From Sphingomonas naphthae (GTDB taxonomy: Bacteria > Pseudomonadota > Alphaproteobacteria > Sphingomonadales > Sphingomonadaceae), in the NCBI RefSeq assembly GCF_028607085.1, contig NZ_CP117411.1, forward strand, positions 1,240,001 through 1,304,000: a stretch of 64,000 nt of DNA, written 5' to 3'. Under the pieces are notes generated by a model. The model did no database searches and had not been told where the DNA came from. It saw only the letters and a program-made list of their open reading frames with translations. How positions within the stretch are numbered: the first letter of the stretch is position 1; each line of letters opens with the position of its first letter. Below are positions 1 through 64,000 of the stretch, in pieces. The translations under genes were made by a program, and so were the position numbers.

Positions 1-708
1 GTCGCCTTCTTCAAGAAGGACGTGTCAAGCTTCCCGGTGGCCGTCACCACCTCGGGCACCTACGCCTCGACCGGCCTGCCGCTGGGCGTCATCCCGCCGT
101 CGTCGCCGGCCGCCTCCAACCCGGAGGGCCAGCTGTGGACGATCAACTCGATCACCAACGGCGCGGGCGCCTCGCTGAAGGGCGTCGAGATCGCGTTGCA
201 GGCGTCGTTCCGCTTCCTGCCGGGCTTCCTCAAGAATTTCGGCGTGCTGGCGAACACCACCTTCATCTCCAGCTCGGCGACCTATTCGACCACGGGGCCG
301 ACGGCGAACGCCTGCGTCGCGGGTGCCACGGCGGCGGCGGCCTGCACCTTCGGCCCGAACGTGGCGGTCACCCGCTCGACCACGCTGTTCGGCCTGTCGA
401 AGCGCAGCTACAACGCGACGCTCTATTATGAGGACAAGAAGTTCTCGGCGCGCGCGTCGATCGCCTATCGCGGGCCCTACGTCGATGCCAATTCCGGCAC
501 CGGCAACGTGTTCGAGGGCTATAATTCGACGATCAACGTCGATGCCTCGGTCCGCTACAAGCTGACCGAATGGCTGGAGGTTTCGCTGGAAGGCACCAAC
601 CTCACCGACGAATATCGCGATCGCTACACCGATCTGACCGCCAACCGGAACTACGAATACAATCACTTCGGCCGCACCTTCCTGGCGGGTGCGCGCTTCA
701 AGATGTAA
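1..708 (+). CDS. TonB-dependent receptor, C-terminal part (5' truncated by window)
   Basis: This is the last 235 codons of an outer-membrane TonB-dependent receptor; the reading frame is open from base 1, so the N-terminal plug and most of the barrel lie outside the window. The visible part has the alternating aromatic and polar pattern of barrel strands, a 'LEGTNLTDEY' turn that is very common near the end of these receptors, and a terminal strand ending in 'GRTFLAGARFKM'. The last residue is not Phe, but the strand is otherwise a normal barrel-closing strand. Such receptors import siderophores, vitamins or oligosaccharides. The esterase and KDPG aldolase that follow on the same strand suggest a carbohydrate ligand; that is inference. 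The family call is firm and the substrate is unknown. Confidence 0.9.
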   Translation, partial: VAFFKKDVSSFPVAVTTSGTYASTGLPLGVIPPSSPAASNPEGQLWTINSITNGAGASLKGVEIALQASFRFLPGFLKNFGVLANTTFISSSATYSTTGPTANACVAGATAAAACTFGPNVAVTRSTTLFGLSKRSYNATLYYEDKKFSARASIAYRGPYVDANSGTGNVFEGYNSTINVDASVRYKLTEWLEVSLEGTNLTDEYRDRYTDLTANRNYEYNHFGRTFLAGARFKM

Positions 709-716
709 CCCCCGAC

Positions 717-750
717 TGGGACGCATCCTCACCGGGATGCGTCCCATTTC
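717..750 (+). terminator. Intrinsic terminator after the TonB receptor
   Basis: A perfect 11-bp stem (717-727 with 736-746, 'TGGGACGCATC' arm) with an 8-base loop is followed by TTTCTTC. It begins 8 bases after the receptor stop codon. The esterase start at 766 lies just beyond, so transcription of the downstream gene is probably at least partly separate. Confidence 0.7.
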
Positions 751-765
751 TTCGATGGAGCCCCC

Positions 766-1758
766 GTGATCGACCGTCGAAACCTGCTGCTCGCCGCCGC
801 CGCCAGCCTTGGCTCGGCGGCTTTCGCGCAAACGGCGCCGCCCGATGTGCCGGCGAAGCGCCGCGTCGCGGGCCTGCCTGAGCCCGCCGAGACGATCGAC
901 CTGTGGCCGAACGGCGCGCCGGGGATGCCGGCCAAGCCGCTCGTCGAGACGGTCGACGAACGCAGCAGGGAAGACTCGCTCACCGATCGCGCGGTCTATG
1001 GCATCACCCGCCCGCGCCTCGTCGTGTTCCGCCCGCGCCTGCCCAATGGTTCGGCGGTGCTGGTCACGCCCGGCGGCGGCTATAAATGGGTGGTGATCGA
1101 CAAGGAGGGCTATGAGATCGGGCGCTGGCTGGCGGCGCGCGGCTTCACTGTGTTCGTCCTCTTCTATCGCCTGCCCGGCGACGGCTGGCAGGCGGGGCCG
1201 GACGTGGCTTTGTCCGACGCGCAGCGCGCCATGCGGATTATCCGCGCCCGCGCCCAGGATTATGCGCTCCTGCCCGAGCGGATCGCGGCGATGGGCTTTT
1301 CCGCCGGCGGCCACCTCTGCGCCGATCTCTCGACCCGCTGGGCGGCGAAAACCTATGCCCCGGTGGACGCGGCCGACACGCTCAGCGCCCGGCCCGATGT
1401 GTCGGCGCCCATCTATCCGGTCCAGTCCATGCGCCTGCCCACCGCCCACCCCGGATCGCGCGAACTGCTGATCGGCAAGGGCGCCTCGGCCGCGCTGGAG
1501 GATGCCCACTCGCCCGATCACAATGTCACCGCGCAGACCCCGCCGACCTTCCTCGTGCATGCCGAGGACGATCCCACCGTGCCGGTCGAGAACAGCCTGC
1601 TCTATCGCGCGGCGCTGAAGAAGGCGGGGGTGCCGGTGGAAACGCACCTTTTCACCCACGGCGGCCACGGCTTTGGCCTGCGCCGCGCGATGGGCAAGCC
1701 CGCCGAGGCGTGGCCCGATCTCTTCCTTGCCTGGGCGCGAACCCAGGGTATTGGCTGA
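766..1758 (+). CDS. Secreted alpha/beta hydrolase, acetyl(xylan)-esterase-like
   Basis: A 330-aa alpha/beta-hydrolase of the BD-FAE / acetyl-esterase type, which removes ester groups from sugars or small esters. The N-terminus (MIDRRNLLLAAAA then AFAQ) is an export signal with a twin-arginine-like 'DRRNLLL', so the enzyme is probably periplasmic. The oxyanion-loop motif 'PGGGY' is at about residue 102. The nucleophile elbow 'GFSAGG' puts Ser at about 179, with Asp at about 268 in 'HAEDDPTVP' and His at about 301 in 'GGHGFGL', so the triad is complete. The start is GTG, supported by GGAG five bases upstream. It sits between a TonB receptor and KDPG aldolase, which fits deacetylation of plant polysaccharide fragments. 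The exact substrate cannot be read from the sequence. Confidence 0.85.
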   Translation: MIDRRNLLLAAAASLGSAAFAQTAPPDVPAKRRVAGLPEPAETIDLWPNGAPGMPAKPLVETVDERSREDSLTDRAVYGITRPRLVVFRPRLPNGSAVLVTPGGGYKWVVIDKEGYEIGRWLAARGFTVFVLFYRLPGDGWQAGPDVALSDAQRAMRIIRARAQDYALLPERIAAMGFSAGGHLCADLSTRWAAKTYAPVDAADTLSARPDVSAPIYPVQSMRLPTAHPGSRELLIGKGASAALEDAHSPDHNVTAQTPPTFLVHAEDDPTVPVENSLLYRAALKKAGVPVETHLFTHGGHGFGLRRAMGKPAEAWPDLFLAWARTQGIG

Positions 1759-1780
1759 TTTCAGCCGCTTTTTGTCGTCC

Positions 1781-1824
1781 GCGATTTCCGAGGCGGCGGA
1801 TGATCCCATCCGCCTCGAAATCGC
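1781..1824 (+). promoter_or_regulatory. Hairpin in the leader of eda
   Basis: Arms at 1781-1796 and 1810-1824 pair over about 15 bp with one bulged base ('GCGATTTC' and 'GAGGCGG' with their complements). The hairpin ends 17 bases before the eda start codon, close upstream of its ribosome binding site (CGGAG). It may be a weak terminator for the esterase gene, since TCTAATC follows, or an attenuator. Function is not shown by sequence alone. Confidence 0.4.
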
Positions 1825-1841
1825 TCTAATCGGAGTTTCCC

Positions 1842-2459
1842 ATGGCCCATATCGCCGACATCATGACCCTCGCGCCGGTGATCCCGGTGCTCATCATCGA
1901 GGATGCGGCCTATGCCCGGCCGATCGCCGAGGCGCTGGTCGCCGGCGGCATCCGCGCGCTGGAGGTCACGCTGCGCACCCCCGCCGCGCTTGACGTGATC
2001 CGTGAGATGGCCAAGGTCGAGGGCGCGGTCGTCGGCGCCGGCACCGTGCTGAACGAGAAGCAGCTGACCGCCGCGATCGACGCGGGCGCGAAATTCATCG
2101 TCAGCCCCGGTCTCACCGATGGTGTGGCCAGGCCGGTGATCGCCAGCGGCACGCCCTTCCTGCCCGGCACCGCCAACGCCAGCGACATCATGCGCGGCCT
2201 CGATCTCGGCCTCGACCATTTCAAATTCTTCCCCGCCGAGGCGTCCGGCGGGATCAAGGCGCTGAAGGCGATCGCCGCCCCCTTCGCCCAATGCCGCTTC
2301 TGCCCGACCGGCGGCGTCACGGTCGATAGCGCCCCCAATTGGCTCGCCATCCCGCAAGTGCTGTGCGTCGGCGGTAGCTGGCTGATCCCGGCCGGCGCGC
2401 CCGACACGGCGAAGATCACCGCCGCCGCCCGCGCCGCCGCAGCGGTGAAGGCGGGCTGA
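1842..2459 (+). CDS. eda: 2-dehydro-3-deoxy-phosphogluconate (KDPG) aldolase
   Basis: A cytoplasmic class I aldolase that cleaves KDPG to pyruvate and glyceraldehyde-3-phosphate, the last step of the Entner-Doudoroff and uronate pathways. At 205 aa it has the normal family length. The catalytic Glu lies in 'ALEVTLRTP' (about residue 41) and the Schiff-base Lys in 'FKFFPAE' (about residue 128). The phosphate-binding 'PTGGV' (about 155) and the 'GAGTVL' loop are also present. A CGGAG ribosome binding site precedes the ATG. It lies 83 bases after the esterase gene on the same strand and ends at a strong bidirectional terminator. No edd or kdgK is adjacent in the window, so upstream steps must be encoded elsewhere. 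Confidence 0.96.
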   Translation: MAHIADIMTLAPVIPVLIIEDAAYARPIAEALVAGGIRALEVTLRTPAALDVIREMAKVEGAVVGAGTVLNEKQLTAAIDAGAKFIVSPGLTDGVARPVIASGTPFLPGTANASDIMRGLDLGLDHFKFFPAEASGGIKALKAIAAPFAQCRFCPTGGVTVDSAPNWLAIPQVLCVGGSWLIPAGAPDTAKITAAARAAAAVKAG

Positions 2460-2509
2460 AACGACCGCGCCGCCCGGATGTGATCCGGGCGGCGACAGTT
2501 TGATCGGCG

Positions 2510-2552
2510 AAAAAGGAAGGGGCGACGGGATGACCGTCGCCCCTTCCTTTTT
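2510..2552. terminator. Bidirectional intrinsic terminator between eda and a TonB receptor gene
   Basis: A perfect 19-bp stem (2510-2528 with 2534-2552) and a 5-base loop begins with A5 and ends with T5, so it works as a rho-independent terminator on both strands. It separates the converging eda (+) and receptor (-) genes. A second perfect 10-bp hairpin with a GTG loop lies just upstream at 2470-2492. Confidence 0.9.
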
Positions 2553-2553
2553 G

Positions 2554-5412
2554 TCAGAGGCGGAAGCGCAGGCCGGCGCGGTAGGTGCGGCCGATCACAT
2601 CGTACAGCACCACGTTGGTCTGGAGCGCGCTGACGCTGGTGCCGGCCACGACCGGCGGATCCTTGTCGAGGAAATTCTCGACCTTGGCGAACAGCTCCAT
2701 CTTCACGTTGCCGAGGTTGAAACGATAGGTGCCGGCCAGATCGACATAGGCCACGCCCTTGATCCGGTTGTTGTCGATATCGACGCCCGAGGTCCACAGA
2801 TTGTCGTAGACGCCCTTGCTGATGGTGCGCAGCGTGACGAGGCCCGAGATGCTGTCGTCGTCATAGCCGGCGGTGACGAACCAGCGCCACTTCGGCGCGT
2901 CGCCGGTGTTCTGGCCGGCGGCTTCGGTGCTGACGCCGCCGTTGATCGTGGTGCGGCGCGCGATGTGGCTGCCCAGCGCGCGCAGGGTAACGGTGCCGCC
3001 CATCCCGCTGAACACGTCCGCGAGCGGCTGGCGGAAGCTGGCCTCCACGTCGAAGCCACGGGTCTTCAGCTGCGCCACGTTGATCGGCGAGGCGACGATC
3101 TGGGTGATGAAGCCGGCCGAGTCCCGCGTGAGATACTGGCAGAGCTGCGTTTCGCCGCGCGAGCAGCGATCGACCAGTTCCTGGCTGCCGAGCGAGGTGA
3201 TCGCATCCTTCAGCTTGATCGAATAATAATCGAAGGAGGCGGTGAACTGGCGCAGGAACGACGGGCTGTAGACGATGCCGAGGCTGGTCGTATCCGCCTT
3301 CTCCGGCGACAGGTTGACGTTGCCGATGATGAGGCGCGTCGCCCGGTAGGAGGCGTTGCGGACCGGATCGGTGATCTCGCTCGACTGGGTATTGCCCGCC
3401 GCGAACAGCTCGTTGAGGTTGGCCGCCCGAATGTCGCGCGATCGCACGCCGCGCAGCCGCACGTCGGCGATCGGCTTCCAGGTGAGGCCCACCTTCCACG
3501 TCTCGACGCCACCAGTGGTGCTGTAATGCGTGTAGCGGCCGGCGGCGTTCAGCTCCAGCTGGCGCAGCAGCGGCATGTCGTTGGCCAGCGGCACGACGAT
3601 TTCGCCATAGGCTTCCTTGACGGTGTAGCTGCCGTTGGTGCCCTTGAAATTGCCGGTGTACCAGCCGTTGACCGCCGAGATGGCGTCACCGGTGCCCGAA
3701 ACCTGCTCCTTGCGATATTCGGCGCCCAGCGCGAGGCTGACGGGGCCGGCCCACAGCGAGAAGGGCTCGCCCGACAGGCCCGCCGCCGCGACATTCTGCT
3801 TGATCGTCAGATCCTGCGTCGCATTGCCCTTCACATAGCCGATCGCGGCCGGCGAGGCGACGTTGTAGCCGAAGATGTTGAGCGGCACGCAGCCGTTGGT
3901 CGGCGCGGCCAGGCTCGAGCGGCAGACGATCTGGCCGGCCGGGTTGCGAACCGCGTCGATCGCCTCGGCGAAGCGGGCGACGTTGGTGGTGTTGCGCAGC
4001 ACGAACGCGGCGTCGGTCTGGCCGTACTGGTAGTAAGCGTCCCATTTCCAGTCGTCGAACACGGTGCCTTCGAGCGCCGCGACACCGCGATAGGTTTCGC
4101 GCGTGGCCTCGTTGTAGGGCTGGCCGAGATCGACGGTCGAATAGCCGTAGCGGAAGCTCGTCACGCCGGCGGCGGCCGCCTGCGCCCGCACGCTGTCCGG
4201 CAGGAAGGCGTTCGATGCCGACATGGTCAGGTTGCCGGGATACCGCTGATAGGCGGCGACACCGCCGGTCTTCGCATAAGCGTAGGAGCCTTCGGCGATG
4301 AACTCGATGTCGTCGGTCAGCTCATAGCTGCCACGGCCGTAGCCGGCCCAGCGCTTGAGCTTGGAATCGAGGGCGACGGTGTTGGTTTCGTAGTAGGAGT
4401 TGCCGCCCACCATCAGCGGATCGGAGATGATCGAGCCGCGCACGAACGGCTGCGGCACGCCGCCGTCGCCGAACTGCGTGTTGGCCAGCGCCGTCGTCGT
4501 GATGACGCCGCCGCGCGCGACGGTCAGGTTGTTGACGTTGTTGCGGATGATGCGGCGCGGCTGGCCGTTGGTCGCGGTCCAGGCGGGATTGAGCAGCAGG
4601 TTGGTCTGGTCGAACCACTTGCGCTTCGACGGATCGAGCGAGCCGATGCCCTTCTGGTACAGGCCCTCGACGCTGACCAGGATATGGCCGCGATTGTCGG
4701 CGAAGGGGGCGCCGGCGGCGAGATAGCCGTTGGTGTTCTCGCCGTCGCTGCGATCGGTGATGCCGCCCGAGATCGAGCCCTTGATGCCGGTGAACTTCTT
4801 CTGGAGGACGAAATTGACCACGCCGGCGACGGCGTCCGAACCATAGGCCGCCGAGGCGCCGCCGGTCACCACGTCGACCCGCTCGACCAGCGCGCTGGGC
4901 AGGTTGTTCACATCGACGGCCGAGTTGGTGGCCGAGGAGACGACGCGGCGGCCATCGAGCAACACCAGCGTGCGGTTGGTGCCCAGCGAGCGCAGGTTAA
5001 GCGCGTTCAGGCCGTTGGCGCCGGTCGAGGTGTTGGCGTTGTTGGTGCGCGTCGTCGCCGAGCCGCTCAGCTGCGGCAGCTGGTTGACGAAATCGGCGAT
5101 GTTGGCGGGCGCCGCCTTCTGGATGTCGGCGATGCCGACCACGGTGGTCGGCGTCGGCGCGGAGAAGCCGTTGCGGGCGATGCGCGAACCGGTGACGACG
5201 ATCTCGCCGGCGGTCGGGGTCTCGCCGGCATCGGCGGCGGCCTGCGCGACGACGGCGGCGGGTTCGGCTGCGGGGGTGCCGGCGGGCACGGGCGCGGTCG
5301 GCGTCGGCTGGGTCTGCGCCACGGCGGCGCTGGTCAGCGATGCGGCAACCACGAACGCGGCGGTGCTCAGCAGCAAACGAGTGTGATTCTTGGCGCGGCT
5401 AAACTCTTCCAC
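2554..5412 (-). CDS. TonB-dependent receptor (large, sphingomonad type)
   Basis: An outer-membrane TonB-dependent receptor of 952 aa, counted from a GTG start at 5412. This start has an excellent Shine-Dalgarno (AGGGGAGAG) four bases upstream; an in-frame ATG at 5460 would add 16 residues but has no such site. A signal peptide (around 'LLLSTAAFVVAASLTSAAVA') precedes an Ala/Pro-rich linker. The TonB-box-like 'GEIVVTGSRIA' follows, then a plug domain with 'LNLRSLGTNRTLVLLDGRR' and 'VERVDVVTGGASAAYGSDA'. The C-terminal barrel ends 'GRTYRAGLRFRL', which lacks the usual final Phe. The gene lies downstream of the secreted protein at 5616-7553 on the same strand (204-base gap), suggesting uptake of that enzyme's products. 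The ligand is unknown. Confidence 0.94.
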   Translation of the reverse strand: MEEFSRAKNHTRLLLSTAAFVVAASLTSAAVAQTQPTPTAPVPAGTPAAEPAAVVAQAAADAGETPTAGEIVVTGSRIARNGFSAPTPTTVVGIADIQKAAPANIADFVNQLPQLSGSATTRTNNANTSTGANGLNALNLRSLGTNRTLVLLDGRRVVSSATNSAVDVNNLPSALVERVDVVTGGASAAYGSDAVAGVVNFVLQKKFTGIKGSISGGITDRSDGENTNGYLAAGAPFADNRGHILVSVEGLYQKGIGSLDPSKRKWFDQTNLLLNPAWTATNGQPRRIIRNNVNNLTVARGGVITTTALANTQFGDGGVPQPFVRGSIISDPLMVGGNSYYETNTVALDSKLKRWAGYGRGSYELTDDIEFIAEGSYAYAKTGGVAAYQRYPGNLTMSASNAFLPDSVRAQAAAAGVTSFRYGYSTVDLGQPYNEATRETYRGVAALEGTVFDDWKWDAYYQYGQTDAAFVLRNTTNVARFAEAIDAVRNPAGQIVCRSSLAAPTNGCVPLNIFGYNVASPAAIGYVKGNATQDLTIKQNVAAAGLSGEPFSLWAGPVSLALGAEYRKEQVSGTGDAISAVNGWYTGNFKGTNGSYTVKEAYGEIVVPLANDMPLLRQLELNAAGRYTHYSTTGGVETWKVGLTWKPIADVRLRGVRSRDIRAANLNELFAAGNTQSSEITDPVRNASYRATRLIIGNVNLSPEKADTTSLGIVYSPSFLRQFTASFDYYSIKLKDAITSLGSQELVDRCSRGETQLCQYLTRDSAGFITQIVASPINVAQLKTRGFDVEASFRQPLADVFSGMGGTVTLRALGSHIARRTTINGGVSTEAAGQNTGDAPKWRWFVTAGYDDDSISGLVTLRTISKGVYDNLWTSGVDIDNNRIKGVAYVDLAGTYRFNLGNVKMELFAKVENFLDKDPPVVAGTSVSALQTNVVLYDVIGRTYRAGLRFRL

Positions 5413-5615
5413 GGCGCTCTCTCCCCTTAAAATCTTCAGACTTGTTGCCGATATGCTCATCGGAACCGCCGCAACGCCCGTCTGCTACCGGTGTCATACA
5501 GCCATCGTAAAATGGGCCGACCGGGGTGCCGTCGTCCATCGCTGATATCAAATCGATCGATGTCGCAAATGCATGGATGTTTGGTTGATCTATTCAACTA
5601 TTGAATGAGCCGCGC

Positions 5616-7553
5616 TCAATATATCGGGGCCATCCGCGGCTCGCGCTCCTGCTGCGGGCGGCGCAGATTGTCGTCCACCAGCGGGCCGCCCCAGGGGAAA
5701 TCGAGAGTCGGCTGGTTGGCGAAGCGGCGCATCCGCAGCATCAGCCGCGCGCCGGCACCTGGCTCCAGCCGCACGGTGAAGGCGCGGGCATCCACCGGCC
5801 GGGCCGGGCCGCCGTCCGATACCGACAGGATCTGGTGTTCGCCATAGGCGCCGCCCTGGATCGTCATCGTGCGGGCTTGGCTCTGGCTGAGGTTGACCAG
5901 CGTGACGCCGGTCTCGTCGGCGGTCAGCGTATCGACCAGCGCCGCCACGTCGGGCGGCACGCCGGGCCGCTTCGCCTCCGGATCGAAGTAGCGCAGCCGC
6001 GAGAATTGCAGCGCGCCGCCCATGGTGGGCGAATTGTTCGACCAGCCCGGCCGGGCGATATGCGATCCGCCCTGCATCAGCACGATCAGCGGCGTGATGC
6101 TGGCCGGATTCTGGTCCATCACCGTATCGGCGAAGCGGGTGTCGGGGGTCGAGGTGTCGGCGCGCAGCATCTCGCCGGTCTCGCGGATATGCGCCAGCGC
6201 CTCGCGTAGCGCACGCACCGGCAGGCCGGGGTTCTTGCCGTCGAGATATTGGAAGAAGGGATGGTCGGGCGCCCGCGCGCGATCGGACGGCTTCATCGTC
6301 AGCAGATAGATGTCCTGCGCGCCGACCGCCCATTTCTGCGGCTTGAAGCCGTACCAGCCGCTGTCCCCATACATGGTGGGGTAGTGCATCCTGCCGTCGA
6401 TCATCTTGCCATTGGCATTGATCCGGTCGGTCATGCGCCGCCACGCGTCGAGATATTTGTCGTCGCCGGTCAGCAGATAGGGGTTGAGGAAGCCGGTGAA
6501 GGTATAAGGGATGCGGTTGCGGTCGGCCGGCTTGCCGGTCATCGGCACGATCGGGCTGAACCCCCAGCCATAGACGCCGCCATACCATTTGCCGCCCGCC
6601 GTGCCGCCGATCGTGCCGTCCAGCCCGATGTTGGTGGGCAGCAGATCGTTGTTGGCCTTGGCGCGCGCGATCCAGGCGTCGACATATTCGATCACCCAGT
6701 CGCGATAGCGCGGCTCGTTGGACAGCATGTAAGCGTTGGTGGCGAGGCCGGTCGCCTGAAGGTTCAGCGGATGATCGCCGATCACATCCTCATAGCCCTT
6801 GAAGTGGGCCAGCATCTCGTCGAAATTCCGCTCGCCGTGGAAGACGGCGGACTGGTCGATCCCGCTCAGGTCGATCGGGTCGCCCGCCCAGTCGAGCGGG
6901 GTCGCCTTGCGCATCAGCGGGCCGCGGCTGCCGTTGATGAGGCTGCGGATGATCTTGTGCTTGGGGTCGTAATTGGGCGCGGTGGGGTCCGCGCCGGTAT
7001 AGAAATCGGCGAAGCGCCGCACCCGGTCGCGATAGGCTTTGTCATAGGGGTTGCCGAGCCCCATCACGTTGAAGACCGACATCCCCTCGCCATTATGCTG
7101 CCAGTCCATCATCACCGGGAAGTCGCGGAAATACATGCCCTGGCGGGCGATCGGCACCTCAGTGGTTCTGGCCGCCGCGAACTGGCGGACATGGCCCTCA
7201 TAGGCCAGTTCATAGAGCTGGCGAATGCGCTCCGATCCGCCGAGCTGGTAGATGTGCGGCCAATCGTTGACGTTCTCGATCGCGTCGTCGGGGCCGTCGT
7301 TGCCGCCCCACCGCTCGATCGCGCGCAGATAGCCGGTGCGCGGATCGAAATAGCGCGCGAAGAAGGCCTCGCACGCCGCCGTATGCGCATCGAGCAGGGC
7401 GCGTTCCAGCAGCGCCCATTCGGGCGGCGCCATCGGGGTCGAGATATCGAACGGGGCAGGGGCGGTCACCGCCCGCGCCGGCCAGGCCGCCATCGCCGAT
7501 GTCAGGCCCAGCGCCGCGGACCCCAGCAACATTTCCCGCCGGCTCGCGCGCAT
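5616..7553 (-). CDS. Secreted Tat-signal protein, possibly six-hairpin glycosidase-like
   Basis: A 645-aa exported protein that I do not recognise with certainty. The N-terminus 'SRREMLLGSAALG' followed by 'AMAAWPARA' is a good twin-arginine signal, so a folded, perhaps cofactor-containing or large periplasmic protein is expected. The body is rich in Trp, Tyr and Gly and alternates helices with conserved-looking aromatic stretches, such as 'ERWGGNDGPDDAIENVNDW', 'GGKWYGGVYGWGFSP' and 'GDSGWYGFKPQKW'. This resembles the (alpha/alpha) toroid of six-hairpin glycosidases and polysaccharide lyases. The C-terminal 130 residues look like a beta-sandwich. It is immediately upstream of a TonB receptor gene on the same strand and divergent from another. 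A hydrolase or lyase acting on a plant-derived glycoside is plausible but is inference. Confidence 0.75.
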   Translation of the reverse strand: MRASRREMLLGSAALGLTSAMAAWPARAVTAPAPFDISTPMAPPEWALLERALLDAHTAACEAFFARYFDPRTGYLRAIERWGGNDGPDDAIENVNDWPHIYQLGGSERIRQLYELAYEGHVRQFAAARTTEVPIARQGMYFRDFPVMMDWQHNGEGMSVFNVMGLGNPYDKAYRDRVRRFADFYTGADPTAPNYDPKHKIIRSLINGSRGPLMRKATPLDWAGDPIDLSGIDQSAVFHGERNFDEMLAHFKGYEDVIGDHPLNLQATGLATNAYMLSNEPRYRDWVIEYVDAWIARAKANNDLLPTNIGLDGTIGGTAGGKWYGGVYGWGFSPIVPMTGKPADRNRIPYTFTGFLNPYLLTGDDKYLDAWRRMTDRINANGKMIDGRMHYPTMYGDSGWYGFKPQKWAVGAQDIYLLTMKPSDRARAPDHPFFQYLDGKNPGLPVRALREALAHIRETGEMLRADTSTPDTRFADTVMDQNPASITPLIVLMQGGSHIARPGWSNNSPTMGGALQFSRLRYFDPEAKRPGVPPDVAALVDTLTADETGVTLVNLSQSQARTMTIQGGAYGEHQILSVSDGGPARPVDARAFTVRLEPGAGARLMLRMRRFANQPTLDFPWGGPLVDDNLRRPQQEREPRMAPIY

Positions 7554-7955
7554 CCCGTCTCTCCCTGTTGCCGCCCCTGTTTTGGGGATTTGGCCGGAGC
7601 GTAAGGAAAAGTACCGTCGCCAGCCAAGCCAAAGGTGGCATGAAGCGATGCGTGCGGCGCATGGTGAGGCTCAACCCGTACCCATCGCGATTGCCAACCA
7701 TGGCGCGACACGGGCTCCCAGTTCACACATATGATTTCGGATCGGGTGGCCGCCATGGCCCTTGCCCGCCGTGACGATCGCGACTTACTCTTGCGTCCAA
7801 GCCCAAGCAATCTGCGGCGGGGAACGAACAAGATTATCAAAAGACAACGTGCCAGATCAGTATAGACCCATATGAAGCCATCGATGAATGGCGTGGGCGG
7901 CTTGTCACTATAGGCATGGGGATCGAGAGGGGGAACCATATACTGGGGGATCGTC
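7554..7955. other. 402-bp divergent intergenic region
   Basis: No gene is evident here. The region separates the leftward secreted-protein gene from the rightward TonB receptor gene and must carry both promoters. It is less GC-rich near 7830-7950 than the flanks. No confident -35/-10 pair, operator dyad or riboswitch was recognised. A GGGGGAT Shine-Dalgarno lies just before the receptor ATG at 7956. Confidence 0.5.
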
Positions 7956-10169
7956 ATGTCGAATAGTGTTCAGGATCGGTCAAATAGCGGACCAACTCTT
8001 GCCGGATCGCGCCATCCGATGCTCCGAAAGGCGCTGGTCGCCCTGATGACCTTGCCGGTCGCGCTGGCCGCCACCGCCGCTTATGCCGAGGAGGCGCCCG
8101 TCGCGGCCGCCGCCGCCGAGGAGCCGGCGCCGGAAGAGCAGGGCGGCGACATCGTCGTCACCGCGCAGCGCCGTTCCTCCACCCTCGTCTCGACGCCGGT
8201 CTCGGTGCAGGCCTTCTCCGCGCTGAAGCTGGAAGAGCAGAGCGTCAGCCACCTCTACGACATCTCGAAGGTCACGCCGGGCCTGCGCATGGACCTTCTC
8301 GGCACCAACCTCCAGCCGACCATCCGCGGCATCACCACCGCCACGTCGGGCACCGGCAATTCGATGAACACCGCCATCTACATGGATGGCTATTATCAGC
8401 CGAGCAACCTGTCGAACGGCCTCGACCTCGCCGACATCTCGCAGATCGAAGTCGTCAAGGGGCCGCAGGGCACGCTCTTCGGCCGCAACGCCACGGCGGG
8501 CGCCATCCTCATCACCACCCGCGACCCGAGCTACGATTTCCACGGCAAGCTCGAGGCGGGCTATGGCAGCTACAACGACTATCGCGGCAACGCCTTCCTG
8601 ACGGGCGGGCTGACCGACACGCTCGCCGCCAGCGCCAGCGTCGTCTACCGCCACTTCGACGGCTTCACCCGCAACGTCATCAACAACGAGCGGCAGGGCT
8701 ATTACCATTCCTTCCTGGGTCGCGGTAAGATCATGTTCGAGCCGAGCAGCATGGCCAAGTTCGTGCTCCAGGCCCGCTACAGCAAGTCGAACGATCCCGA
8801 AGGCCGCATCTACCGCGTCGTCGGCCGCGCCACGACCGGCTTCTCGATCCCCGGCACGATCGTCACGACGCAGAAGTACCGGAACTCGCAAGGCCTCCAG
8901 CCCAAGAGCGAAACCAAGGTCGGCCAGGTCACGCTCACCTCGTCCTTCGATTTCGATTGGGCGACGCTGACCTCCTACACCGGCGGCATGCAGGAAAAGA
9001 CCAGCCAGCAAACCGATCTGGACGGCACCTCGGCCCGCATCAGCGACATCATCTCGCGCACCAACACCAAGACGTTCAGCCAGGAATTCATCCTCGGATC
9101 GAAGGGCGGCGGCCGGCTCGACTGGACCCTGGGCGCCAACTATTTCTACCAGTGGGACGACGCTCCCTTCTACACGATCGGCACGCTCACCAACGGCACC
9201 TTCGCCAACACCCGCTCGTCGCGCGTCACCACCAACGCCTTCGCCGCCTTCGCCGACGCGACCTGGGAGCCGATCGACCATCTCTTCCTGACCGGCGGCG
9301 TGCGTTATTCCAGCGAGCGCAAGGATTATGTGTTCGGCCTCACCACCCGCACCACCGACACCGACAAGAAATGGACGCAGGCGACGCCGCGCGCGGTGAT
9401 CCGCTACGAACTGGCGCCGCGCACCAACGTCTATGCCTCCTTCTCGAAGGGCTTCAAGAGCGGCACCTTCAACGCCAGCTCGGCCAGCGCCACGCCGGTC
9501 AATCCCGAGAAGATCACGGCTTGGGAATCGGGCTTCAAGACGGCGGGCGACATGTTCTCGCTGAACACGGCGGCCTATTTCTACAAATATAGCGACATGC
9601 AGCTCAGCTCGTACAACTTCCTCGCCAACCCGCCGATCACGATGTTGCAGAATGTCGGCCGGGCGGAGATCTACGGCGGCGAAGTCGAGGCGCAGATCCG
9701 GCCCTCTCCCAACTTCCGCGTGTCCTTCAACGGCGCCTACACCCACGCGCGCTACAAGGAATTCCCCGGGGCCATCGCGTATGTGCCGAACGCCACCAAC
9801 ACGGCCTATGCCACGGTGACGCGCGACAATTCGGGCAGCCAGATGATGCGCGCGCCGACGTGGACGGGTACGCTGTCGACCTATTACCAAGTGCCGACCA
9901 GCGCCGGCACCTTCGCCGTCTCGCCCAGCCTCTACGTCACGTCGGACTTCTTCACCGAAGCGGCGACCCAGTTTCCGGTCGATGGCTATGCGGTGCTCGA
10001 TCTGACGACCAGCTTCACCTTGCCGGGTGACAAGATCAAGATTTCGGCGGTCGTGAAGAATGTGTTCGACCGTTACTACATCTCCTACTGGGATCCGGTC
10101 GGTTCGGCGCTGATGATCGCCGACGCCCCGCCGCGCACGGTGCGCGTGTCCGTCGCCTTCAAATTCTGA
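7956..10169 (+). CDS. TonB-dependent receptor
   Basis: A 737-aa outer-membrane receptor. The signal peptide ends near 'AATAAYAEE', with Met1 or Met22 as start; GGGGGAT is well placed before Met1. An Ala/Glu/Pro-rich linker is followed by the TonB box 'GDIVVTAQRR'. The plug contains 'ISQIEVVKGPQGTLFGRNA', the hallmark of this class, and the barrel ends 'PPRTVRVSVAFKF' with a terminal Phe. It belongs to the 'DIVVTAQRR' receptor type that is abundant in sphingomonads and often linked to aromatic or terpenoid catabolism. The aldo/keto reductase and flavin monooxygenase genes that follow on the same strand suggest that it imports their substrate. Confidence 0.95.
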   Translation: MSNSVQDRSNSGPTLAGSRHPMLRKALVALMTLPVALAATAAYAEEAPVAAAAAEEPAPEEQGGDIVVTAQRRSSTLVSTPVSVQAFSALKLEEQSVSHLYDISKVTPGLRMDLLGTNLQPTIRGITTATSGTGNSMNTAIYMDGYYQPSNLSNGLDLADISQIEVVKGPQGTLFGRNATAGAILITTRDPSYDFHGKLEAGYGSYNDYRGNAFLTGGLTDTLAASASVVYRHFDGFTRNVINNERQGYYHSFLGRGKIMFEPSSMAKFVLQARYSKSNDPEGRIYRVVGRATTGFSIPGTIVTTQKYRNSQGLQPKSETKVGQVTLTSSFDFDWATLTSYTGGMQEKTSQQTDLDGTSARISDIISRTNTKTFSQEFILGSKGGGRLDWTLGANYFYQWDDAPFYTIGTLTNGTFANTRSSRVTTNAFAAFADATWEPIDHLFLTGGVRYSSERKDYVFGLTTRTTDTDKKWTQATPRAVIRYELAPRTNVYASFSKGFKSGTFNASSASATPVNPEKITAWESGFKTAGDMFSLNTAAYFYKYSDMQLSSYNFLANPPITMLQNVGRAEIYGGEVEAQIRPSPNFRVSFNGAYTHARYKEFPGAIAYVPNATNTAYATVTRDNSGSQMMRAPTWTGTLSTYYQVPTSAGTFAVSPSLYVTSDFFTEAATQFPVDGYAVLDLTTSFTLPGDKIKISAVVKNVFDRYYISYWDPVGSALMIADAPPRTVRVSVAFKF

Positions 10170-10175
10170 GTAACC

Positions 10176-10208
10176 GCCCGGCGGCGGGGGATCGTCTCCC
10201 CGCCGGGC
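10176..10208 (+). terminator. GC-rich hairpin after the TonB receptor
   Basis: Arms 'GCCCGGCGG...' (from 10176) and 'CCCCGCCGGGC' (10198-10208) pair with a small bulge, starting seven bases after the receptor stop. No T-run follows, so it may slow or partly attenuate transcription into the downstream reductase gene, or stabilise the receptor mRNA 3' end. Confidence 0.4.
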
Positions 10209-10254
10209 CAGACCGCGCCGCGTGGCTTTCCGGCGCCTATCGAGTGAGACCGAC

Positions 10255-11238
10255 ATGATCGAACGCGTACCTTTCGGCCGCACGGACTTCACCGTGCCCG
10301 CCTTCGGCTTCGGCGCGGCCGGCCTGCCCGCCGACGACGACGCCAGCGCCTTCAAGGTGATGGCCCATGCCGTCGAGAAGGGCATCAACTTCTTCGACAC
10401 CGCCGATCTCTACGGCATCGGCCTGAACGAGAGCCAGATCGGCCGCTTCCTGAAGACCATGCCCGCCGGCAGCGTCATCATCGGCACCAAATATGGCTCG
10501 ATGCCCAAGGGCGAGAACGGCCTGCCCGGCGTCAACAACAAGCCCGAGCATATCCAGGCCGCCTGCGAAGCCTCGCTCAAGCGGCTCGGCGTGGACGTGA
10601 TCGACGTCTATTACATGCACCGCCGCGATCCCGACGTGCCGGTCGAGGAGTCGGTCGGCGCGATGGCGCGGCTGATCGAGCAGGGCAAGGTCCGCGCGCT
10701 GGGCCTCTCCGAAGTCTCTGCCGCCACGCTGCGCGCCGCTTACGCCGTCCACCCGATCGCCGCCGTCGAGAGCGAATATTCGCTCTGGTGGCGCGGCGTG
10801 GAGGATGAGGTGCTGCCCGCCTGCCGCGAACTGGGCGTCACGATGGTGCCGTTCAGCCCGCTCGGCCGCTCCTTCCTGACCGGCAAGCTGTCCGGCTCGT
10901 CGACCGGCAGCGATCTGCGCTCGACCCTGCCGCGCTTCCAGGCCGACGCGCTCGCAAAGAACCAGCTTCTCGTCGATCAGCTCGCCCTGTTCGCGCAGGG
11001 CAAGGGCTTCACCACCGCGCAGGTCGCGCTCGCCTGGCTGCTCGGCCAGAATGACGCCACCACGTCGGTCGTGCCGATCCCCGGCACCAAGCGCACCGAA
11101 TATCTCGACCAGAATCTCGGCGCGCTGGAGGTGAAGCTCACCCCCGACGAGCTGGACGAACTGGCGACCATCTTCGCGCCCGAAGCCATCGTCGGCGATC
11201 GCTATTCCGAGGTCGAGGCCGCCCGCGCGGGCCTCTGA
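10255..11238 (+). CDS. Aldo/keto reductase
   Basis: A 327-aa cytoplasmic NADPH-dependent oxidoreductase with the (beta/alpha)8 fold, interconverting carbonyls and alcohols. The catalytic tetrad is visible: Asp48 and Tyr53 in 'FFDTADLYG', Lys79 in 'IIGTKYG' and His122 in 'YYMHRRDPD'. The cofactor-binding C-terminal segment 'VPIPGTKRTEYLDQN' is typical of the AKR13/YajO-like group. The chosen ATG at 10255 gives the canonical N-terminus 'MIERVPFGRTDFTVPAFGFG'; an upstream in-frame start would only add unrelated residues. It lies 86 bases after a TonB receptor gene and 61 bases before a flavin monooxygenase gene on the same strand, so a joint catabolic role is likely. The substrate is unknown. 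Confidence 0.93.
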   Translation: MIERVPFGRTDFTVPAFGFGAAGLPADDDASAFKVMAHAVEKGINFFDTADLYGIGLNESQIGRFLKTMPAGSVIIGTKYGSMPKGENGLPGVNNKPEHIQAACEASLKRLGVDVIDVYYMHRRDPDVPVEESVGAMARLIEQGKVRALGLSEVSAATLRAAYAVHPIAAVESEYSLWWRGVEDEVLPACRELGVTMVPFSPLGRSFLTGKLSGSSTGSDLRSTLPRFQADALAKNQLLVDQLALFAQGKGFTTAQVALAWLLGQNDATTSVVPIPGTKRTEYLDQNLGALEVKLTPDELDELATIFAPEAIVGDRYSEVEAARAGL

Positions 11239-11299
11239 TCCCACCCATTCACCAGGACGGGCGGGGGGCATCCGCCCGATCACATCGGGGACAAAACAT

Positions 11300-12466
11300 A
11301 TGAGCATCAAGCCGAGGATCGCGGTGATCGGGGCAGGGCTGGGCGGCGTGACCTGCGCCATCCTGCTCCAGAAGATGGGCCATGACGTCGTGATCTACGA
11401 ACAGGCCCCGCGCCTGGCGCGCATCGGCGCCGGCATCGGCCTGGGGCCGAACGTGTTGAAGGTGATGCGCGAAGCGGGCGTGATGGACCAGATGATGGAC
11501 ATCGGCATCGTCCACCAGAGCAGCTACAGCCGCGTCTGGGATACGGGCGAAATCCTGTGGAACCGCCGCGACAACGACTGGGCGGAGAAATACGGCCTGC
11601 CGCCGCTCACCATGCACCGCGGCGACATGCTGACGGTGCTGTCGCGCGCGCTCAAGCCCGGCACGATCGTGTTCAACAAGCAGCTGCTCGATATCGGCAC
11701 GCGCATGGGCGAGACCCAGCTGCTCTTCACCGACCAGACCGAATATGAGGCCGACATCGTCATCGGCGCGGACGGCGTGAACTCCAAGGTGCGCGAGATC
11801 CTGCTCGGCTACGAGCCGCCGATCTACACCGGCTTCGTCGCCTATCGCTCGATCTATCCGTCCAGCCTGCTCGGCGATTTCAAGGTCAGTTCGGACGCGG
11901 CGAAATGGTGGTCGGACGATCGCCATCCCGCGCAGGAGGACCGCCACTTCATCATCTATTACCTCACCAAGCAGCGCGACGAGATCTATTTCGTCACCGG
12001 CTCGCCCGCGCCTGACTGGCCCGGCGGCGTGTCCTCGATCCCCGCCACCAAGAAGGAGATCAAGGAATGCTACGAAGGCTTCCATGACGAGGTGCAGAGG
12101 GTGATCGACGCCGCCCCCGCCGCCTCCAAATGGCCGCTGCTCGAACGTAATCCTTTGCCGCTGTGGAGCCGCGACAATATCGTCGTGCTGGGCGATGCCT
12201 GCCACCCGATGAAGCCGCACATGGGGCAGGGCGCCGGCATGGCGATCGAGGATGCCGCCATTCTCGCCCGCTGCATCGACGCGGCGAGCGGCAATTTCAC
12301 CGCCGCCTTCCGCCGCTACCGCGCCAACCGCATCGAACGCACCAGCAGGGTCCAGCGCGAGAGCCACGAGAATGTCTGGATGAAGCACCCGACCGACCCC
12401 AGCTGGGTCTACGGCTATGACGCGACGACGATCGATCTGGTCTCGGAGGACACGCTGGTCGATTGA
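11300..12466 (+). CDS. FAD-dependent monooxygenase, 6-hydroxynicotinate 3-monooxygenase (NicC)-like
   Basis: A 388-aa class A flavoprotein hydroxylase. It has the Rossmann 'GAGLGG' (11-16), the 'GADGVNSKVRE' DG motif (about 156) and the FAD-ribityl 'LGDACHPMKPHMGQGAGMA' motif (about 297). The overall pattern, especially 'KWWSDDRH', 'KWPLLERNPLPLWSR' and the C-terminal 'DPSWVYGYD', closely matches NicC of nicotinate degradation as I remember it. However, the position corresponding to NicC His47 ('LGAGIHIGPN') is Gly here ('IGAGIGLGPN'), and no other nic gene is nearby, so hydroxylation of a different aromatic or N-heterocyclic acid is possible. A GGGGA ribosome binding site precedes the ATG. 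It follows the reductase gene. Confidence 0.85.
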   Translation: MSIKPRIAVIGAGLGGVTCAILLQKMGHDVVIYEQAPRLARIGAGIGLGPNVLKVMREAGVMDQMMDIGIVHQSSYSRVWDTGEILWNRRDNDWAEKYGLPPLTMHRGDMLTVLSRALKPGTIVFNKQLLDIGTRMGETQLLFTDQTEYEADIVIGADGVNSKVREILLGYEPPIYTGFVAYRSIYPSSLLGDFKVSSDAAKWWSDDRHPAQEDRHFIIYYLTKQRDEIYFVTGSPAPDWPGGVSSIPATKKEIKECYEGFHDEVQRVIDAAPAASKWPLLERNPLPLWSRDNIVVLGDACHPMKPHMGQGAGMAIEDAAILARCIDAASGNFTAAFRRYRANRIERTSRVQRESHENVWMKHPTDPSWVYGYDATTIDLVSEDTLVD

Positions 12467-12471
12467 TGTCT

Positions 12472-12569
12472 CCCGTCGCCCCCGCGCAGGCGGGGGCCCA
12501 TCTCTCCCTCCTCGCACGGTGGCGGTTGTGGAGAAAGACATGGATCCCCGTCTGCGCGGGGATGACGGG
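12472..12569. repeat. Palindromic intergenic repeat (GTCATCCCC type)
   Basis: The left arm 'CCCGTCGCCCCCGCGCAGG' and the right arm ending 'GCGCGGGGATGACGGG' are imperfect inverted copies about 30 bases long around a unique centre. It belongs to the same class as 50248-50358. It begins five bases after the monooxygenase stop codon and may act as a transcript-end structure. Confidence 0.7.
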
Positions 12570-12579
12570 ATAGATGGAA

Positions 12580-12664
12580 CCGTTCGTGCTGAGCGAAGTC
12601 GAAGCACGTGTCCCGCGCGGTATCGTCCAGTCGCACGTCCTCCGACTTCGCTCAGGACGAACGG
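12580..12664. repeat. Palindromic intergenic repeat (GTTCGTGCTGAGCGAAGTCGA type)
   Basis: Inverted arms 'CCGTTCGTGCTGAGCGAAG' (12580 on) and 'CTTCGCTCAGGACGAACGG' (to 12664) enclose a variable centre. The same arms recur at 31738-31821 and 62754-62839, and a half copy lies at 56601-56634, so this is a dispersed REP-like family. Together with the neighbour at 12472 it fills the gap before the AbrB-family gene. Confidence 0.8.
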
Positions 12665-12683
12665 CGAGAGTGGTTGGAATGAC

Positions 12684-13775
12684 ATGACCGACGCAACACC
12701 CACCCGCCTCGCCGCCCTCGGCCGCTGGCAATGGCCGCCGCTCATCGTGGCGGCCGTCGTCATGTCCTGGCTGTTCGGCCTCGCCGGAATCAACGCCGCG
12801 ATGTTCCTGGCGCCGATGGTCGCCGGCCTCATCTTCGCTTTCTCCGGCTCCGATCTGAAGATGCCGCGTCAGGCGACCATCGCCTCGCAAGGCGTGATCG
12901 GCGTGATCGTCGCCCGCTCGCTGGAGGCCGACGTGCTGGCCTTCGTGGCGAGCCATCCCTTCCCCGTCGCCTTCGTCATCGTCGCCACGGCGGCGGCCAG
13001 CTGCCTCGTGGCGTGGGGCCTGTTCCGCTTCAGCCCGCTCGACGACGAGACCGCCGCCTGGGGATCTATGCCGGGCGCCGCCAACATCATGGTCGCCTTC
13101 GCCGCCGAATATGGCGGCGACACGCGGCTGGTGGCGCTGATGCAATATCTCCGCCTGATCCTGGTCGTCGGCAGCGCCTCGCTCGTCGCCTCGCTGCTCA
13201 CCAGCATGATGCCGCACGGCCCGATCGACCCGGCGGTGGGCGCTCTGAAGGCCGCCGCGCCGAGCGACGCGCAGATCGGCTGGACGATCCTGCTCGCCAT
13301 CGTCGGCGTGATCGCGGGCAAGCTCTCGCGCATCCCCGCCGGGCCGCTGCTCGTCACCGCGTTGCTGGGGGCGGTGCTGCACCTCAACGGCATCCTCGAT
13401 CCGGTCCTGCCGCACTGGATGCTGGCCGTCTCCTACGGCCTGATCGGCCTCTACGTCGGCCTCCAGTTCAACCGCGCGATCATGCTGGTCGCGGTGCGCA
13501 GCCTGCCCGCCATGGCGATCGCGATCGTCGTTCTGATCCTGCTCTCCAGCCTGGTCGGCATCGCCTTCGCCTGGATGCTCAACCTCGATCTCGTCACCGG
13601 CTACCTGGCCACCAGCCCCGGCGCGATCGACTCGATCGCCATCCTCGCCCTCGGCAGCAACGCGACGATGTCGGTGGTGATGGCCGTCCAGGCGATCCGC
13701 TTCTTCGCGGTGATCCTGATGGCCCCCTATCTGGTGAAACTCATCCACCTCGGCCGCAAATGGAAACCGGCCTAG
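12684..13775 (+). CDS. AbrB-family (PF05145-like) integral membrane protein
   Basis: A 363-aa polytopic membrane protein with about ten hydrophobic segments in two repeated halves, the layout of the 'membrane AbrB duplication' family (often misnamed ammonia monooxygenase or transcriptional regulator). Conserved-looking stretches include 'GSMPGAANIMVAFAAEYGGD' in the first half and 'YLATSPGAIDSIAILALGS' in the second, the paired 'PG' segments typical of the family. The role is unproven; transport of an organic acid is often proposed. The frame is open upstream through palindromic repeats, but the ATG at 12684 gives a family-like N-terminus. It follows the reductase-monooxygenase pair and could move its substrate or product. 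Its stop overlaps the dinB stop by 4 bases, tail to tail. Confidence 0.85.
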   Translation: MTDATPTRLAALGRWQWPPLIVAAVVMSWLFGLAGINAAMFLAPMVAGLIFAFSGSDLKMPRQATIASQGVIGVIVARSLEADVLAFVASHPFPVAFVIVATAAASCLVAWGLFRFSPLDDETAAWGSMPGAANIMVAFAAEYGGDTRLVALMQYLRLILVVGSASLVASLLTSMMPHGPIDPAVGALKAAAPSDAQIGWTILLAIVGVIAGKLSRIPAGPLLVTALLGAVLHLNGILDPVLPHWMLAVSYGLIGLYVGLQFNRAIMLVAVRSLPAMAIAIVVLILLSSLVGIAFAWMLNLDLVTGYLATSPGAIDSIAILALGSNATMSVVMAVQAIRFFAVILMAPYLVKLIHLGRKWKPA

Positions 13776-14872
13776 AGTAGCGCCGGCTGGGCCATTTCCT
13801 CCACTTCGTCATGCGCGATGCCCGACAGGGTCAGCCCCAGCAACCGCACCGGGCGGGGCAAAGGGAGGAGGGCGCGGAGCAGGACTTCGCCGGCGGCGAG
13901 GAAAGCGTCGCGGCTGTCGAGGGGGGCGGGGATGGAGCGGGCGCGGGTGATGGTGCGGAAATCGTTGTAGCGCACCTTGAGGGTGACGGTGCGGCCGTGG
14001 GCCTCCTTGCGATCGACCCGCTCCCACGCGGCATCCGCCACCCGGCCCAGCGCGTCGAGCAATTCGGCTTCTTCCTTCAGATCCTCGAAGAAGGTCCGCT
14101 CGGCGCCGATCGACTTGGCGAGGCGATGGGCGCGCACCTGCCGCTCGTCCTGCCCCCGCGCCGCGCCATAGAGATAGGCGGCGAAGGAGCCGAAGTGGGT
14201 CCGCAGATACTCGAGTGAATGGGTGCGCAGGTCGGCGCCCGTCAGGATCCCCAATTTCTCCATCCGTGCCGCCGTCACCGGGCCGACGCCGTGGAAGCGC
14301 TTCACCGGCAGCGCGGCGACGAAGGCCGGGCCTTTCGCTGGCGGGATCACGCACAGGCCATCGGGCTTGTTCTGATCCGACGCGAGCTTGGCGATGAACT
14401 TGTTGTAGGAGACGCCCGCCGAGGCGGTGAGGCCGGTCTCCGCCTTGATCCGGGCGCGGATTTCCTCGGCGATGGCGCGGGCCGATCCCAGGCCCTGCCG
14501 ATCCTCGGTCACGTCGAGATAGGCTTCGTCGAGCGACAGCGGCTCGATCAGATCGGTGTAATCGGCGAAGATCGCGCGGATCTGGCGGGAGATTTCGGAA
14601 TAGACCTCGAAGCGGGGCTTCACGAACACCAGCTCCGGGCAGCGGCGGATCGCGGTGACCGAGGGCATGGCCGATCGTACGCCATAGACGCGCGCCTCGT
14701 AGCTGGCGGCCGCCACCACGCCGCGCGCCTTGCTGCCGCCCACGGCCACCGGCCGCCCGCGCAGCGACGGATCGTCGCGCTGTTCGACCGACGCGTAGAA
14801 GGCATCCATGTCGACATGGATCACCTTGCGCTGAACGGGCTCCGGCCCGGTGGAAGATACGATCTCGGCCAT
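13772..14872 (-). CDS. dinB: DNA polymerase IV (Y-family translesion polymerase)
   Basis: An error-prone translesion DNA polymerase. Starting at the ATG at 14872 it is 366 aa; an in-frame GTG at 14902 would add ten residues but lies only 8 bases from the LexA box, so the ATG is more likely translated. The N-terminal catalytic block 'VIHVDMDAFYASVE' and the palm motif 'SLDEAYLDVTE' supply the metal-binding acidic residues. The helix-hairpin-helix region ('RFHGVGPVTAARMEKLG') and the little-finger domain follow. The C-terminus shows no clear beta-clamp motif beyond 'LLGLTLSGIA', which is plausible for one. Expression is expected to be DNA-damage induced. Confidence 0.95.
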   Translation of the reverse strand: MAEIVSSTGPEPVQRKVIHVDMDAFYASVEQRDDPSLRGRPVAVGGSKARGVVAAASYEARVYGVRSAMPSVTAIRRCPELVFVKPRFEVYSEISRQIRAIFADYTDLIEPLSLDEAYLDVTEDRQGLGSARAIAEEIRARIKAETGLTASAGVSYNKFIAKLASDQNKPDGLCVIPPAKGPAFVAALPVKRFHGVGPVTAARMEKLGILTGADLRTHSLEYLRTHFGSFAAYLYGAARGQDERQVRAHRLAKSIGAERTFFEDLKEEAELLDALGRVADAAWERVDRKEAHGRTVTLKVRYNDFRTITRARSIPAPLDSRDAFLAAGEVLLRALLPLPRPVRLLGLTLSGIAHDEVEEMAQPALL

Positions 14873-14909
14873 CGGATTCGCTGTGGATTTCCTAGACGAC
14901 ACAAACTAT

Positions 14910-14924
14910 GTTCGTCAAATGTTC
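14910..14924 (-). promoter_or_regulatory. LexA (SOS) box upstream of dinB
   Basis: The sequence GTTC-GTCAAAT-GTTC (reading GAAC-N7-GAAC toward dinB) is a perfect match to the known alphaproteobacterial LexA direct-repeat operator GTTC-N7-GTTC. It is 38-52 bases upstream of the dinB ATG, the expected place for repression by LexA. Confidence 0.85.
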
Positions 14925-15080
14925 CATACTTTCATGCCGAGCGGTACAAAACTTTGGGACAAGCTGGTGGCGTAAGTATCTGTTTTTCAATCAATCCTGT
15001 TTCGGGCCGGGAATAAAATCCACCGAGGCCTCTTGCCGCTGACATCGCACCGCAACATAAGTCCGGCCAAAGGGGTTCCA

Positions 15081-16271
15081 ATGAAAAAGATAGTCCCGCT
15101 CCTTACGCTGGTTCTGGTCGCATGCGGCAAGACCGATGCCCCGCCCCCGCCGCCGCCCACGGTCTCCGTCGCCAATCCGCTCGTCCGCGATGTGGTGGAC
15201 TGGGACGATTATACCGGCCGGTTCGAGGCGCCGCAGGATGTGGAGGTGCGCGCGCGCGCCACCGGCAACATCACCCGCATCTTCTTCCGCGACGGCCAGG
15301 ACGTGCGCCGGGGCCAGCCCCTGTTCGAGATCGACCCGCGCACCTATCGCGCCCGTTTCCAGCAGGCCCGCGCCCAGCTGCTGCGCGCGCAGGCGGCGCT
15401 GGCCAACGCCCGCACTGTAGAGGCGCGATCGAAGAAGCTGCTCGAATCGCAGGCCGTCAGCCGCGAGGAATATGAGCGCGATCAGGCGGCGCTGCGCACG
15501 GCCGAGGCCGATCTCGCCGCCGGTCGGGCCGAGGTGGAGGCGGCGCGCGTGTCGCTCGACTTCACTGTCGCCCGCGCGCCCTTCGCCGGCCGCGTCTCCG
15601 ATCGCCGGGTGAGCCTGGGCGATGCCGTGGCGGACGGCACGACCGTTCTCACCCGCGTCGTCTCGCTCGATCCGATCTGGTTCGCGTTCGAGGGGGCCGA
15701 GAGCTTCTATCTGAAGAATCTCCGCCAGGATCAGCGCGGCGAGCGCGGCTCCTCGCGCTATACCGCCAACCCGGTCGAGGTGCAGCTGGCCGACGAGAGC
15801 GGCTATCGCTGGAAGGGGCGGATGATCTTCCTCGACAATGCGGTGGACGAGCAATCCGGCACGATCCGCGCCAAGGCGCTGATCGCCAACCCGACGCGCT
15901 TCCTCACCCCCGGCATGTATGGCCGCGCCCGCCTGCTCGGCTCCGGCACCTATCGGGCGATGCTGATTCCCGAAGAGGCGATCGTGACCGACCAGACCCG
16001 CAAGGTGACCTATGTGGTCGGCCGCGACGGCAAGACGGCGCAGCGCCAGGTCGAGACCGGCCCGCTGGTCGACGGGCTGCGTGTGGTGAAGGCGGGGCTC
16101 GCGCCGACCGACATGCTGGTGCTGACCGGCCTCGGCCGGATGCAGCCGGGCATGGCGGTGACGCAGAAGAAGACCGTCATCAAGCCGCGCGCCAGCTTCC
16201 AGAACGCGCCCAAGACACAGGCGCTGACGACCCCGCCCTCCGCCGAGGCGACCGCCTCGACCGGCGATTGA
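15081..16271 (+). CDS. RND efflux periplasmic adaptor (MexE-like membrane fusion lipoprotein)
   Basis: A 396-aa periplasmic adaptor linking an RND pump to its outer-membrane channel. The start at 15081 has AAGGGG nine bases upstream and gives a lipoprotein signal 'LTLVLVAC' with the lipidated Cys at about 14. The lipoyl-like half 'ARATGNITRIFFRDGQDV' and the alpha-hairpin (Ala/Arg/Gln-rich helices, about residues 90-160) are present. The second lipoyl half 'VARAPFAGRVSDRRVSLGD' and the beta-barrel domain follow. The pattern is closest to MexE/BpeE-type adaptors. It is first in a three-gene operon with the permease and channel. No regulator gene is adjacent; dinB diverges upstream. Confidence 0.94.
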   Translation: MKKIVPLLTLVLVACGKTDAPPPPPPTVSVANPLVRDVVDWDDYTGRFEAPQDVEVRARATGNITRIFFRDGQDVRRGQPLFEIDPRTYRARFQQARAQLLRAQAALANARTVEARSKKLLESQAVSREEYERDQAALRTAEADLAAGRAEVEAARVSLDFTVARAPFAGRVSDRRVSLGDAVADGTTVLTRVVSLDPIWFAFEGAESFYLKNLRQDQRGERGSSRYTANPVEVQLADESGYRWKGRMIFLDNAVDEQSGTIRAKALIANPTRFLTPGMYGRARLLGSGTYRAMLIPEEAIVTDQTRKVTYVVGRDGKTAQRQVETGPLVDGLRVVKAGLAPTDMLVLTGLGRMQPGMAVTQKKTVIKPRASFQNAPKTQALTTPPSAEATASTGD

Positions 16272-16284
16272 GGCCGGCCCGGCG

Positions 16285-19200
16285 ATGAAATTCCCCCATT
16301 TCTTCATCGATCGCCCGATCTTCGCGGCGGTGCTGTCGATCCTGATCGTGATCGTCGGCGCGATCGCCTATCCGACCCTGCCGACCGCGCAATATCCCGA
16401 GATCGCGCCGCCGACGGTGGTGGTGACCGCCACCTATCCGGGCGCGAGCGCCGAAACCCTAGCCGAGACCGTGTCGGCGCCGATCGAGCAGGCGATCAAC
16501 GGCGTGCAGGACATGATCTACATGTCCTCCTCCTCGACCGGCAACGGCACCGTGCAGATCACCGTCAGCTTCGCGCAGGGGGTGAACGTCGATCAGGCGC
16601 AGGTGCTGGTGCAGAACCGCGTCTCCACGGCCGAGCCGCGCCTGCCGGAAGACGTGCGCCGCATCGGCGTGACGGTGAACAAGAGTTCGCCCGATCTGCT
16701 GCTGGTGTCCTTCTTCTACTCGCCGGACAAGTCGCTCGATCAGCAATATATCGCCAATTACGTCACCTTGCAGGTGCTGGACCGCATCTCGCGCGTGCAG
16801 GGCGTGGGCAGCACGCTCGCGGTCGGCGGGCGCGATTACAATATGCGGATCTGGATCGATCCCGGTCTGGCCGCCGCGCGCGACATGACCGTGGACGAGG
16901 TGGTCGCCGCGATCCGCGCGCAGAACGTGCAGGTTGCCGCCGGCTCGGTCGGCCAGCCGCCGTTCGGGAAGGGCAGCGCGGCCTTTGAGCTGGGCATCCA
17001 GACCAAGGGCCGCCTCACCAGCCCCGAGGAATTCGGCCAGGTCATCGTCAAGCGCGACGATCGCGGCCGGCTGACCCGCCTGCGCGACATCGCCCGCATC
17101 GAGCTGGGCGCGCAGGATTACGGCACTAATTCCTACATGGGTGAAAAGACGGCGGTGGCGCTGGGCGTCAACCAGTTGCCGGGCTCCAACGCGCTCACCA
17201 CGTCGGAGGCGGTGCGCAAGGAACTGGCGGAGATCGCCAAGGGCTTCCCGCCGGGCATGGCCTATAGCGTTCCCTACGATTCCACCGTCTACATCCAGGA
17301 ATCGATCAACGAGGTCGTCCATACGCTGGTCGAGGCGGTGATCCTCGTCGCGCTGGTGGTGCTGATCTTCCTCCAGAGCTGGCGCGCGGCGATCATCCCG
17401 ATCATCGCCATCCCCATCTCGCTGGTGGGTTCGCTCGCGGTGCTGGCGGCGTTCGGTTACTCGCTGAACAGCCTGTCGCTGTTTGGGCTCGTCCTCGCCA
17501 TCGGCATCGTCGTCGACGACGCGATCGTCGTGATCGAGAATGTCGAGCGGCTGATGAAGGAGGAGGGGCTCGGCCCCCGCGAGGCCGCGCACAAGACGAT
17601 GGACGAAGTGTCCGGCGCGCTCATCGGCATCGCGCTGGTGCTGGTCGGCGTGTTCGTGCCGACGATGTTCATCCCCGGCATTTCAGGCCAATTCTACAAG
17701 CAGTTCGCGCTGACCATCTCGTCGGCGACCTTGATCTCGGCCTTCGTCTCGCTGACGCTGTCGCCCGCGCTGGCGGCGATCATTCTGCGCCCGCAGCATG
17801 ACGCCACGGTGCGCCCCGGCTGGCGCGGCTGGCCGGCCAAGGCGGCCAACGGCTTCAATCACGGGTTCGAGCGGCTGTCGGATCGCTACGGCAAGCTCAC
17901 CGCGCGGCTCGTGCGCATGCTGGCGGTGATCGGCATCGTCTATGTGCTGCTGATCGGCATCGCGGGCTGGCGCTTCTACGCGACGCCGACGGGCTTCATC
18001 CCGACACAGGATCAGGGCTATCTGATCGGCGTGGTGCAATTGCCGCCGGGCTCGTCGCTCGACCGCACCGATGCGGTGCTGCGCGAGGCGATCGGCATCG
18101 CCATGAAGAATCCCGCGATGAAGACCGCGATCGGCTTCGCGGGCTTCGACGGCGCGACCTTCAGCAACGCGCCCAACGCCGGCGCCATCTTCTTCACGCT
18201 CAAGGACCATGGCGACCGCGACGCGACCGCCGAGCAGGTGATGGGCCAGCTCTACGGCGCGTTCGGCGGCATCACCGGCGGCGACATCCTCGTCATCCAG
18301 CCGCCGCCCGTGAACGGCATCGGCACCGGCGGCGGCTTCAAGATGATGATCGAGGATCGGTCCGGCGCGGGCTATGCCGCGCTCGCCGCCGCGACGATGC
18401 AGATGATGGCCGGCGCCAACGCCCAGCCGGGGGTGGCGGGTGCCTTCTCCACCTTCAACGTCGGCACGCCGCGCCTGACGGCCGATATCGATCGCGAGCG
18501 GGCGGAGCGGATGGGCGTGCCGGTGCAGAACGTCTTCTCGACGCTCTCGGCCTATCTCGGCTCGGCCTATATCAACGACTTCAACTTCCTCGGCCGCACC
18601 TTCCGCGTGACCGCGCAGGCCGATGCGCCCTATCGCAACCAGCCGTCGGACATCCCCCAGCTCAAGACGCGCTCGGCCACCGGCCAGATGGTGCCGCTGG
18701 CGGCCGTGCTGGACGTGAAGAACGATGCCGGCCCGTATCGCGTGGTGCGCTACAATCTGTATCCGGCGGCCGAGTTGCAGGGCGATACCAAGCCCGGCTT
18801 CTCGACCGGCCAGTCGCTGAAACAGATGGAGGAACTGGCCGCCAAGACGCTGCCCAAGGGCTTCTCGTTCGACTGGACGGAGCTGGCCTATCAGCAGAAG
18901 CAGGCGGGCAATACCGGCATCATCGCCTTCGGCCTGGCGGTGGTGTTCGTCTTCCTGCTGCTCGCGGCGCTCTACGAAAGCCTCGTGCTGCCGCTGGCGG
19001 TGATCCTGATCGTGCCCATGTGCCTGCTGGCCGCCATCGTCGGCGTCGGCCTGTTCGGGATGGACAATAATATCCTGACGCAGATCGGGCTGGTCGTGCT
19101 GATTGGCCTGGCCGCGAAGAACGCCATCCTGATCGTGGAATTCGCCAAGCAGGGCGAGGACGAGGGCCTGTCGATCCGCGACGCGGCGCAGCGTGCCGCG

Positions 19201-19470
19201 CATCAGCGCATGCGGCCGATCATCATGACCTCGATCGCCTTCATCCTCGGCGTGCTGCCGCTGGTGATCGGATCGGGGCCGGGATCGGAGATGCGCAAGG
19301 CGCTGGGCGTGGCGGTGTTCTGCGGGATGATCGGCGTGACCCTGTTCGGCCTGATCTTCACGCCGGCCTTCTACGTCATCAGCCGCACGCTGGGCGTGAA
19401 GCTGAAGGCGATGTCCGATCGGATGCGCCATAAGCGCCATCCCGCCGGCGAGCAGGAGGCCGGGGCATGA
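16285..19470 (+). CDS. RND multidrug efflux permease (MexF-like, HAE1 family)
   Basis: A 1061-aa inner-membrane proton-driven exporter, the normal length for the HAE1 family. The N-terminus 'FFIDRPIFAAVLSILI' starts TM1. Two large periplasmic loops follow the RND plan, with the TM4 proton-relay aspartates in 'GIVVDDAIVVIENVER' (about residue 410) and the second-half TM8-12 block including 'LIGLAAKNAILIVEFAKQ' with the relay Lys-Asn region. The segment 'HTLVEAVILVALVVLIFLQS' and neighbouring residues resemble MexF more than MexB or AcrB. It exports hydrophobic drugs, solvents or toxic metabolites. The gene begins 13 bases after the adaptor stop and overlaps the channel gene by 4 bases (ATGA), so the three are co-translated. 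Confidence 0.96.
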   Translation: MKFPHFFIDRPIFAAVLSILIVIVGAIAYPTLPTAQYPEIAPPTVVVTATYPGASAETLAETVSAPIEQAINGVQDMIYMSSSSTGNGTVQITVSFAQGVNVDQAQVLVQNRVSTAEPRLPEDVRRIGVTVNKSSPDLLLVSFFYSPDKSLDQQYIANYVTLQVLDRISRVQGVGSTLAVGGRDYNMRIWIDPGLAAARDMTVDEVVAAIRAQNVQVAAGSVGQPPFGKGSAAFELGIQTKGRLTSPEEFGQVIVKRDDRGRLTRLRDIARIELGAQDYGTNSYMGEKTAVALGVNQLPGSNALTTSEAVRKELAEIAKGFPPGMAYSVPYDSTVYIQESINEVVHTLVEAVILVALVVLIFLQSWRAAIIPIIAIPISLVGSLAVLAAFGYSLNSLSLFGLVLAIGIVVDDAIVVIENVERLMKEEGLGPREAAHKTMDEVSGALIGIALVLVGVFVPTMFIPGISGQFYKQFALTISSATLISAFVSLTLSPALAAIILRPQHDATVRPGWRGWPAKAANGFNHGFERLSDRYGKLTARLVRMLAVIGIVYVLLIGIAGWRFYATPTGFIPTQDQGYLIGVVQLPPGSSLDRTDAVLREAIGIAMKNPAMKTAIGFAGFDGATFSNAPNAGAIFFTLKDHGDRDATAEQVMGQLYGAFGGITGGDILVIQPPPVNGIGTGGGFKMMIEDRSGAGYAALAAATMQMMAGANAQPGVAGAFSTFNVGTPRLTADIDRERAERMGVPVQNVFSTLSAYLGSAYINDFNFLGRTFRVTAQADAPYRNQPSDIPQLKTRSATGQMVPLAAVLDVKNDAGPYRVVRYNLYPAAELQGDTKPGFSTGQSLKQMEELAAKTLPKGFSFDWTELAYQQKQAGNTGIIAFGLAVVFVFLLLAALYESLVLPLAVILIVPMCLLAAIVGVGLFGMDNNILTQIGLVVLIGLAAKNAILIVEFAKQGEDEGLSIRDAAQRAAHQRMRPIIMTSIAFILGVLPLVIGSGPGSEMRKALGVAVFCGMIGVTLFGLIFTPAFYVISRTLGVKLKAMSDRMRHKRHPAGEQEAGA

Positions 19471-20954
19471 AGCGGCCGCTGATCCCCGTCGTCGCCGCCC
19501 TCGCGCTGTCGTTGTCGCTGTCGGCCTGCGCGGTAGGGCCGAATTACGTGAAGCCCGCCTCGACGCCCGCGCGCGACGGCACCTTCGTCGATCCCGCCGC
19601 CGCGCGGGCCGATGCGGTCACGCCCGCGCCGGTGCCGGCGGGCACATGGTGGCGGCTGTTCGACGATCCGGTGCTCGATCGCCTGATCGCCGACGCGCTG
19701 GCCCACAATGCCGACGTGCGCGAGGCGGCCGCCAACGTCCGCAAGGCGCGTGCCCTGCTGTCGGAAGCGAAGACCGATCGCCTGCCGACGACCAACCTGA
19801 GCGGCGGCTATACCCGCAACCGCATCGGCCTCGGCGCGGCGGTGGCGCAGGGGGCGATCGGCGGCACGACGCCCGCGCCCGGCGGCCCGAGCCATATCGA
19901 CTATGATTTCTACCAGACCGGGATCGACGCCTCCTACGAGGTCGACCTGTTCGGCCGTGTGTCGCGCTCGGTCGAGGCGGCGCGTGGCGAATGGGTCGCG
20001 ACCGAGGCCGATCTCGACGCGGCGCGCATCGCCGTCGCCGCCGAGACGGCGCGCACCTACGCCACCGCCTGCGCCTCGGCCGAACAGGCCCACGTCGCGC
20101 GCGAGACGGCCGAATTGCAGGGCCGCACGCTCGACCTCACCCGCCGCCTCTACGATGGCGGGCGCGGCACCCAGCGCGATATCGATCAGGCCAATGTGCT
20201 GGCGCAGCAGGCGCTGGCGCAGGTGCCCACGTTCGAGGCGGATCGCCGCGCGGCGCTCTATGCGCTGGCCGCGCTCACCGGCCGGCCGCCGCGCGAGTTC
20301 GACCAACAGGCGGCGCAATGCACCGTCACCCCGCGGGTCACCACGGCCATCCCGATCGGCGACGGTGCCGCGCTGCTCGCCCGCCGGCCCGACGTGCGCG
20401 CGGCCGAGCGACGGCTGGCGGCGCAGACCGCCCGGATCGGCGTGGCGACGGCGGCGCTGTTCCCGAAGATCACGCTGGGCGGCAACGCCACGCTCGGCGC
20501 GCAGCGGCCCGGCGATCTCGGCAAGGCGAGCAGCTTCGGCTTCTCGCTCGGCCCGCTGATCTCGTGGAGCTTCCCCAACATCTCGGTCGCGAGGTCGCGG
20601 ATCAGGCAGGAACGGGCCGAGACCGAGGCGGCGCTCGCCCGCTTCGACGGCACCGTGCTGACCGCGCTGACCGAGGCTGAATCGGCGCTGGCCCGCTATT
20701 CGGGCGCGCTCGACAGCGACGCGGCGCTCACCAGCGCGGCGGCCTCGGCGGAAAACGCCGCCCGCCTGTCCCGCGTCCGCTTCGATGCCGGCCGCGACAG
20801 CTTCCTCCAGTTGCTCGACGCCGAACGCGCCCGCGCCTCGTCGCGCGCCGCACTGGCGGAAGCGCGCGCGGCGCTCACCGAAGCACAGGTCGGCCTGTTC
20901 GCGGCGTTGGGCGGCGGCTGGGAAGAGGCGGCACAAGCAGAGAAAGCCAAATAG
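19467..20954 (+). CDS. RND efflux outer-membrane channel lipoprotein (NodT/OprM family)
   Basis: A 495-aa TolC-like channel of the NodT family. A lipoprotein signal with lipobox 'LSAC' (Cys about 21) is followed by the family start 'AVGPNYVKPA'. Two repeats of long helices and beta strands follow, containing 'TWWRLFDDPVLDRLIADAL' and 'RRPDVRAAERRLAAQTARIG'. The C-terminal repeat has 'ENAARLSRVRFDAGRDSFL', matching the 'YxxG' equatorial helix region. Its ATG overlaps the permease stop (ATGA). Together with the adaptor and permease it completes a tripartite efflux system. No terminator with a T-run is visible just after the stop. Confidence 0.95.
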   Translation: MKRPLIPVVAALALSLSLSACAVGPNYVKPASTPARDGTFVDPAAARADAVTPAPVPAGTWWRLFDDPVLDRLIADALAHNADVREAAANVRKARALLSEAKTDRLPTTNLSGGYTRNRIGLGAAVAQGAIGGTTPAPGGPSHIDYDFYQTGIDASYEVDLFGRVSRSVEAARGEWVATEADLDAARIAVAAETARTYATACASAEQAHVARETAELQGRTLDLTRRLYDGGRGTQRDIDQANVLAQQALAQVPTFEADRRAALYALAALTGRPPREFDQQAAQCTVTPRVTTAIPIGDGAALLARRPDVRAAERRLAAQTARIGVATAALFPKITLGGNATLGAQRPGDLGKASSFGFSLGPLISWSFPNISVARSRIRQERAETEAALARFDGTVLTALTEAESALARYSGALDSDAALTSAAASAENAARLSRVRFDAGRDSFLQLLDAERARASSRAALAEARAALTEAQVGLFAALGGGWEEAAQAEKAK

Positions 20955-21060
20955 GTAATGGCTTTGCGGGCCGGGCATTCGGGCTGTTAAACGACGCAAA
21001 TGCTTCCCACGCGGTGCCCGGTCGCGATCGAGCCGGGCGCCCGCGCGGGATGCCTGACGC

Positions 21061-21204
21061 TCAGAAGCTGCCCTGCAACGGGGATGGCTGCGGATCGATA
21101 ACGGGGTCGCTTGGCGCGGGCGGGATGGGGTCGACCGGAGTCGGCACCGGATCGTCGACGGGGGTCTGCTCGGGCACTTCGGGAACTGGTGGCTGGCTGG
21201 CCAT
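21061..21204 (-). CDS. Tiny proline-rich protein of unknown function
   Basis: A 47-aa open frame preceded by a very strong Shine-Dalgarno (AAGGAG, seven bases before the ATG), which is the main reason to believe it. The product is almost entirely Pro, Val, Asp, Gln and Ser ('PVPEVPEQTPVDDPVP' and 'PIDPQPSPLQGSF'-like stretches), with no hydrophobic segment, so it should be a soluble, disordered, acidic peptide. Similar small proline-rich proteins are common hypotheticals in sphingomonads. An in-frame extension to 21258 has no ribosome binding site. Function is unknown. Confidence 0.6.
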   Translation of the reverse strand: MASQPPVPEVPEQTPVDDPVPTPVDPIPPAPSDPVIDPQPSPLQGSF

Positions 21205-21411
21205 GAATCGTCTCCTTCGCAATAAGCTGCCAACGAGACGCATCGCCTTTGGATGCAACCGCCGGTCCAGAAAGCCTTGCCGTTCCGCGCTTTCTGTCCG
21301 TTCGCTTCCGAAACGGATCGTTATGGCCCTTGGGCAGGCGGGAACAGCGCTTGCCTTCGATGCGTCTGAAAATGCAGACTATTAACCATCAGCTTTTGGA
21401 TCGAGGCGATC

Positions 21412-21675
21412 ATGGCACGCACGCAGCGGGCGGATATGGCAACGGAGGCAGAGTCGCTCCGGGGTACGATTCTTCGGGCAGGCCGCAATCTGCCGGAGGA
21501 GGAATTGTTGCGTCTCGCGGATGACCTCTATGCTCTGGTCAGGGCACGCCGCCGCGACCATGAAGGCGGCGGGCCTGTCGGCATGCCCATGGCGTCACGC
21601 TGGGCGACGTCGCTCGTTCCCGAGGGCGGTAGTTTCTGGGCCGTACAGCCGTTCGACCATAGAAACCGCGAATAA
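21412..21675 (+). CDS. Small hypothetical protein
   Basis: An 87-aa frame with a plausible Shine-Dalgarno (GAGGCG, five bases upstream). The first 50 residues form a charged amphipathic helix pattern ('ESLRGTILRAGRNLPEEELLRLADDLYALVRARRR'; only the general pattern matters), followed by a short Gly/Pro/Trp-containing tail. I do not recognise a family. It is divergent from the tiny proline-rich gene and converges on the AsmA-family gene. It may be a small regulator or a spurious frame. Confidence 0.45.
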   Translation: MARTQRADMATEAESLRGTILRAGRNLPEEELLRLADDLYALVRARRRDHEGGGPVGMPMASRWATSLVPEGGSFWAVQPFDHRNRE

Positions 21676-21724
21676 GCTGATCTCGTTCTCCTCCCTCGGC
21701 TCCTTCGTGGCGAGGCTCTCGACC

Positions 21725-23590
21725 TTACTTTAATGCATCGGCGCTGAGTGCCTTGCAATCGATCGGCGTGACGACGGGGCGGTGGTTGCCGGTGCTGAGA
21801 CCTTTCAGGATCGCGGCCGCCTTGGCAAAAGCGCCTTTGCCCCGCACCGATTCCGGAACCAGTTGAACGTCCGGCTTGCTCAGCGAGCCTTTCAGCCGGA
21901 TCGGCGCCTCGAGCTGGATCGCGCCAGGATCCTTGGCGCGACCCGTGAAGGCAAGGTCCACCGTTTCCGATGGCAGGCGGATCACCCCCTCGCCATTCGC
22001 CCGGCTGATCTCCGTATCGACCAGCATCCGGCGCGCATCGACCCGGCCCGGCGTCAGGCGCAGTTGGGCGACGACGCAGCGGACGGACGTGCGGCTGCCG
22101 TCGCTGCCGCCGATCGCGCGGCCGGCCGCCTTCAGCACGTCACCGCTGGCGGCGATCGCCAGCGTGCGATCGACGCTGGCGCCTTGCCCCGCGAGACCGA
22201 TGGATCCGCCGGCATTCGCCAGCGCGGCGCGGATCGTCCGCCCTGTACCGGTCACGCGGAGCCGGCCCGCGATCGGCCCGGCGATCCGGTTGCTGCCGAC
22301 CAGATCCTCCAGCCGGGCGCCCGTCATGGTGAGATTCACCGACAGCTTCGGATCGCCCGTGCGGTGATCCACCGCCATGCGTCCGTTCATTCGCCCGTGC
22401 GGCAGGCTGATCGTCAGTGGCGTGAGCGTCAGCAGGCGATGATCCATCGTCATCACCGTCCGGACACCGCGGAAATACATGGGGCCTTCGCCGATGAGCC
22501 GCGCGACATGGATGCGCAGCGTCCCGTCGGTACGGGCGAGTTTCTCGAAATGGATTTCAGTGTCGGGGATGACGCGCGGGCCGATGGCGCGCTGTCGGGC
22601 GGCGGCACGGGCGCGGCCCGCGCTGGAGGCAAGGTCGGCGAAGTCGAGCGCGGCGAAGCGGACGCTCCCGTCTAGGATGGTGCGCTCTTCACGCTTGCGC
22701 ACCGTGAGGTCGCCCGCCAGCGGTGAGCGACCGATCCGCCCCGTCAGCCCCGAGATCGTCCAGTCGGGGCGATCGTGTCGCACCGTGGCAGTCAGGCTGA
22801 CGGGTTGCGTGCCGGGCAATCCGGCCTCGATCACATCGTCGAGATAGCGGGCGTCGCCGGCCCAGGCCGCGATCGTCGCCTTCATCTGGCCGATCGCCAG
22901 CGGTCGATCGGTGCGCCCTTGCCCCTGAAAGCGTAGCAGGGGCGAGGCCAGCGCGATGCGGAACCCCCAGGGCCGATCGCGCACCACGGGCCCGCTATCG
23001 AGGCGGAGCGTCATGGGGCGCCCACGATGCGTGCCCCGGCCGTGGAGGCGGAGCCCGCGCGCGTCGGCCGACCAGCCGGCATCGATCGTCATGTGCCGCT
23101 TGGCGTCGCTGAGGATCAGCCGGCTGTTCCGCACGGTGAGTTGCTCCAGCGCCTGCCCGCCGCTGCCGCCGCCGGCCTTGCCATCGCTCTCGAAGCTCCA
23201 CCGCCCGGCGGCATCCCGTGCCAGCCGTACCGTCACGCCGTCGAGCGTCGCGGATTCGATGCGGAGCCGGCCGACCAGCACCGGAAGTACGGCAAAACGC
23301 ACCGCCAGTCGCCGCGCGCGGATGATCTCCGCCTGCCTTGGCTGCGCGACCACCAGATCGCGTATCTCGATCGTCGGGTGGAAGGATAGCCCGGTCTGCC
23401 GTGTCATCGACCCGATCGAGACCGGCGCGCCGAAGCGGTCGGCGAGGCGCGTGGCGATCTGCCCTTTCAAGAGCTGCCACGGCACGGCCGCGAGGGCGAT
23501 GAGCAGGAGCAGACCGGCCACGACCGCGATGCCGATCAGGCGAAGCGCGCGGGCCGGGCGGGGAGGGGGCGTTGCAGTCTCGCTCGTCAT
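21725..23590 (-). CDS. AsmA-family protein
   Basis: A 621-aa inner-membrane-anchored periplasmic protein of the AsmA family, members of which help lipid transport and outer-membrane assembly. An N-terminal transmembrane segment ('LIGIAVVAGLLLLIALAAVP', about residues 18-37) is followed by the AsmA signature region with a 'VSIGSMTRQTGLSFHPTIEIRDLVV' beta pattern (quoted in part for position, about 62-85). The long C-terminal half is beta-rich with repeated 'GRLRVTGTGRTIRAALANAG'-type strands and an AsmA_2-like end. It is of moderate length for the family. It appears monocistronic and converges on the small gene at 21412. The assignment rests on domain pattern. Confidence 0.85.
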   Translation of the reverse strand: MTSETATPPPRPARALRLIGIAVVAGLLLLIALAAVPWQLLKGQIATRLADRFGAPVSIGSMTRQTGLSFHPTIEIRDLVVAQPRQAEIIRARRLAVRFAVLPVLVGRLRIESATLDGVTVRLARDAAGRWSFESDGKAGGGSGGQALEQLTVRNSRLILSDAKRHMTIDAGWSADARGLRLHGRGTHRGRPMTLRLDSGPVVRDRPWGFRIALASPLLRFQGQGRTDRPLAIGQMKATIAAWAGDARYLDDVIEAGLPGTQPVSLTATVRHDRPDWTISGLTGRIGRSPLAGDLTVRKREERTILDGSVRFAALDFADLASSAGRARAAARQRAIGPRVIPDTEIHFEKLARTDGTLRIHVARLIGEGPMYFRGVRTVMTMDHRLLTLTPLTISLPHGRMNGRMAVDHRTGDPKLSVNLTMTGARLEDLVGSNRIAGPIAGRLRVTGTGRTIRAALANAGGSIGLAGQGASVDRTLAIAASGDVLKAAGRAIGGSDGSRTSVRCVVAQLRLTPGRVDARRMLVDTEISRANGEGVIRLPSETVDLAFTGRAKDPGAIQLEAPIRLKGSLSKPDVQLVPESVRGKGAFAKAAAILKGLSTGNHRPVVTPIDCKALSADALK

Positions 23591-23759
23591 CGTGCGCGGC
23601 CCAACGGCTCGCGACGATTTTGGTGCCGCTCCACTGTATTGGCCCGTTCACAAATGATCGGTACGCATGGCGCCTGTGGCTTGTCCGTTATGGCGGCGTC
23701 ATGGTGATGAGAGCCGCAATGACGGTCATTGCCCCTGATCGTGGTGCGGCTCTCACAGA

Positions 23760-24017
23760 ATGTGGGGCACGGGTGTGAACGCAGAGAGCTGGTTTCTGGT
23801 ACTGATCAATATCGTCGAGGTTCTCCTGCTGGTGCGCGTCGCGATGATGATCCGATCGCTCAACAGCCTGCACGATCACACGATGAAGATGGTGGGCCGC
23901 GCGGTTGCCGACCTCACAGCGGCGGCGCAGCGGCTGGAGGCGGCAGGCGGCAAAACCCCGTCCGATGCCATCGCGGGCGATCCATTGACGAACAGAGGCG
24001 TCGCCAGCACGGCTTGA
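23760..24017 (+). CDS. Small single-pass membrane protein, unknown
   Basis: An 85-aa frame (start at 23760 or a GTG at 23775). It has one clear transmembrane helix near the N-terminus ('FLVLINIVEVLLLVRVAMMI') followed by a hydrophilic helix with 'VGRAVADLTAAAQRLEA'. The ribosome binding site is weak at the ATG and better (GGGGCACG) at the GTG. No family was recognised. It is the first of three small co-directional genes ahead of a convergent hydrolase gene. Confidence 0.5.
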   Translation: MWGTGVNAESWFLVLINIVEVLLLVRVAMMIRSLNSLHDHTMKMVGRAVADLTAAAQRLEAAGGKTPSDAIAGDPLTNRGVASTA

Positions 24018-24089
24018 TCGTTGTTCGCTTAATGTTCTAATGCTTGTCCATCGAGTCGGGCGGCGCCCGCAGATCGACAGGAGCATGAC

Positions 24090-24281
24090 ATGCAGCACGA
24101 CGTGCGGCTGAGGGCCGCCGCGCGGGCCGTCTTCGACGCCTGCTACCCCAGTGACGACTGGTCGCCGATCGGCTTCGAGGAAGCCGAGCAGCGCGGCACC
24201 GTCCATTATCGGCAGGCGGTGGAGGCGGTGCTGCTATGCCGCGCGGAATTGGCCGCCGTCGACCAGCCGAGGCTGCTGTGA
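24090..24281 (+). CDS. Small hypothetical protein preceding a YozE-like gene
   Basis: A 63-aa frame with a strong Shine-Dalgarno (ACAGGAG, six bases before the ATG). The product is a single predicted helical domain: 'RAAARAVFDACYP' and 'HYRQAVEAVLLCRAELA' with an acidic centre. No family is recognised. Its stop codon overlaps the GTG start of the next gene (GTGA), so the two are almost certainly translationally coupled and work in the same process. Confidence 0.6.
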   Translation: MQHDVRLRAAARAVFDACYPSDDWSPIGFEEAEQRGTVHYRQAVEAVLLCRAELAAVDQPRLL

Positions 24282-24643
24282 GCGTCCGATCCGCCAAGGT
24301 CGATCCGGCGCAACTGGGCCTGGATCTCACCGCGTTCTTGCCGATCGCGCCGCCGCCGCCCTTGCCGGTCAGGATCGTGCCGCCGCAGCCTGTGATCGTC
24401 GATGAGCCGGCAGCGGTTGAGCCGCCGGCCGCCGACAGTCCGCCGTTTGGGACGTGGCTGGTTGGCCAGGTCCAGAGCCGGAGCGACTGGATCGGCGGTC
24501 TGGCCAAGTCGGCCAGGGCCGATCCCTCGTTTCCACGGCGCGGCAACCCGGATGCTGTCCGCCATTATCTGTCGCAGCGCGGCGCGGACGGCGACATGTT
24601 CGAGGCGATCGATGATGCCGAACGGGCATGGCAGCGGTCATAG
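24278..24643 (+). CDS. YozE/SAM-like domain protein with proline-rich N-terminus
   Basis: A 121-aa cytoplasmic protein. The GTG start at 24278 overlaps the upstream stop (GTGA); a further-upstream ATG in frame is less likely. Residues 1-55 are Pro/Val-rich and probably disordered ('IAPPPPLPVRIVPPQPVIV'). Residues about 57-121 match the YozE sterile-alpha-motif-like fold: 'FGTWLVGQVQSRSDWIGGLA', then 'RADPSFPRRGN', then 'VRHYLSQRGA' and an acidic helix 'DMFEAIDDAERAW'. YozE-like domains are small helical bundles of unknown biochemical role. The gene ends before a hairpin shared with the convergent hydrolase gene. Confidence 0.75.
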   Translation: MSVRSAKVDPAQLGLDLTAFLPIAPPPPLPVRIVPPQPVIVDEPAAVEPPAADSPPFGTWLVGQVQSRSDWIGGLAKSARADPSFPRRGNPDAVRHYLSQRGADGDMFEAIDDAERAWQRS

Positions 24644-24747
24644 TCCATCCGGCCGACATCCGATCGATCGGACTTGGCGAACAGGCTATCCGCCGCCTGA
24701 GCAGGGCGGGGCGCTGAACGGCCATTGACTGTCGGAGGCGGAAAGAT

Positions 24748-24781
24748 CGGCACGGGTCGATCCGCGATCAACCCGTGCCGA
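24748..24781. terminator. Hairpin terminator between YozE-like gene and hydrolase gene
   Basis: A perfect 11-bp stem (24748-24758 with 24771-24781, 'TCGGCACGGGT' arm) contains a further GATC/GATC pairing in its loop. Leftward, it starts six bases after the hydrolase stop codon and is followed by TCTTTCC, so it best serves the minus-strand gene. Confidence 0.7.
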
Positions 24782-24786
24782 CATGT

Positions 24787-25611
24787 TCAAGCCGCCAGGA
24801 ACGACAGCAGATCGCCCGTCAGCCGATCCTTCTCGGTCACGTTCAGGCCGTGCGGCGCGCCATCATATTCGATCAGCTGCGAACCCGCGATCAGGGCGGC
24901 GGCGGCTCTTGCCGAGGGGTCGATCGGCACGGTCTTGTCGCCGGTGCCGTGGACGATGAGGGTCGGCACGCTGAACGCCGCGCAGTCCGGGCGGAAATCG
25001 GTGCGGCCGAAGGCGTCGATGCAGGCGAGGGTGCCGGGCAGGCCGGCCTTCATCGCCTGCGCCCAGAAATGATCGAGCACCTCCTGGCTGACCGGGCTGG
25101 TGATGTAGCCGACGCCGTAGAACATCTGCGCGAAGCTGGCGAAGAAGGCGGCGCGATCCTGCTTGATCGGCGTCTTCATCTGATCCTCGAAGACGTAATC
25201 GTCGACGCCGTCGGGATTGCTGTCGTCCTTCAGCAGATAGGCGACGACCGACGAGACGAGCCCCGCCTTGTCGATACCCTTGCCACCGTGGCGGCTCATG
25301 TAGCGCGCGACCTCGCCGCCGCCCATCGAGAAGCCGACGAGCGCAGCATCGCTCACCCCGGTCGCCTCGATCACCGCCGCCAGATCGTCCGACAGCGTGT
25401 CATAATCATAGCCCGACCAGGGCTGGCTCGACCGGCCGAAACCGCGCCGATCGTAGGAAATGACGCGATAGCCGGCGTTGGCGAAGGCGAGCGCCTGATC
25501 GTCCCAGCTGTCGGCGGTGAGCGGCCAGCCGTGGAGCAGGATGACCGGTCGGCCGGCACCCCAATCCTTCACATAGAGATCGACGCCGTCCTTGGTCTTA
25601 ACATAGGGCAT
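24787..25611 (-). CDS. Alpha/beta hydrolase (non-heme chloroperoxidase / arylesterase-like)
   Basis: A 274-aa soluble alpha/beta-fold hydrolase. 'VILLHGWPLTADSWDDQ' provides the oxyanion-hole HGW, 'GFSMGGGE' is the nucleophile elbow (Ser about 95), 'HGTGDKTVPID' carries the acid residue and 'GAPHGLN' the catalytic His. The 'YDRRGFGRSSQP' motif is characteristic of the non-heme chloroperoxidase/aryl esterase group, which hydrolyse aryl esters or lactones and show perhydrolase activity. The start is supported by an AAGGAG site. It precedes no obvious partner; the MFS exporter gene lies 64 bases upstream on the same strand. There is no signal peptide, so it is cytoplasmic. Confidence 0.92.
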   Translation of the reverse strand: MPYVKTKDGVDLYVKDWGAGRPVILLHGWPLTADSWDDQALAFANAGYRVISYDRRGFGRSSQPWSGYDYDTLSDDLAAVIEATGVSDAALVGFSMGGGEVARYMSRHGGKGIDKAGLVSSVVAYLLKDDSNPDGVDDYVFEDQMKTPIKQDRAAFFASFAQMFYGVGYITSPVSQEVLDHFWAQAMKAGLPGTLACIDAFGRTDFRPDCAAFSVPTLIVHGTGDKTVPIDPSARAAAALIAGSQLIEYDGAPHGLNVTEKDRLTGDLLSFLAA

Positions 25612-25675
25612 GAGCTGCTCCTTCGGGGGTTTGGCGCTGAACGCCGCAGCCCCCGGCGGAGTGCCATCCCGCCCA

Positions 25676-27109
25676 TCACAAATCGGGCACGTCGCGGCGC
25701 GGCGGGTTGTGCAGGGCGGGGCGCAACCGGAAGATGCTGAAGAAGAACGCGGTTATGGTGAGCCCGGCCGCGACGAACGCGGGCGTGGCGGTGGAGCCGA
25801 CGCCCAGCGCCAGCAGCAGCGCCAGCAGGGTCGCGCCGAGCGTCTGGCCGGTCATGCGGGTGGTGGCGACCAGCCCGCCCGCCGCCGCCGCCCGCTCGCG
25901 CGGGGCCGAACCCAGGATCAACCGCGCGTTGGGCGAGGTGAACAGGCCGAAGCCCGTGCCGCACATCACCATCCGCCACGAGATCGAGACGAAATCGGGC
26001 TCGGCCGGCAGCCAGGCCACCAGGAACAGCCCGATCGTGGCGATCGTCATGCCGATCGCGCCGAGGATGCCGGCGGGAACCCGATCCGAGAGGAATCCCA
26101 CCAGCGGTGAGGTGAACAGCATCGTCAGCGGCCAGAAGCCGAGCATCGTGCCGATCGTGGCAGGCGTGAAATCGCCGATATGCTGGAGGCGGAAGGGCAG
26201 CGACAGCAGGCAGCAGGTGGCGGCGACGAAGGCGCAGAGCGATCCCCCGGCCGACATCGCGATGGCCGGGCGGCTGAGCAGGTCGATCGGCATGACGGGC
26301 TGTGCCGCGTTCAACTCGCGACGGACGAAGATCCAGCCGATGCCGGCGCCGGCCGCGACGATGGCGGCGGCCACCGCGGGTGAATCGCCATGCACCACGC
26401 CTTCCAGCCCGCCGATCGAAAGTCCGAAGGTCAAGGCGCACAGGACTGCGGCGAGCGTGTCGTACGGCACGTCGCGCGGTTCGGGATCGGGCAGGGCACG
26501 GCCAAGCAGCAGGGAGACGATGCCCAGCGGTACGCCCGCCGCGAACACCCACGGCCAAGGCGCGACCGACAGGATATAGCCGCCCAAGGTCGGCGCGAGC
26601 GCCCCCATGCTGGCGACGATGACGGCGTTGACGCTGAGGCCGCTACCCAGATTTCTGGCCGGATAGGTGGAGCGTATCATCGCCGACGCCACCGACAGCG
26701 CCATTGCCGCCCCGATCGCCTGCGCCACGCGACAGACGAGGAGGAAGGGCAAGGACTTGGCGAAAAAGCAGAGCAGCGAGGCGATCAGGAACAGAGCCTG
26801 CCCCCGCTGATACAGCGTGCGATGCCCGATCCGGTCGCCCAGCGCCGAAAAGGGCAGCAGCCCCATCACGAGGGTCAGCTGATAGACGGTCACGACCAGT
26901 ACCGCCGCCGATTCCGCGACATGCAGATCGCGCGCCAGGGTCGGCAGCGCGACGGTGGCGATGCCGCCGTCGATCACGATCAGCGCGCTGCCGAAACACA
27001 AGGCCCCGATCGCGCGGTAGCGGCGGGGCAGGGGGAGCCCGTCGGGATCGGCCGGCGGCTGCGGAGTAACGGGGCGGACGAGCGTGGCGGAGGCGGGGAA
27101 ATCGTTCAC
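25676..27109 (-). CDS. MFS transporter (DHA2-type drug/proton antiporter)
   Basis: A 477-aa polytopic major-facilitator transporter with about 14 hydrophobic segments. The first TM has 'DGGIATVALPTLARDLHV', the loop 2-3 motif is 'GDRIGHRTLYQRG' and motif C-like 'ASMGALAPTLGGYIL' lies in TM5, all typical of drug exporters of the DHA2 family (EmrB-like). It is driven by proton motive force and exports small hydrophobic compounds. The start is a GTG without a strong ribosome binding site. The hydrolase gene follows on the same strand, so the pair could form a detoxification unit. Without an EmrA-like adaptor gene, export would be only to the periplasm. Confidence 0.93.
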   Translation of the reverse strand: MNDFPASATLVRPVTPQPPADPDGLPLPRRYRAIGALCFGSALIVIDGGIATVALPTLARDLHVAESAAVLVVTVYQLTLVMGLLPFSALGDRIGHRTLYQRGQALFLIASLLCFFAKSLPFLLVCRVAQAIGAAMALSVASAMIRSTYPARNLGSGLSVNAVIVASMGALAPTLGGYILSVAPWPWVFAAGVPLGIVSLLLGRALPDPEPRDVPYDTLAAVLCALTFGLSIGGLEGVVHGDSPAVAAAIVAAGAGIGWIFVRRELNAAQPVMPIDLLSRPAIAMSAGGSLCAFVAATCCLLSLPFRLQHIGDFTPATIGTMLGFWPLTMLFTSPLVGFLSDRVPAGILGAIGMTIATIGLFLVAWLPAEPDFVSISWRMVMCGTGFGLFTSPNARLILGSAPRERAAAAGGLVATTRMTGQTLGATLLALLLALGVGSTATPAFVAAGLTITAFFFSIFRLRPALHNPPRRDVPDL

Positions 27110-27357
27110 GGAAGTGTCTTGGCGCCTGTCGGGCGGAGTCGGTCAAGTCCAAGCTCCTCCGGTCCAGGGACTTTCGAGCCAAAAGCCACCCGGCCATTCA
27201 GCCCCGCGACAGGGGCGCGACCGATCGGAAACGGCGCCATGCGCCCTGTGGTGGCAGAGGCTCGCCACCGGCCGTGCATGAGCCAGCGCCCTGGCGAGCG
27301 GCACAGGCTGCATCATCCCGTGCCGGGCGGCTGCGCACCTGCCGCAATCCGAAACGG

Positions 27358-28731
27358 CTACTCCGCCGCCTCCGCCGCGCCCGGCAACAGCCCCGTCTCG
27401 CCATACCGGGGCAGCGCCTCGATCGGCGGTAGCTCGGCGATGTCCTTCGCGCCCGTTTCGATGTTCAGCTCGCGGAACTTGCGGCCCGTGCTGGCCACGT
27501 TGCGCTCGAACGAACTGACGAAGCTGTTGTAATTGTTGACCGCGCTGCCCAGCCCGGCGCCCACCTTGCGGAGGTGCTCGCTGGCCACCGCGATGCGGTC
27601 GTGCATTTCTTTGCCGAGCGCGCCGATCGCCTTGGCTTCGGCCGCCAGTTTCTCCTGCCGCCACACCGCCGCGACCGTCCGCGCGATCGCGATCAAATTG
27701 GTCGGGGTCGCCAGCAGCACCCTCTTGTCGAAGGCGAAGTCCCACAGGGTCGGGTCGTTCTCCAGCGCGGCGGACAGGAAATGTTCGCCGGGAACGAACA
27801 TGATGACATAATCGGGCGCGTCATCGAACTGCGCCCAATAGGCCTTGTTGCCGAGGCCGTTGACGTGGGCGCGCATCGCCGCCGCATGGGCCGCCAGCCC
27901 GCGTGCGCGCTCGGCCTCGTCCACCGCCGCGAAGGCGTCCTGATAGGCGTTGAGCGAGACCTTGGCGTCGATCACCAGCGCGCGGCCGCCGGGCACCTTG
28001 ACGATCGCGTCGGGGCGCAGCCGGCCATCCTCGTGCGCGACCGACACTTCGGTCTGGAAATCGCAATGTTCGGAGAGGCCGCAGGTCTCCAGCACGTTCT
28101 TCAGCTGCTGTTCGCCCCAGCGGCCGCGCGCCTTGGGGGCCGAGCGCAGCGAATTGACCAGCTTGGCCGCTTCCGCCCGCACCGATTCCTGGCCCGCCCG
28201 CATCGATTCCATCAGCCCGGTGAGGTTGCCATAGGCCTCCTGCCGCGCCTTCTCGATCCGGCCGACGCCCTCCTCATATTGCTTCAGCCGCGCATCGACC
28301 GGGGCGAGCAGCGCCTTCAGCCGCTCGCCGCTCTTCTCGTCGGCCTGCTGGAAGCGTTGATCGGCGCGCTCGAGGAACTGGCGCTGCGCCTCGCCGAGCA
28401 ATTTGCCGCCCACTTCGGCGAATTGCGCCGACAATGCCTCCTTGGCCTCGCGCAATTCGGTCAGCCGCGCCTCGGCCGCCGCCTCGCGCGCCGCACCGGT
28501 CGCGCGTTCGGCCGCAAGCCCACGCAGCGCCTCGTCGCGCTCCGCCGTCACCGCATCGAGGGTCGATCGCAGCAAGGGCACCGCCGCCGCCCGCTCCTCG
28601 GCGGTCGCGAGCTTCGCCGCCAGCGCGCCCGCCGCCGAGCCGCGCAGCAGCCAGCCGAGGCCGAGCCCCACCAGCAGCGCCACCACGGCCAGTCCGATCA
28701 CGCCTGCGTCCAACGCCGCACCCCACCACAA
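27358..28731 (-). CDS. rmuC: DNA recombination protein RmuC
   Basis: A 457-aa membrane-anchored protein that limits recombination at inverted repeats and is thought to be a nuclease. An N-terminal TM segment ('[19 protein letters not shown]') is followed by a long coiled coil (about residues 30-190), then the conserved RmuC domain. This domain contains '[12 protein letters not shown]', 'DFQTEV', '[12 protein letters not shown]', '[12 protein letters not shown]' (PD-(D/E)XK-like core) and '[20 protein letters not shown]'. The frame opens at a TTG at 28731 with no clear ribosome binding site; a GTG at 28701 is an alternative, so the exact start is uncertain. It is divergent from fhs. Confidence 0.95.
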
Positions 28732-28802
28732 GAACAGATCACGAACTTGTGCCCGCCAAAATCCAACATTGCAAGCCCCTCGCGGTCATGGGAGGAGGCG
28801 GC

Positions 28803-30464
28803 ATGACGACCGACATCGCGATCTGCCGCGCCGCCACCCTCCTTCCCATCGCCCAGGTCGCCGCCCGGCTCGACATACCCGAAGAGGCGATCGAGCCTTA
28901 TGGCCGGGTGAAGGCCAAGATCGCGCCCGAGCGCCTGCCCACCGCCACGAGCGAGGGCAAGCTCATCCTCGTCACCGCGATCAACCCCACCCCCGCCGGC
29001 GAGGGCAAGACCACCACCTCGGTCGGGCTGGCAGACGCGCTCAACCGCATCGGCAAGCGAACGGCGCTGGCGCTGCGCGAGCCTTCGCTCGGCCCCTGCT
29101 TCGGCATGAAGGGCGGGGCGGCAGGCGGCGGCCATGCCCAGGTCGCGCCGATGGAGGACATCAACCTCCACTTCACCGGCGATTTCCACGCCATCACCAG
29201 CGCGCACAATCTGCTCGCGGCGATGATCGACAATCATATCCACTGGGGCAACAAACTCGGGCTGGACGTGCGGCGCATCGTCTGGCGGCGGGTGCTCGAC
29301 ATGAACGATCGGGCGCTGCGCGACATCGCCCAGTCGCTCGGCGGGGTCGCCAACGGTTTCCCCCGCGAATCCGGCTTCGACATCACCGTCGCTTCCGAAG
29401 TGATGGCGATCCTGTGCCTCGCCCGCGATCTGGCGGATCTGGAGCGGCGGCTGGGCGACATCATCGTCGGCACCCGCGCCGATCATTCCCCCGTCACCGC
29501 GCGCGACCTGAAGGCGGACGGGGCGATGGCGGTGCTGCTGAAGGATGCGATCCGCCCCAACCTCGTCCAGACCTTGGAGAACAACCCGGCCTTTCTCCAC
29601 GGCGGCCCCTTCGCCAACATCGCCCACGGCTGCAATTCGGTGATCGCCACCCGCACCGCGCTGGGGCTGGCGGATTATGTCGTGACCGAGGCGGGCTTCG
29701 GCGCCGATCTGGGGGCGGAGAAGTTCTTCGACATCAAATGCCGGCAGGCGGGCCTCGACCCGGCGGCGGCGGTGATCGTGGCGACGGTGCGCGCGCTCAA
29801 GATGAATGGCGGCGTCGCCAAGGCCGATCTGGCGGCCGAGGATGTGGAAGCGGTGCGGCGCGGCGGGGTGAATCTGGCGCGCCATATCGAGAATATCCGC
29901 ATGTTCGGCGTGCCCGCCGTCGTCGCGATCAACCATTTCGCGGGCGACAGCGCGGAGGAACTGGCCGCCGTCGCCGAAATCGCCCGCGCGCACGGCGTCG
30001 AGGCGATCCTGTGCCGCCACTGGGCCGAGGGCGGCGCGGGCGCGGAGGCGCTGGCCCATGCGGTGGTCGCGCTGACCGAGACGCCCGGCCAGTTCGGCTT
30101 CCTCTACGACGACGATCTGCCGCTGTTCGACAAGATCAACACCGTCGCCACCCGCATCTACCGCGCCGAGGGGGCGGTGGCCGAACCGGCGGTGCTGGCC
30201 AAGCTGGCGCGCTGGGAGAAAACTGGCCACGGCCGCCTGCCGGTGTGCATGGCCAAGACGCAATACAGCTTCTCCACCGACCCGAGCCTGCTGGGCGCGC
30301 CGACCGGCCATATCGTGCATGTGCGCGAGGTGCGGCTGGCGGCGGGCGCCGGCTTCGTGGTGGCGATCTGCGGAGACATCATGACGATGCCGGGCCTGCC
30401 GAGGGTGCCGGCGGCGGAGAGCGTGCGGTTGAATGCGGAGGGGTTGATCGAGGGGCTGTTCTAG
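28803..30464 (+). CDS. fhs: Formate-tetrahydrofolate ligase
   Basis: A 553-aa enzyme that makes 10-formyl-tetrahydrofolate from formate, ATP and THF, feeding one-carbon metabolism. The length is normal. The P-loop '[20 protein letters not shown]' is at about residue 62. The family signatures '[20 protein letters not shown]' and '[18 protein letters not shown]' are present, as is '[18 protein letters not shown]'. The frame is open for over 300 bases upstream, but the ATG at 28803 has GGAGG six bases before it and gives the expected N-terminus. No folD or other folate gene is adjacent. A palindromic repeat carrying an IS5 insertion begins 28 bases after the stop. Confidence 0.97.
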
Positions 30465-30491
30465 GGGGCGGCTGGCTGCCCCTTACGATCC

Positions 30492-30564
30492 GGTGCTCCG
30501 GCGCAGGCCGGAGCCCAGGGTTATTCGAGCGGAGCGCGTGTGGCCCCTGGACTCCTGCTTTCGC
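30492..30564. repeat. Left part of a palindromic repeat split by the IS5 element
   Basis: The sequence runs 'GGTGCTCCGGCGCAGGCC', then GGAGCCCAGGG, a variable centre, CCCCTGGACTCCTGCTTTCGC, and matches the intact copy at 39924-40004 in arms and spacing. Its last 18 bases continue at 31689-31706 on the other side of the IS element. Confidence 0.8.
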
Positions 30565-31688
30565 GAGACCTTTGCGTAAGTGGTGTCTGGACAGATTTGC
30601 GAATGAGCCGGCGGCGCGATCGGTCGGTTGCGCTTAGCGCTGGGTTGGCGTGAGCCCTTGGGGGTGAAGATGAGGGTTCACCGGGCTGCGGCGCGGGCAA
30701 GGTTCCATGCGGTGAGGGTCAGGAGGGTGGCGCAGGTGTTGCGAGCCAGGCCCATGAGCCGCATTCGCGCCAGTCCGTAGGATCGTTTGAGGGTTCCGAA
30801 CACCGCTTCGATCCTGCCGCGCCGGTAGCCGATGAGCCGGTTGCGCCATGTCTCGCGGGGTGTGAGGGGCCGGCCGGTGCCGGCCTTCTTCTGGACGCGG
30901 TTGCGGATGCCGTCGCGGGCCAGCCGCTCGCGCAGGCGGGGACCGACGTAGCCTTTGTCCGCATAGACGGCCGTTTCGTCGCCACAGACGAGATGATGGC
31001 CCTGATCGACGTCGGCGACGTTGGCGCCGGTCACGATAGCCCGGCGCACGATGCCCGTCCCCAGATCGACCGCGGCGTGCAACTTGTAGCCGAACCGCGC
31101 CTGGCCGTTCGCGCTTTTGACCCAGCGCGCGTCGGGATCGGCCTGCGACCGACCGCCGCCCTTCTGGCGGTGCGGTTCGGCCGCCGCCGCCTCGATCACC
31201 GTCGCGTCGATCAGCGTGCCCGAACGGATCGTCACGCCCTGTGCGTCCAACTGCCGGCCGACCTCGGCGAAGATGCCGTCCGCCAGTCCCCGGTCGGCCA
31301 GAAGCGTCCGGAACCGGCTGATCGTCGAATGATCCGGCGCGCGCTCGTCCAGCCCAAGACCCGCGAACCGCCGGAACGACAGCCGGTCGCCCAGCGCCTC
31401 CTCCATCGCGGGATCGCTCAACCCGTACCAGCCCTGCAGCAGCAATATCCGAAGCAGCGTCAGCGGCGCATAGGACGGCCGCCCTGTCCCCGACGCATAA
31501 ACCCCACCGAGCAACCCCTCCAGCCGACCCCAATCCAGCAATTCCGCGATCCGCTCGAGCCGCCGGTTGCCGCCGCCCACCACCAACACGTCCGCAAACG
31601 ATCCCTGCCCCGCTTCCCGACGCATCCCATGCCTCCTCGATCCCTCAAGGAGAATGAATCACCAATCCACACCTTATGCAAAGATCTC
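30565..31688 (-). mobile_element. IS5-family insertion sequence
   Basis: An element of 1124 bp with one transposase gene on the minus strand. Terminal inverted repeats are GAGACCTTTGCGTAAG at the left and GAGATCTTTGCATAAG read inward from the right (14 of 16 identical). It is flanked by the 8-base direct repeat GCTTTCGC (30557-30564 and 31689-31696). Because GC flanks both ends, an alternative reading is IS ends of 30563 and 31690 with a 4-base TTTC duplication, which is more usual for the IS5 subgroup. Both readings restore the same uninterrupted palindrome. The transposase is intact, so the element may still be active. Confidence 0.9.
30678..31625 (-). CDS. IS5-family transposase (DDE)
   Basis: A 315-aa cut-and-paste transposase. 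The N-terminal domain contains 'YAPLTLLRILLLQGWYGLSD' and 'PDHSTISRFRTLLAD', hallmarks of the IS5 family. The DDE core is visible: first Asp in 'GTLIDATVIEA', second Asp in 'VYADKGYVG' and Glu in 'RGRIEAVFGTLKRSYGL' with the associated Y-(2)-R-(3)-E-(6)-K spacing. The start has AGGAGG six bases upstream. No frameshift or stop interrupts it. A long open frame in another phase over the same DNA is a shadow. The gene nearly fills the element between its inverted repeats. Confidence 0.95.
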   Translation of the reverse strand: MRREAGQGSFADVLVVGGGNRRLERIAELLDWGRLEGLLGGVYASGTGRPSYAPLTLLRILLLQGWYGLSDPAMEEALGDRLSFRRFAGLGLDERAPDHSTISRFRTLLADRGLADGIFAEVGRQLDAQGVTIRSGTLIDATVIEAAAAEPHRQKGGGRSQADPDARWVKSANGQARFGYKLHAAVDLGTGIVRRAIVTGANVADVDQGHHLVCGDETAVYADKGYVGPRLRERLARDGIRNRVQKKAGTGRPLTPRETWRNRLIGYRRGRIEAVFGTLKRSYGLARMRLMGLARNTCATLLTLTAWNLARAAAR

Positions 31689-31706
31689 GCTTTCGCAGGA
31701 GCACGG
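31689..31706. repeat. Right part of the palindromic repeat split by the IS5 element
   Basis: GCTTTCGCAGGAGCACGG continues the repeat begun at 30492. Joining 30492-30564 to 31697 restores CTCCTGCTTTCGCAGGAG, which corresponds to CTCCTGCCTGCGCAGGAG in the intact copy at 39924-40004. Confidence 0.8.
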
Positions 31707-31737
31707 AGGTTGGATTGGCTAATGCCATCCAATTCGC

Positions 31738-31821
31738 CCGTTCGTCCCGAGCGAAGTCGAGGGGCGTGCCCCAAGCGGTGCGTCCAGCCTCACGTCCCTC
31801 GACTACGCTCGGGACGAACGG
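31738..31821. repeat. Palindromic intergenic repeat (GTTCGTCCCGAGCGAAGTCGA type)
   Basis: Inverted arms 'CCGTTCGTCCCGAGCGAAG' and 'CTACGCTCGGGACGAACGG' surround a variable centre, the same family as 12580-12664 and 62754-62839. It lies between the IS5 element and the 3' end of the coiled-coil gene. Confidence 0.8.
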
Positions 31822-31859
31822 CCTCCAGTCAGAGTCGAGAGCCACACGAGCCCCAGCCC

Positions 31860-33242
31860 TCACGCAGCCGCGCTGGCGTTCCCGAACAGCGCCACCTGCA
31901 ACCGGTCCCGATCGCGCCGCACCGTTTCCAGCGCGCCTTCGGCCAGCGCGGCTTCGGCGCGGCTGCGTTCGATGTCCTTCTGGAGCGCTTCGATCCGCTG
32001 CTCCTGCTCGCGCAGCGCGGCCTCGTGCGCGGCCATGAGCTTTTCGAGCTTGGTGCGGACCTGTCCGGCACGCCCCTCGGCTCGCTCCACCGCCCGCTCG
32101 TGGCCGGCCAGCGACTTGGCGAGCTGGTCGGCCCGCTCCACCGCCGCCGCGCGCGCGGTCTCGACCGCCGCATGGCGCTGGCGGAGCGATTCCGATTCCT
32201 CTTCCAGCAGGCGCACCCGCTCGGCCTGACGGTCGAGGACGGTCTGGCGCTCGCCGATGGCGCGTTCGGCCAGCTGCTGGCGGCTGCCGGCCTCGTTGAG
32301 GCGCGAGCCCAGCTGGTTGTTGAGTTCCTCCAGCTTGGTCGCGCGCACCACCGACGTTTCCAGCCGGGTCTGCGTGGCGGACAGTTCGGAGCGGATCAGT
32401 TCGAGCTGGGTTTCCAGCTGGCGGACCACGCGGGTCGATTCGGCCTGGAGCGCCAGCGCGCCGGCCTCGCTCGCCGTCACCCGCGCGCGTTCGGCGGCGA
32501 GCTGGGTTTCCAGATCGTTCTCGATCCGGGTGAGCCGCGCCACTTCGGACGAGGATTGCTCGTAGCGCTTCTTGAGGACGGCGGTTTCCTCGGCGATCAG
32601 CGCATTGTCCTGCGTGGCGCGGGCGAGGCCGGATTCGGCCTCCGCGCGCCGGCGATCGACCTCCTCGAGGTGACCGCGCAGATTGCCGACATCGTGATCC
32701 ATCTCGTCGTTGCGGGCGAGCGCGTCGCGCAGCGCGGAATCGAGATGCTGGGCCTTCAGTTCGAGCTGGAGAAGGTCGTTGCGCATACGATCGATCTCGA
32801 TCGCGCGCTCTTCCAGGGTGGTGCCCTGCGCGGCGCGGACCGCCTCGGCCTCGCCCAGCGCCATTTCGGCGGCGGAGAGCTTGCCCACGGCGTCGCGCTC
32901 CTGCGCCTGCGCCGAATAGAGCGCGGCCTCCATCGTCTCGTGCATGTGGCGCAGCGCGGTCAGCTCGGAATGCTCCGCCCGGCGCGTCTCATATTCCTGC
33001 GCCAGCGGGCCCTTGATCTCGGCCATCAGCGGCTCGATGCCGCGCAGCTGCTCCATCAGGCGGCCGATGCTGTCGAGCGCCGAATTCATCATCTCGTAGC
33101 GGCCGCCGATGGCCTGCGCCGAGGCGGCCAGCTGCGGGGTCAGTTCGGGCTCGGCCAGCGGCGCGATCTCCGGCGCCTGCTGCTCAGGCTCCGCCCGCTG
33201 CCCCTTGCTCAGCAACCACATACCGCGCCCGTCCCCTGCCAT
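31860..33242 (-). CDS. Long coiled-coil protein, crescentin-like
   Basis: A 460-aa soluble protein that is almost entirely heptad-patterned coiled coil from about residue 60 to 445. It has no TM segment and a short Pro/Glu-rich head ('EPEQQAPEIAPLAEPEL'). A notable motif is 'LRHMHETMEAALYSAQAQER', followed by many Arg/Glu/Ala/Leu heptads; the C-terminus is 'RDRLQVALFGNASAAA'. The length, head-rod layout and alphaproteobacterial context fit crescentin-type intermediate-filament-like proteins, which shape cells or act as scaffolds. Any long coiled-coil protein would look similar, so this is a tentative family call. The start has AAGGA seven bases upstream. It is divergent from the helicase gene. 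Confidence 0.7.
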   Translation of the reverse strand: MAGDGRGMWLLSKGQRAEPEQQAPEIAPLAEPELTPQLAASAQAIGGRYEMMNSALDSIGRLMEQLRGIEPLMAEIKGPLAQEYETRRAEHSELTALRHMHETMEAALYSAQAQERDAVGKLSAAEMALGEAEAVRAAQGTTLEERAIEIDRMRNDLLQLELKAQHLDSALRDALARNDEMDHDVGNLRGHLEEVDRRRAEAESGLARATQDNALIAEETAVLKKRYEQSSSEVARLTRIENDLETQLAAERARVTASEAGALALQAESTRVVRQLETQLELIRSELSATQTRLETSVVRATKLEELNNQLGSRLNEAGSRQQLAERAIGERQTVLDRQAERVRLLEEESESLRQRHAAVETARAAAVERADQLAKSLAGHERAVERAEGRAGQVRTKLEKLMAAHEAALREQEQRIEALQKDIERSRAEAALAEGALETVRRDRDRLQVALFGNASAAA

Positions 33243-33352
33243 GATGATATCCTTCCGCCGCCCAAATGGCTGCTCCCCGGCGAAAAGTTAAGCCATAGCA
33301 ACCCTGGCTTGTCGAGTCTGTCGCTGCACCCGGATGACGGTTCGGAGACGGT

Positions 33353-35680
33353 GTGGCCCGCTCGCGACGGCGCTTGCGGGCGGGGCCGACGTTCCCTAAC
33401 TGTTCGCCGGTGACCGACATTTCCCCCGAAGCGCCCTACCTCCGCGGGCTGAACGCACCCCAGCGCGAGGCGGTGCTGACCACCGAAGGCCCGGTTCTGG
33501 TGCTGGCCGGCGCCGGCACCGGCAAGACCGCCGCGCTCACCGCCCGCCTCGCCCATCTGGTGGCGACGCGGCGAGCGTGGCCGAGCGAGATCCTGGCGGT
33601 CACCTTCACCAACAAGGCCGCGCGCGAGATGCGCCACCGCATCGGCCGGATGCTGGGCGATGCGGTGGAGGGGATGCCGTGGCTCGGCACCTTCCACTCG
33701 ATCGCCGCCAAGATGCTGCGCCGCCATGCCGAGCTGGTCGGGCTGCAATCCAATTTCACCATCCTCGATACCGACGATCAGCTGCGCCTGCTGAAACAGC
33801 TGATCGTGGCGGCCGACATCGACGAGAAACGCTGGCCCGCGCGCCAGCTGGCGGGGCTGATCGATCGCTGGAAGAATCGCGGCTGGGTGCCGGCCGATAT
33901 CGATGCGGCCGAGAGCGAGGCCTATGCCAACGGGCGCGGCGGCGAACTCTACCAGCGCTATCAGGACCGGCTGAAGGCGGTGAACGCCTGCGACTTCGGC
34001 GACCTGCTGCTCCACATGCTCGTCATCCTCAAGACGCATCGCGACGTGCTGGAAAGCTATCAGCAACGCTTCCGCTACATCCTCGTCGACGAATATCAGG
34101 ACACGAATTCGAGCCAGTATCTCTGGCTCCGCCTGCTCGCCCAGACGCGCAAGAACATCTGCTGCGTGGGTGACGATGACCAGTCGATCTATTCGTGGCG
34201 CGGCGCCGAGGTGGCCAACATCCTGCGCTTCGAGCGGGACTTTCCGGGCGCCGCCGTGATCCGGCTGGAGCAGAATTACCGATCGACCGGCCATATTCTC
34301 GCCGCCGCGTCTGGCGTGATCGCGCAAAATGGCGGGCGGCTCGGCAAGACACTGTGGACCGAGGCCGACAGCGGCGAGAAGGTTCGCGTGATCGGCGTGT
34401 GGGACGGGCCGGAGGAAGCCCGCCGCGTCGGCGACGAGATCGAGGCGGCGCAGCGGCGCGGCACGAAGCTGGACGACGTGGCGATCCTCGTCCGCGCCCA
34501 GTTCCAGACGCGCGAGTTCGAGGATCGCTTCATCGCGATCGGCATGCCCTATCGCATCGTCGGCGGCTTCCGCTTCTACGAGCGCGCCGAGATCCGCGAC
34601 GCCCTGGCCTATCTGCGCGTCATCTCCCAGCCGGCCGATGATCTGGCGTTCGAGCGGATCGTGAACGTCCCCAAGCGGGGGCTGGGCGACAAGGCGGTGC
34701 AGAAGATCCACCAGCTCGCCCGCGCCGAGGGCATCTCGCTGATGCTGGCCGCCGCCCGCATCCTCGACAGCGACGAGCTGACCGGGGCGGCGCGCAAGTC
34801 GCTCGGCCGGCTGGTGGCGGATATCGCCGCGTGGCGCGACCGGCTCTCGGCGCTGCCCCATGCCGAGCTGGCACGCCAGATGCTCGACGAGAGCGGCTAT
34901 ACCGCGATGCTCCAGGCCGATCGCTCGGCCGAGAGCGCCGGGCGGCTGGAGAATCTCACCGAACTGGCACGCGCGATGGAGGAATATGAAACCCTCCCCG
35001 CCTTCCTGGAACATGTCAGCCTCGTCATGGACAATGACGCCGACGCCCAGCGCGAGCAGATCACCATCATGACGATCCATGCCGCCAAGGGGCTGGAATT
35101 CGACACGGTGTTTCTGGCCGGGTGGGAGGAAGGCGTATTCCCCTCGCAACGCTCGCTCGACGAGGGCGGCACAGCCAGTCTCGAGGAAGAGCGGCGGCTG
35201 GCCTATGTGGCGATCACGCGGGCGCGGCGGCTGTGCTTCATCTTCCACGCCGCCAACCGCCGCATCTACGGCCAGTGGACCTCGTCGATCCCCTCGCGCT
35301 TCGTCGGCGAGCTGCCGGGCGAGCATATCGAGAGCGAGACGACGATGACCGGGGGCGCATCGCTCTGGCGCGCGCAATGGTCCGAACAGGCCGATCCCTT
35401 CGCCGATGTCGGGCGCGGCACCGGGCGGGGCCCTGGCTGGCAGCGCGCGGCGGTGGCCGGCAACCTCGACCGCACGACCGCCCGCGTCGGCGAATCCCGC
35501 GTCTCCGCCGCCAGCTTCGCCGCCAAGCCGCGCGGCGACATATCGGTCGGGCAACGCGTGTTCCACTCGAAGTTCGGCTATGGCGCGGTGGCCGAGATCG
35601 AGGGCAACAAGCTGGAGATCGATTTCGAGCAGGCCGGGCGCAAGCGGGTGCTGGACAGTTTCGTGAGCGTGGCGACCTGA
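33353..35680 (+). CDS. uvrD: UvrD/PcrA-type ATP-dependent DNA helicase
   Basis: A 775-aa superfamily 1 3'-5' helicase for nucleotide excision and mismatch repair and removal of stalled complexes. The order of motifs is complete: Walker A 'LAGAGTGKTAALTARL' (about 57), 'FTNKAAREM', Walker B 'ILVDEYQDTNSSQY', 'CVGDDDQSIYSWRGA', 'LEQNYRST', 'MTIHAAKGLEFDTVFL' and 'LAYVAITRAR'. The C-terminal 'GQRVFHSKFGYGAVAEIEG' is the Tudor-like RNA-polymerase-interacting domain found in UvrD/PcrA. The GTG start at 33353 has GGAG five bases upstream; a GTG at 33410 is an alternative closer to the conserved region. No SOS box was seen upstream. Confidence 0.95.
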   Translation: MARSRRRLRAGPTFPNCSPVTDISPEAPYLRGLNAPQREAVLTTEGPVLVLAGAGTGKTAALTARLAHLVATRRAWPSEILAVTFTNKAAREMRHRIGRMLGDAVEGMPWLGTFHSIAAKMLRRHAELVGLQSNFTILDTDDQLRLLKQLIVAADIDEKRWPARQLAGLIDRWKNRGWVPADIDAAESEAYANGRGGELYQRYQDRLKAVNACDFGDLLLHMLVILKTHRDVLESYQQRFRYILVDEYQDTNSSQYLWLRLLAQTRKNICCVGDDDQSIYSWRGAEVANILRFERDFPGAAVIRLEQNYRSTGHILAAASGVIAQNGGRLGKTLWTEADSGEKVRVIGVWDGPEEARRVGDEIEAAQRRGTKLDDVAILVRAQFQTREFEDRFIAIGMPYRIVGGFRFYERAEIRDALAYLRVISQPADDLAFERIVNVPKRGLGDKAVQKIHQLARAEGISLMLAAARILDSDELTGAARKSLGRLVADIAAWRDRLSALPHAELARQMLDESGYTAMLQADRSAESAGRLENLTELARAMEEYETLPAFLEHVSLVMDNDADAQREQITIMTIHAAKGLEFDTVFLAGWEEGVFPSQRSLDEGGTASLEEERRLAYVAITRARRLCFIFHAANRRIYGQWTSSIPSRFVGELPGEHIESETTMTGGASLWRAQWSEQADPFADVGRGTGRGPGWQRAAVAGNLDRTTARVGESRVSAASFAAKPRGDISVGQRVFHSKFGYGAVAEIEGNKLEIDFEQAGRKRVLDSFVSVAT

Positions 35681-35713
35681 AATGATCCGCCGAGAGAGCG
35701 GAACGTCGCTCGT

Positions 35714-36355
35714 TTAGAGAACCGCCGCGACCAGCTTTGCGAAGGCGTCCGCGCGGTGGCTGATGGCGTGTTTGGCGGCCTGGTCCATTTCGCCGAAGGT
35801 CTCGCTGCCGCCGTTGGGCAGGAACATCGGATCGTAGCCGAAGCCCTTCAGCCCACGCGGCGGCCAAACGAGGATACCCTCGACCCGCCCCTCGAACGTC
35901 TCGATATGCCCGTCCGGCCAGCACAGCGAGAGCGCGCACACGAAATGCGCGTCGCGGCCTTCGTCGTCGGCGGTTTCGGCCATGCGATCGTGGACCAGTT
36001 GCATCGCGGCGCCGAAGTCCTTGCTTTCCCCCGCCCAGCGCGCCGAGAAGATGCCCGGATCGCCGTGCAGCGCATCCACGCACAGCCCGCTGTCGTCCGC
36101 CAGCGCGGGCAGGCCCGACAGGTCGGCCGCCGCGCGCGCCTTCAGTTCGGCGTTGGCGGCGAAGGTCGTGCCGGTCTCCTCGGGCTCGGGCAGGCCGAGC
36201 GAGCCGGCCGACACCGCCTCGATCCCGCGCCCGGCCAGCAGCTCGTTGATCTCGCGGACCTTGCCCTCGTTGTGGCTCGCGATCACCAGCTTGCCGGGGG
36301 CGAGCTTGCGGTGCGGCACGGGCTCGGGTTCGTCGTCCACGATCAGGATGCTCAT
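35714..36355 (-). CDS. rdgB: RdgB/HAM1 non-canonical purine NTP pyrophosphatase
   Basis: A 213-aa enzyme that hydrolyses dITP, XTP and ITP to monophosphates, keeping damaged purines out of nucleic acids. Family motifs are '[20 protein letters not shown]' (substrate binding), '[10 protein letters not shown]', '[13 protein letters not shown]' (metal-binding Asp), '[12 protein letters not shown]' and '[12 protein letters not shown]', with 'SHRADAF' at the end. The N-terminus carries a short extra segment ('[18 protein letters not shown]') before the usual start. Its ATG shares one base with the rph stop codon (TGATG), so the two genes are co-translated. The rph-rdgB pairing is widely conserved. 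It converges on uvrD with a gap of 33 bases. Confidence 0.95.
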
Positions 36356-37068
36356 CAGGCGATCGCCTTCCTCTGCGCCGCGAAAATCTCGCCACAGCCG
36401 ATCCGGGCGAGGCGCAGCAGACGCAGCAACGCTTCCTCGTCGTAGGTGGCTCCCTCGGCGGTGGCCTGCGCCTCGGCGATATTGCCATTGTCGAGCAGCA
36501 CGAAATTCGCGTCGGCATGGGCCGAACTGTCCTCGATATAATCGAGGTCGAGGACCGGATTGCCCTCCCAGATGCCGCACGACACGGCGGCAACCTGTGC
36601 GGTGATCGGGTTCTCGGTGAGCAGCCCCTTGGCCATCAGCCCCTGCACCGCGAGGCTTAGCGCGACCCACGCGCCCGAGATCGAGGCGGTGCGCGTGCCG
36701 CCGTCGGCCTGGATCACGTCGCAGTCGAGCGTGATCTGCCGCTCGCCGAGCTTCGTCATGTCCACCACCGAACGCAGCGACCGGCCGATGAGGCGCTGGA
36801 TTTCCTGCGTGCGGCCGGATTGCTTGCCCTTGGCCGCCTCACGGCTGCCGCGCGTGTGCGTGGCGCGGGGGAGCATGCCATATTCGGCCGTCACCCAGCC
36901 CTGGCCCTTGCCGCGCAGGAAGGGGGGCACCCGCTCCTCGATGGAGGCGGTGACGAGCACCTTGGTCTCGCCGAAGCCGATCAGGCAGCTGCCCTCGGCA
37001 TGACGGGTGAAACCGGGCTCGATCGTGATCGCCCGCATCTGATCGGGGGCGCGGCCTGAGGGGCGCAT
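36355..37068 (-). CDS. rph: Ribonuclease PH
   Basis: A 237-aa phosphorolytic 3'-5' exoribonuclease that trims tRNA 3' ends; the normal length is about 238 aa. The family start '[19 protein letters not shown]' is followed by '[20 protein letters not shown]', '[17 protein letters not shown]', the phosphate-site region '[15 protein letters not shown]' and '[16 protein letters not shown]', which carries the catalytic acidic residues. The start has GAAAGGA seven bases upstream. It is first in an operon with rdgB, overlapping by one base. Purine quality control and RNA processing genes are commonly paired this way in alphaproteobacteria. Confidence 0.97.
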
Positions 37069-37145
37069 GTCTGTCCTTTCGGGTTGAATGGGCGCGCCAT
37101 AGCGGGGCAGGGCAGGGGGCGCCAGTGGCGGCGGCCCCTATCAGC

Positions 37146-38453
37146 CTAGGCGCCGAACACCCGCGCGAAGATCGTGTCGACGTGCTTCAGGTGATAGCCG
37201 AGGTCGAATTTCTCCTCCAGCTCGGCATCGGACAGCGGCACCTCGGGATCGGCCTTGAGCAGTTCCAGCAGCGAGAGCTGGCCATCCGATTCCCACACCT
37301 TCATAGCGTTGCGCTGGACGAGTTTGTACGAATCCTCGCGGCTCACGCCCGCTTGGGTCAGCGCCAGCAGCACGCGCTGCGAATGGACGAGGCCGCCCAT
37401 CTTGTTGAGATTCTTCTCCATCCGCGCCGGATAGACGAGCAATTTGTCGATCACGCCGGTCAGGCGGGCCAGCGCGAAATCGAGGGTGATGGTCGCGTCG
37501 GGACCGATGTAGCGCTCTACCGAGGAATGGCTGATGTCCCGCTCGTGCCAGAGGGCAACATTCTCCAGCGCCGGGGTGACGTAGCCGCGCACCATGCGGG
37601 CGAGGCCGGTGAGGTTTTCGGTCAGCACCGGGTTGCGCTTGTGCGGCATCGCCGACGAGCCCTTCTGGCCGGGCGAAAAATATTCCTCGGCCTCCAGCAC
37701 CTCGGTCCGCTGGAGATGGCGGACTTCGGTGGCGAGCCGCTCGATCGAGGACGCGATCACGCCCAGCACCGCGAAATACATCGCATGGCGGTCGCGCGGG
37801 ATCACCTGCGTCGAGACGGGCTCGACGGCGAGGCCCATCTTCGCCGCGACATGCGCTTCCACGCGGGGATCGATGTTGGCGAAGGTGCCGACCGCGCCCG
37901 AGATGGCGCAGGTGGCGATCTCCGCGCGGGCCGCCGTCAGCCGCGCCTTGCAGCGATCGAATTCGGCATAGGCCTGCGCCAGCTTCAGGCCGAAGGTGAC
38001 GGGCTCGGCATGGATGCCGTGGCTGCGGCCGATCGTGGGGGTCAGCTTATGCTCCTCGGCGCGGGTGCGGATCGCGGCCAGCAGCGCATCGAGATCGGCG
38101 AGCAGGATATCGGTCGCCTGCGCGAGCTGTACCGCGAGGCAGGTGTCGAGCACGTCGGACGAGGTCATGCCCTGATGCATGAAGCGCGCCTCGTCCCCGA
38201 CCTGTTCGGCGACCCAGGTGAGGAAGGCGATCACGTCATGCTTGGTGACGGCCTCGATCGCGTCGATCGCGGCAACGTCGATCGCGGGCTTCGTCGCCCA
38301 CCAGTCCCACAGCGCCTTGGCGGCGGAGGCGGGGACGACGCCCAACTCGGCCAGCGCCTCGGTGGCGTGCGCCTCGATCTCGAACCAGATGCGGAAGCGG
38401 TTCTCCGGCGTCCAGATCGCGGTCATCGGGGCACGGGAATAGCGCGGGATCAT
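37146..38453 (-). CDS. purB: Adenylosuccinate lyase
   Basis: A 435-aa cytoplasmic enzyme acting twice in purine synthesis, releasing fumarate from SAICAR and from adenylosuccinate. The start 'MIPRYSRAPMTAIWTPE' is classic. The signature loop 'GSSAMPHKRNPV' (about residue 262) carries the catalytic Ser, and 'GMTSSDVLDTCLAVQ' and 'GRSHGIHAEPVTFG' hold active-site His residues. Fumarase/aspartase-superfamily helices fill the rest. The ATG at 38453 has AGGAGA about ten bases upstream; an in-frame upstream start only adds unrelated residues. It stands alone, about 75 bases downstream of rph's start on the same strand. Confidence 0.97.
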   Translation of the reverse strand: MIPRYSRAPMTAIWTPENRFRIWFEIEAHATEALAELGVVPASAAKALWDWWATKPAIDVAAIDAIEAVTKHDVIAFLTWVAEQVGDEARFMHQGMTSSDVLDTCLAVQLAQATDILLADLDALLAAIRTRAEEHKLTPTIGRSHGIHAEPVTFGLKLAQAYAEFDRCKARLTAARAEIATCAISGAVGTFANIDPRVEAHVAAKMGLAVEPVSTQVIPRDRHAMYFAVLGVIASSIERLATEVRHLQRTEVLEAEEYFSPGQKGSSAMPHKRNPVLTENLTGLARMVRGYVTPALENVALWHERDISHSSVERYIGPDATITLDFALARLTGVIDKLLVYPARMEKNLNKMGGLVHSQRVLLALTQAGVSREDSYKLVQRNAMKVWESDGQLSLLELLKADPEVPLSDAELEEKFDLGYHLKHVDTIFARVFGA

Positions 38454-38576
38454 AAGGTCGATTCTCCTGGTCGCCGCGCCGGTAGCAGGGGCGGGGGCCA
38501 GCGGCAAACGGCGGCGGAACGGTCCGCGCCCGTTTGCGGCGGCGACAGGAGGGATCGGCTTATGGGCCGGGCGGGA

Positions 38577-39236
38577 TCAGACGCGGGCGGTGCCGGCCTC
38601 TTCGCGCAAGGTGGCCCATTCGCGCGGCGAGAGCGTCGCCTGCCGATCGCCAGGGCCACGGACATGATCGATCAGCCCGTCGAGCAGCGCCTCGCCCTGC
38701 GTCCAGCCGCCGAGGCCCGAGGCGGCGTTGATATGACCGCAATTACCGATGTCGAGGAAATGGCTGCCCCAGAATTTCGCCATGTCGTGCGATCGCTCGA
38801 TATCGGCATAGGGGTCGTCGGTGCTGGCCACCACGATTGACGGGAAGGGCAAGGGCTGGCGCGGGGCTGGCGCGAACTCGGCCACTTCCGGCATGTGGGC
38901 CAGCTTGTCCGTATCGGGCGGGGCGACCAGCAGGGCCCCCGCCACCGGCCAGCCGAACGGCTGCGGATCGAACGCCGCCCACCACGCGACCGCAAGGCAG
39001 CCGAGGCTGTGCGCGACCAGGATCACCGGCGGCTGCGCGGCGGAAATGGTCTGGGCGAGCTTCGTCACCCACAGGTTGCGCTTGGGGGCATCCCACATGC
39101 CGAGGTCGGCGCGCTGGCAATCGCCGCGCGTCCGCTCCCAGATGGTCTGCCAATGGCCCTCGCCCGAATTGCCGAGGCCGGGGACGGTCAGCACCAGAGG
39201 GTCCGTCTGGCGCAGATCTAGCTCCGAAACGATCAT
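38577..39236 (-). CDS. RBBP9/YdeN-family serine hydrolase
   Basis: A 219-aa small alpha/beta hydrolase of the RBBP9/YdeN group. 'LVLTVPGLGNSGEGHWQTIW' is the typical start, with the 'WERTRGDCQRAD' stretch following. The nucleophile elbow is 'LVAHSLGCLAVAWW' (Ser about 77); the acid residue lies in 'VASTDDPYADI' and the His in 'IGNCGHINAASG'. The triad is complete. There is no signal peptide, so it is cytoplasmic. The ATG at 39236 lies six bases after GGAGG; the ATG at 39242 is too close to it. Natural substrates of this family are poorly known. It sits alone between purB and ohr. Confidence 0.92.
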   Translation of the reverse strand: MIVSELDLRQTDPLVLTVPGLGNSGEGHWQTIWERTRGDCQRADLGMWDAPKRNLWVTKLAQTISAAQPPVILVAHSLGCLAVAWWAAFDPQPFGWPVAGALLVAPPDTDKLAHMPEVAEFAPAPRQPLPFPSIVVASTDDPYADIERSHDMAKFWGSHFLDIGNCGHINAASGLGGWTQGEALLDGLIDHVRGPGDRQATLSPREWATLREEAGTARV

Positions 39237-39390
39237 GGCCATCCTCCGGGGGTTGGGCCGTTCATGATTCGGAAAGGTATGGAGATCGGTCGCCGCCGCA
39301 AGCCCGGGTCCGCCCGAATGTGGCCGGATTGCGGCAGCCGGAGTAAGGCGCGACGGATTTGTCTAGCGGTACGGTCGTAAAAGCGCCGAA

Positions 39391-39421
39391 CGCCCCGTCG
39401 CGGCCGATCCGCGACGGGGCG
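39391..39421 (-). terminator. Intrinsic terminator of ohr
   Basis: A perfect 13-bp stem (39391-39403 with 39409-39421, 'CGCCCCGTCGCGG' arm) and a 5-base loop lies seven bases after the ohr stop. Read leftward it is followed by TTCGGCGCTTTTA, a modest T-rich tract. Confidence 0.75.
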
Positions 39422-39427
39422 GGGGCG

Positions 39428-39853
39428 TCAGGCGATGATGAGGCCCACGTCCACATTGTTGCGGGTGGCGTTGGAATAAGGGCACACTTCGTGCGCCGCC
39501 TTGGCAAGCTTCTCGGCCTCGGCCTTGTCCACGCCGGGCAGGTCGATCGTGAGGTCGGCGGTGATGCCGTAGCCGCCTTCCGAGCGCGGGCCGAAGCCGA
39601 TCTCGGCGGTGACGCTGGCGTCGGCGGGCACCTTCACGCCCACCTTGCCCGACACAGCCTTCATCGCGCCGAGGAAGCAGGCCGAATAGCCCGCCGCGAA
39701 CAGTTTCTCGGGGTTGGCGCCCTCGCCGCCGGGGCCGCCCATCTCCTTGGGCACCACCAGATTGACGTCGACGCTGCCGTCCTCGGAGCGGGCATGGCCG
39801 TCGCGGCCCCCGGTGGAAGTGGCCTTGGTCTTGTAGATCACATCGACGGGCAT
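39428..39853 (-). CDS. ohr: Organic hydroperoxide resistance protein (Ohr/OsmC family)
   Basis: A 141-aa thiol peroxidase that reduces organic hydroperoxides. The two redox cysteines are at about 59 ('AAGYSACFLGAM') and about 124 ('AHEVCPYSNATR'). The catalytic Arg lies in 'GGRDGHARSEDG' and the Glu in the 'NPEKLFAAGY' region. The family spacing and length are normal. The ATG at 39853 has GAAAGGA seven bases upstream. No ohrR regulator is adjacent, although these are often neighbours. It ends at a perfect hairpin terminator, so it appears monocistronic. Confidence 0.96.
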   Translation of the reverse strand: MPVDVIYKTKATSTGGRDGHARSEDGSVDVNLVVPKEMGGPGGEGANPEKLFAAGYSACFLGAMKAVSGKVGVKVPADASVTAEIGFGPRSEGGYGITADLTIDLPGVDKAEAEKLAKAAHEVCPYSNATRNNVDVGLIIA

Positions 39854-39923
39854 GGGGCGTCCTTTCATGGTTGCCGGGCGCATATGGTGGCGGCGGTGGC
39901 GTTCGCTAGTGCGCGCGCGCCTC

Positions 39924-40004
39924 CGTGCTCCGGCGAAGGCCGGAGCCCAGGGTTACAGAGCGCATCGCTTGCCGCCCCTGGGCTCCTGCCTGCGCAGGAG
40001 CACG
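39924..40004. repeat. Palindromic intergenic repeat (GTGCTCCGGCG type), intact copy
   Basis: The outer arms CGTGCTCCGG...GCAGGAGCACG and the inner inverted pair GGAGCCCAGGG / CCCCTGGGCTCC surround a variable centre. It is the undisturbed equivalent of the copy split by the IS5 element at 30492-31706. It lies directly downstream of the S9 peptidase stop codon. Confidence 0.8.
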
Positions 40005-40012
40005 ACAGCGTT

Positions 40013-42046
40013 TCATTTCAGCGGCTTTCTCTCGATCAGCGTCGTGCGGAAAAACGCTTCCGTCGCGCGATAGCTCTTCAGCCAGTCGGCGTAGCGGAAG
40101 AAGCCGTGGCGCTCGTTCGGGAAGGCGATCTCGCGATAGGGGATGCGCCGCGCGGCCAGTTCGCGCGCCAGGATCAGGGATTGCGAGAAATCGACATTCT
40201 GGTCGTCGTCGCCGTGGATCAGCAGCACGGGCGAACGCCATGTGTCGATCGCGCCCATCGGCGAGGAGGTCCATTGCAGCTGGCGCGCGGCGGTCTGCTG
40301 GTCGGGCGAGAGGTTGTTCTCGACCGGGCGCAGCATCGTGTGAACACCGTGGAAATCGACACCGGCCGCGAACAGGGCGCTGTCCCGCGCGAGCGCCAGC
40401 GCGGTGAGGTATCCACCCCAGCTTCCGCCCCAGATGCCGATGCGGGCGGGATCGACATGGGCTTGCGCCGCCAGCCATTTGCCGGCGGCCAGCACGTCGC
40501 GATATTCCGAGGCGCCGGCGCGCGCGATCTCGGGCGCGTCGCGGAAGGCGAGGCCATAGCCGGTGCCGCTGCGATAATTCACCGCCAGCACGTCATAGCC
40601 CTCGGCCGCCAGATGCTGGTTGAGGATGTAGGCGTTGGAATAATAGCCCGAGGGGTGGAAGCCGAGCAGCATCTGCCGGCGCGGCCCGCCATGGACGAAG
40701 ATCAGCGCGGGGTGGCGCCCCGGCCCCTTCGCGCGGAACAGCTGGGCATGGACTTCGACCCCGTCGGCGGCGCGGAAGATCACCGGATTGGGCGCGACGA
40801 AATCCTGCGCGGCGGGTGCCTTGCCGATCGGGGTGAGTTTCGCGTCGAGCAGAGCGGGGTGCGCCGGGTGGGTCGCGTCGCTGGCGATCACGCCGATCGT
40901 GTCGCCGGCCGGTGCGGGGTAGGATTCGATGCCCGTGCCGCCGCTCAGCCGGGTGGTGGCGCCGCTTGCGAGGGTCGTGCGCCGGATATGGCGACGGTCG
41001 AGATCACCGGCGTTGGACGAATAGAGCAGGGCGCGGCCGTCGCGGTCGAGCAGCATCGTCTCGACCTCGAAGGCGCCGGGGGTCAACTCGCGCGGGGCGC
41101 CGCCTTTGTTGGCATCGATCGCGTAGGCATGGAGCCAGCCGCTTCGCTCCCATGGAAAGACGAGCGTGTCGTCCTTGCTCCAGAAGAGATTGCGACTGCG
41201 CGTGCCGGCGAAGCGCGCGCCCATGCCCTGCGGGGCGGCCCATAGTTCGCGCGTCTCGCCGCTCGCGACATCGGTGATGCGGATCGACCAATAGGGGCCG
41301 CTGTCGTCCTTGGCGCCGGAGGGCGGATCGACGTAGCGAATGAACGCCACCTGCCGGCCATCGGGCGAGAAGGCCGGCTCGACCGAATGGCCGAGCGACG
41401 GATCGAGATAGGTGAGCCGCTGTCCCGTCACGTCGAACAGCGCGACGAAGCTGTGCCCGCTGCGCGCCTCGACGAAGAGCAGGCGCGTGCCGTCCGGCGA
41501 CCAGCCCAGCCGCTCGATCCCGCCCTCGACGCTCGCCAGCTTCCTGGCCTCGCCACCCTGCTGCCACAGCCAGAGCTGCCCCTTGCGGACGAAGGCGATG
41601 CGGCCGCCGTCGGGCGAGAATACCGGCTGATGCCCCTCGCCGATCGCCACCGCCGCGCCGCCAGTGGCGGGCATCGCGAACAGCTGCTGCTTCGGCGTCG
41701 CGGTGGCGAGGCCGGTGTTGGGCAGGCCATCGTCGGGAAACTCGCCATCCCCGCCGCGCACGAACACCAGGGTCGCGCCATCCGGGCTCAGGTTCAGGTC
41801 GTAGATCTGCTGTCCGTCATCCTCGGCAAATGCCGTCACCTGCCGCGCCGGCCGGCCCTTGTCCGCCACCCACACATTGCGCGCGCCCGCCGCATTCTCG
41901 ATCCACGCGAACCGCGCCACATCCTGCGCGCCGGTCAACCCGCTGGCGACGGGGAGGGCGAGCGTTTCCGCCAGCCGGTCGGGCGCGGCGGCGGCCGGGG
42001 CGGCAAGGGTGAGGGCGATAGCGGCGAGGGTGAGGCGGATCGTCAT
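40013..42046 (-). CDS. Secreted S9-family serine peptidase (prolyl oligopeptidase / acylaminoacyl-peptidase type)
   Basis: A 677-aa exported peptidase. The signal peptide '[21 protein letters not shown]' directs it to the periplasm. Residues about 40-420 form a beta-propeller with WD40-like/PD40 repeats ('[16 protein letters not shown]', '[15 protein letters not shown]', '[17 protein letters not shown]'). The C-terminal alpha/beta-hydrolase domain has '[16 protein letters not shown]' (Ser about 541), '[15 protein letters not shown]' (Asp) and 'FPNERHGFF' (His). It probably trims short peptides in the periplasm. The frame extends upstream to 42082, but the ATG at 42046 starts the signal peptide. 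It is divergent from leuC. Confidence 0.93.
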
Positions 42047-42173
42047 GCGGCGGAGTGTCGCAAGGGCGGGCGCGAGGGGCAAGGGCGGCGGTTCGACACG
42101 ATCCCTCGATTATCCACCCACCAAGAACCGCTTCGTTTACACCGTTCGTCGCACGGCGTATCGGCCACGCATC

Positions 42174-43613
42174 ATGACCAAGCCGCGCACCCTCTACGAG
42201 AAGATCTGGGACGCCCACGTCGTCGACCGGCGTTCCGATGGCACCTGCCTCATCTATATCGATCGCCACCTCGTCCATGAGGTGACGAGCCCGCAGGCGT
42301 TCGAGGGGCTTCGCGTGGCGGGGCGCACGGTGCGGCGGCCGGACCTGACGCTCGCCGTGCCCGATCACAACCTGCCGACCACCGCGCGGGTCGATGCGGC
42401 GGGCAATCCCATCCCCATCGCCGACGTGGAATCCGCGCAGCAACTGGCCGCGTTGCAGGCCAATGCGCCGGCCGCCGGCATCCGCTATATCGACGCGACC
42501 GCGCCCGAGCAGGGGATCGTCCATGTCGTCGGGCCCGAGCAGGGCTTCTCGCTGCCCGGCACCACCATCGTCTGCGGCGACAGCCACACCGCCGCGCATG
42601 GCGGCGTGGGCGCGCTGGCGTTCGGCATCGGGACGTCGGAGGTGGAGCATGTGCTGGCCACCCAGACGCTGCTGCTGTCGCAGTCCAAGACGATGGAGGT
42701 GCGGGTCGAGGGCACGCTCGGCTTCGGCGTCGGGCCGAAAGACGTGATCCTGGCGATCATCGGCAAGATCGGCGCGGCCGGCGGCACCGGCTATGTCATC
42801 GAATATACCGGCTCGGTGTTTCGGGAGATGTCGATCGAGGGGCGCATCACCGTGTGCAACATGTCGATCGAGGGCGGCGCCCGCGCCGGCATCGTCGCGC
42901 CCGACGACAAGACCTTCGCTTACCTCAAGGGCCGGCCGATGGCGCCGCAGGGGGCCGAATGGGATCAAGCCGTCGCCTGGTGGAAGACGCTGCCGACCGA
43001 CGCGGGCGCCACCTACGATCGCACCGTCATCCTCGACGCGAGCGAGATCGCGCCCAGCCTGACGTGGGGCACCAGCCCCGAGGATGTCGTGCCGATCACC
43101 GGCATCGTCCCCGCGCCCGACAGCTTCGCCGATCCCTCCAAACAGGCCGCCGCCGCCAAGAGCCTGGCCTATATGGGCCTTACGCCCGGCACGCGGATGC
43201 AGGACGTGGCGGTCGAGAATATCTTCATCGGCAGCTGCACCAACAGCCGGATCGAGGATCTGCGCCAGGCCGCCGCCATCGCCAAGGGCCGCCATGTCGC
43301 CGCCAACGTGCGGCAGGCGCTCGTCGTGCCGGGCTCGGGTCTGGTCAAGCGCCAGGCCGAGGCCGAGGGGCTCGACCGCATCTTCCTTGACGCGGGCTTC
43401 GAATGGCGCGAGCCGGGCTGCTCGATGTGTCTCGCGATGAACCCGGACAAGGTGCCGGCCGGCGAACGCTGCGCTTCCACCTCCAACCGCAATTTCGTCG
43501 GGCGGCAGGGGCCGGGCGCGCGCACCCACCTGCTGTCGCCGGCGATGGCCGCCGCCGCCGCCGTCACCGGCCGGCTGACCGATGTTCGTGAATTGATGGA
43601 GGCCGAAGCATGA
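42174..43613 (+). CDS. leuC: 3-isopropylmalate dehydratase large subunit
   Basis: A 479-aa [4Fe-4S] hydro-lyase subunit of leucine biosynthesis that isomerises 2- to 3-isopropylmalate with LeuD. The start '[17 protein letters not shown]' is canonical. The cluster ligands are Cys in '[14 protein letters not shown]' (about 354) and the pair in '[12 protein letters not shown]' (about 414 and 417). '[19 protein letters not shown]' and '[18 protein letters not shown]' are also typical. No clear Shine-Dalgarno is seen before the ATG. Unusually, leuD does not follow directly: a lactonase-like gene (4-base ATGA overlap) and a toxin-antitoxin pair intervene. Confidence 0.97.
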
Positions 43614-44455
43614 TCCGCACCCTGATCGCCACGCTCGCCGCCTCGGCCGCGATGGCCGCCACCGCCGCCCCGGCGCCCGTGCCCGCCACGCGCGGCGTGG
43701 TCGAAAAGCTCTGGCGGCTCGATTGCGGCACCGTCCACGTCAACCAGCTCAACGCTTTCTCGGATACGCTGGCCTATCCGGGCAAGAGCCGCGACCTGAC
43801 GGCGAGCTGCTATCTCATCAAGGACGGCCCCGGCTACATGCTGTGGGACACCGGCCTGCCCGCCGGCACCAGGAACGCGCCCAACGATCCGACCAAGCCG
43901 ATGAGCCCGACGCTGACCAAAACTCTGGTCGAGCAGCTGGCCGAAATCGGCGTGAAGCCCGAGCAGATCGGCCTGATCGGCATCAGCCATTATCATTTCG
44001 ACCATACCGGTCAGGCGGCGGACTTCCCCAAGGCCAAGCTGATGATCGGCGCGGGCGATCTGGAGGCGGCGCGCAAGGATCCCGAAGGCCTCGGCAAGCC
44101 GCTCGCCCCGTGGCTGGCGGCGGGCGCCAAGGTCGAGGGCGTGACCGGTGACAAGGACATCTTCGGCGACGGCAGCGTGGTGATGCTGGCGTTCGACGGC
44201 CATACGCCCGGCCACCACGGCCTGCTTGTGCGCCTGCCCAAGACCGGCGCGGTGCTGCTGTCGGGCGATGTCGCCCACTTCCACGAGAATCTCGACAGCG
44301 ACGGCGTCCCGCCCTTCAACGTCAACCGTGCCGAAAGCATCGGCGCGATGGACCGCTTCCGCAAGCTGGCGACCAACCTGAAGGCCGTCGCCATCATCCA
44401 GCACGACCCGCGCGACATCGCCAAGCTGCCCGCTTTCCCGAAGGCGGCGGAGTAA
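43610..44455 (+). CDS. Secreted MBL-fold hydrolase, N-acyl-homoserine-lactonase-like
   Basis: A 281-aa metallo-beta-lactamase-fold enzyme with an N-terminal signal ('[18 protein letters not shown]'). The zinc motif is '[10 protein letters not shown]' (HxHxDH, about residues 126-131), with additional ligands in '[12 protein letters not shown]' and 'LLSGDVAHF' and a final His in 'IIQHDPRD'. The pattern '[19 protein letters not shown]' and the '[20 protein letters not shown]' region match the AHL-lactonase family (AiiA/AttM relatives), which can degrade quorum-sensing lactones. Activity is not provable here. Its ATG overlaps the leuC stop, so it is translated with leuC, an unusual location for such an enzyme. 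Confidence 0.9.
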
Positions 44456-44460
44456 GCGCG

Positions 44461-44515
44461 TTGGACGGCCGCGTTGCTTTGCGTTATGACCTGAACTGGA
44501 TGAATTGAGGTCATA
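44461..44515 (+). promoter_or_regulatory. Promoter and operator of the toxin-antitoxin pair
   Basis: A sigma70-like -35 TTGGAC (44461-44466) and -10 TTATGA (44484-44489) are separated by 17 bases. A perfect inverted repeat TATGACCT (44485-44492) / AGGTCATA (44508-44515) overlaps the -10 box and the GAGG ribosome binding site just before the antitoxin ATG. This is the layout expected for autorepression by an antitoxin-toxin complex. Confidence 0.65.
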
Positions 44516-44517
44516 TC

Positions 44518-44790
44518 ATGGACGCTCGCACGACAGAATTCGCCGTCGCCGACGCCAAGGCCCGTTTTTCCGAGCTTCTGGCGCGTGCCGAGGCGGGTGA
44601 GGAAATCGTGATCCGCCGGCATGGCCGCATCGTGGCGAAGCTGGTGCCGGCGATGGCGGCCGCGGCGCCGACAATGCAGGAGCGCCGTGCCGCCCATGAA
44701 GAGTGGCTGCGGTGGCGGGCGAGCGAGGGGCCGCGTCTGGCGCCGGGCGAGAGCGTGACCGATCTGATCGCCGAAGGGCGGAAATATTGA
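44518..44790 (+). CDS. Type II antitoxin, Phd/YefM family
   Basis: A 90-aa DNA-binding antitoxin. The N-terminal 'EFAVADAKARFSELLARAEA' and 'GEEIVIRRHGRIVAKLVP' form the Phd/YefM fold that binds DNA and dimerises. The C-terminal half ('ERRAAHEEWLRWRASEG' and 'GESVTDLIAEGRKY') is the toxin-neutralising tail. A GAGG site lies before the ATG, embedded in the operator dyad. The stop codon overlaps the toxin start (TGATG), giving tight translational coupling with antitoxin first. The module lies between leuC with its lactonase-like partner and leuD. Confidence 0.93.
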   Translation: MDARTTEFAVADAKARFSELLARAEAGEEIVIRRHGRIVAKLVPAMAAAAPTMQERRAAHEEWLRWRASEGPRLAPGESVTDLIAEGRKY

Positions 44791-45206
44791 TGGCCTTCGT
44801 CGTCGATGCATCGATGGCGCTCGCCTGGCATTTCGCGGACGAGGCGCATGGCTTCGCCGATGGCGTGCTGGAGCGCACCCTGGCCGAGCCGATCGTCGTG
44901 CCGCGCCATTGGTGGCTGGAGGTCGCCAACGGCGCATTGATGGGCGAGCGGCGAGGGCGTTCGCTGCCCGCGCAGACCGCCCGGTTTGAGGCGCGGCTGG
45001 CGATGATCGATGTCGAAACCGATGAAGAGGGCGGGGGCGACATCTTTGCGCGCATCCTGCCGCTTGCCCGCGCCCATCGATTGACTGTCTACGATGCCGT
45101 CTATCTCGAACTGGCGGAGCGGCGCGGGCTTGCGCTCGCCACGCTCGATCGGGATCTGGGCGATGCGGCCCGCGCCATCGGCGTCGAAGTTCTGGAGCAG
45201 CAGTGA
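44790..45206 (+). CDS. Type II toxin, VapC-like PIN-domain ribonuclease
   Basis: A 138-aa PIN-domain endoribonuclease toxin. Four acidic positions are visible: Asp in '[12 protein letters not shown]' (about 6), Glu in '[11 protein letters not shown]' (about 46), Asp in '[15 protein letters not shown]' (about 99) and Asp in '[12 protein letters not shown]' (about 117). VapC toxins typically cleave tRNA or rRNA when the antitoxin is degraded. The first base of its ATG is the last base of the antitoxin stop codon. leuD begins one base after its stop, so read-through transcription from the toxin-antitoxin promoter would reach leuD. Confidence 0.93.
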
Positions 45207-45207
45207 A

Positions 45208-45789
45208 ATGACCGAGCCGATCACCACCGTCGATGGCATCGCCTATCCGTTCGGGCGGAAGAATGTCGATACCGACGTCATCATCCCGGCGCATTACCTG
45301 AAGACGATCACCCGCGCGGGTCTCGGCCGGGGGGCGTTCGAGACGGTGCGGGCCGAGGCGGGCAATGTGTTCGACGATCCGGCCTATGCGGGCGCGCCGA
45401 TCCTGATCGCGGGCGACAATTTCGGCTGCGGCTCCAGCCGCGAACATGCCGCCTGGGCGCTCAACGACATGGGCGTGAAGGCGGTGATCGCGCCGAGTTT
45501 CTCCGACATCTTCTCCTCCAACGCCTTCAAGAACGGCATCGTCGCGGTGGTGCTGCCGCAGGCGGCGGTCGATCGGCTGATGGAGGTGGCGAAGGATCAT
45601 CCCATCACCGTCGATTTGGAGACGCGGACCGTCACCACGCCGTTCCAGGATCGCTTCACCTTCGAGATCGATCCCTTCCGCCGCGAATGCCTGATGAAGG
45701 GGCAGGACGAGATCGGGCTGACGCTGGCGATGGGTGATGCGATCGGCGGCTTCGAGAAGGGCATGGCCGAGGCGCGGCCCTGGCTGTGA
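45208..45789 (+). CDS. leuD: 3-isopropylmalate dehydratase small subunit
   Basis: A 193-aa partner of LeuC forming the swivel domain that completes the isopropylmalate isomerase active site. Family motifs are '[19 protein letters not shown]', '[19 protein letters not shown]' and '[17 protein letters not shown]', with '[10 protein letters not shown]' near the end. The start has GGAGCAG about seven bases upstream and lies two bases after the toxin stop. It is separated from leuC by three unrelated genes but remains co-directional and closely spaced, so the operon could still be transcribed as a unit. LeuB and LeuA are not in the window. Confidence 0.97.
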
Positions 45790-45871
45790 CGGCGGCCATC
45801 ACGCGGCCCGGTTGCGCCGCCGCGCGTGGCACCCTATCTCGCACCGTAACAGACAAGACCCGGGGGATATG

Positions 45872-46195
45872 ATGACGACCTTCGACGACCGCGAGCGCGC
45901 CTTCGAGGCCGGTTTCGCCCACGAGCAGGAAATGGCCTTCCGCGTCACCGCGCGCCGCAACCGCCTGGTCGGCACCTGGGCCGCCGGCCTGATGGGCCTC
46001 ACCTCGGAAGAGACCGACGCCTATGCCAAGGCGGTGGTGCAGGCCGATTTCGAGGAAGCCGGCGACGAGGACGTGATCCGCAAGCTGCTTGGCGATCTGG
46101 TGTCGGCGCAGGTCGACGTGGACGAGGCCAAGGTCCGTTCGGCCCTGTCCGACGCGACGATCGAGGCCCGCCGCCAGCTGATGGAATCGAAATAA
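45872..46195 (+). CDS. DUF1476 protein, F1-ATPase inhibitor (zeta subunit)-like
   Basis: A 107-aa soluble protein of the DUF1476 family. In alphaproteobacteria such as Paracoccus this family is the zeta subunit that inhibits F1-ATPase. Characteristic stretches are 'FDDRERAFEAGFAHEQEMAF', 'RRNRLVGTWAAGLMGL' and 'YAKAVVQADFEEAGDEDVI', followed by a helical C-terminus 'SDATIEARRQLMESK'. The N-terminal helix is the inhibitory segment in the studied homologue. GGGGGA lies four bases before the ATG at 45872; an ATG three bases earlier is also possible. It is followed four bases later by bolA and then grxD, a recurring alphaproteobacterial neighbourhood. Confidence 0.93.
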   Translation: MTTFDDRERAFEAGFAHEQEMAFRVTARRNRLVGTWAAGLMGLTSEETDAYAKAVVQADFEEAGDEDVIRKLLGDLVSAQVDVDEAKVRSALSDATIEARRQLMESK

Positions 46196-46199
46196 CATC

Positions 46200-46445
46200 A
46201 TGCCGATGGCCGCCGACGATATCGCCGAGATGATCCGGGGCGCGATCCCCGACGCGACGGTCGAGATCACCGATCTGGCCGGCGACGGCGATCATTATGC
46301 CGCCCGCGTCGTGGCGGAGAGCTTTCGCGGCCAGTCGCGCGTGATCCAGCAGCGCCGCGTCTACGATGCCCTCGGCGGGCGCATGGGCGGGGTGCTCCAC
46401 GCGCTCCAGCTCACCACCGCCGTCCCGCCCTCCACCGGAGCCTGA
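46200..46445 (+). CDS. BolA-family protein
   Basis: An 81-aa BolA-like protein. Partners of monothiol glutaredoxins, these proteins form [2Fe-2S]-bridged heterodimers involved in iron-sulfur handling. The conserved core 'DGDHYAARVVAESFRGQSRV' and 'QQRRVYDALGGRMGGVLHAL' includes the invariant His and the 'VYDALGGRM' signature. The C-terminal tail is short. Start is at 46200 or, two codons later, at 46206. It lies between the DUF1476 gene and grxD with gaps of only 4 bases on either side, so the three form an operon, and the physical BolA-glutaredoxin partnership matches the gene order. Confidence 0.94.
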   Translation: MPMAADDIAEMIRGAIPDATVEITDLAGDGDHYAARVVAESFRGQSRVIQQRRVYDALGGRMGGVLHALQLTTAVPPSTGA

Positions 46446-46449
46446 CACC

Positions 46450-46785
46450 ATGACCGACGACACCCAGGCGCGCATCGACCAGGCGGTGAAGGCCGCCGAC
46501 GTGCTGCTGTTCATGAAGGGCACGCCGCTCTTCCCGCAATGCGGCTTTTCGAGCCGCGCCATCGCGATCCTCGATCATCTCGGCGTCGAATATGCCTCGA
46601 TCGACGTGTTGCAGGATCAGGCGATCCGCCAGGGCATCAAGCAATATTCGGACTGGCCGACCATCCCCCAGCTGTATGTGAAGGGCGAATTCGTCGGCGG
46701 ATCGGATATCATGATGGAGATGTACGAGGAAGGCGAACTGGCCGAGCTGATGGCCGAAAAGGGCGTGAAGAAGGCCGAGGGCTGA
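46450..46785 (+). CDS. grxD: Monothiol glutaredoxin, Grx4 type
   Basis: A 111-aa CGFS-type monothiol glutaredoxin that binds and transfers [2Fe-2S] clusters with glutathione. The active-site motif is 'FPQCGFSSRAI' (Cys about 32). Other family positions are 'VLLFMKGTPLFP', 'YSDWPTIPQLYVKGEFVGGS' (cis-Pro and glutathione-binding loop) and 'DIMMEMYEEGEL'. The length is normal. It is the last gene of the DUF1476-bolA-grxD operon. A weak GC hairpin (CCGCCCGCGTGGCGG) follows the stop codon and may help end transcription. Confidence 0.97.
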   Translation: MTDDTQARIDQAVKAADVLLFMKGTPLFPQCGFSSRAIAILDHLGVEYASIDVLQDQAIRQGIKQYSDWPTIPQLYVKGEFVGGSDIMMEMYEEGELAELMAEKGVKKAEG

Positions 46786-46866
46786 TCCACCGCCCGCGTG
46801 GCGGCGTGATCGCGTAAATTCTCATTGCCGTCGCGTCATGTCGAACGGTGCCGCGATGGACACGAC

Positions 46867-48198
46867 ATGAGCTTTCTCCAACTCATCGGGCAACGGATCG
46901 CTGCCCTGCGCCAGCGCGGTGCGCGCGAGGTGCCGGGCGCGCGCGATGCGCTGACGATCGCGCGGCGACGGATAGCGACCGGGGCGGGGGCGGTGCTGCT
47001 CGCCCTGGTGGCGATCGGCTTCGCCAAGGCGGGCGATCTGGCGCAGCATCTCTTTCTGCAATTCGACGCGCGCTGGCCGTTGGCCGCGCTGCTGCTGACC
47101 CCCTTTGTCTTCGCCGCCGTCACCTGGGCGACGCGGCGTTTCGTGCCGGAGGCGCGGGGCTCCGGCATCCCGCAGGTGATGGCGGCGTCGCACGATCCGG
47201 CCGATGCGGCGCATGGCCCGCTCGTTTCGATCCGCACGGCCGTCGCGAAGTTCGTGATGACCCTCGCGATACTGTGCGCGGGGGGCGCGGCGGGGCGAGA
47301 GGGGCCTACGGTGCAGATCAGCGCGGCGATCATGGTGGCCGTCCACCGCCTGCTGCGCGTGCCGATCACCGCTGGCGTGCTGATCGCCGGTGGCGCGGCG
47401 GGCGTGGCGGCGGCGTTCAACACGCCGCTCGCCGGGGTTGCCTTCGCCATCGAGGAACTGGCCGCCGCCTATGAACAGCGGGTCGCCGTGCTGGTGATGG
47501 CGGCGGTGATGGTCTCGGGCCTCGTGAGCCTCGGCATCGCGGGCGACTATATCTATTTCGGGGCGATGCGCGCCACGCTCGATCTGGGATCGGTGGTGAT
47601 GCTGGCGCCGGTGGCGGGCGTGGTCGGCGGTCTGGCGGGCGGGCTGTTCTCCCGCGCGCTGCTGGCCTTCTCGGCCGGCCGGCTGGGATGGATCGCGGCG
47701 CTGAAGCGGCGGCCGATACTGCTCGCCGCCGGCTGCGGACTCGTGGTGGCGGTATTGGGCGTCGTGACCGCCGGGGCGACGTGGGGCACGGGCTACGGCA
47801 CCACGCGGCAGCTTGTCGAGGGGCAGGGCGGGGCCCTGTGGTTCGCCCCCGCCAAGCTCGCCGCGACCCTCGCCACCGCGCTCAGCGGCACGCCGGGCGG
47901 CATCTTCGCCCCGTCGCTGGCGGTGGGGGCGGGGATCGGTCATCTTGTCGCCGCCGTTTTTCCGAACCAGCCGTCCGGGGCGATCGTGCTGCTGGGGATG
48001 ATCGGCTATTTCGTCGGCGTGGTGCGCGCGCCGCTGACCGCCGTCATCATCGTGATCGAGACGACGGCGAGCCGGGGCCTGATCCTGCCGCTGTTCGCGA
48101 CGGCGCTCGTTGCCGACGGGGCAAGCGCGCTGGTCTGCCGCGAACGGCTCTATCACGGCCTGTCGCGCGCCTTCCTGCGGCCCGATCCGCGCGCCTGA
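46867..48198 (+). CDS. clcA: ClC-family chloride/proton antiporter
   Basis: A 443-aa polytopic inner-membrane protein of the ClC family. The anion-selectivity motifs 'ARGSGIPQVMAA' (about 97) and 'GGAAGREGPTVQ' (gating Glu, about 146) are intact. 'FAIEELAAAYEQR' contains the Glu that corresponds to the proton Glu of exchangers (about 196), which favours Cl-/H+ antiport over channel activity. 'LSGTPGGIFAPSLAVGAGIG' is the third signature. The N-terminal helix is short and hydrophilic. The frame opens 42 bases earlier, but the ATG at 46867 fits better. Likely roles are acid stress or anion homeostasis. It stands alone after grxD. Confidence 0.94.
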   Translation: MSFLQLIGQRIAALRQRGAREVPGARDALTIARRRIATGAGAVLLALVAIGFAKAGDLAQHLFLQFDARWPLAALLLTPFVFAAVTWATRRFVPEARGSGIPQVMAASHDPADAAHGPLVSIRTAVAKFVMTLAILCAGGAAGREGPTVQISAAIMVAVHRLLRVPITAGVLIAGGAAGVAAAFNTPLAGVAFAIEELAAAYEQRVAVLVMAAVMVSGLVSLGIAGDYIYFGAMRATLDLGSVVMLAPVAGVVGGLAGGLFSRALLAFSAGRLGWIAALKRRPILLAAGCGLVVAVLGVVTAGATWGTGYGTTRQLVEGQGGALWFAPAKLAATLATALSGTPGGIFAPSLAVGAGIGHLVAAVFPNQPSGAIVLLGMIGYFVGVVRAPLTAVIIVIETTASRGLILPLFATALVADGASALVCRERLYHGLSRAFLRPDPRA

Positions 48199-48229
48199 CC
48201 GGGCACCCCCGTCGACGAAGGGCGGGTTC

Positions 48230-48253
48230 CGATCGACGAACCATCGTCGATCG
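48230..48253. promoter_or_regulatory. Perfect 10-bp inverted repeat
   Basis: CGATCGACGA-ACCA-TCGTCGATCG lies between clcA and the blaI-like gene, immediately before the -35 element of the latter. It could be a clcA transcript-end hairpin (no T-run) or a further protein-binding site. Function is not established. Confidence 0.4.
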
Positions 48254-48256
48254 CCG

Positions 48257-48299
48257 TTGACGACTACATCCGTAATCGAATAAGACTACACCCGTAGTC
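48257..48299 (+). promoter_or_regulatory. Promoter with two BlaI/MecI-type operators
   Basis: There are two dyads 22 bases apart: GACTAC-ATCC-GTAATC (48262-48277) and the perfect GACTAC-ACCC-GTAGTC (48284-48299). They share the TAC/GTA core of known BlaI/MecI operators. A -35-like TTGACG (48257-48262) overlaps the first dyad, and a -10-like TAAGAC (48281-48286) overlaps the start of the second. The arrangement predicts autorepression. Confidence 0.75.
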
Positions 48300-48316
48300 A
48301 GTACGGAGTCGTTTTC

Positions 48317-48685
48317 GTGGCCGAACGCATCAGCGATGCCGAACATGTCGTGATGGAGGTGCTGTGGGCGGATGCCCCGCTCACCGCCGCCGAAGTGTTC
48401 CAGCGCATCGATCCCGCCCGTGACTGGTCCGACCGCACGGTCAAGACCATGCTCGGCCGGCTGCTCACCAAGGGCGTGCTGGCGCATGAGGAGGATGGCC
48501 GCCGCTACCTCTATCGCCCCACCGTCGAGCGCGAGGCCTATGTCGCCGGGGAATCGCGCCGGCTGGTCGATCGCCTGTTCGGCGGCCGCGCCGCGCCGCT
48601 GGTCGCGCATCTCGCCGAGCAGGATCAGCTGACCGAACAGGATATCGCCGATATCGAGGCGCTGCTGAAGGATCTGCGGCCATGA
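48317..48685 (+). CDS. BlaI/MecI/CopY-family winged-helix repressor
   Basis: A 122-aa transcriptional repressor. The winged helix is clear: 'ISDAEHVVMEVLWADAPLTA', the recognition helix 'DWSDRTVKTMLGRLLTKGVL' and the wing 'AHEEDGRRYLYRPTV'. The C-terminal dimerisation helices contain 'ESRRLVDRLFGGRAAPLVAH', the region where BlaI/MecI are cleaved when induced. The GTG start is eight bases after GGAG. Two dyad operators lie directly upstream. The gene overlaps the BlaR1-like gene by 4 bases (ATGA), forming the usual repressor-protease pair. No beta-lactamase gene is nearby, so the regulated target is elsewhere or is another function. Confidence 0.94.
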   Translation: MAERISDAEHVVMEVLWADAPLTAAEVFQRIDPARDWSDRTVKTMLGRLLTKGVLAHEEDGRRYLYRPTVEREAYVAGESRRLVDRLFGGRAAPLVAHLAEQDQLTEQDIADIEALLKDLRP

Positions 48686-50241
48686 TCGCCTGGACCATCC
48701 AGACCCTCGTCTCCACGACCCTGCTGATGCTGCTGGTGCTGGCGATCCGCCGGCCGGTGGCGTCGATGTTCGGGGCGCGCATCGCTTATGCACTGTGGGC
48801 CTTGCCGGCGCTCCGCATGATCCTGCCGGCCTTGCCGTTCCACCGCCAGCTGTTCGTGCCGGTGATGCTGGCCGCGCCGGATGAGGTGAAGATCGGCCTC
48901 GTGCCGCCCGAAAGCGTCACCCGCGCCTTCGCGCTGCCGCCGGCGATCACCGCCAGCGCGCCCGCCGCCGGGATCGACTGGCCGTTCCTGCTGCTGTGCG
49001 TGTGGGCGGGCGGCGCGCTGCTGTGGTTCGCGTGGCAGATGGGCCGCTATGGCCTGTTCATGCGCCGGGCGCTGCGCGGGGCGACGACGATCTCGCGCGA
49101 ATGCGGCATCGCCGTGATGCAGAGCGATCACGTCACCGGGCCGGTCGCCGCCGGCATCGTCAGCCGCCGCATCTTCCTGCCGCGCGATTTCGTCGCCCGT
49201 TACTCGCCGACCGAGCGACGCCAAGCGCTGCTGCACGAAGGCGCGCACCACGACCGGTTCGACATCGTCGCCAACCTCGCCGCGCTGGCGGTGCTGGCGG
49301 TGCATTGGTGGAACCCGATCGCCCACCGCGCCTATCGCGCCTTTCGTTCGGACCAGGAACTGGCTTGCGACGCGACGGTGCTCGAGCGGATGGGGCCTGA
49401 GGAGCGCTATGCCTATGGCAGCGCGCTCGTGAAATCGGGCGGGGGCCGCTTCACCGGCACCGCCTGCGCGCTGGACCGCGCGACCGAGATCAAGAGGAGA
49501 CTGAAGATGATCAAGCGTGGACGCATCGCCGCCCCGCGCCGCTATGCCGGCGCGCTCATCGCGGCCACCGCCATCACCGGCGGCCTGCTGCTCACCGCAT
49601 CGGGCGGCGCCGCCGCCGAGGTGGCGCGGGAGGCGGTGAAGCCCGTCGCCGCGATGCTGCCGGCCGCCGCCGCAGCCCCCTTCGCCGATCCCGCTCTGCC
49701 GATGCAGGTGGTGGAGCATTCGGTGCAGGAAGGGGCCGCCATCGCCGCCCGCGCCCGCGCCGCCGCCGATCGGGCGCGAGAGGCGGCCGATCACGCCGGC
49801 GTCGCCGCCGATCATGCCGCCCATGCGGCGCATCAGGCACACCTCGCCGCCGCCGCACCCCTGCCGCCGCTCGCCCCGCTGCCGCCGATCGCGCCGGGTG
49901 CCCCGCGCGCGCCGGTCCCGCCGGTGCCGCCGATCCCTCCGGTCGCCACCGCCGACGAGGAGGCGTTCGGCCGGATGATCTCGGCGCAGGTCACCGCCTC
50001 GCTCGCCACCGCCCGCGCCGAACTGGCCTCCGAATGCGCCCGTCGCGGCAAGCCGGTGCCGGATACGCAGGATTGGTCGAGGCTGGCGATGTGCGGCGTC
50101 GATCAGGCCGAAATCCGCCGCGAGGTCGCCAAGTCGCTGGCCGAAGCCCGCGACGAGGTCGCCCGCGACCGCGATATCCCGAGCCACATCCGCAAGAGCG
50201 TGCTGGCCTCGCTCGATCAGGAAATCGCGCGGAACAGGTAA
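48682..50241 (+). CDS. BlaR1-like M56 membrane metallopeptidase without a penicillin-binding sensor
   Basis: A 519-aa integral membrane zinc protease of the M56 family. Several TM helices in the first 110 residues are followed by the cytosolic catalytic loop with 'LLHEGAHHDRFDIV' (HExxH, about 185) and 'QELACDATVLERMG' (third ligand region), then another TM ('AGALIAATAITGGLLL'). Instead of the penicillin-binding sensor of true BlaR1, the C-terminal 200 residues are Ala/His/Pro-rich ('REAADHAGVAADHAAHAAHQ', then 'APLPPLAPLPPIAPGAP') followed by a charged helical segment. It probably cleaves the co-encoded repressor on an unknown envelope signal. Overlap with the repressor gene is ATGA. Confidence 0.9.
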   Translation: MIAWTIQTLVSTTLLMLLVLAIRRPVASMFGARIAYALWALPALRMILPALPFHRQLFVPVMLAAPDEVKIGLVPPESVTRAFALPPAITASAPAAGIDWPFLLLCVWAGGALLWFAWQMGRYGLFMRRALRGATTISRECGIAVMQSDHVTGPVAAGIVSRRIFLPRDFVARYSPTERRQALLHEGAHHDRFDIVANLAALAVLAVHWWNPIAHRAYRAFRSDQELACDATVLERMGPEERYAYGSALVKSGGGRFTGTACALDRATEIKRRLKMIKRGRIAAPRRYAGALIAATAITGGLLLTASGGAAAEVAREAVKPVAAMLPAAAAAPFADPALPMQVVEHSVQEGAAIAARARAAADRAREAADHAGVAADHAAHAAHQAHLAAAAPLPPLAPLPPIAPGAPRAPVPPVPPIPPVATADEEAFGRMISAQVTASLATARAELASECARRGKPVPDTQDWSRLAMCGVDQAEIRREVAKSLAEARDEVARDRDIPSHIRKSVLASLDQEIARNR

Positions 50242-50247
50242 TTCAAT

Positions 50248-50358
50248 CGTCATCCCGGACTTGTTCCGGGATCCACCCCCAAGGCCGGACGCCGCGCTGC
50301 CTTTCGATCGCTGCGCTTCGGGGGCCGGTGGACCCCGGCACAAGGCCGGGGTGACGGG
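50248..50358. repeat. Palindromic intergenic repeat (GTCATCCCGGACTTGTTCC type)
   Basis: Outer arms 'CGTCATCCCGGACTTGTTCC' and 'AAGGCCGGGGTGACGG' are inverted copies about 30 bases long, and each arm is itself a small hairpin (CCCGGACTTGTTCCGGG). It is the same class as 12472-12569. It starts seven bases after the BlaR1-like gene. Confidence 0.75.
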
Positions 50359-50511
50359 AATAGTATCACAGCCATTCCGGGGGTCGCTCCGGCGAGTCCC
50401 TTCCCCGGTGTGGGGCGGGGGGTGGAGGGGGAGCCGTTCTCCCCGTCCGCCCCCCGTTTCGCGTATCGGCAGCCCCTTCAAAAGCCGGGCGCGCGGTGCC
50501 ACATGGTCGGC

Positions 50512-51369
50512 ATGACCGAAACGATCGCCAGCCCCGTTACGCAGCTTCACCCGCTCGTCCGCCGCGTGCTGGCGCCCAATCCGTCGGCCTTCACTTACAC
50601 CGGCACCGAAACCTATATCGTCGGGCGGGGCGAGGTGGCGGTGATCGATCCGGGGCCGGACCTGCCCGAGCATCTTGCGGCGATCCTGCAAGCCACCGCC
50701 GGCGAGCGCGTCGTGGCGATCGTCTGCACCCACACCCACCGCGATCACAGCCCCGCCAGCCGCCCCTTGCAGGCCGCGACCGGCGCGCCGATCGTCGGCT
50801 GCGCGCCGCTGACCCTGGATGACGACGGCCCGCGCGCCGACGCCGCCTTCGACGCCGACTACCGCCCCGATCGCACGCTGATGGACGGCGAGACGCTGAC
50901 CGGCCCCGGCTGGACGCTGGAGGCGGTGGCGACGCCGGGCCATACCTCCAATCACCTCTGCTACGCGCTGCCGGAGGCAGGGGCCTTGTTCACCGGCGAT
51001 CATGTGATGGGCTGGTCCACCACCGTCGTCTCGCCGCCCGACGGCAACATGACGCACTTCATGGAAAGCCTCGACCGGCTGATGGCGCGCGAGGATCGGA
51101 TTTACTATCCGGCGCACGGCGACCCGGTCGAGAACCCGCAACGCTTCGTGCGCGGCCTCGCCGGCCATCGCCGCCAGCGCGAGGGGCAGATATTGCGCCA
51201 GCTGGGCGACGGGCCGAAGGCGATACCCGACATGGTGGCGGCGATGTACAAGGGCATCGATCCGCGCCTGCACGGGGCGGCGGGGCGGTCGGTCCACGCC
51301 CATCTGATCGATCTGGCCGATCGCGGCATGGTGATCGAACAGGGCGACGGCTGGGCGCTGGCGGCATGA
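50512..51369 (+). CDS. MBL-fold hydrolase (LACTB2-like)
   Basis: A 285-aa cytoplasmic metallo-beta-lactamase-fold hydrolase with no signal peptide. The zinc motif 'VCTHTHRDHSPASRP' (HxHxDH, about 74-79) is complete, with further ligands in 'ATPGHTSNHLC', 'LFTGDHVMGWSTTVV' and 'YYPAHGDPVENP'. A C-terminal winged-helix-like domain ('GPKAIPDMVAAMYKGIDP' to 'LIDLADRGMVIE') is the layout of the LACTB2/ribonuclease-like group, so nuclease or thioester activity is as likely as any beta-lactam activity. ATGs at 50503 and 50512 are both possible and neither has a clear ribosome binding site. It overlaps the next gene by 4 bases (ATGA). Confidence 0.9.
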   Translation: MTETIASPVTQLHPLVRRVLAPNPSAFTYTGTETYIVGRGEVAVIDPGPDLPEHLAAILQATAGERVVAIVCTHTHRDHSPASRPLQAATGAPIVGCAPLTLDDDGPRADAAFDADYRPDRTLMDGETLTGPGWTLEAVATPGHTSNHLCYALPEAGALFTGDHVMGWSTTVVSPPDGNMTHFMESLDRLMAREDRIYYPAHGDPVENPQRFVRGLAGHRRQREGQILRQLGDGPKAIPDMVAAMYKGIDPRLHGAAGRSVHAHLIDLADRGMVIEQGDGWALAA

Positions 51370-52043
51370 TCCGCCCGGCCGCCCGATGGGCGGCGGGGGT
51401 GCTCGCCGCGCTGCTGCTGATCGCGCTCGCCGCCTGGATCGCGATCGGCGTGGTGCGCAAGGCGGCCGCGCCCGACCCCACCGTGATCGCCACCGCCAGC
51501 CTCGAATCGATGCGCGAGCAGAACCGGCTGGTGCCCTTCCAGGCGCGCTATGTCGCGGTGGTGACGGCCACCCAGCGGCGCTTCGGCCTGTCGGCGGAAA
51601 AGACGCTGATCCTGCCCGGCACTGTGCGCTACGAACTCGATCTCGCCGCGATCCGCCCGCGGGACGTGGCGTGGGACGCGGGCAGCCGGACGCTTTCGGT
51701 GTCGCTCCCCGATATCCAGCTGTCCGGCCCGGCGGTCGATTTGGGCGGCATGAAGGAATATGGCGGCGGCGGCCTGCTGACCCGCTTCACCGATGCCTCG
51801 ACCGTGCTGACCGATGCCGCGCGCAAGGCGGGGCAGGCCGAATTGCTCAACCAGGCCCGCGCCCCCGTGCCGATGCGCCTCGCCCGCGAAGCCGCCCGCC
51901 GCGCCGTCGTCCAGAATTTCGCGATGCCGCTGCGCGCGGCGGGGCTGGACGCTACGGTGCGGGTGCGCTTCGCCAGCGAGGCGGATTTCGAGCCGATGGA
52001 TCGCTCGGCCGAGCCCGGCGAGGTCTATCGCAACGGGGCGTGA
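51366..52043 (+). CDS. DUF4230 protein, membrane-anchored
   Basis: A 225-aa protein of the DUF4230 family. One N-terminal TM helix ('GVLAALLLIALAAWIAIGVV') anchors a mostly beta periplasmic domain. Typical stretches are 'TASLESMREQNRLVPFQARY', 'LPGTVRYELDLAAI' and 'LSVSLPDIQLSGPAVD', then a helical C-terminal region. Function is unknown in the family. Its ATG overlaps the stop of the MBL-fold gene, so the two are translationally coupled. A palindromic repeat follows. Confidence 0.88.
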   Translation: MIRPAARWAAGVLAALLLIALAAWIAIGVVRKAAAPDPTVIATASLESMREQNRLVPFQARYVAVVTATQRRFGLSAEKTLILPGTVRYELDLAAIRPRDVAWDAGSRTLSVSLPDIQLSGPAVDLGGMKEYGGGGLLTRFTDASTVLTDAARKAGQAELLNQARAPVPMRLAREAARRAVVQNFAMPLRAAGLDATVRVRFASEADFEPMDRSAEPGEVYRNGA

Positions 52044-52051
52044 AGGCCGAT

Positions 52052-52138
52052 CGTCATCGCGAGCGTAGCGTGGCGATCCAGTTTTGACGTTTCCTTGTGC
52101 GGCTGGGCTGGATTGCTTCGCTGCGCTCGCAATGACGA
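52052..52138. repeat. Palindromic intergenic repeat (CGTCATCGCGAGCGTAGCG type)
   Basis: Arms 'CGTCATCGCGAGCGTAGCG' and 'CGCTGCGCTCGCAATGACG' are imperfect inverted copies of about 30 bases. It is distinct from the other three repeat classes in the window and seen once here. It lies between the DUF4230 gene and nadA. Confidence 0.7.
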
Positions 52139-52233
52139 ATGGGGTTTGCCCTTTATCATCCGCCCCCGACACGCCATATCGCCCGCCATGCAGCATTGCG
52201 GCCCCCGCCGCACCCTCGCGGAGACCTGAGACA

Positions 52234-53232
52234 GTGACGATCGCCACCGGGGGCCTCGCCGGCCTCGACCTGCTCGCCGAGATCGATCGCCTCCGCAAGG
52301 AGCGCAACGCCGTGATCCTCGCGCATTATTATCAGGAGCCGGCGATCCAGGATCTGGCCGATTTCGTCGGCGACAGCCTCGATCTCAGCCGCAAGGCGGC
52401 GGCCACCGATGCCGATGTGATCGCCTTCTGCGGGGTGCGCTTCATGGCCGAGGTGGCCAAGATCCTGAGCCCGGAAAAGACCGTGATCCTGCCCGACATG
52501 GATGCCGGGTGCAGCCTGGAGGACAGCTGCCCGCCCGAGCAGTTCGCCGCCTTCCGCGCCGCCCACCCGGATCATATAGCGCTGACCTACATCAATTGCT
52601 CGGCGGCGGTGAAGACGCATTCCGACATCATCGTCACCTCGTCCTCGGCCGAGAAGATCCTCTCGCAGATCCCGATGGACCAGAAGATCATCTTCGCGCC
52701 CGACAAGAACCTCGGCGCCTATTTCAACCGCAAGACCGGGCGCGACATGCTGCTGTGGCCGGGAGCCTGCATCGTCCACGAGGCGTTTTCGGAGACCGAG
52801 CTGCTCAAGCTGAAGGCGCTGCATCCGGACGCGCCGGTCGCGGCGCATCCGGAATGCCCGGCCTATATCCTGGATCATGCCGACCAGATCGGCTCGACCC
52901 GCGCGATCCTCGATTTCGCTCTGTCGTCACCGGCGCAGACGATCATCGTCGCGACCGAGCCGCACATCATCCATCAGATGGAAAAGGCCGCCCCCCACAA
53001 GACCTTCATCGGCGCGCCGGGCGCGGACGGAAACTGCAACTGCAACATGTGCCCGTACATGGCGCTCAATTCGATCGAGAAGCTCTACATCGCGCTGCGC
53101 GACATGACCCCCCGCATCGAACTCGACGCCGACACGATCGATCGCGCGCGCAAGCCGCTCGAACGGATGCTGGCGATGGCGAGCGGCACGGTGGGGATGG
53201 GCGATCTGGGCGTGAAGGTGACGGGGGACTGA
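52234..53232 (+). CDS. nadA: Quinolinate synthase A
   Basis: A 332-aa [4Fe-4S] enzyme condensing iminoaspartate with dihydroxyacetone phosphate to quinolinate in NAD synthesis. The three cluster cysteines are in '[12 protein letters not shown]' (about 92), 'HPECPAYI' (about 209) and '[11 protein letters not shown]' (about 273). '[20 protein letters not shown]' and '[19 protein letters not shown]' are family signatures. The GTG start at 52234 is the best fit; the frame is open upstream through a palindromic repeat. nadB and nadC, often adjacent, are not in the window. A short gap separates it from the peptidase gene that follows. Confidence 0.96.
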
Positions 53233-53286
53233 CGGCGCCCGCGCCCGGCTTGGCATCGCGCGCCGTCGCGGGTACGACATGCGCCC

Positions 53287-55521
53287 ATGAACCGTATCCT
53301 TGGCTTCGCCGCCGCTGCCATCGCCATGACCGCCAGCCTCTCCGCCACCCCCGCCGCCGCCGAGCCGCTCACGCTCGACCGGGTGTTCGCCAGCCCGTCA
53401 CTCTCCGGGCCGACGCCGCGCGGGCTGCGCCTGTCGCCGGACGGCAAGATGGTGACCCTGCTGCTGCCGCGCGACAGCGACAAGGATCGCTACGATCTGT
53501 GGGCGATCGACACCGCCAACACCGCCAACCGGCGGATGCTGGTGGACAGCGCCAAGGTCGGCTCCGGCGCGGACGTGTCGGAGGCAGAGAAGATGCGGCG
53601 CGAGCGGCTGCGCATCGGCGGCACGCGCGGCATCACCGCCTATGATTGGGCGCCCGACGGCAAGTCGATCCTCGTGCCATTGGACGGCGACCTCTATCTC
53701 GCCACGCTCGACGGCAATGTCCGCCGCCTGACCAACACGCCCGCCACCGAGATCGACGCCAAGGTCTCGCAGGACGGCAAGTTCGTGTCGTTCGTGCGCG
53801 ACCAGAATTTCTACGTGATCGATCTGGCGACCGGCGCCGAGCGCCAGCTGTCGAAGGACGGGCAGGGCACCATCACCTGGGGCACCGCCGAGTTCGTCGC
53901 GCAGGAGGAGATGGATCGCTACACCGGCCATTGGTGGTCGCCCACCGACGGCCGCATCGCCGTGCAGCGCACCGACGAGGCGCCGGTCAAGGTCGTCTCG
54001 CGCGCGTCGATCGGCGCCAAGGGCACGCGGGTGTTCGACCAGCGCTATCCGGCGGCGGGCACGCCCAATGCGGTGGTCGAGCTGTGGCTGATGAACCCCG
54101 ACGGCACCGGCCGGGTGAAGGTCGATCTCGGCACCAACACCGATATTTATCTGGCGCGGGTGAATTGGGGGCCGGGCGGCAAGGCGCTCTATGTGCAGCG
54201 CGAGAATCGCGCGCAGACCAGGCTGGACATGCTCAAGGTCGATCCCGCGACGGGCGCGTCCACATTGCTGTTCACCGAGACCGCCAAGCCGAAAAGCTGG
54301 ATCACCCTGTCGGACGATCTGCGCATCCTGCGCGACGACAGTTTGATCTGGTGGTCCGAGCGCGACGGCCATGGCCATCTCTATCGCTATGCGGCGGGCA
54401 AATGGACCCAGCTGACCAAGGGCGCCTGGGAGGTGCAGGGCATCATCGGCCTGGATCAGGACGAGAAGAAGCTCTGGTTCACCGGCAATCGCGAGACCCC
54501 GCTCGAGGGGCAGGTCTACACGCTCGATTATGAGCGGCCGGGCAGCATCACGCGGCTGAGTGAGAAGGACTGGTCCTACGGCACGGCGCGTTCGCCCTCG
54601 GCCTCGATGGACCGGTCGGCGACGCGGATGCTGATGAGCCGATCCAGCCCGGACCAGCCGACCCAGACCTATCTGGCCGACAATCGCGGCAAGATGATCG
54701 CCTGGATCAACGAGAACAAGGTCGTCGCCGGCCACCCATATTACCCCTATCTCGCCCAGCATCGCCCCAGCCAGTTCGGCACGATGAAGGCGGCGGACGG
54801 CTCGGTCCTCCACTGGCAGATGATCACGCCCGCGCTGGAGCCGGGGAAGAAATATCCCGTGTTCTTCCAGCATTATGGCGGACCCGGTTCGCAGACCGTG
54901 TCGCGCGGCTGGATGTCGCCGATCGCGCAATATCTCGTGTCGAAGGGGTGGATCTTCTTCCAGATCGACAATCGCGGCTCGGCCAATCGCGGCGTCGCCT
55001 TCGGCCAGCAGATCTGGCACGCGATGGGCACGGTCGAGGTGGACGATCAGGTGGCGGCGGCCAAATGGCTCAAGACGCAGCCCTTCGTCGATGGCGCGAA
55101 GATCGCGACCTATGGTTGGTCGTACGGCGGCTATATGTCGCTGAAGATGCTGCAAAAGGCGCCGGGCGTGTTCGCCGCCGCCATCGCCGGTGCGCCGGTG
55201 ACCGACTGGACGCTGTACGACACGCATTACACCGAACGCTTTCTGGGCGATCCGCGCACCGACCTCAGGAGCTATCAGGTGTCGAACGCGCTGGCCGACG
55301 CCACCAAGATCCGCGACCCGCTGCTGATGATCCATGGCATGGCCGACGACAATGTCGTGTTCGAGAATTCGACCGCCTTCTACGCGGCGTTGCAGGAGGC
55401 CAAGGTGCCGTTCGAGATGATGGTCTATCCCGGCAAGACCCACGGCGTCAGCGGGGAGGGCGCGCAGACCCATGTGTGGAAGACGATCGAGAATTTCCTC
55501 GACGTGCATGTGAAGAAGTGA
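53287..55521 (+). CDS. Secreted dipeptidyl-peptidase IV-like S9 peptidase
   Basis: A 744-aa exported serine peptidase. The signal peptide ends near 'TASLSATPAAAEP'. An eight-bladed-propeller region (about 40-490) includes 'TAEFVAQEEMDRYTGHWWSP', whose Glu-Glu pair anchors the substrate amino terminus in DPP IV enzymes. The hydrolase domain has 'YGWSYGGYMSLKMLQKAP' (Ser about 612), 'MIHGMADDNVVFENS' (Asp) and 'YPGKTHGVSGEG' (His). It releases N-terminal dipeptides, preferring Pro or Ala at the second position, probably in the periplasm for peptide use. It is a second S9 enzyme, distinct in propeller sequence from the one at 40013. The FMN reductase gene follows at once. Confidence 0.95.
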   Translation: MNRILGFAAAAIAMTASLSATPAAAEPLTLDRVFASPSLSGPTPRGLRLSPDGKMVTLLLPRDSDKDRYDLWAIDTANTANRRMLVDSAKVGSGADVSEAEKMRRERLRIGGTRGITAYDWAPDGKSILVPLDGDLYLATLDGNVRRLTNTPATEIDAKVSQDGKFVSFVRDQNFYVIDLATGAERQLSKDGQGTITWGTAEFVAQEEMDRYTGHWWSPTDGRIAVQRTDEAPVKVVSRASIGAKGTRVFDQRYPAAGTPNAVVELWLMNPDGTGRVKVDLGTNTDIYLARVNWGPGGKALYVQRENRAQTRLDMLKVDPATGASTLLFTETAKPKSWITLSDDLRILRDDSLIWWSERDGHGHLYRYAAGKWTQLTKGAWEVQGIIGLDQDEKKLWFTGNRETPLEGQVYTLDYERPGSITRLSEKDWSYGTARSPSASMDRSATRMLMSRSSPDQPTQTYLADNRGKMIAWINENKVVAGHPYYPYLAQHRPSQFGTMKAADGSVLHWQMITPALEPGKKYPVFFQHYGGPGSQTVSRGWMSPIAQYLVSKGWIFFQIDNRGSANRGVAFGQQIWHAMGTVEVDDQVAAAKWLKTQPFVDGAKIATYGWSYGGYMSLKMLQKAPGVFAAAIAGAPVTDWTLYDTHYTERFLGDPRTDLRSYQVSNALADATKIRDPLLMIHGMADDNVVFENSTAFYAALQEAKVPFEMMVYPGKTHGVSGEGAQTHVWKTIENFLDVHVKK

Positions 55522-55531
55522 GGCGGCGGGC

Positions 55532-56068
55532 ATGAAGCAGGTCGCCGTCCTCGTCGGATCGCTGCGGCGGGAGTCGCTCAACCGCAAGCTTGCCGAGGCG
55601 CTGATGTTTCTCGGCGAGGGCAAGCTGGCGATGGAGATCGTCGAGATCGGCGGACTGCCGCTCTACAACGAGGATCTGTGGGCCGATCCGCCCGAGGCGG
55701 TGACGGCGTTCAAGGCCGCGATCGCCAAGGCCGACGCGGTGCTGATCGTCACGCCCGAATATAATCGTTCGATGCCCGCCGCGATCAAGAACGCGCTCGA
55801 CTGGGGCAGCCGGCCGATGGGCCAGAGCGTGTGGCCTGGCAAGAAGGCGGCGATGGCCGGCGCCTCGCCGGGCGCGGTCGGCACGGCGGTGGCGCAGGCG
55901 GCGCTGCGCACCACGATCGTAACGCTCGGCATGGCGCTGATGGGCCAGCCGGAGCTGTATCTGAGCGTGAAGGACGATACGTTCGCGCCCGACGGCGGCA
56001 TCGGCAATGAGAAGACCGCCAAATTCCTGGCCGGTTTCGTCGACAAGTTCGCGGCCTGGGTGGGATAG
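55532..56068 (+). CDS. NADPH-dependent FMN reductase (chromate/quinone-reductase type)
   Basis: A 178-aa flavodoxin-like oxidoreductase. The FMN phosphate loop 'LVGSLRRESLNRKLAEAL' starts at about residue 8, and 'VTPEYNRSMPAAIKNALDW' and 'AGASPGAVGTAVAQAALR' are the family's isoalloxazine-binding stretches. Proteins of this group reduce quinones, azo dyes or chromate at the expense of NAD(P)H and protect against oxidative stress. The ATG lies ten bases after the peptidase stop, with GAGGCGG as ribosome binding site, so the pair may be co-transcribed although their functions are unrelated. Confidence 0.94.
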   Translation: MKQVAVLVGSLRRESLNRKLAEALMFLGEGKLAMEIVEIGGLPLYNEDLWADPPEAVTAFKAAIAKADAVLIVTPEYNRSMPAAIKNALDWGSRPMGQSVWPGKKAAMAGASPGAVGTAVAQAALRTTIVTLGMALMGQPELYLSVKDDTFAPDGGIGNEKTAKFLAGFVDKFAAWVG

Positions 56069-56094
56069 TCGGCCGACGAAGCAGTGGGTAAACC

Positions 56095-56535
56095 TCAGCG
56101 CCGCAGCGCCGTCCCCGCGTCGATCGTCACCGTGCCGGGATGATATTTGTCGAGATGGCGGCGGATGATGCGCAGATTGCGGGTGTTCGATCGGAAGAAG
56201 AAATCGGGGATGGCGCCGATCCACGGCAGCGCGCCGAGCAGCGCATCCACGCCGACATTGCCGCCCATCCGCGCCATCTGCCATTTCGACATGCCGAGGT
56301 TGCGCGCTTCCCACACCATATAGGCGCCCATGCCAGCGGCCACGATCGGGCCGACAATGGGGATGAGATCGAGGATCACGTCGAGCCCGAACTGCTGTTT
56401 GGTGCCCGGCACGGTGAACCCACGCTCCATCAGCCTCTCCATCGCCTCGACCCGCTTGCGGACGGAGGGGGCATCGCGGCCGAGGCCGGGCAGGCTGTCG
56501 GTGAAGCGATCGAACGGCTGGGGCGAAACGGCCAT
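56095..56535 (-). CDS. DUF4112 protein
   Basis: A 146-aa small membrane-associated protein of the DUF4112 family. Motifs are 'FGLDVILDLIPIVGPIVAAG', which is the family hallmark, followed by a second hydrophobic segment 'GGNVGVDALLGALPWIGAIP' and 'DFFFRSNTRNLRIIRRHLD'. Two hairpin-like hydrophobic segments suggest membrane insertion. Function is unknown. The start has AAGGAG eight bases upstream, the strongest evidence for this ATG. It converges on the FMN reductase gene. Confidence 0.93.
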   Translation of the reverse strand: MAVSPQPFDRFTDSLPGLGRDAPSVRKRVEAMERLMERGFTVPGTKQQFGLDVILDLIPIVGPIVAAGMGAYMVWEARNLGMSKWQMARMGGNVGVDALLGALPWIGAIPDFFFRSNTRNLRIIRRHLDKYHPGTVTIDAGTALRR

Positions 56536-56600
56536 GATGGGTCTCCTTCCTGCCGGAGCGCGGGGCGGGGGCGAAGGTTCCCGTCCGGCCCTTTTTCATG

Positions 56601-56634
56601 CCGTTCGCCGTTCGACTACGTCCAGGACGAACGG
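56601..56634. repeat. Partial copy of the GTTCGTGCTGAGCG palindromic repeat
   Basis: Only the distal half remains: CCGTTCGCCGTTCGACTACG followed by TCCAGGACGAACGG. It matches the right arm of the copies at 12580 and 31738 but lacks the left arm. It sits between the DUF4112 gene and the lipoprotein gene. Confidence 0.55.
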
Positions 56635-56646
56635 GCGTTGGAGTGT

Positions 56647-57999
56647 TTAGCGCCCCACCTGATCCAGCGGATGGGCGCCCCGCGCATTCTCCTGCCACCC
56701 GGTCAGCGCCGGGTTCACCAGCGACCAGCGAACCGGCTGGGTCAGGCCCATGAACAGGCCGGAGGCATCGAGCGCGGCGCGGGCATCGGCGATAGCCTGC
56801 GCCCGCGCCTCGGGTGACGGCGCAGTACGGGCGGTGTCGAGCGCGCTATCCGCGTCGGCGCTGCACGGGGCGGCGCCCGACGAGGCGCAGGCGAAGCGGG
56901 CGATCGGCCAGTCCTCGGCCTCGGTCGGCGCCACCTCGTCGATCAGGCGGATGTCGGCGGTGGAATCGTCGAGCGTGGTCATCTCGGCTGCCACGCCGAT
57001 GCGCCGCCAGTCGGCCTGTAGCTGGCGGAACAGCAGGCGGGCGCCGGCACCGGGAGGCAGAGCGATCCTGAGCGGCTCCTCGGGTGCGGGCGCGGCCCCG
57101 GCCGTCGGCGGCCCGCCGGCGATCGCCACCGGCGCCAGGTTCGGCACGCCGATCAGCCGGGCGATGCGGGCGCGATCGATCGCGCGCGACAGGCGCAGGC
57201 GGTTGGCGGGGTCGCCCAGCCAGCCCGATCCGCGCATCACCCGCAGGCCGAACAGGCCGTGGACGGGGTCGTAGCGCAGCTGCCGCGCATCCACCTCGGC
57301 GGCCGCCACCAGCGGCAGATCGGCGAAGGTGCCGCCGGTGACCAAGCTGCCGAGCCCCGCGACATAGCGTGCCACCGCCTTCGACGCCCATTCCGCATGG
57401 ACCGTGACCACCTTGGGCGGGGGCGGCTCGGCATCGGCGTCGGGCGTCGCGGGGGTTTGCGGCAGGAGCAGGCGGAAGCGCGGCCCGTCGCGTTTCTCCA
57501 GCCGGAAGGGGCCGCCGCCCTCGCCGCGCCGCGCCAGCGCCATTTCGGGCGCGGCGAGCAACTGGAGCATGTCGGCGCGGGGGGCGGAGAGGCGGATCTC
57601 GATCACCTCGGGCGTGACCGCTACGATCTCCTCGATCGCGCCCAGCACGGGCTTCAGCAGATTGTCGCTGCGCCGGTCGATCGCGCGGCGGAGCAGGCGG
57701 GCGGCTTCCTCGGCGTCGATCGGGGCGCCGTCGGCGATGCGGAAGGTGTAATAGAGGCCGTCGTCCGACACATCCCACCGCGCCGCCAGCCCCGCCTCGA
57801 TCTGCCCGGTCGCGTCCAGCCGCACCAGCCCCTGCGCGATCGAGCCGAGGATCAAACCCGTCGCGGCGTCGATCGGCGCGCGAACCGGGCTGGGCAATTC
57901 GCCGACATTGCCGATCACGCTCACGTCGATCGGCCCCTCCGGCGCGCGCTCGCCACAGCCCGCCAGCGTCAGCAGCGCGAGGGGAAGCAGCCGCCTCAT
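56647..57999 (-). CDS. Oligopeptide-type substrate-binding lipoprotein (second of two)
   Basis: A 450-aa periplasmic solute-binding protein of the SBP_bac_5 (OppA/DppA) type. The signal '[16 protein letters not shown]' has a lipobox (Cys about 15). The mature part begins with '[20 protein letters not shown]' and '[20 protein letters not shown]', the most conserved SBP_bac_5 block, and ends with a lobe containing '[20 protein letters not shown]'. The central region is shorter and more divergent than in normal oligopeptide binders (which have about 500-540 aa), so binding may be altered. Its ATG overlaps the upstream lipoprotein stop (ATGA). No permease or ATPase gene is present nearby. Confidence 0.88.
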
Positions 58000-59510
58000 C
58001 CGCGCGGCCACAGGGTTCGGCTGGGGTGGAGGTTGGCGGGATTGTCGATCCAGCCACCGACCCGCGGGTTGACCAGCGCGCGGCTGACATAATGGTCGAT
58101 CGGCAGGATCGGCGCATCTTCGATCAGGATCGCCTCGGCCGCGCGCATCTTCAGGCGGCGCCGGGCGGGGTCTGGCTCGGCCAGCGCGGCATCGAGCGCG
58201 GTGTCATAGGCGGGGCTATCGTAGCCTGAGTAACTGACCGCGCCGGCATCCGATCGGTGGACGGCGAGGTAATTCTCCGGCGCGTCGATATCGCCGATCC
58301 AGCCCGAGCGGGCGATATCGAAATCCCCGCGCCGCATGCTCGCGAAGTGGAGCGACGCCTCGCTGTTGAGCAGCCGCGCCTCGACCCCCAGCGGCTTCCA
58401 CAGGCTGGCCAGCGCCACCGAGATGCGGCGATGTTCGGCATCGCTGTTGTAGCGGATGTCGAACGCGAGCGGGTGGCGCGGGCCGTAGCCCGCCTGCGCC
58501 AGCAGCGCGCGGGCGGCGGCGAGGCGGCGGACTTCGCTCCAGTCGGCCCAGACCGGGCGATAGGCGGGCAGGCCGGCGACGGCGGGCGGCACGAGGCCCC
58601 ATGCCGGCTGCGTGCCCATGCCGACGAGCCGCCCGGCGATCTTCGGACGATCCACCACCATCGAGAGGGCGCGGCGCACCCGCCCGTCGTCGAACGGCGG
58701 GAGGCGCGTGTTGAAAGCGAAATAATAGCTGCCGTTGTAGGGCGCGACATGCAGCGCGGCGGGGCGCTCGCGCTGGAGGTCAGCATAGCGGGTCGAGGGG
58801 AAATCGGCGGTGGTGTCGGCCTCCCCGGCGGTGAAGATGCGCAGCGCCGTCAGCCGATCGGCGACGGGACGCCACAGGATCGTCGCGAAGCTCCGGCCCG
58901 GCCCCTGCCAGCGCGGGTTGCGGCTCAGGCGGATCGCATCGTTGAGCGTCCAGCTGTCGAGCCGATAGGCGCCCGAGGTGACGAGCGGCCGCTCGTTCGT
59001 CCAGCCGTCGCCCGCCGCCGCGATGCGGTGAAGCGGCAAAGCGGCGATGGCGGGCTGGGCGAGCAGCGCGGGCAGGGCCGGGAAGGGCGCCTTGAGGCGC
59101 ACGACCACGCTGTCCCCGGCCGCCTCGACGGCCGCGACCGACTTGAACAGCGCCGCGTTGGGCGAGGCGGTCGCGGGATCGTTGAGGCGCCGGAAGCTGC
59201 CCGCGAAGCTGGCGGCGGTGATCGGTGTGCCGTCGGAGAAGGTCTGGCCGGGGCGCAGGCGGAAGCGCCAGCTCAACCCGTCGGCCGAGGGGCTCCAGCT
59301 GCTGGCAAGGCCCGGTTCGGGCAGACCGGCGGCGGACACGCGGGTCAGCCCTTCGAACTGGTCGATCGCCAGCCGGATCGAGGCGAGATCGGACGCCTTC
59401 TGCGGATCGAGGCTTTTGGCCTCGTCGTCGGCCAGACGGACCAGCACCGCCGGATCGCGGCCCTCGCCCGTTTGATGGCCACAGGCGGTAAGAACGAGGA
59501 GCAGCATCAT
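57996..59510 (-). CDS. Oligopeptide-type substrate-binding lipoprotein (first of two)
   Basis: A 504-aa SBP_bac_5 protein. The start ATG-ATG at 59510 is followed by '[11 protein letters not shown]', a very short signal with lipobox Cys. Core motifs are '[20 protein letters not shown]', '[20 protein letters not shown]', '[17 protein letters not shown]' and '[20 protein letters not shown]'. The normal job is to capture peptides for an ABC importer, but only these two binding proteins are here. The frame is open upstream through the tRNA-Leu gene; the first 38 residues of that longer frame are tRNA sequence. It lies 13 bases after the encoded tRNA 3' end, with no Shine-Dalgarno. Confidence 0.9.
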
Positions 59511-59523
59511 CGCGGCAGCGCGA

Positions 59524-59609
59524 TGGTGCGGACGGCGGGACTCGAACCCGCACTCCCATGGGGAAGCGGATTTTAAGTCCGCTGCGGCTACCGGTTTCGC
59601 CACGTCCGC
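59524..59609 (-). tRNA. tRNA-Leu (anticodon UAA), CCA encoded
   Basis: The folded cloverleaf reads GCGGACG...CGTCCGC acceptor stem with discriminator A, followed by an encoded CCA (59524-59526). The anticodon stem-loop is GCGGA-CTTAAAA-TCCGC, giving anticodon TAA (UUA Leu). The long variable arm (CTTCCCCATGGGAG-like) is as expected for a class II tRNA, and the T arm is GCGGGTTCGAGTCCCGC. The D arm 'GGCGAAACCGGTAGCCG' is present. Length is 86 nt with CCA. Confidence 0.96.
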
Positions 59610-59666
59610 TCCATGATCGGCCAAAGGCCCGAATGGCCGGGAGCGGTCAACCCCAAAGGATGCCGA

Positions 59667-59951
59667 TCAGCCCTCGACGTTGAGGCGGGCGCGCATTTCC
59701 TTGCCGGGCTTGAAATAGGGCACGCGCTTGGCGTCCACCGCGACGGCTTCGCCGGTGCGCGGGTTGCGGCCGGTGCGGGCGGTGCGGTCGCGGGTCGAGA
59801 AGGTGCCGAAGCCGCGCAATTCCACGCGCCCGCCGGCGGCCAGCCGATCGGTGATGGTGGCGAAGATCGTCGAGACGATCTGCTCGATCTCCCGCCCGGA
59901 AAGGTCAGGATGCTCGCTCGCCAGCCGGGCTACGAGTTCGGACCGGATCAT
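59667..59951 (-). CDS. ihfB: Integration host factor subunit beta
   Basis: A 94-aa HU/IHF-fold DNA-bending protein that pairs with IhfA in transcription, recombination and replication. '[19 protein letters not shown]' starts the family, and '[20 protein letters not shown]' plus '[20 protein letters not shown]' form the beta arm with the conserved RNP. '[11 protein letters not shown]' marks IHF rather than HU. The ATG at 59951 has GGGGGAT upstream. It follows rpsA in the aroA-cmk-rpsA-ihfB order that is conserved across many proteobacteria. A terminator after rpsA suggests that it has its own promoter. Confidence 0.96.
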
Positions 59952-60082
59952 ACATCCCCCAAAAACCACCCCGTCCACCGGGGAAGCGACGCCAGGCCGC
60001 ACCCGGCGGGTGCGACATCGTTACGCAACGCTTACGTTTTTGCAGCGCGATATCAAGAGCCACGCGCTCACGTGAGCGTAAC

Positions 60083-60121
60083 AAAAGTTAAGACGCGCGA
60101 AGCCGGCAGGCTCCGCGCGTC
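60083..60121 (-). terminator. Intrinsic terminator of rpsA
   Basis: Read leftward, GACGCGCG-GAGCC-TGCC-GGCTT-CGCGCGTC forms a 13-bp stem (60092-60121, one G-T pair) and is followed by TTAACTTTT. It lies about 60 bases after the rpsA stop. Confidence 0.85.
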
Positions 60122-60179
60122 CCAAGTGCCTCACTTTGCTACCGATGTGCAAATGCACGATCGGCAACGTCAGTGATTC

Positions 60180-61904
60180 TTACTGCTCTTCGTTGCGGGC
60201 CTTGAGGGCCGCACCGAGGATATCGCCCAGCGACGCGCCCGAGTCGGACGAGCCGTACTGCTGCACGGCCTGCTTCTCTTCGGCCAGCTGCATCGCCTTG
60301 ATCGAGAAGGTCGGCTTCTTGGACCGATCGAAACCGGTGACCATCGCGTCGAACTTCTGGCCGACCTGGAAACGCTCCGAACGCTGCTCGTCGCGGTCAC
60401 GGCCGAGATCGCCACGGCGGATGAAGCCGGTCGCGCCGTCGTCGCCGACCTGCACGTCCAGACCCGCATCGCCGACCGACAGGACGGTGACGGTGACGAT
60501 CTGGTTCTTGTTGACGCCGCTGCCCGAGGACGCGCCGCCGGCGGCACCGCCGGTCGAAACGCCACCGCGCTCAAGCTGCTTCATGCCGAGCGAGATGCGC
60601 TCCTTCTCGGCATCGATGTCCAGCACCTGCGCACGGACGGTCTCGCCCTTGTGGTGCAGCGCGAGAGCTTCCTCGCCGGTGACGCCCCAGGCGATGTCCG
60701 ACATGTGGACCATGCCGTCGACGTCGCCGTCCAGGCCGATGAACAGGCCGAATTCGGTGGCGTTCTTGACCTCGCCCTCGACTTCCGAGCCGATCGGGTG
60801 GGTTTCGGCGAAGGCCTCCCACGGGTTCTGCTGCGCCTGCTTCAGGCCCAGCGAGATGCGGCGCTTCTCGGCGTCGACCTCGAGGATGACCACGTCCACT
60901 TCCTGCGAGGTGGAGACGATCTTGCCCGGATGGACGTTCTTCTTGGTCCAGCTCATCTCGGAGACGTGGACCAGACCCTCGATGCCGGCTTCCAGCTCGA
61001 CGAAGGCGCCATATTCGGTGATGTTGGTCACGCGGCCATGGAACTTGCCGCCGACCGGATACTTGACCGAGGCGCCTTCCCACGGATCGCTCTCGAGCTG
61101 CTTCATGCCGAGCGAGATGCGCTGCGTGTCCTTGTTGATGCGGACGATCTGCACGCGCACCGTGTCGCCGATGTTGATCATCTCGGACGGGTGGTTGACG
61201 CGCTTGTAGCTGAGATCGGTGACGTGGAGCAGGCCATCGATGCCGCCCAGATCGACGAAGGCGCCGTAATCGGTGATGTTCTTGACGACACCGTCGATCA
61301 CCTGGCCCTCATGCAGCGACTGGATCAGGCCCGAACGCTGCTCGGCGCGGGTCTCTTCCAGGACGGCGCGGCGCGACACGACGATGTTGCCGCGGCGACG
61401 ATCCATCTTCAGGATCTGGAAGGGCTGCGGAATGTCCATCAGCGGGGTCACGTCGCGGACCGGGCGGATATCGACCTGCGAACCGGGCAGGAAGGCCACG
61501 GCGCCGTTCAGGTCGACGGTGAAGCCACCCTTCACGCGGCCGAAGATCACGCCTTCGACGCGGGCGGTCTGCGAGAATTCGCCTTCCAGCTTGTCCCACG
61601 CGGCTTCGCGGCGGGCGCGGTCACGCGAGAGCATCGCTTCGCCGTGGATGTTCTCGACACGGTCGACATACACTTCGACCTCGTCGCCCACCTTCAGATC
61701 GGCCTTCTGGCCGGGGGCGGCGAATTCGCGGAGGGCAACGCGGCCTTCCGACTTCAGGCCGACGTCGATCACGGCCATGTCGTTCTCAATGGCGGTGACG
61801 GTGCCCTTGACGACGCGGCCTTCGAAGCCTTCGTTCTCGCCGCCGAGCGTCTCGTTCAGGAGGGCCGCGAAATCATCGCGGGTGGGGTTGGGCGCAGTGG
61901 CCAT
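60180..61904 (-). CDS. rpsA: 30S ribosomal protein S1
   Basis: A 574-aa mRNA-binding ribosomal protein needed to start translation of most mRNAs. Six S1 RNA-binding repeats are visible, for example 'VVKGTVTAIENDMAVIDVGL', 'GVVKNITDYGAFVDLGGIDG', 'GRVTNITEYGAFVELEAGIE' and 'GEVKNATEFGLFIGLDGDVD'. The last is the most divergent. The N-terminus 'MATAPNPTRDDFAALLNETL' is the alphaproteobacterial form. The ATG at 61904 lies about ten bases after AAGGAA; the longer open frame to 62072 is leader. The C-terminus ends 'LGDILGAALKARNEEQ'. It is downstream of cmk, separated by an intrinsic terminator, so it has its own promoter. Confidence 0.97.
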   Translation of the reverse strand: MATAPNPTRDDFAALLNETLGGENEGFEGRVVKGTVTAIENDMAVIDVGLKSEGRVALREFAAPGQKADLKVGDEVEVYVDRVENIHGEAMLSRDRARREAAWDKLEGEFSQTARVEGVIFGRVKGGFTVDLNGAVAFLPGSQVDIRPVRDVTPLMDIPQPFQILKMDRRRGNIVVSRRAVLEETRAEQRSGLIQSLHEGQVIDGVVKNITDYGAFVDLGGIDGLLHVTDLSYKRVNHPSEMINIGDTVRVQIVRINKDTQRISLGMKQLESDPWEGASVKYPVGGKFHGRVTNITEYGAFVELEAGIEGLVHVSEMSWTKKNVHPGKIVSTSQEVDVVILEVDAEKRRISLGLKQAQQNPWEAFAETHPIGSEVEGEVKNATEFGLFIGLDGDVDGMVHMSDIAWGVTGEEALALHHKGETVRAQVLDIDAEKERISLGMKQLERGGVSTGGAAGGASSGSGVNKNQIVTVTVLSVGDAGLDVQVGDDGATGFIRRGDLGRDRDEQRSERFQVGQKFDAMVTGFDRSKKPTFSIKAMQLAEEKQAVQQYGSSDSGASLGDILGAALKARNEEQ

Positions 61905-62053
61905 AAAAAGAGGGTTCCTTGCGTCTGTTTCCGGCCGACCGGTTGTCTCCGGTGGTCTTTGGCCGAAGTGCCGTCGCGGCCGAATGCCGGGGCGGCATCC
62001 CGCGTGCAGGCACGTTCGCAGGGGCGTCGGAACATTATCCTCGATCGGATAAC

Positions 62054-62084
62054 GAAAAAGGCGCGTCGGCAAATGCCGCGCGCC
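62054..62084 (-). terminator. Intrinsic terminator of cmk
   Basis: Read leftward, GGCGCG-C-GGC-ATTT-GCC-GA-CGCGCC is a 9-bp stem with a small internal bulge, followed immediately by TTTTTCG. It starts seven bases after the cmk stop codon and ends transcription before rpsA. Confidence 0.85.
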
Positions 62085-62090
62085 ACCAGG

Positions 62091-62732
62091 TCAGTCGTTT
62101 GCCGCTGTCCTGATCCGTGCCTCCACGAGCGCGACCGCCCGCTGGACGGCGTCGTCTATACCCATATCGGTCGTGTCCAGCAAGGCCGCGTCGTCGGCCA
62201 TCACGAGGGGCGCGGCCGAGCGGCTGGAGTCGCGTTCGTCGCGTGCCTGGATGTCGTGGAGGACATGCTCGAACTGCACGTCGAGGCCCAGCTTCACCAG
62301 TTCGCGGTGGCGGCGATCGGCGCGGATCGGCGCGCTCGCGGTGACGAACAGCTTGGCCGAGGCGTCGGGCGCGATGACGGTGCCGATATCGCGCCCATCG
62401 AGCACGGCGCCGCCCGCCTGCGCCGCGAAATCGCGCTGGCGGGCGAGGAGTGCCGCGCGCACCTGCGGATGGGCCGACACCATCGATGCGGCGCGGCCGG
62501 CCGCCTCCGACTTGAGCGCCGGATCGTGAAACAGGGCGTCGGAGAAGCCACATTCGGCGAGCGCGGCGGCCTCGTCGGCCGGGTCCGCGTCGGCGCGCAG
62601 CACGCCGATGCCGACGGCGCGATAGAGCAGGCCCGTGTCGAGATGTGGCAGGCCGTAATGCGTCGCCAGCGCGCGGGCGATGGTGCCCTTGCCCGACGCG
62701 GCGGGGCCGTCGACGGCGATCACGATGGTCAT
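62091..62732 (-). CDS. cmk: Cytidylate kinase
   Basis: A 213-aa enzyme phosphorylating CMP and dCMP with ATP. The P-loop 'VIAVDGPAASGKGTIARALA' is at residues 4-23. 'YGLPHLDTGLLYRAVGIGVL' and 'VLDGRDIGTVIAPDASAKLF' are family signatures; the latter carries the LID/NMP-binding Arg and Asp. The C-terminal 'RAVALVEARI' helix closes the domain. The ATG at 62732 is preferred; the open frame to 62810 runs through a palindromic repeat. It is the second gene of the aroA-cmk-rpsA-ihfB block, and a palindromic repeat separates it from aroA. Confidence 0.97.
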   Translation of the reverse strand: MTIVIAVDGPAASGKGTIARALATHYGLPHLDTGLLYRAVGIGVLRADADPADEAAALAECGFSDALFHDPALKSEAAGRAASMVSAHPQVRAALLARQRDFAAQAGGAVLDGRDIGTVIAPDASAKLFVTASAPIRADRRHRELVKLGLDVQFEHVLHDIQARDERDSSRSAAPLVMADDAALLDTTDMGIDDAVQRAVALVEARIRTAAND

Positions 62733-62753
62733 ATCACGGTTCCCATCCCAATC

Positions 62754-62839
62754 CCCGTTCGTGCTGAGCGAAGTCGAAGCACGGGAGGCTGGGCGCAGCG
62801 CTTGGGGCACGCCCTTCGACTGCGCTCAGGGCGAACGGG
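62754..62839. repeat. Palindromic intergenic repeat (GTTCGTGCTGAGCGAAGTCGA type)
   Basis: Arms 'CCCGTTCGTGCTGAGCGAAG' and 'TGCGCTCAGGGCGAACGGG' are inverted copies around a variable centre, belonging to the family at 12580 and 31738. It lies in the aroA-cmk gap. Confidence 0.8.
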
Positions 62840-62859
62840 TGCAAGCGGGATAGGGATCG

Positions 62860-64000
62860 TCACGCCACCACCTCGGCGCCCAGATCGGCCATCATCGTCG
62901 CGAAACCCGGAAAGCTGGTCGCGACAGGCGCCATGTCGTCGATCGTCACCGTGCCCGACGATACCAGCCCGGCCACCGCGAAGCTCATCGCGATCCGGTG
63001 GTCGAGGTGTGCCGCGACGGTCGCGCCGCCCGCCAGCGGCTCCCCGCCGGTGCCGTCGATGATGAGCCCGTCGGGCAACTCCTCGACGCGGGCGCCGATC
63101 GCGCGGAGCCCCTCGGCCATCACCGCGATCCGATCCGATTCCTTCACGCGCAATTCCTCCAGCCCGCGCATCACGGTGCGGCCCTCGGCCAGCGCGGCGG
63201 CGACGAACAGGATGGGGAATTCATCGACCATGCTGGGGACGATCTCCGGCGGAACATCGATGCCACGCAGCACCGAATGGCTAACGCGAAGGTCGGCGAC
63301 AGGCTCCCCGCCCACCTCGCGCTCGTCTTCCGGCACGATCGACGCGCCCATCGCCCGCAGCACGGTATAGAGCCCGGCGCGGGTGGGATTGAGCCCGACG
63401 TTGGCGACGACGATCTCCGATCCCGGCACGAGCAGCCCGGCGACCACCGGGAAAGCGGCGGACGACGGATCGCCCGGCACCACGATCTGTTGCGGGCGCA
63501 ACTCGGCCTCGCCGGTGATGGCGATGGTGCGGGTGCCGTCGATATCCTCTTCCACCGTCAACGCCGCGCCGAAGCCGGTCAGCATCCGCTCGCTATGGTC
63601 GCGGGTGGGCACGGCCTCGATCACGCGGGTGATGCCGGGCGTGTTGAGCCCCGCCAGCAGGATCGCCGACTTAACCTGCGCCGAGGCGACCGGCAGGCGG
63701 TAGTCGATCGGGATGGCAGGGCACAGGCCGCGCACCATCAGCGGCAGCCGCCCGCCGGGGCTGGTGGTGAATTCGGCACCCATCAGCGAGAGCGGATCGG
63801 TCACCCGCGCCATCGGCCGCTTGGAGAGGGAAGCGTCCCCGGTGAAGGTGGCGGTGATGGCATGGCTCGCGACCAGGCCGAGCAGCAGGCGGGTCGAGGT
63901 GCCCGAATTGCCCATTTCCAGCGCGGTGGCGGGCTGGCGCAGGCCGCCGACGCCGACGCCGTCGATCGTCCAGACGGCATCGTCGTCGCGCGTGATCGTG
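62860..64000 (-). CDS. aroA: 3-phosphoshikimate 1-carboxyvinyltransferase (EPSP synthase), 5' truncated by window
   Basis: The C-terminal about 380 residues of EPSP synthase, which joins PEP to shikimate-3-phosphate in aromatic amino acid synthesis. The frame is open to base 64000, so the N-terminus lies outside. Visible motifs are 'LEMGNSGTSTRLLLGLVASH' (PEP-binding Asn-Ser-Gly region), 'FTGDASLSKRPM', 'YRLPVASAQVKSAILLAGLN' (the S3P-binding serines), 'DEFPILFVAAALAEG' and 'ELRVKESDRIAVMAEGL'. The C-terminal 'DHRIAMSFAVAGL' is the second catalytic loop. A class II-like 'NSG' variant with 'GNSGTSTRLL' (rather than the class I 'GNAGTAMRPL') fits alphaproteobacteria and tends to be less glyphosate-sensitive, by family knowledge. 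It starts the conserved cmk-rpsA-ihfB block. Confidence 0.97.
   Translation of the reverse strand, partial: TITRDDDAVWTIDGVGVGGLRQPATALEMGNSGTSTRLLLGLVASHAITATFTGDASLSKRPMARVTDPLSLMGAEFTTSPGGRLPLMVRGLCPAIPIDYRLPVASAQVKSAILLAGLNTPGITRVIEAVPTRDHSERMLTGFGAALTVEEDIDGTRTIAITGEAELRPQQIVVPGDPSSAAFPVVAGLLVPGSEIVVANVGLNPTRAGLYTVLRAMGASIVPEDEREVGGEPVADLRVSHSVLRGIDVPPEIVPSMVDEFPILFVAAALAEGRTVMRGLEELRVKESDRIAVMAEGLRAIGARVEELPDGLIIDGTGGEPLAGGATVAAHLDHRIAMSFAVAGLVSSGTVTIDDMAPVATSFPGFATMMADLGAEVVA

Follow-up and report, generated by a model that had tools for sequence, protein, structure and literature searches.

A BlaR1-type M56 protease of Sphingomonas naphthae without a penicillin-binding domain carries a conserved two-cysteine helical module as candidate sensor

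Introduction

The membrane protease BlaR1 is reported to cleave the repressor BlaI directly, and when a beta-lactam binds, the BlaR1 sensor is described as moving closer to the membrane while the protease domain changes as well (PMC9834060). According to the same account, the signal peptidase SpsB cuts BlaR1 between its last helix and the sensor, and a review presents BlaR1 as a protease to which a penicillin-binding, class D-like sensor has been fused (PMC7593790). Mycobacterial BlaI is reported to act on non-beta-lactamase genes as well, and how the M. tuberculosis M56-BlaI pair, which has no penicillin-binding sensor, perceives its signal is stated to be open in the sections of these papers drawn on here (PMC9834060, PMC5473688). 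A search of the literature, with most subscription papers outside its reach, found no paper on an M56-BlaI pair in sphingomonads. Here we describe such a pair from Sphingomonas naphthae.

Materials and methods

The window is the whole stretch of S. naphthae DNA that was analysed, 64,000 nucleotides in length, and positions are counted from its first letter. Searches covered 298 genomes of the family, named relatives including Sphingomonas, Sandarakinorhabdus and Polymorphobacter; an M56 homologue was found in 203 of these and none in the other 95. The 90 homologue loci compared consist of the 30 best and 60 picked down the list of the 203 matching genomes and lean to the better-scoring half; one locus (L008) is incomplete, leaving 89 homologues for counts on C-terminal regions. 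Scans for BlaI boxes covered 66 of the 203 genomes, S. naphthae included, in sets of 30 and 36 of which 27 and 29 had a match. Structure alignments combined the window protein with 15 (A1) or 14 (A2) of 20 related loci; L087, L093 and L098 (contig ends), L101 (a short broken frame) and L100 (very like L095) were left out of both, and L084 out of A2 only.

Results

A BlaI repressor and a BlaR1-type protease

The gene at 48682-50241 encodes a genuine BlaR1-type M56 protease directly behind a BlaI repressor and without a penicillin-binding domain (Table 1). Residues 5-118 of BlaI match positions 1-114 of the 115 in the PF03965 model (121.5 bits against a cut-off of 22.6), and the protein also matches the BlaI/MecI structures 1p6r and 1sd6. 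The end of blaI overlaps the start of the M56 gene by four bases, and BlaI adjoins M56 in 90/90 homologue loci examined. The HExxH motif is present in all 90 M56 homologues and the column of E226 is identical in every one. In an AlphaFold2 model of the whole M56 protein (mean pLDDT 73.4, pTM 0.56; alignment of 16 sequences), the best structure match is S. aureus BlaR1 (8ext_A; Z 16.9, rmsd 3.9, 229 residues aligned, model residues 1-268), and the fold also matches BlaR1 8exs. Genome searches identified one M56, one BlaI and one C-terminal module in S. naphthae.

No transpeptidase or beta-lactamase domain was found in the M56 reading frame with Pfam, no SxxK, SxN or KTG/KSG motif is present in residues 310-519, and the 16 members of alignment A1 all lacked a penicillin-binding sensor domain as judged with Pfam. 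The score against the NCBIfam blaR1_generic model was 79.1 bits compared with a cut-off of 400. A sequence-only reading of this DNA had described protease domain and partner repressor as intact and the penicillin-binding domain as missing, and both descriptions hold, the match to the repressor model being full-length. Because that domain is absent, a signal other than direct acylation of this protein by a beta-lactam is likely, whilst the histidine-metal principle of the same reading is unsupported (see below). An AxA sequence lies within 14 residues after the last membrane helix in 34/90 homologues; by analogy with the cutting of BlaR1 by SpsB, cleavage might occur at ASGGAAAE of the window protein.

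Table 1. Positions of the blaI-M56 pair, its predicted regulatory sites and its conserved neighbour in the window
Feature	Position	Strand	Basis or remark
Possible -35 hexamer TTGACG of blaI promoter, touches operator 1	48257..48262	+	inferred, read from sequence
BlaI operator 1 (predicted), GACTACATCCGTAATC	48262..48277	.	exact box match
BlaI operator 2 (predicted), GACTACACCCGTAGTC, 22 bp from operator 1	48284..48299	.	exact box match
blaI, BlaI/MecI-type repressor, 122 aa, no Cys	48317..48685	+	PF03965, E 2.9e-35
M56 membrane metalloprotease, C-terminal region not a penicillin-binding domain	48682..50241	+	ORF of 519 aa
M56 domain, residues 6-277	48697..49512	+	Pfam PF05569, E 1.5e-46
Zinc site HEGAH, residues 185-189	49234..49248	+	second part E226 in DQELACD
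Last membrane helix, residues 284-306	49531..49599	+	AlphaFold2 model; signal-peptidase-like ASGGAAAE directly after
Ala-rich helix with His cluster, residues 351-390	49732..49851	+	predicted helix, block pLDDT 45-62; His not conserved
Pro-rich spacer, residues 391-423	49852..49950	+	predicted disordered; pLDDT <50 at 391-426
C-terminal helical module, candidate sensor, residues 424-519	49951..50238	+	predicted fold and profile matches
Cys452 codon	50035..50037	+	from sequence
Cys471 codon	50092..50094	+	invariant column in 15-row alignment
MBL-fold protein with BLACT_WH domain (PF00753 + PF17778), conserved neighbour	50512..51369	+	Pfam

Operators before blaI

All 90 blaI promoters contained a box when up to two mismatches were allowed, against 0/90 of the same stretches read backwards, and the exact box was present in 55/90. 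Two boxes occurred in 67/90 promoters and were spaced 21-22 bp apart in 56 of those 67. The only exact 16-bp boxes in the S. naphthae genome (4.31 Mb) are the two before blaI; boxes with one mismatch were absent from the genome, and those with two mismatches, found in 30 places, are regarded as noise because all matches amounted to 32 per strand compared with 49 in the backward control. Matches with three mismatches (10 and 5, control 21 and 14) were likewise rejected as noise. The operator is specific enough for a clean reporter. The sequence TTGACGAY is present in 23/90 blaI promoters of relatives, and a scan of the region upstream of blaI for a consensus sigma-70 promoter found none. The position aligned with the MecI cleavage site, which we take to be Asn-Phe, reads His-Leu in the window BlaI.

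As a separate observation, a direct repeat of 11-bp period, TTCA-N7-TTCAG, lies before the BlaI box in 27/90 promoters (for example L019 at -64 and L028 at -79) and in 0/90 read backwards, and had no match in the window. It suggests that another regulator may also act on the blaI promoter in relatives. CenR was considered and rejected, its motif being given as TGA-N8-TGA in a report which, in the sections drawn on here, describes CenKR as not found in Sphingomonadales (PMC9275681).

Genes preceded by the box in relatives

Away from the pair, exact boxes were found at 20 sites in 17 of the 66 scanned genomes, compared with a single site in the backward control. TonB-dependent receptor-like genes lie beside two of them; one product (L074) resembles TonB-siderophore receptors below cut-off (89 against 223.5 bits) and the other (L184) has a TonB plug domain. 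PF00144 serine hydrolases lie beside boxes in two relatives of one genus (L075, L077), and the L077 protein scored 62.1 bits against the 415 of the generic class C beta-lactamase model, far below the class C cut-offs among the 25 of 45 families listed. Acetamidase-family proteins were found in two genera (L076, L187) and a PF00756 esterase in L179, with DUF2807 (L180), S41 peptidase (L181), aspartyl protease (L186) and DUF998 (L081) proteins among the other neighbours, some of which look exported and belong to no Pfam family. By a crude rule 18/18 box neighbours are exported or membrane-bound compared with 9/37 window ORFs, a figure that is indicative only, the target having been taken as the nearest plausible start, of our choosing, which can favour exported proteins. 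The L075 frame stops after 136 aa and is not among the 18; some sites have divergent genes on either side (L185 beside a gene resembling cysteine synthase), and that of L188 is 216 bases away. In relatives the box also stands before individual genes whose products are exported or membrane-bound, so the periplasm or envelope is most likely what the switch monitors, and envelope stress as the signal would be compatible with such targets.

Two groups of box-associated proteins are recorded here in their own right. Three genomes of one genus have a BlaI box followed by the gene for an exported-looking protein (L078 3086-3955, L079 3060-3932, L080 3102-4049), the proteins of L078 and L079 giving no Pfam match above cut-off. 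In two genomes of one genus an exported-looking protein of repeated MRRGAEEM-type units lies behind a BlaI box (L182 1615-2076, L183 2086-2553), and neither gave a Pfam match.

The alanine- and proline-rich arm

The stretch between the last membrane helix and residue 351 of the M56 protein was modelled with low confidence, and the Ala/His and Pro-rich stretches previously read from the sequence are both present behind it. The histidines of the cluster are at 371, 378, 381, 384 and 387. The chance that 210 aa include a 30-aa stretch with at least five His is ~0.008 if His makes up 2% of residues and 0.06 at the region's own 3.3%, so the cluster is only mildly unusual. The window protein ranks second of 89 homologues for clustering; the median is 3 His per C-terminal region, and 6/89 have none. 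The median Ala content of the 89 complete regions is 20.1% and that of Pro 8.0%, and the arm ranges from 138 to 419 residues. Because Ala and Pro are high throughout the homologues whereas His is not, the low-complexity arm looks like a common family feature and the His cluster like a local, lineage-specific variation of the linker helix.

These data count against two earlier proposals. That the low-complexity stretch replaces the sensor overlooks about 95 conserved, predicted-folded residues behind it, which went unmentioned, and that a His-rich region binds metal as the sensing principle is at odds with a clustering that is nearly private to this protein, with the position of the cluster on a low-confidence helix, and with a Cys-free repressor whose score falls short of the CopY cut-off. 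A His-metal sensor was rejected as the main reading since the histidines are not conserved across homologues. Attention thus shifts away from the histidines; experiments aimed at them would address the wrong region.

A conserved C-terminal module with two cysteines

The module was modelled with block pLDDT values of 79-93 from residue 441 on and of 49-68 at 421-440, and residues 415-519 folded alone gave a pLDDT of 82.9 (pTM 0.47, 15 sequences), so that confidence in the predicted structure is moderate for the whole protein and the module alike. A 15-row profile of the module matched in 146/298 family genomes, most of the matches listed lying in open frames of >450 aa, which by their size would be M56 frames. 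Homologue alignments show the end of the module to be kept while the linker varies. At least two Cys are present in 80/89 C-terminal regions and exactly two in 68/89, the last two being 18-30 residues apart in 73 of those 80. Cys452 and Cys471 probably form a disulfide; a disulfide is not the principle everywhere, because 9/89 regions have fewer than two Cys and three of the five stand-alone relatives described below lack the pair.

No Pfam family scored above cut-off for the window C-terminal region, eight free relatives or L185, and no NCBIfam model did so for the window region and four free relatives. No known fold was found for the module (the best Foldseek match of the isolated module had E 1.4), and residues 472-519 gave low-identity two-helix matches among solved structures. 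As judged from sequence, the module forms a separate family outside those known in Pfam and NCBIfam. Neither the two-Cys module nor its free relatives were found in the literature searched, and both tentatively appear to be new.

Free exported relatives of the module

In 7/90 loci, three of one genus and four of another, the gene behind M56 matches a free-module profile, at least 450 bases of downstream sequence being available in 63/90; a weak further match (L167, E 0.00019) was left out of the seven. The five inspected are about 142-146 aa long with a signal-peptide-like start, a Cys pair and the same helical end, and in two loci the protein begins with AHEGHD after the signal peptide. A profile of five free relatives, two of them incomplete, hits 60/89 M56 C-terminal regions at E <=0.01 and that of the window protein at E 7.7e-8. 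Five further genomes (L194-L198) have a stand-alone relative, no M56 being detected within the 4.5 kb retrieved; the Cys pair is present in L195 and L198 and absent from the other three. The L195 protein has the Pro-rich, Ala-rich, two-Cys build of the window module and is 37% identical to it over 82 residues (E 7e-11).

In one genome (G244) the gene for an exported-looking 147-aa protein (L185) has a BlaI box 20 bases upstream. This protein is 41% identical over 117 alignment columns (2e-19) to the M56 protein of another genome (G228) behind its protease domain, the alignment starting inside the signal peptide of the former and the last membrane helix of the latter. This is a parallel case and not the same module, because the C-terminal region concerned differs from that of the window. 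A further free relative of this type occurs in G296 without a box in the available stretch, and one adjoins a TonB-receptor-like gene (L191); in all, proteins of this type are present in only 4/298 genomes, one of them weakly. When the 18 box targets were compared with M56 C-terminal regions only L185 against L140 was clear (6.6e-19), all other pairs giving E >=0.0039.

Neighbouring genes

The MBL-fold/BLACT_WH gene follows M56 on the same strand in 40/90 loci, many with short flanks, and in 22/45 with at least 700 bases available. Two genomes of another genus have it behind a stand-alone module relative (L197 2390-3214, L198 2718-3542), as if these loci, with no M56 in the fetched stretch, had kept only the module. 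No metal-transport family was found among the window neighbours scanned.

Two further sequences were noted. Inverted repeats TTACGA-N6-TCGTAA and ACGAC-N4-GTCGT, seen by eye, precede the stand-alone module genes of L197 (1587-1819) and L198 (1815-2047) and are possibly BlaI boxes of changed specificity. The intergenic stretch after M56 at approximately 50248-50275 reads GTCATCCCGGACTTGTTCCGGGATCCA, which we presume to resemble a dispersed repeat of sphingomonads.

Discussion

From the computed anatomy, operators, module conservation, free relatives and homology with BlaR1 we infer the topology of M56, the cleavage of BlaI, the disulfide and the signal of a self-regulated, membrane-spanning proteolytic switch whose terminal module meets the signal and which reports on the periplasm; this reading we consider probable. 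BlaI dimers would repress blaI-M56 from the two tandem operators in their own promoter, the pair itself being the only strong target expected in S. naphthae. The zinc-protease part of M56 would face the cytoplasm, and the last membrane helix would be followed in the periplasm by an arm made up of the Ala-rich helix, the Pro-rich spacer and the terminal helical module with its Cys pair. By analogy with BlaR1, the module would be the part that meets the signal, and a change in its state may be passed across the membrane to switch on the protease, which would cut BlaI and derepress the operon. Such a change might be one of oxidation state, the binding of a partner, or damage to the arm or its loss through cutting at the signal-peptidase-like site. 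Loss of the arm could belong to signalling or to turnover, as BlaR1 cleavage and the ASGGAAAE site would allow. As the signal, disulfide or envelope state is favoured.

The free relatives suggest an extension of this switch, which we put forward as a doubtful but possible one, in which a free exported copy of the sensing module acts as ligand, brake or decoy for the M56 receptor in a feedback loop between receptor and secreted sensor copy. The protease would then gauge the presence, integrity and correct oxidation of free module in the periplasm, the source of this module being the gene right behind M56 in two genera or, for the other module type and in one genome, a separate gene with a BlaI box. 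If true, BlaR1 with its class D-like sensor would be one case of M56 receptors fused to a relative of the protein they control.

Other explanations place the signal elsewhere. It is unlikely that the pair is a switch for beta-lactams or cell-wall damage which, having no penicillin-binding domain of its own, senses cell-wall fragments or damage indirectly, as might be considered from the mycobacterial BlaR, described as lacking a sensor yet tied to the beta-lactam response (PMC5473688, PMC9834060), and from a peptidoglycan fragment reported as a resistance trigger in B. licheniformis (PMC3305447). The PF00144 hydrolases beside extra boxes in two relatives and the MBL-fold neighbour would fit such a role, but the L077 hydrolase falls far short of the class C models, the neighbour is of the BLACT_WH type, and the S. 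naphthae genome has no exact box elsewhere. The terminal module might instead be only a stable cap or dimerisation element on a non-sensory arm, with the signal arising in the membrane part or in the first loop outside the cytoplasm. The strong divergence of the arm in length, the varying Cys spacing, and the reported participation of the first extracellular loop of BlaR1 in signalling (PMC9834060) are consistent with this, whereas the module end is conserved despite a variable linker and separate exported relatives, some right behind the same operon, would be left unexplained, and we hold a passive module to be improbable.

A metal sensor, with Cu, Zn or Fe bound by the His-bearing helix or elsewhere in the arm and protease activity set in this way, appears distinctly improbable. 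The five histidines at 371-387 lie on a predicted helix at i/i+3 spacings, AHEGHD follows the signal peptide in the free relatives of two loci, the box targets L074, L184 and L179 could belong to iron uptake, one L185-type relative lies beside a TonB-receptor-like gene, and copper-dependent protease activity has been proposed for PetRP of Synechocystis, a pair of the BlaI/BlaR1 type (PMC7896320). Against this stand the low and variable His content of the homologues, amongst which the clustering of the window protein is nearly singular, the lack of a metal-transport family among the scanned neighbours, and a BlaI without Cys that scores 94.2 bits where the CopY model demands 121.95. The terminal module is the concrete conserved candidate sensor offered by the family, about 95 residues with two marked residues, and its natural free relatives are usable as reagents.

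The pair shares with the staphylococcal BlaR1/BlaI and MecR1/MecI systems the M56 gluzincin HExxH, the membrane fold (Z 16.9, 229 aa) and the BlaI partner, as well as palindromic operators, an extracytoplasmic part after the last helix and a possible signal-peptidase site. It differs from them in having no penicillin-binding, class D-like sensor and no SxxK, in the place of which there is an Ala/Pro arm and a two-Cys helical module, and in having no exact box before any other S. naphthae gene. CopY/TcrY repressors, which carry a C-terminal Cys metal motif, belong to the same superfamily as the window BlaI, but this has no Cys in its 122 aa and remains below the TIGR02698 cut-off. PetP-PetR of Synechocystis is likewise a BlaI-family factor with a BlaR1-family protease that does not serve beta-lactams, and is described as a copper-dependent plastocyanin/cytochrome c6 switch (PMC7896320), the comparison being with that description. 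The mycobacterial BlaR-BlaI pair (Rv1845c-Rv1846c), compared by description, is likewise reported as an M56-BlaI pair without a beta-lactam sensor domain, and the sections of the reports drawn on here mention neither a two-Cys module nor free relatives (PMC5473688, PMC9834060). M56-BlaI pairs without a beta-lactam sensor are thus already known, and the present pair appears to be a variant of them with a two-Cys helical module.
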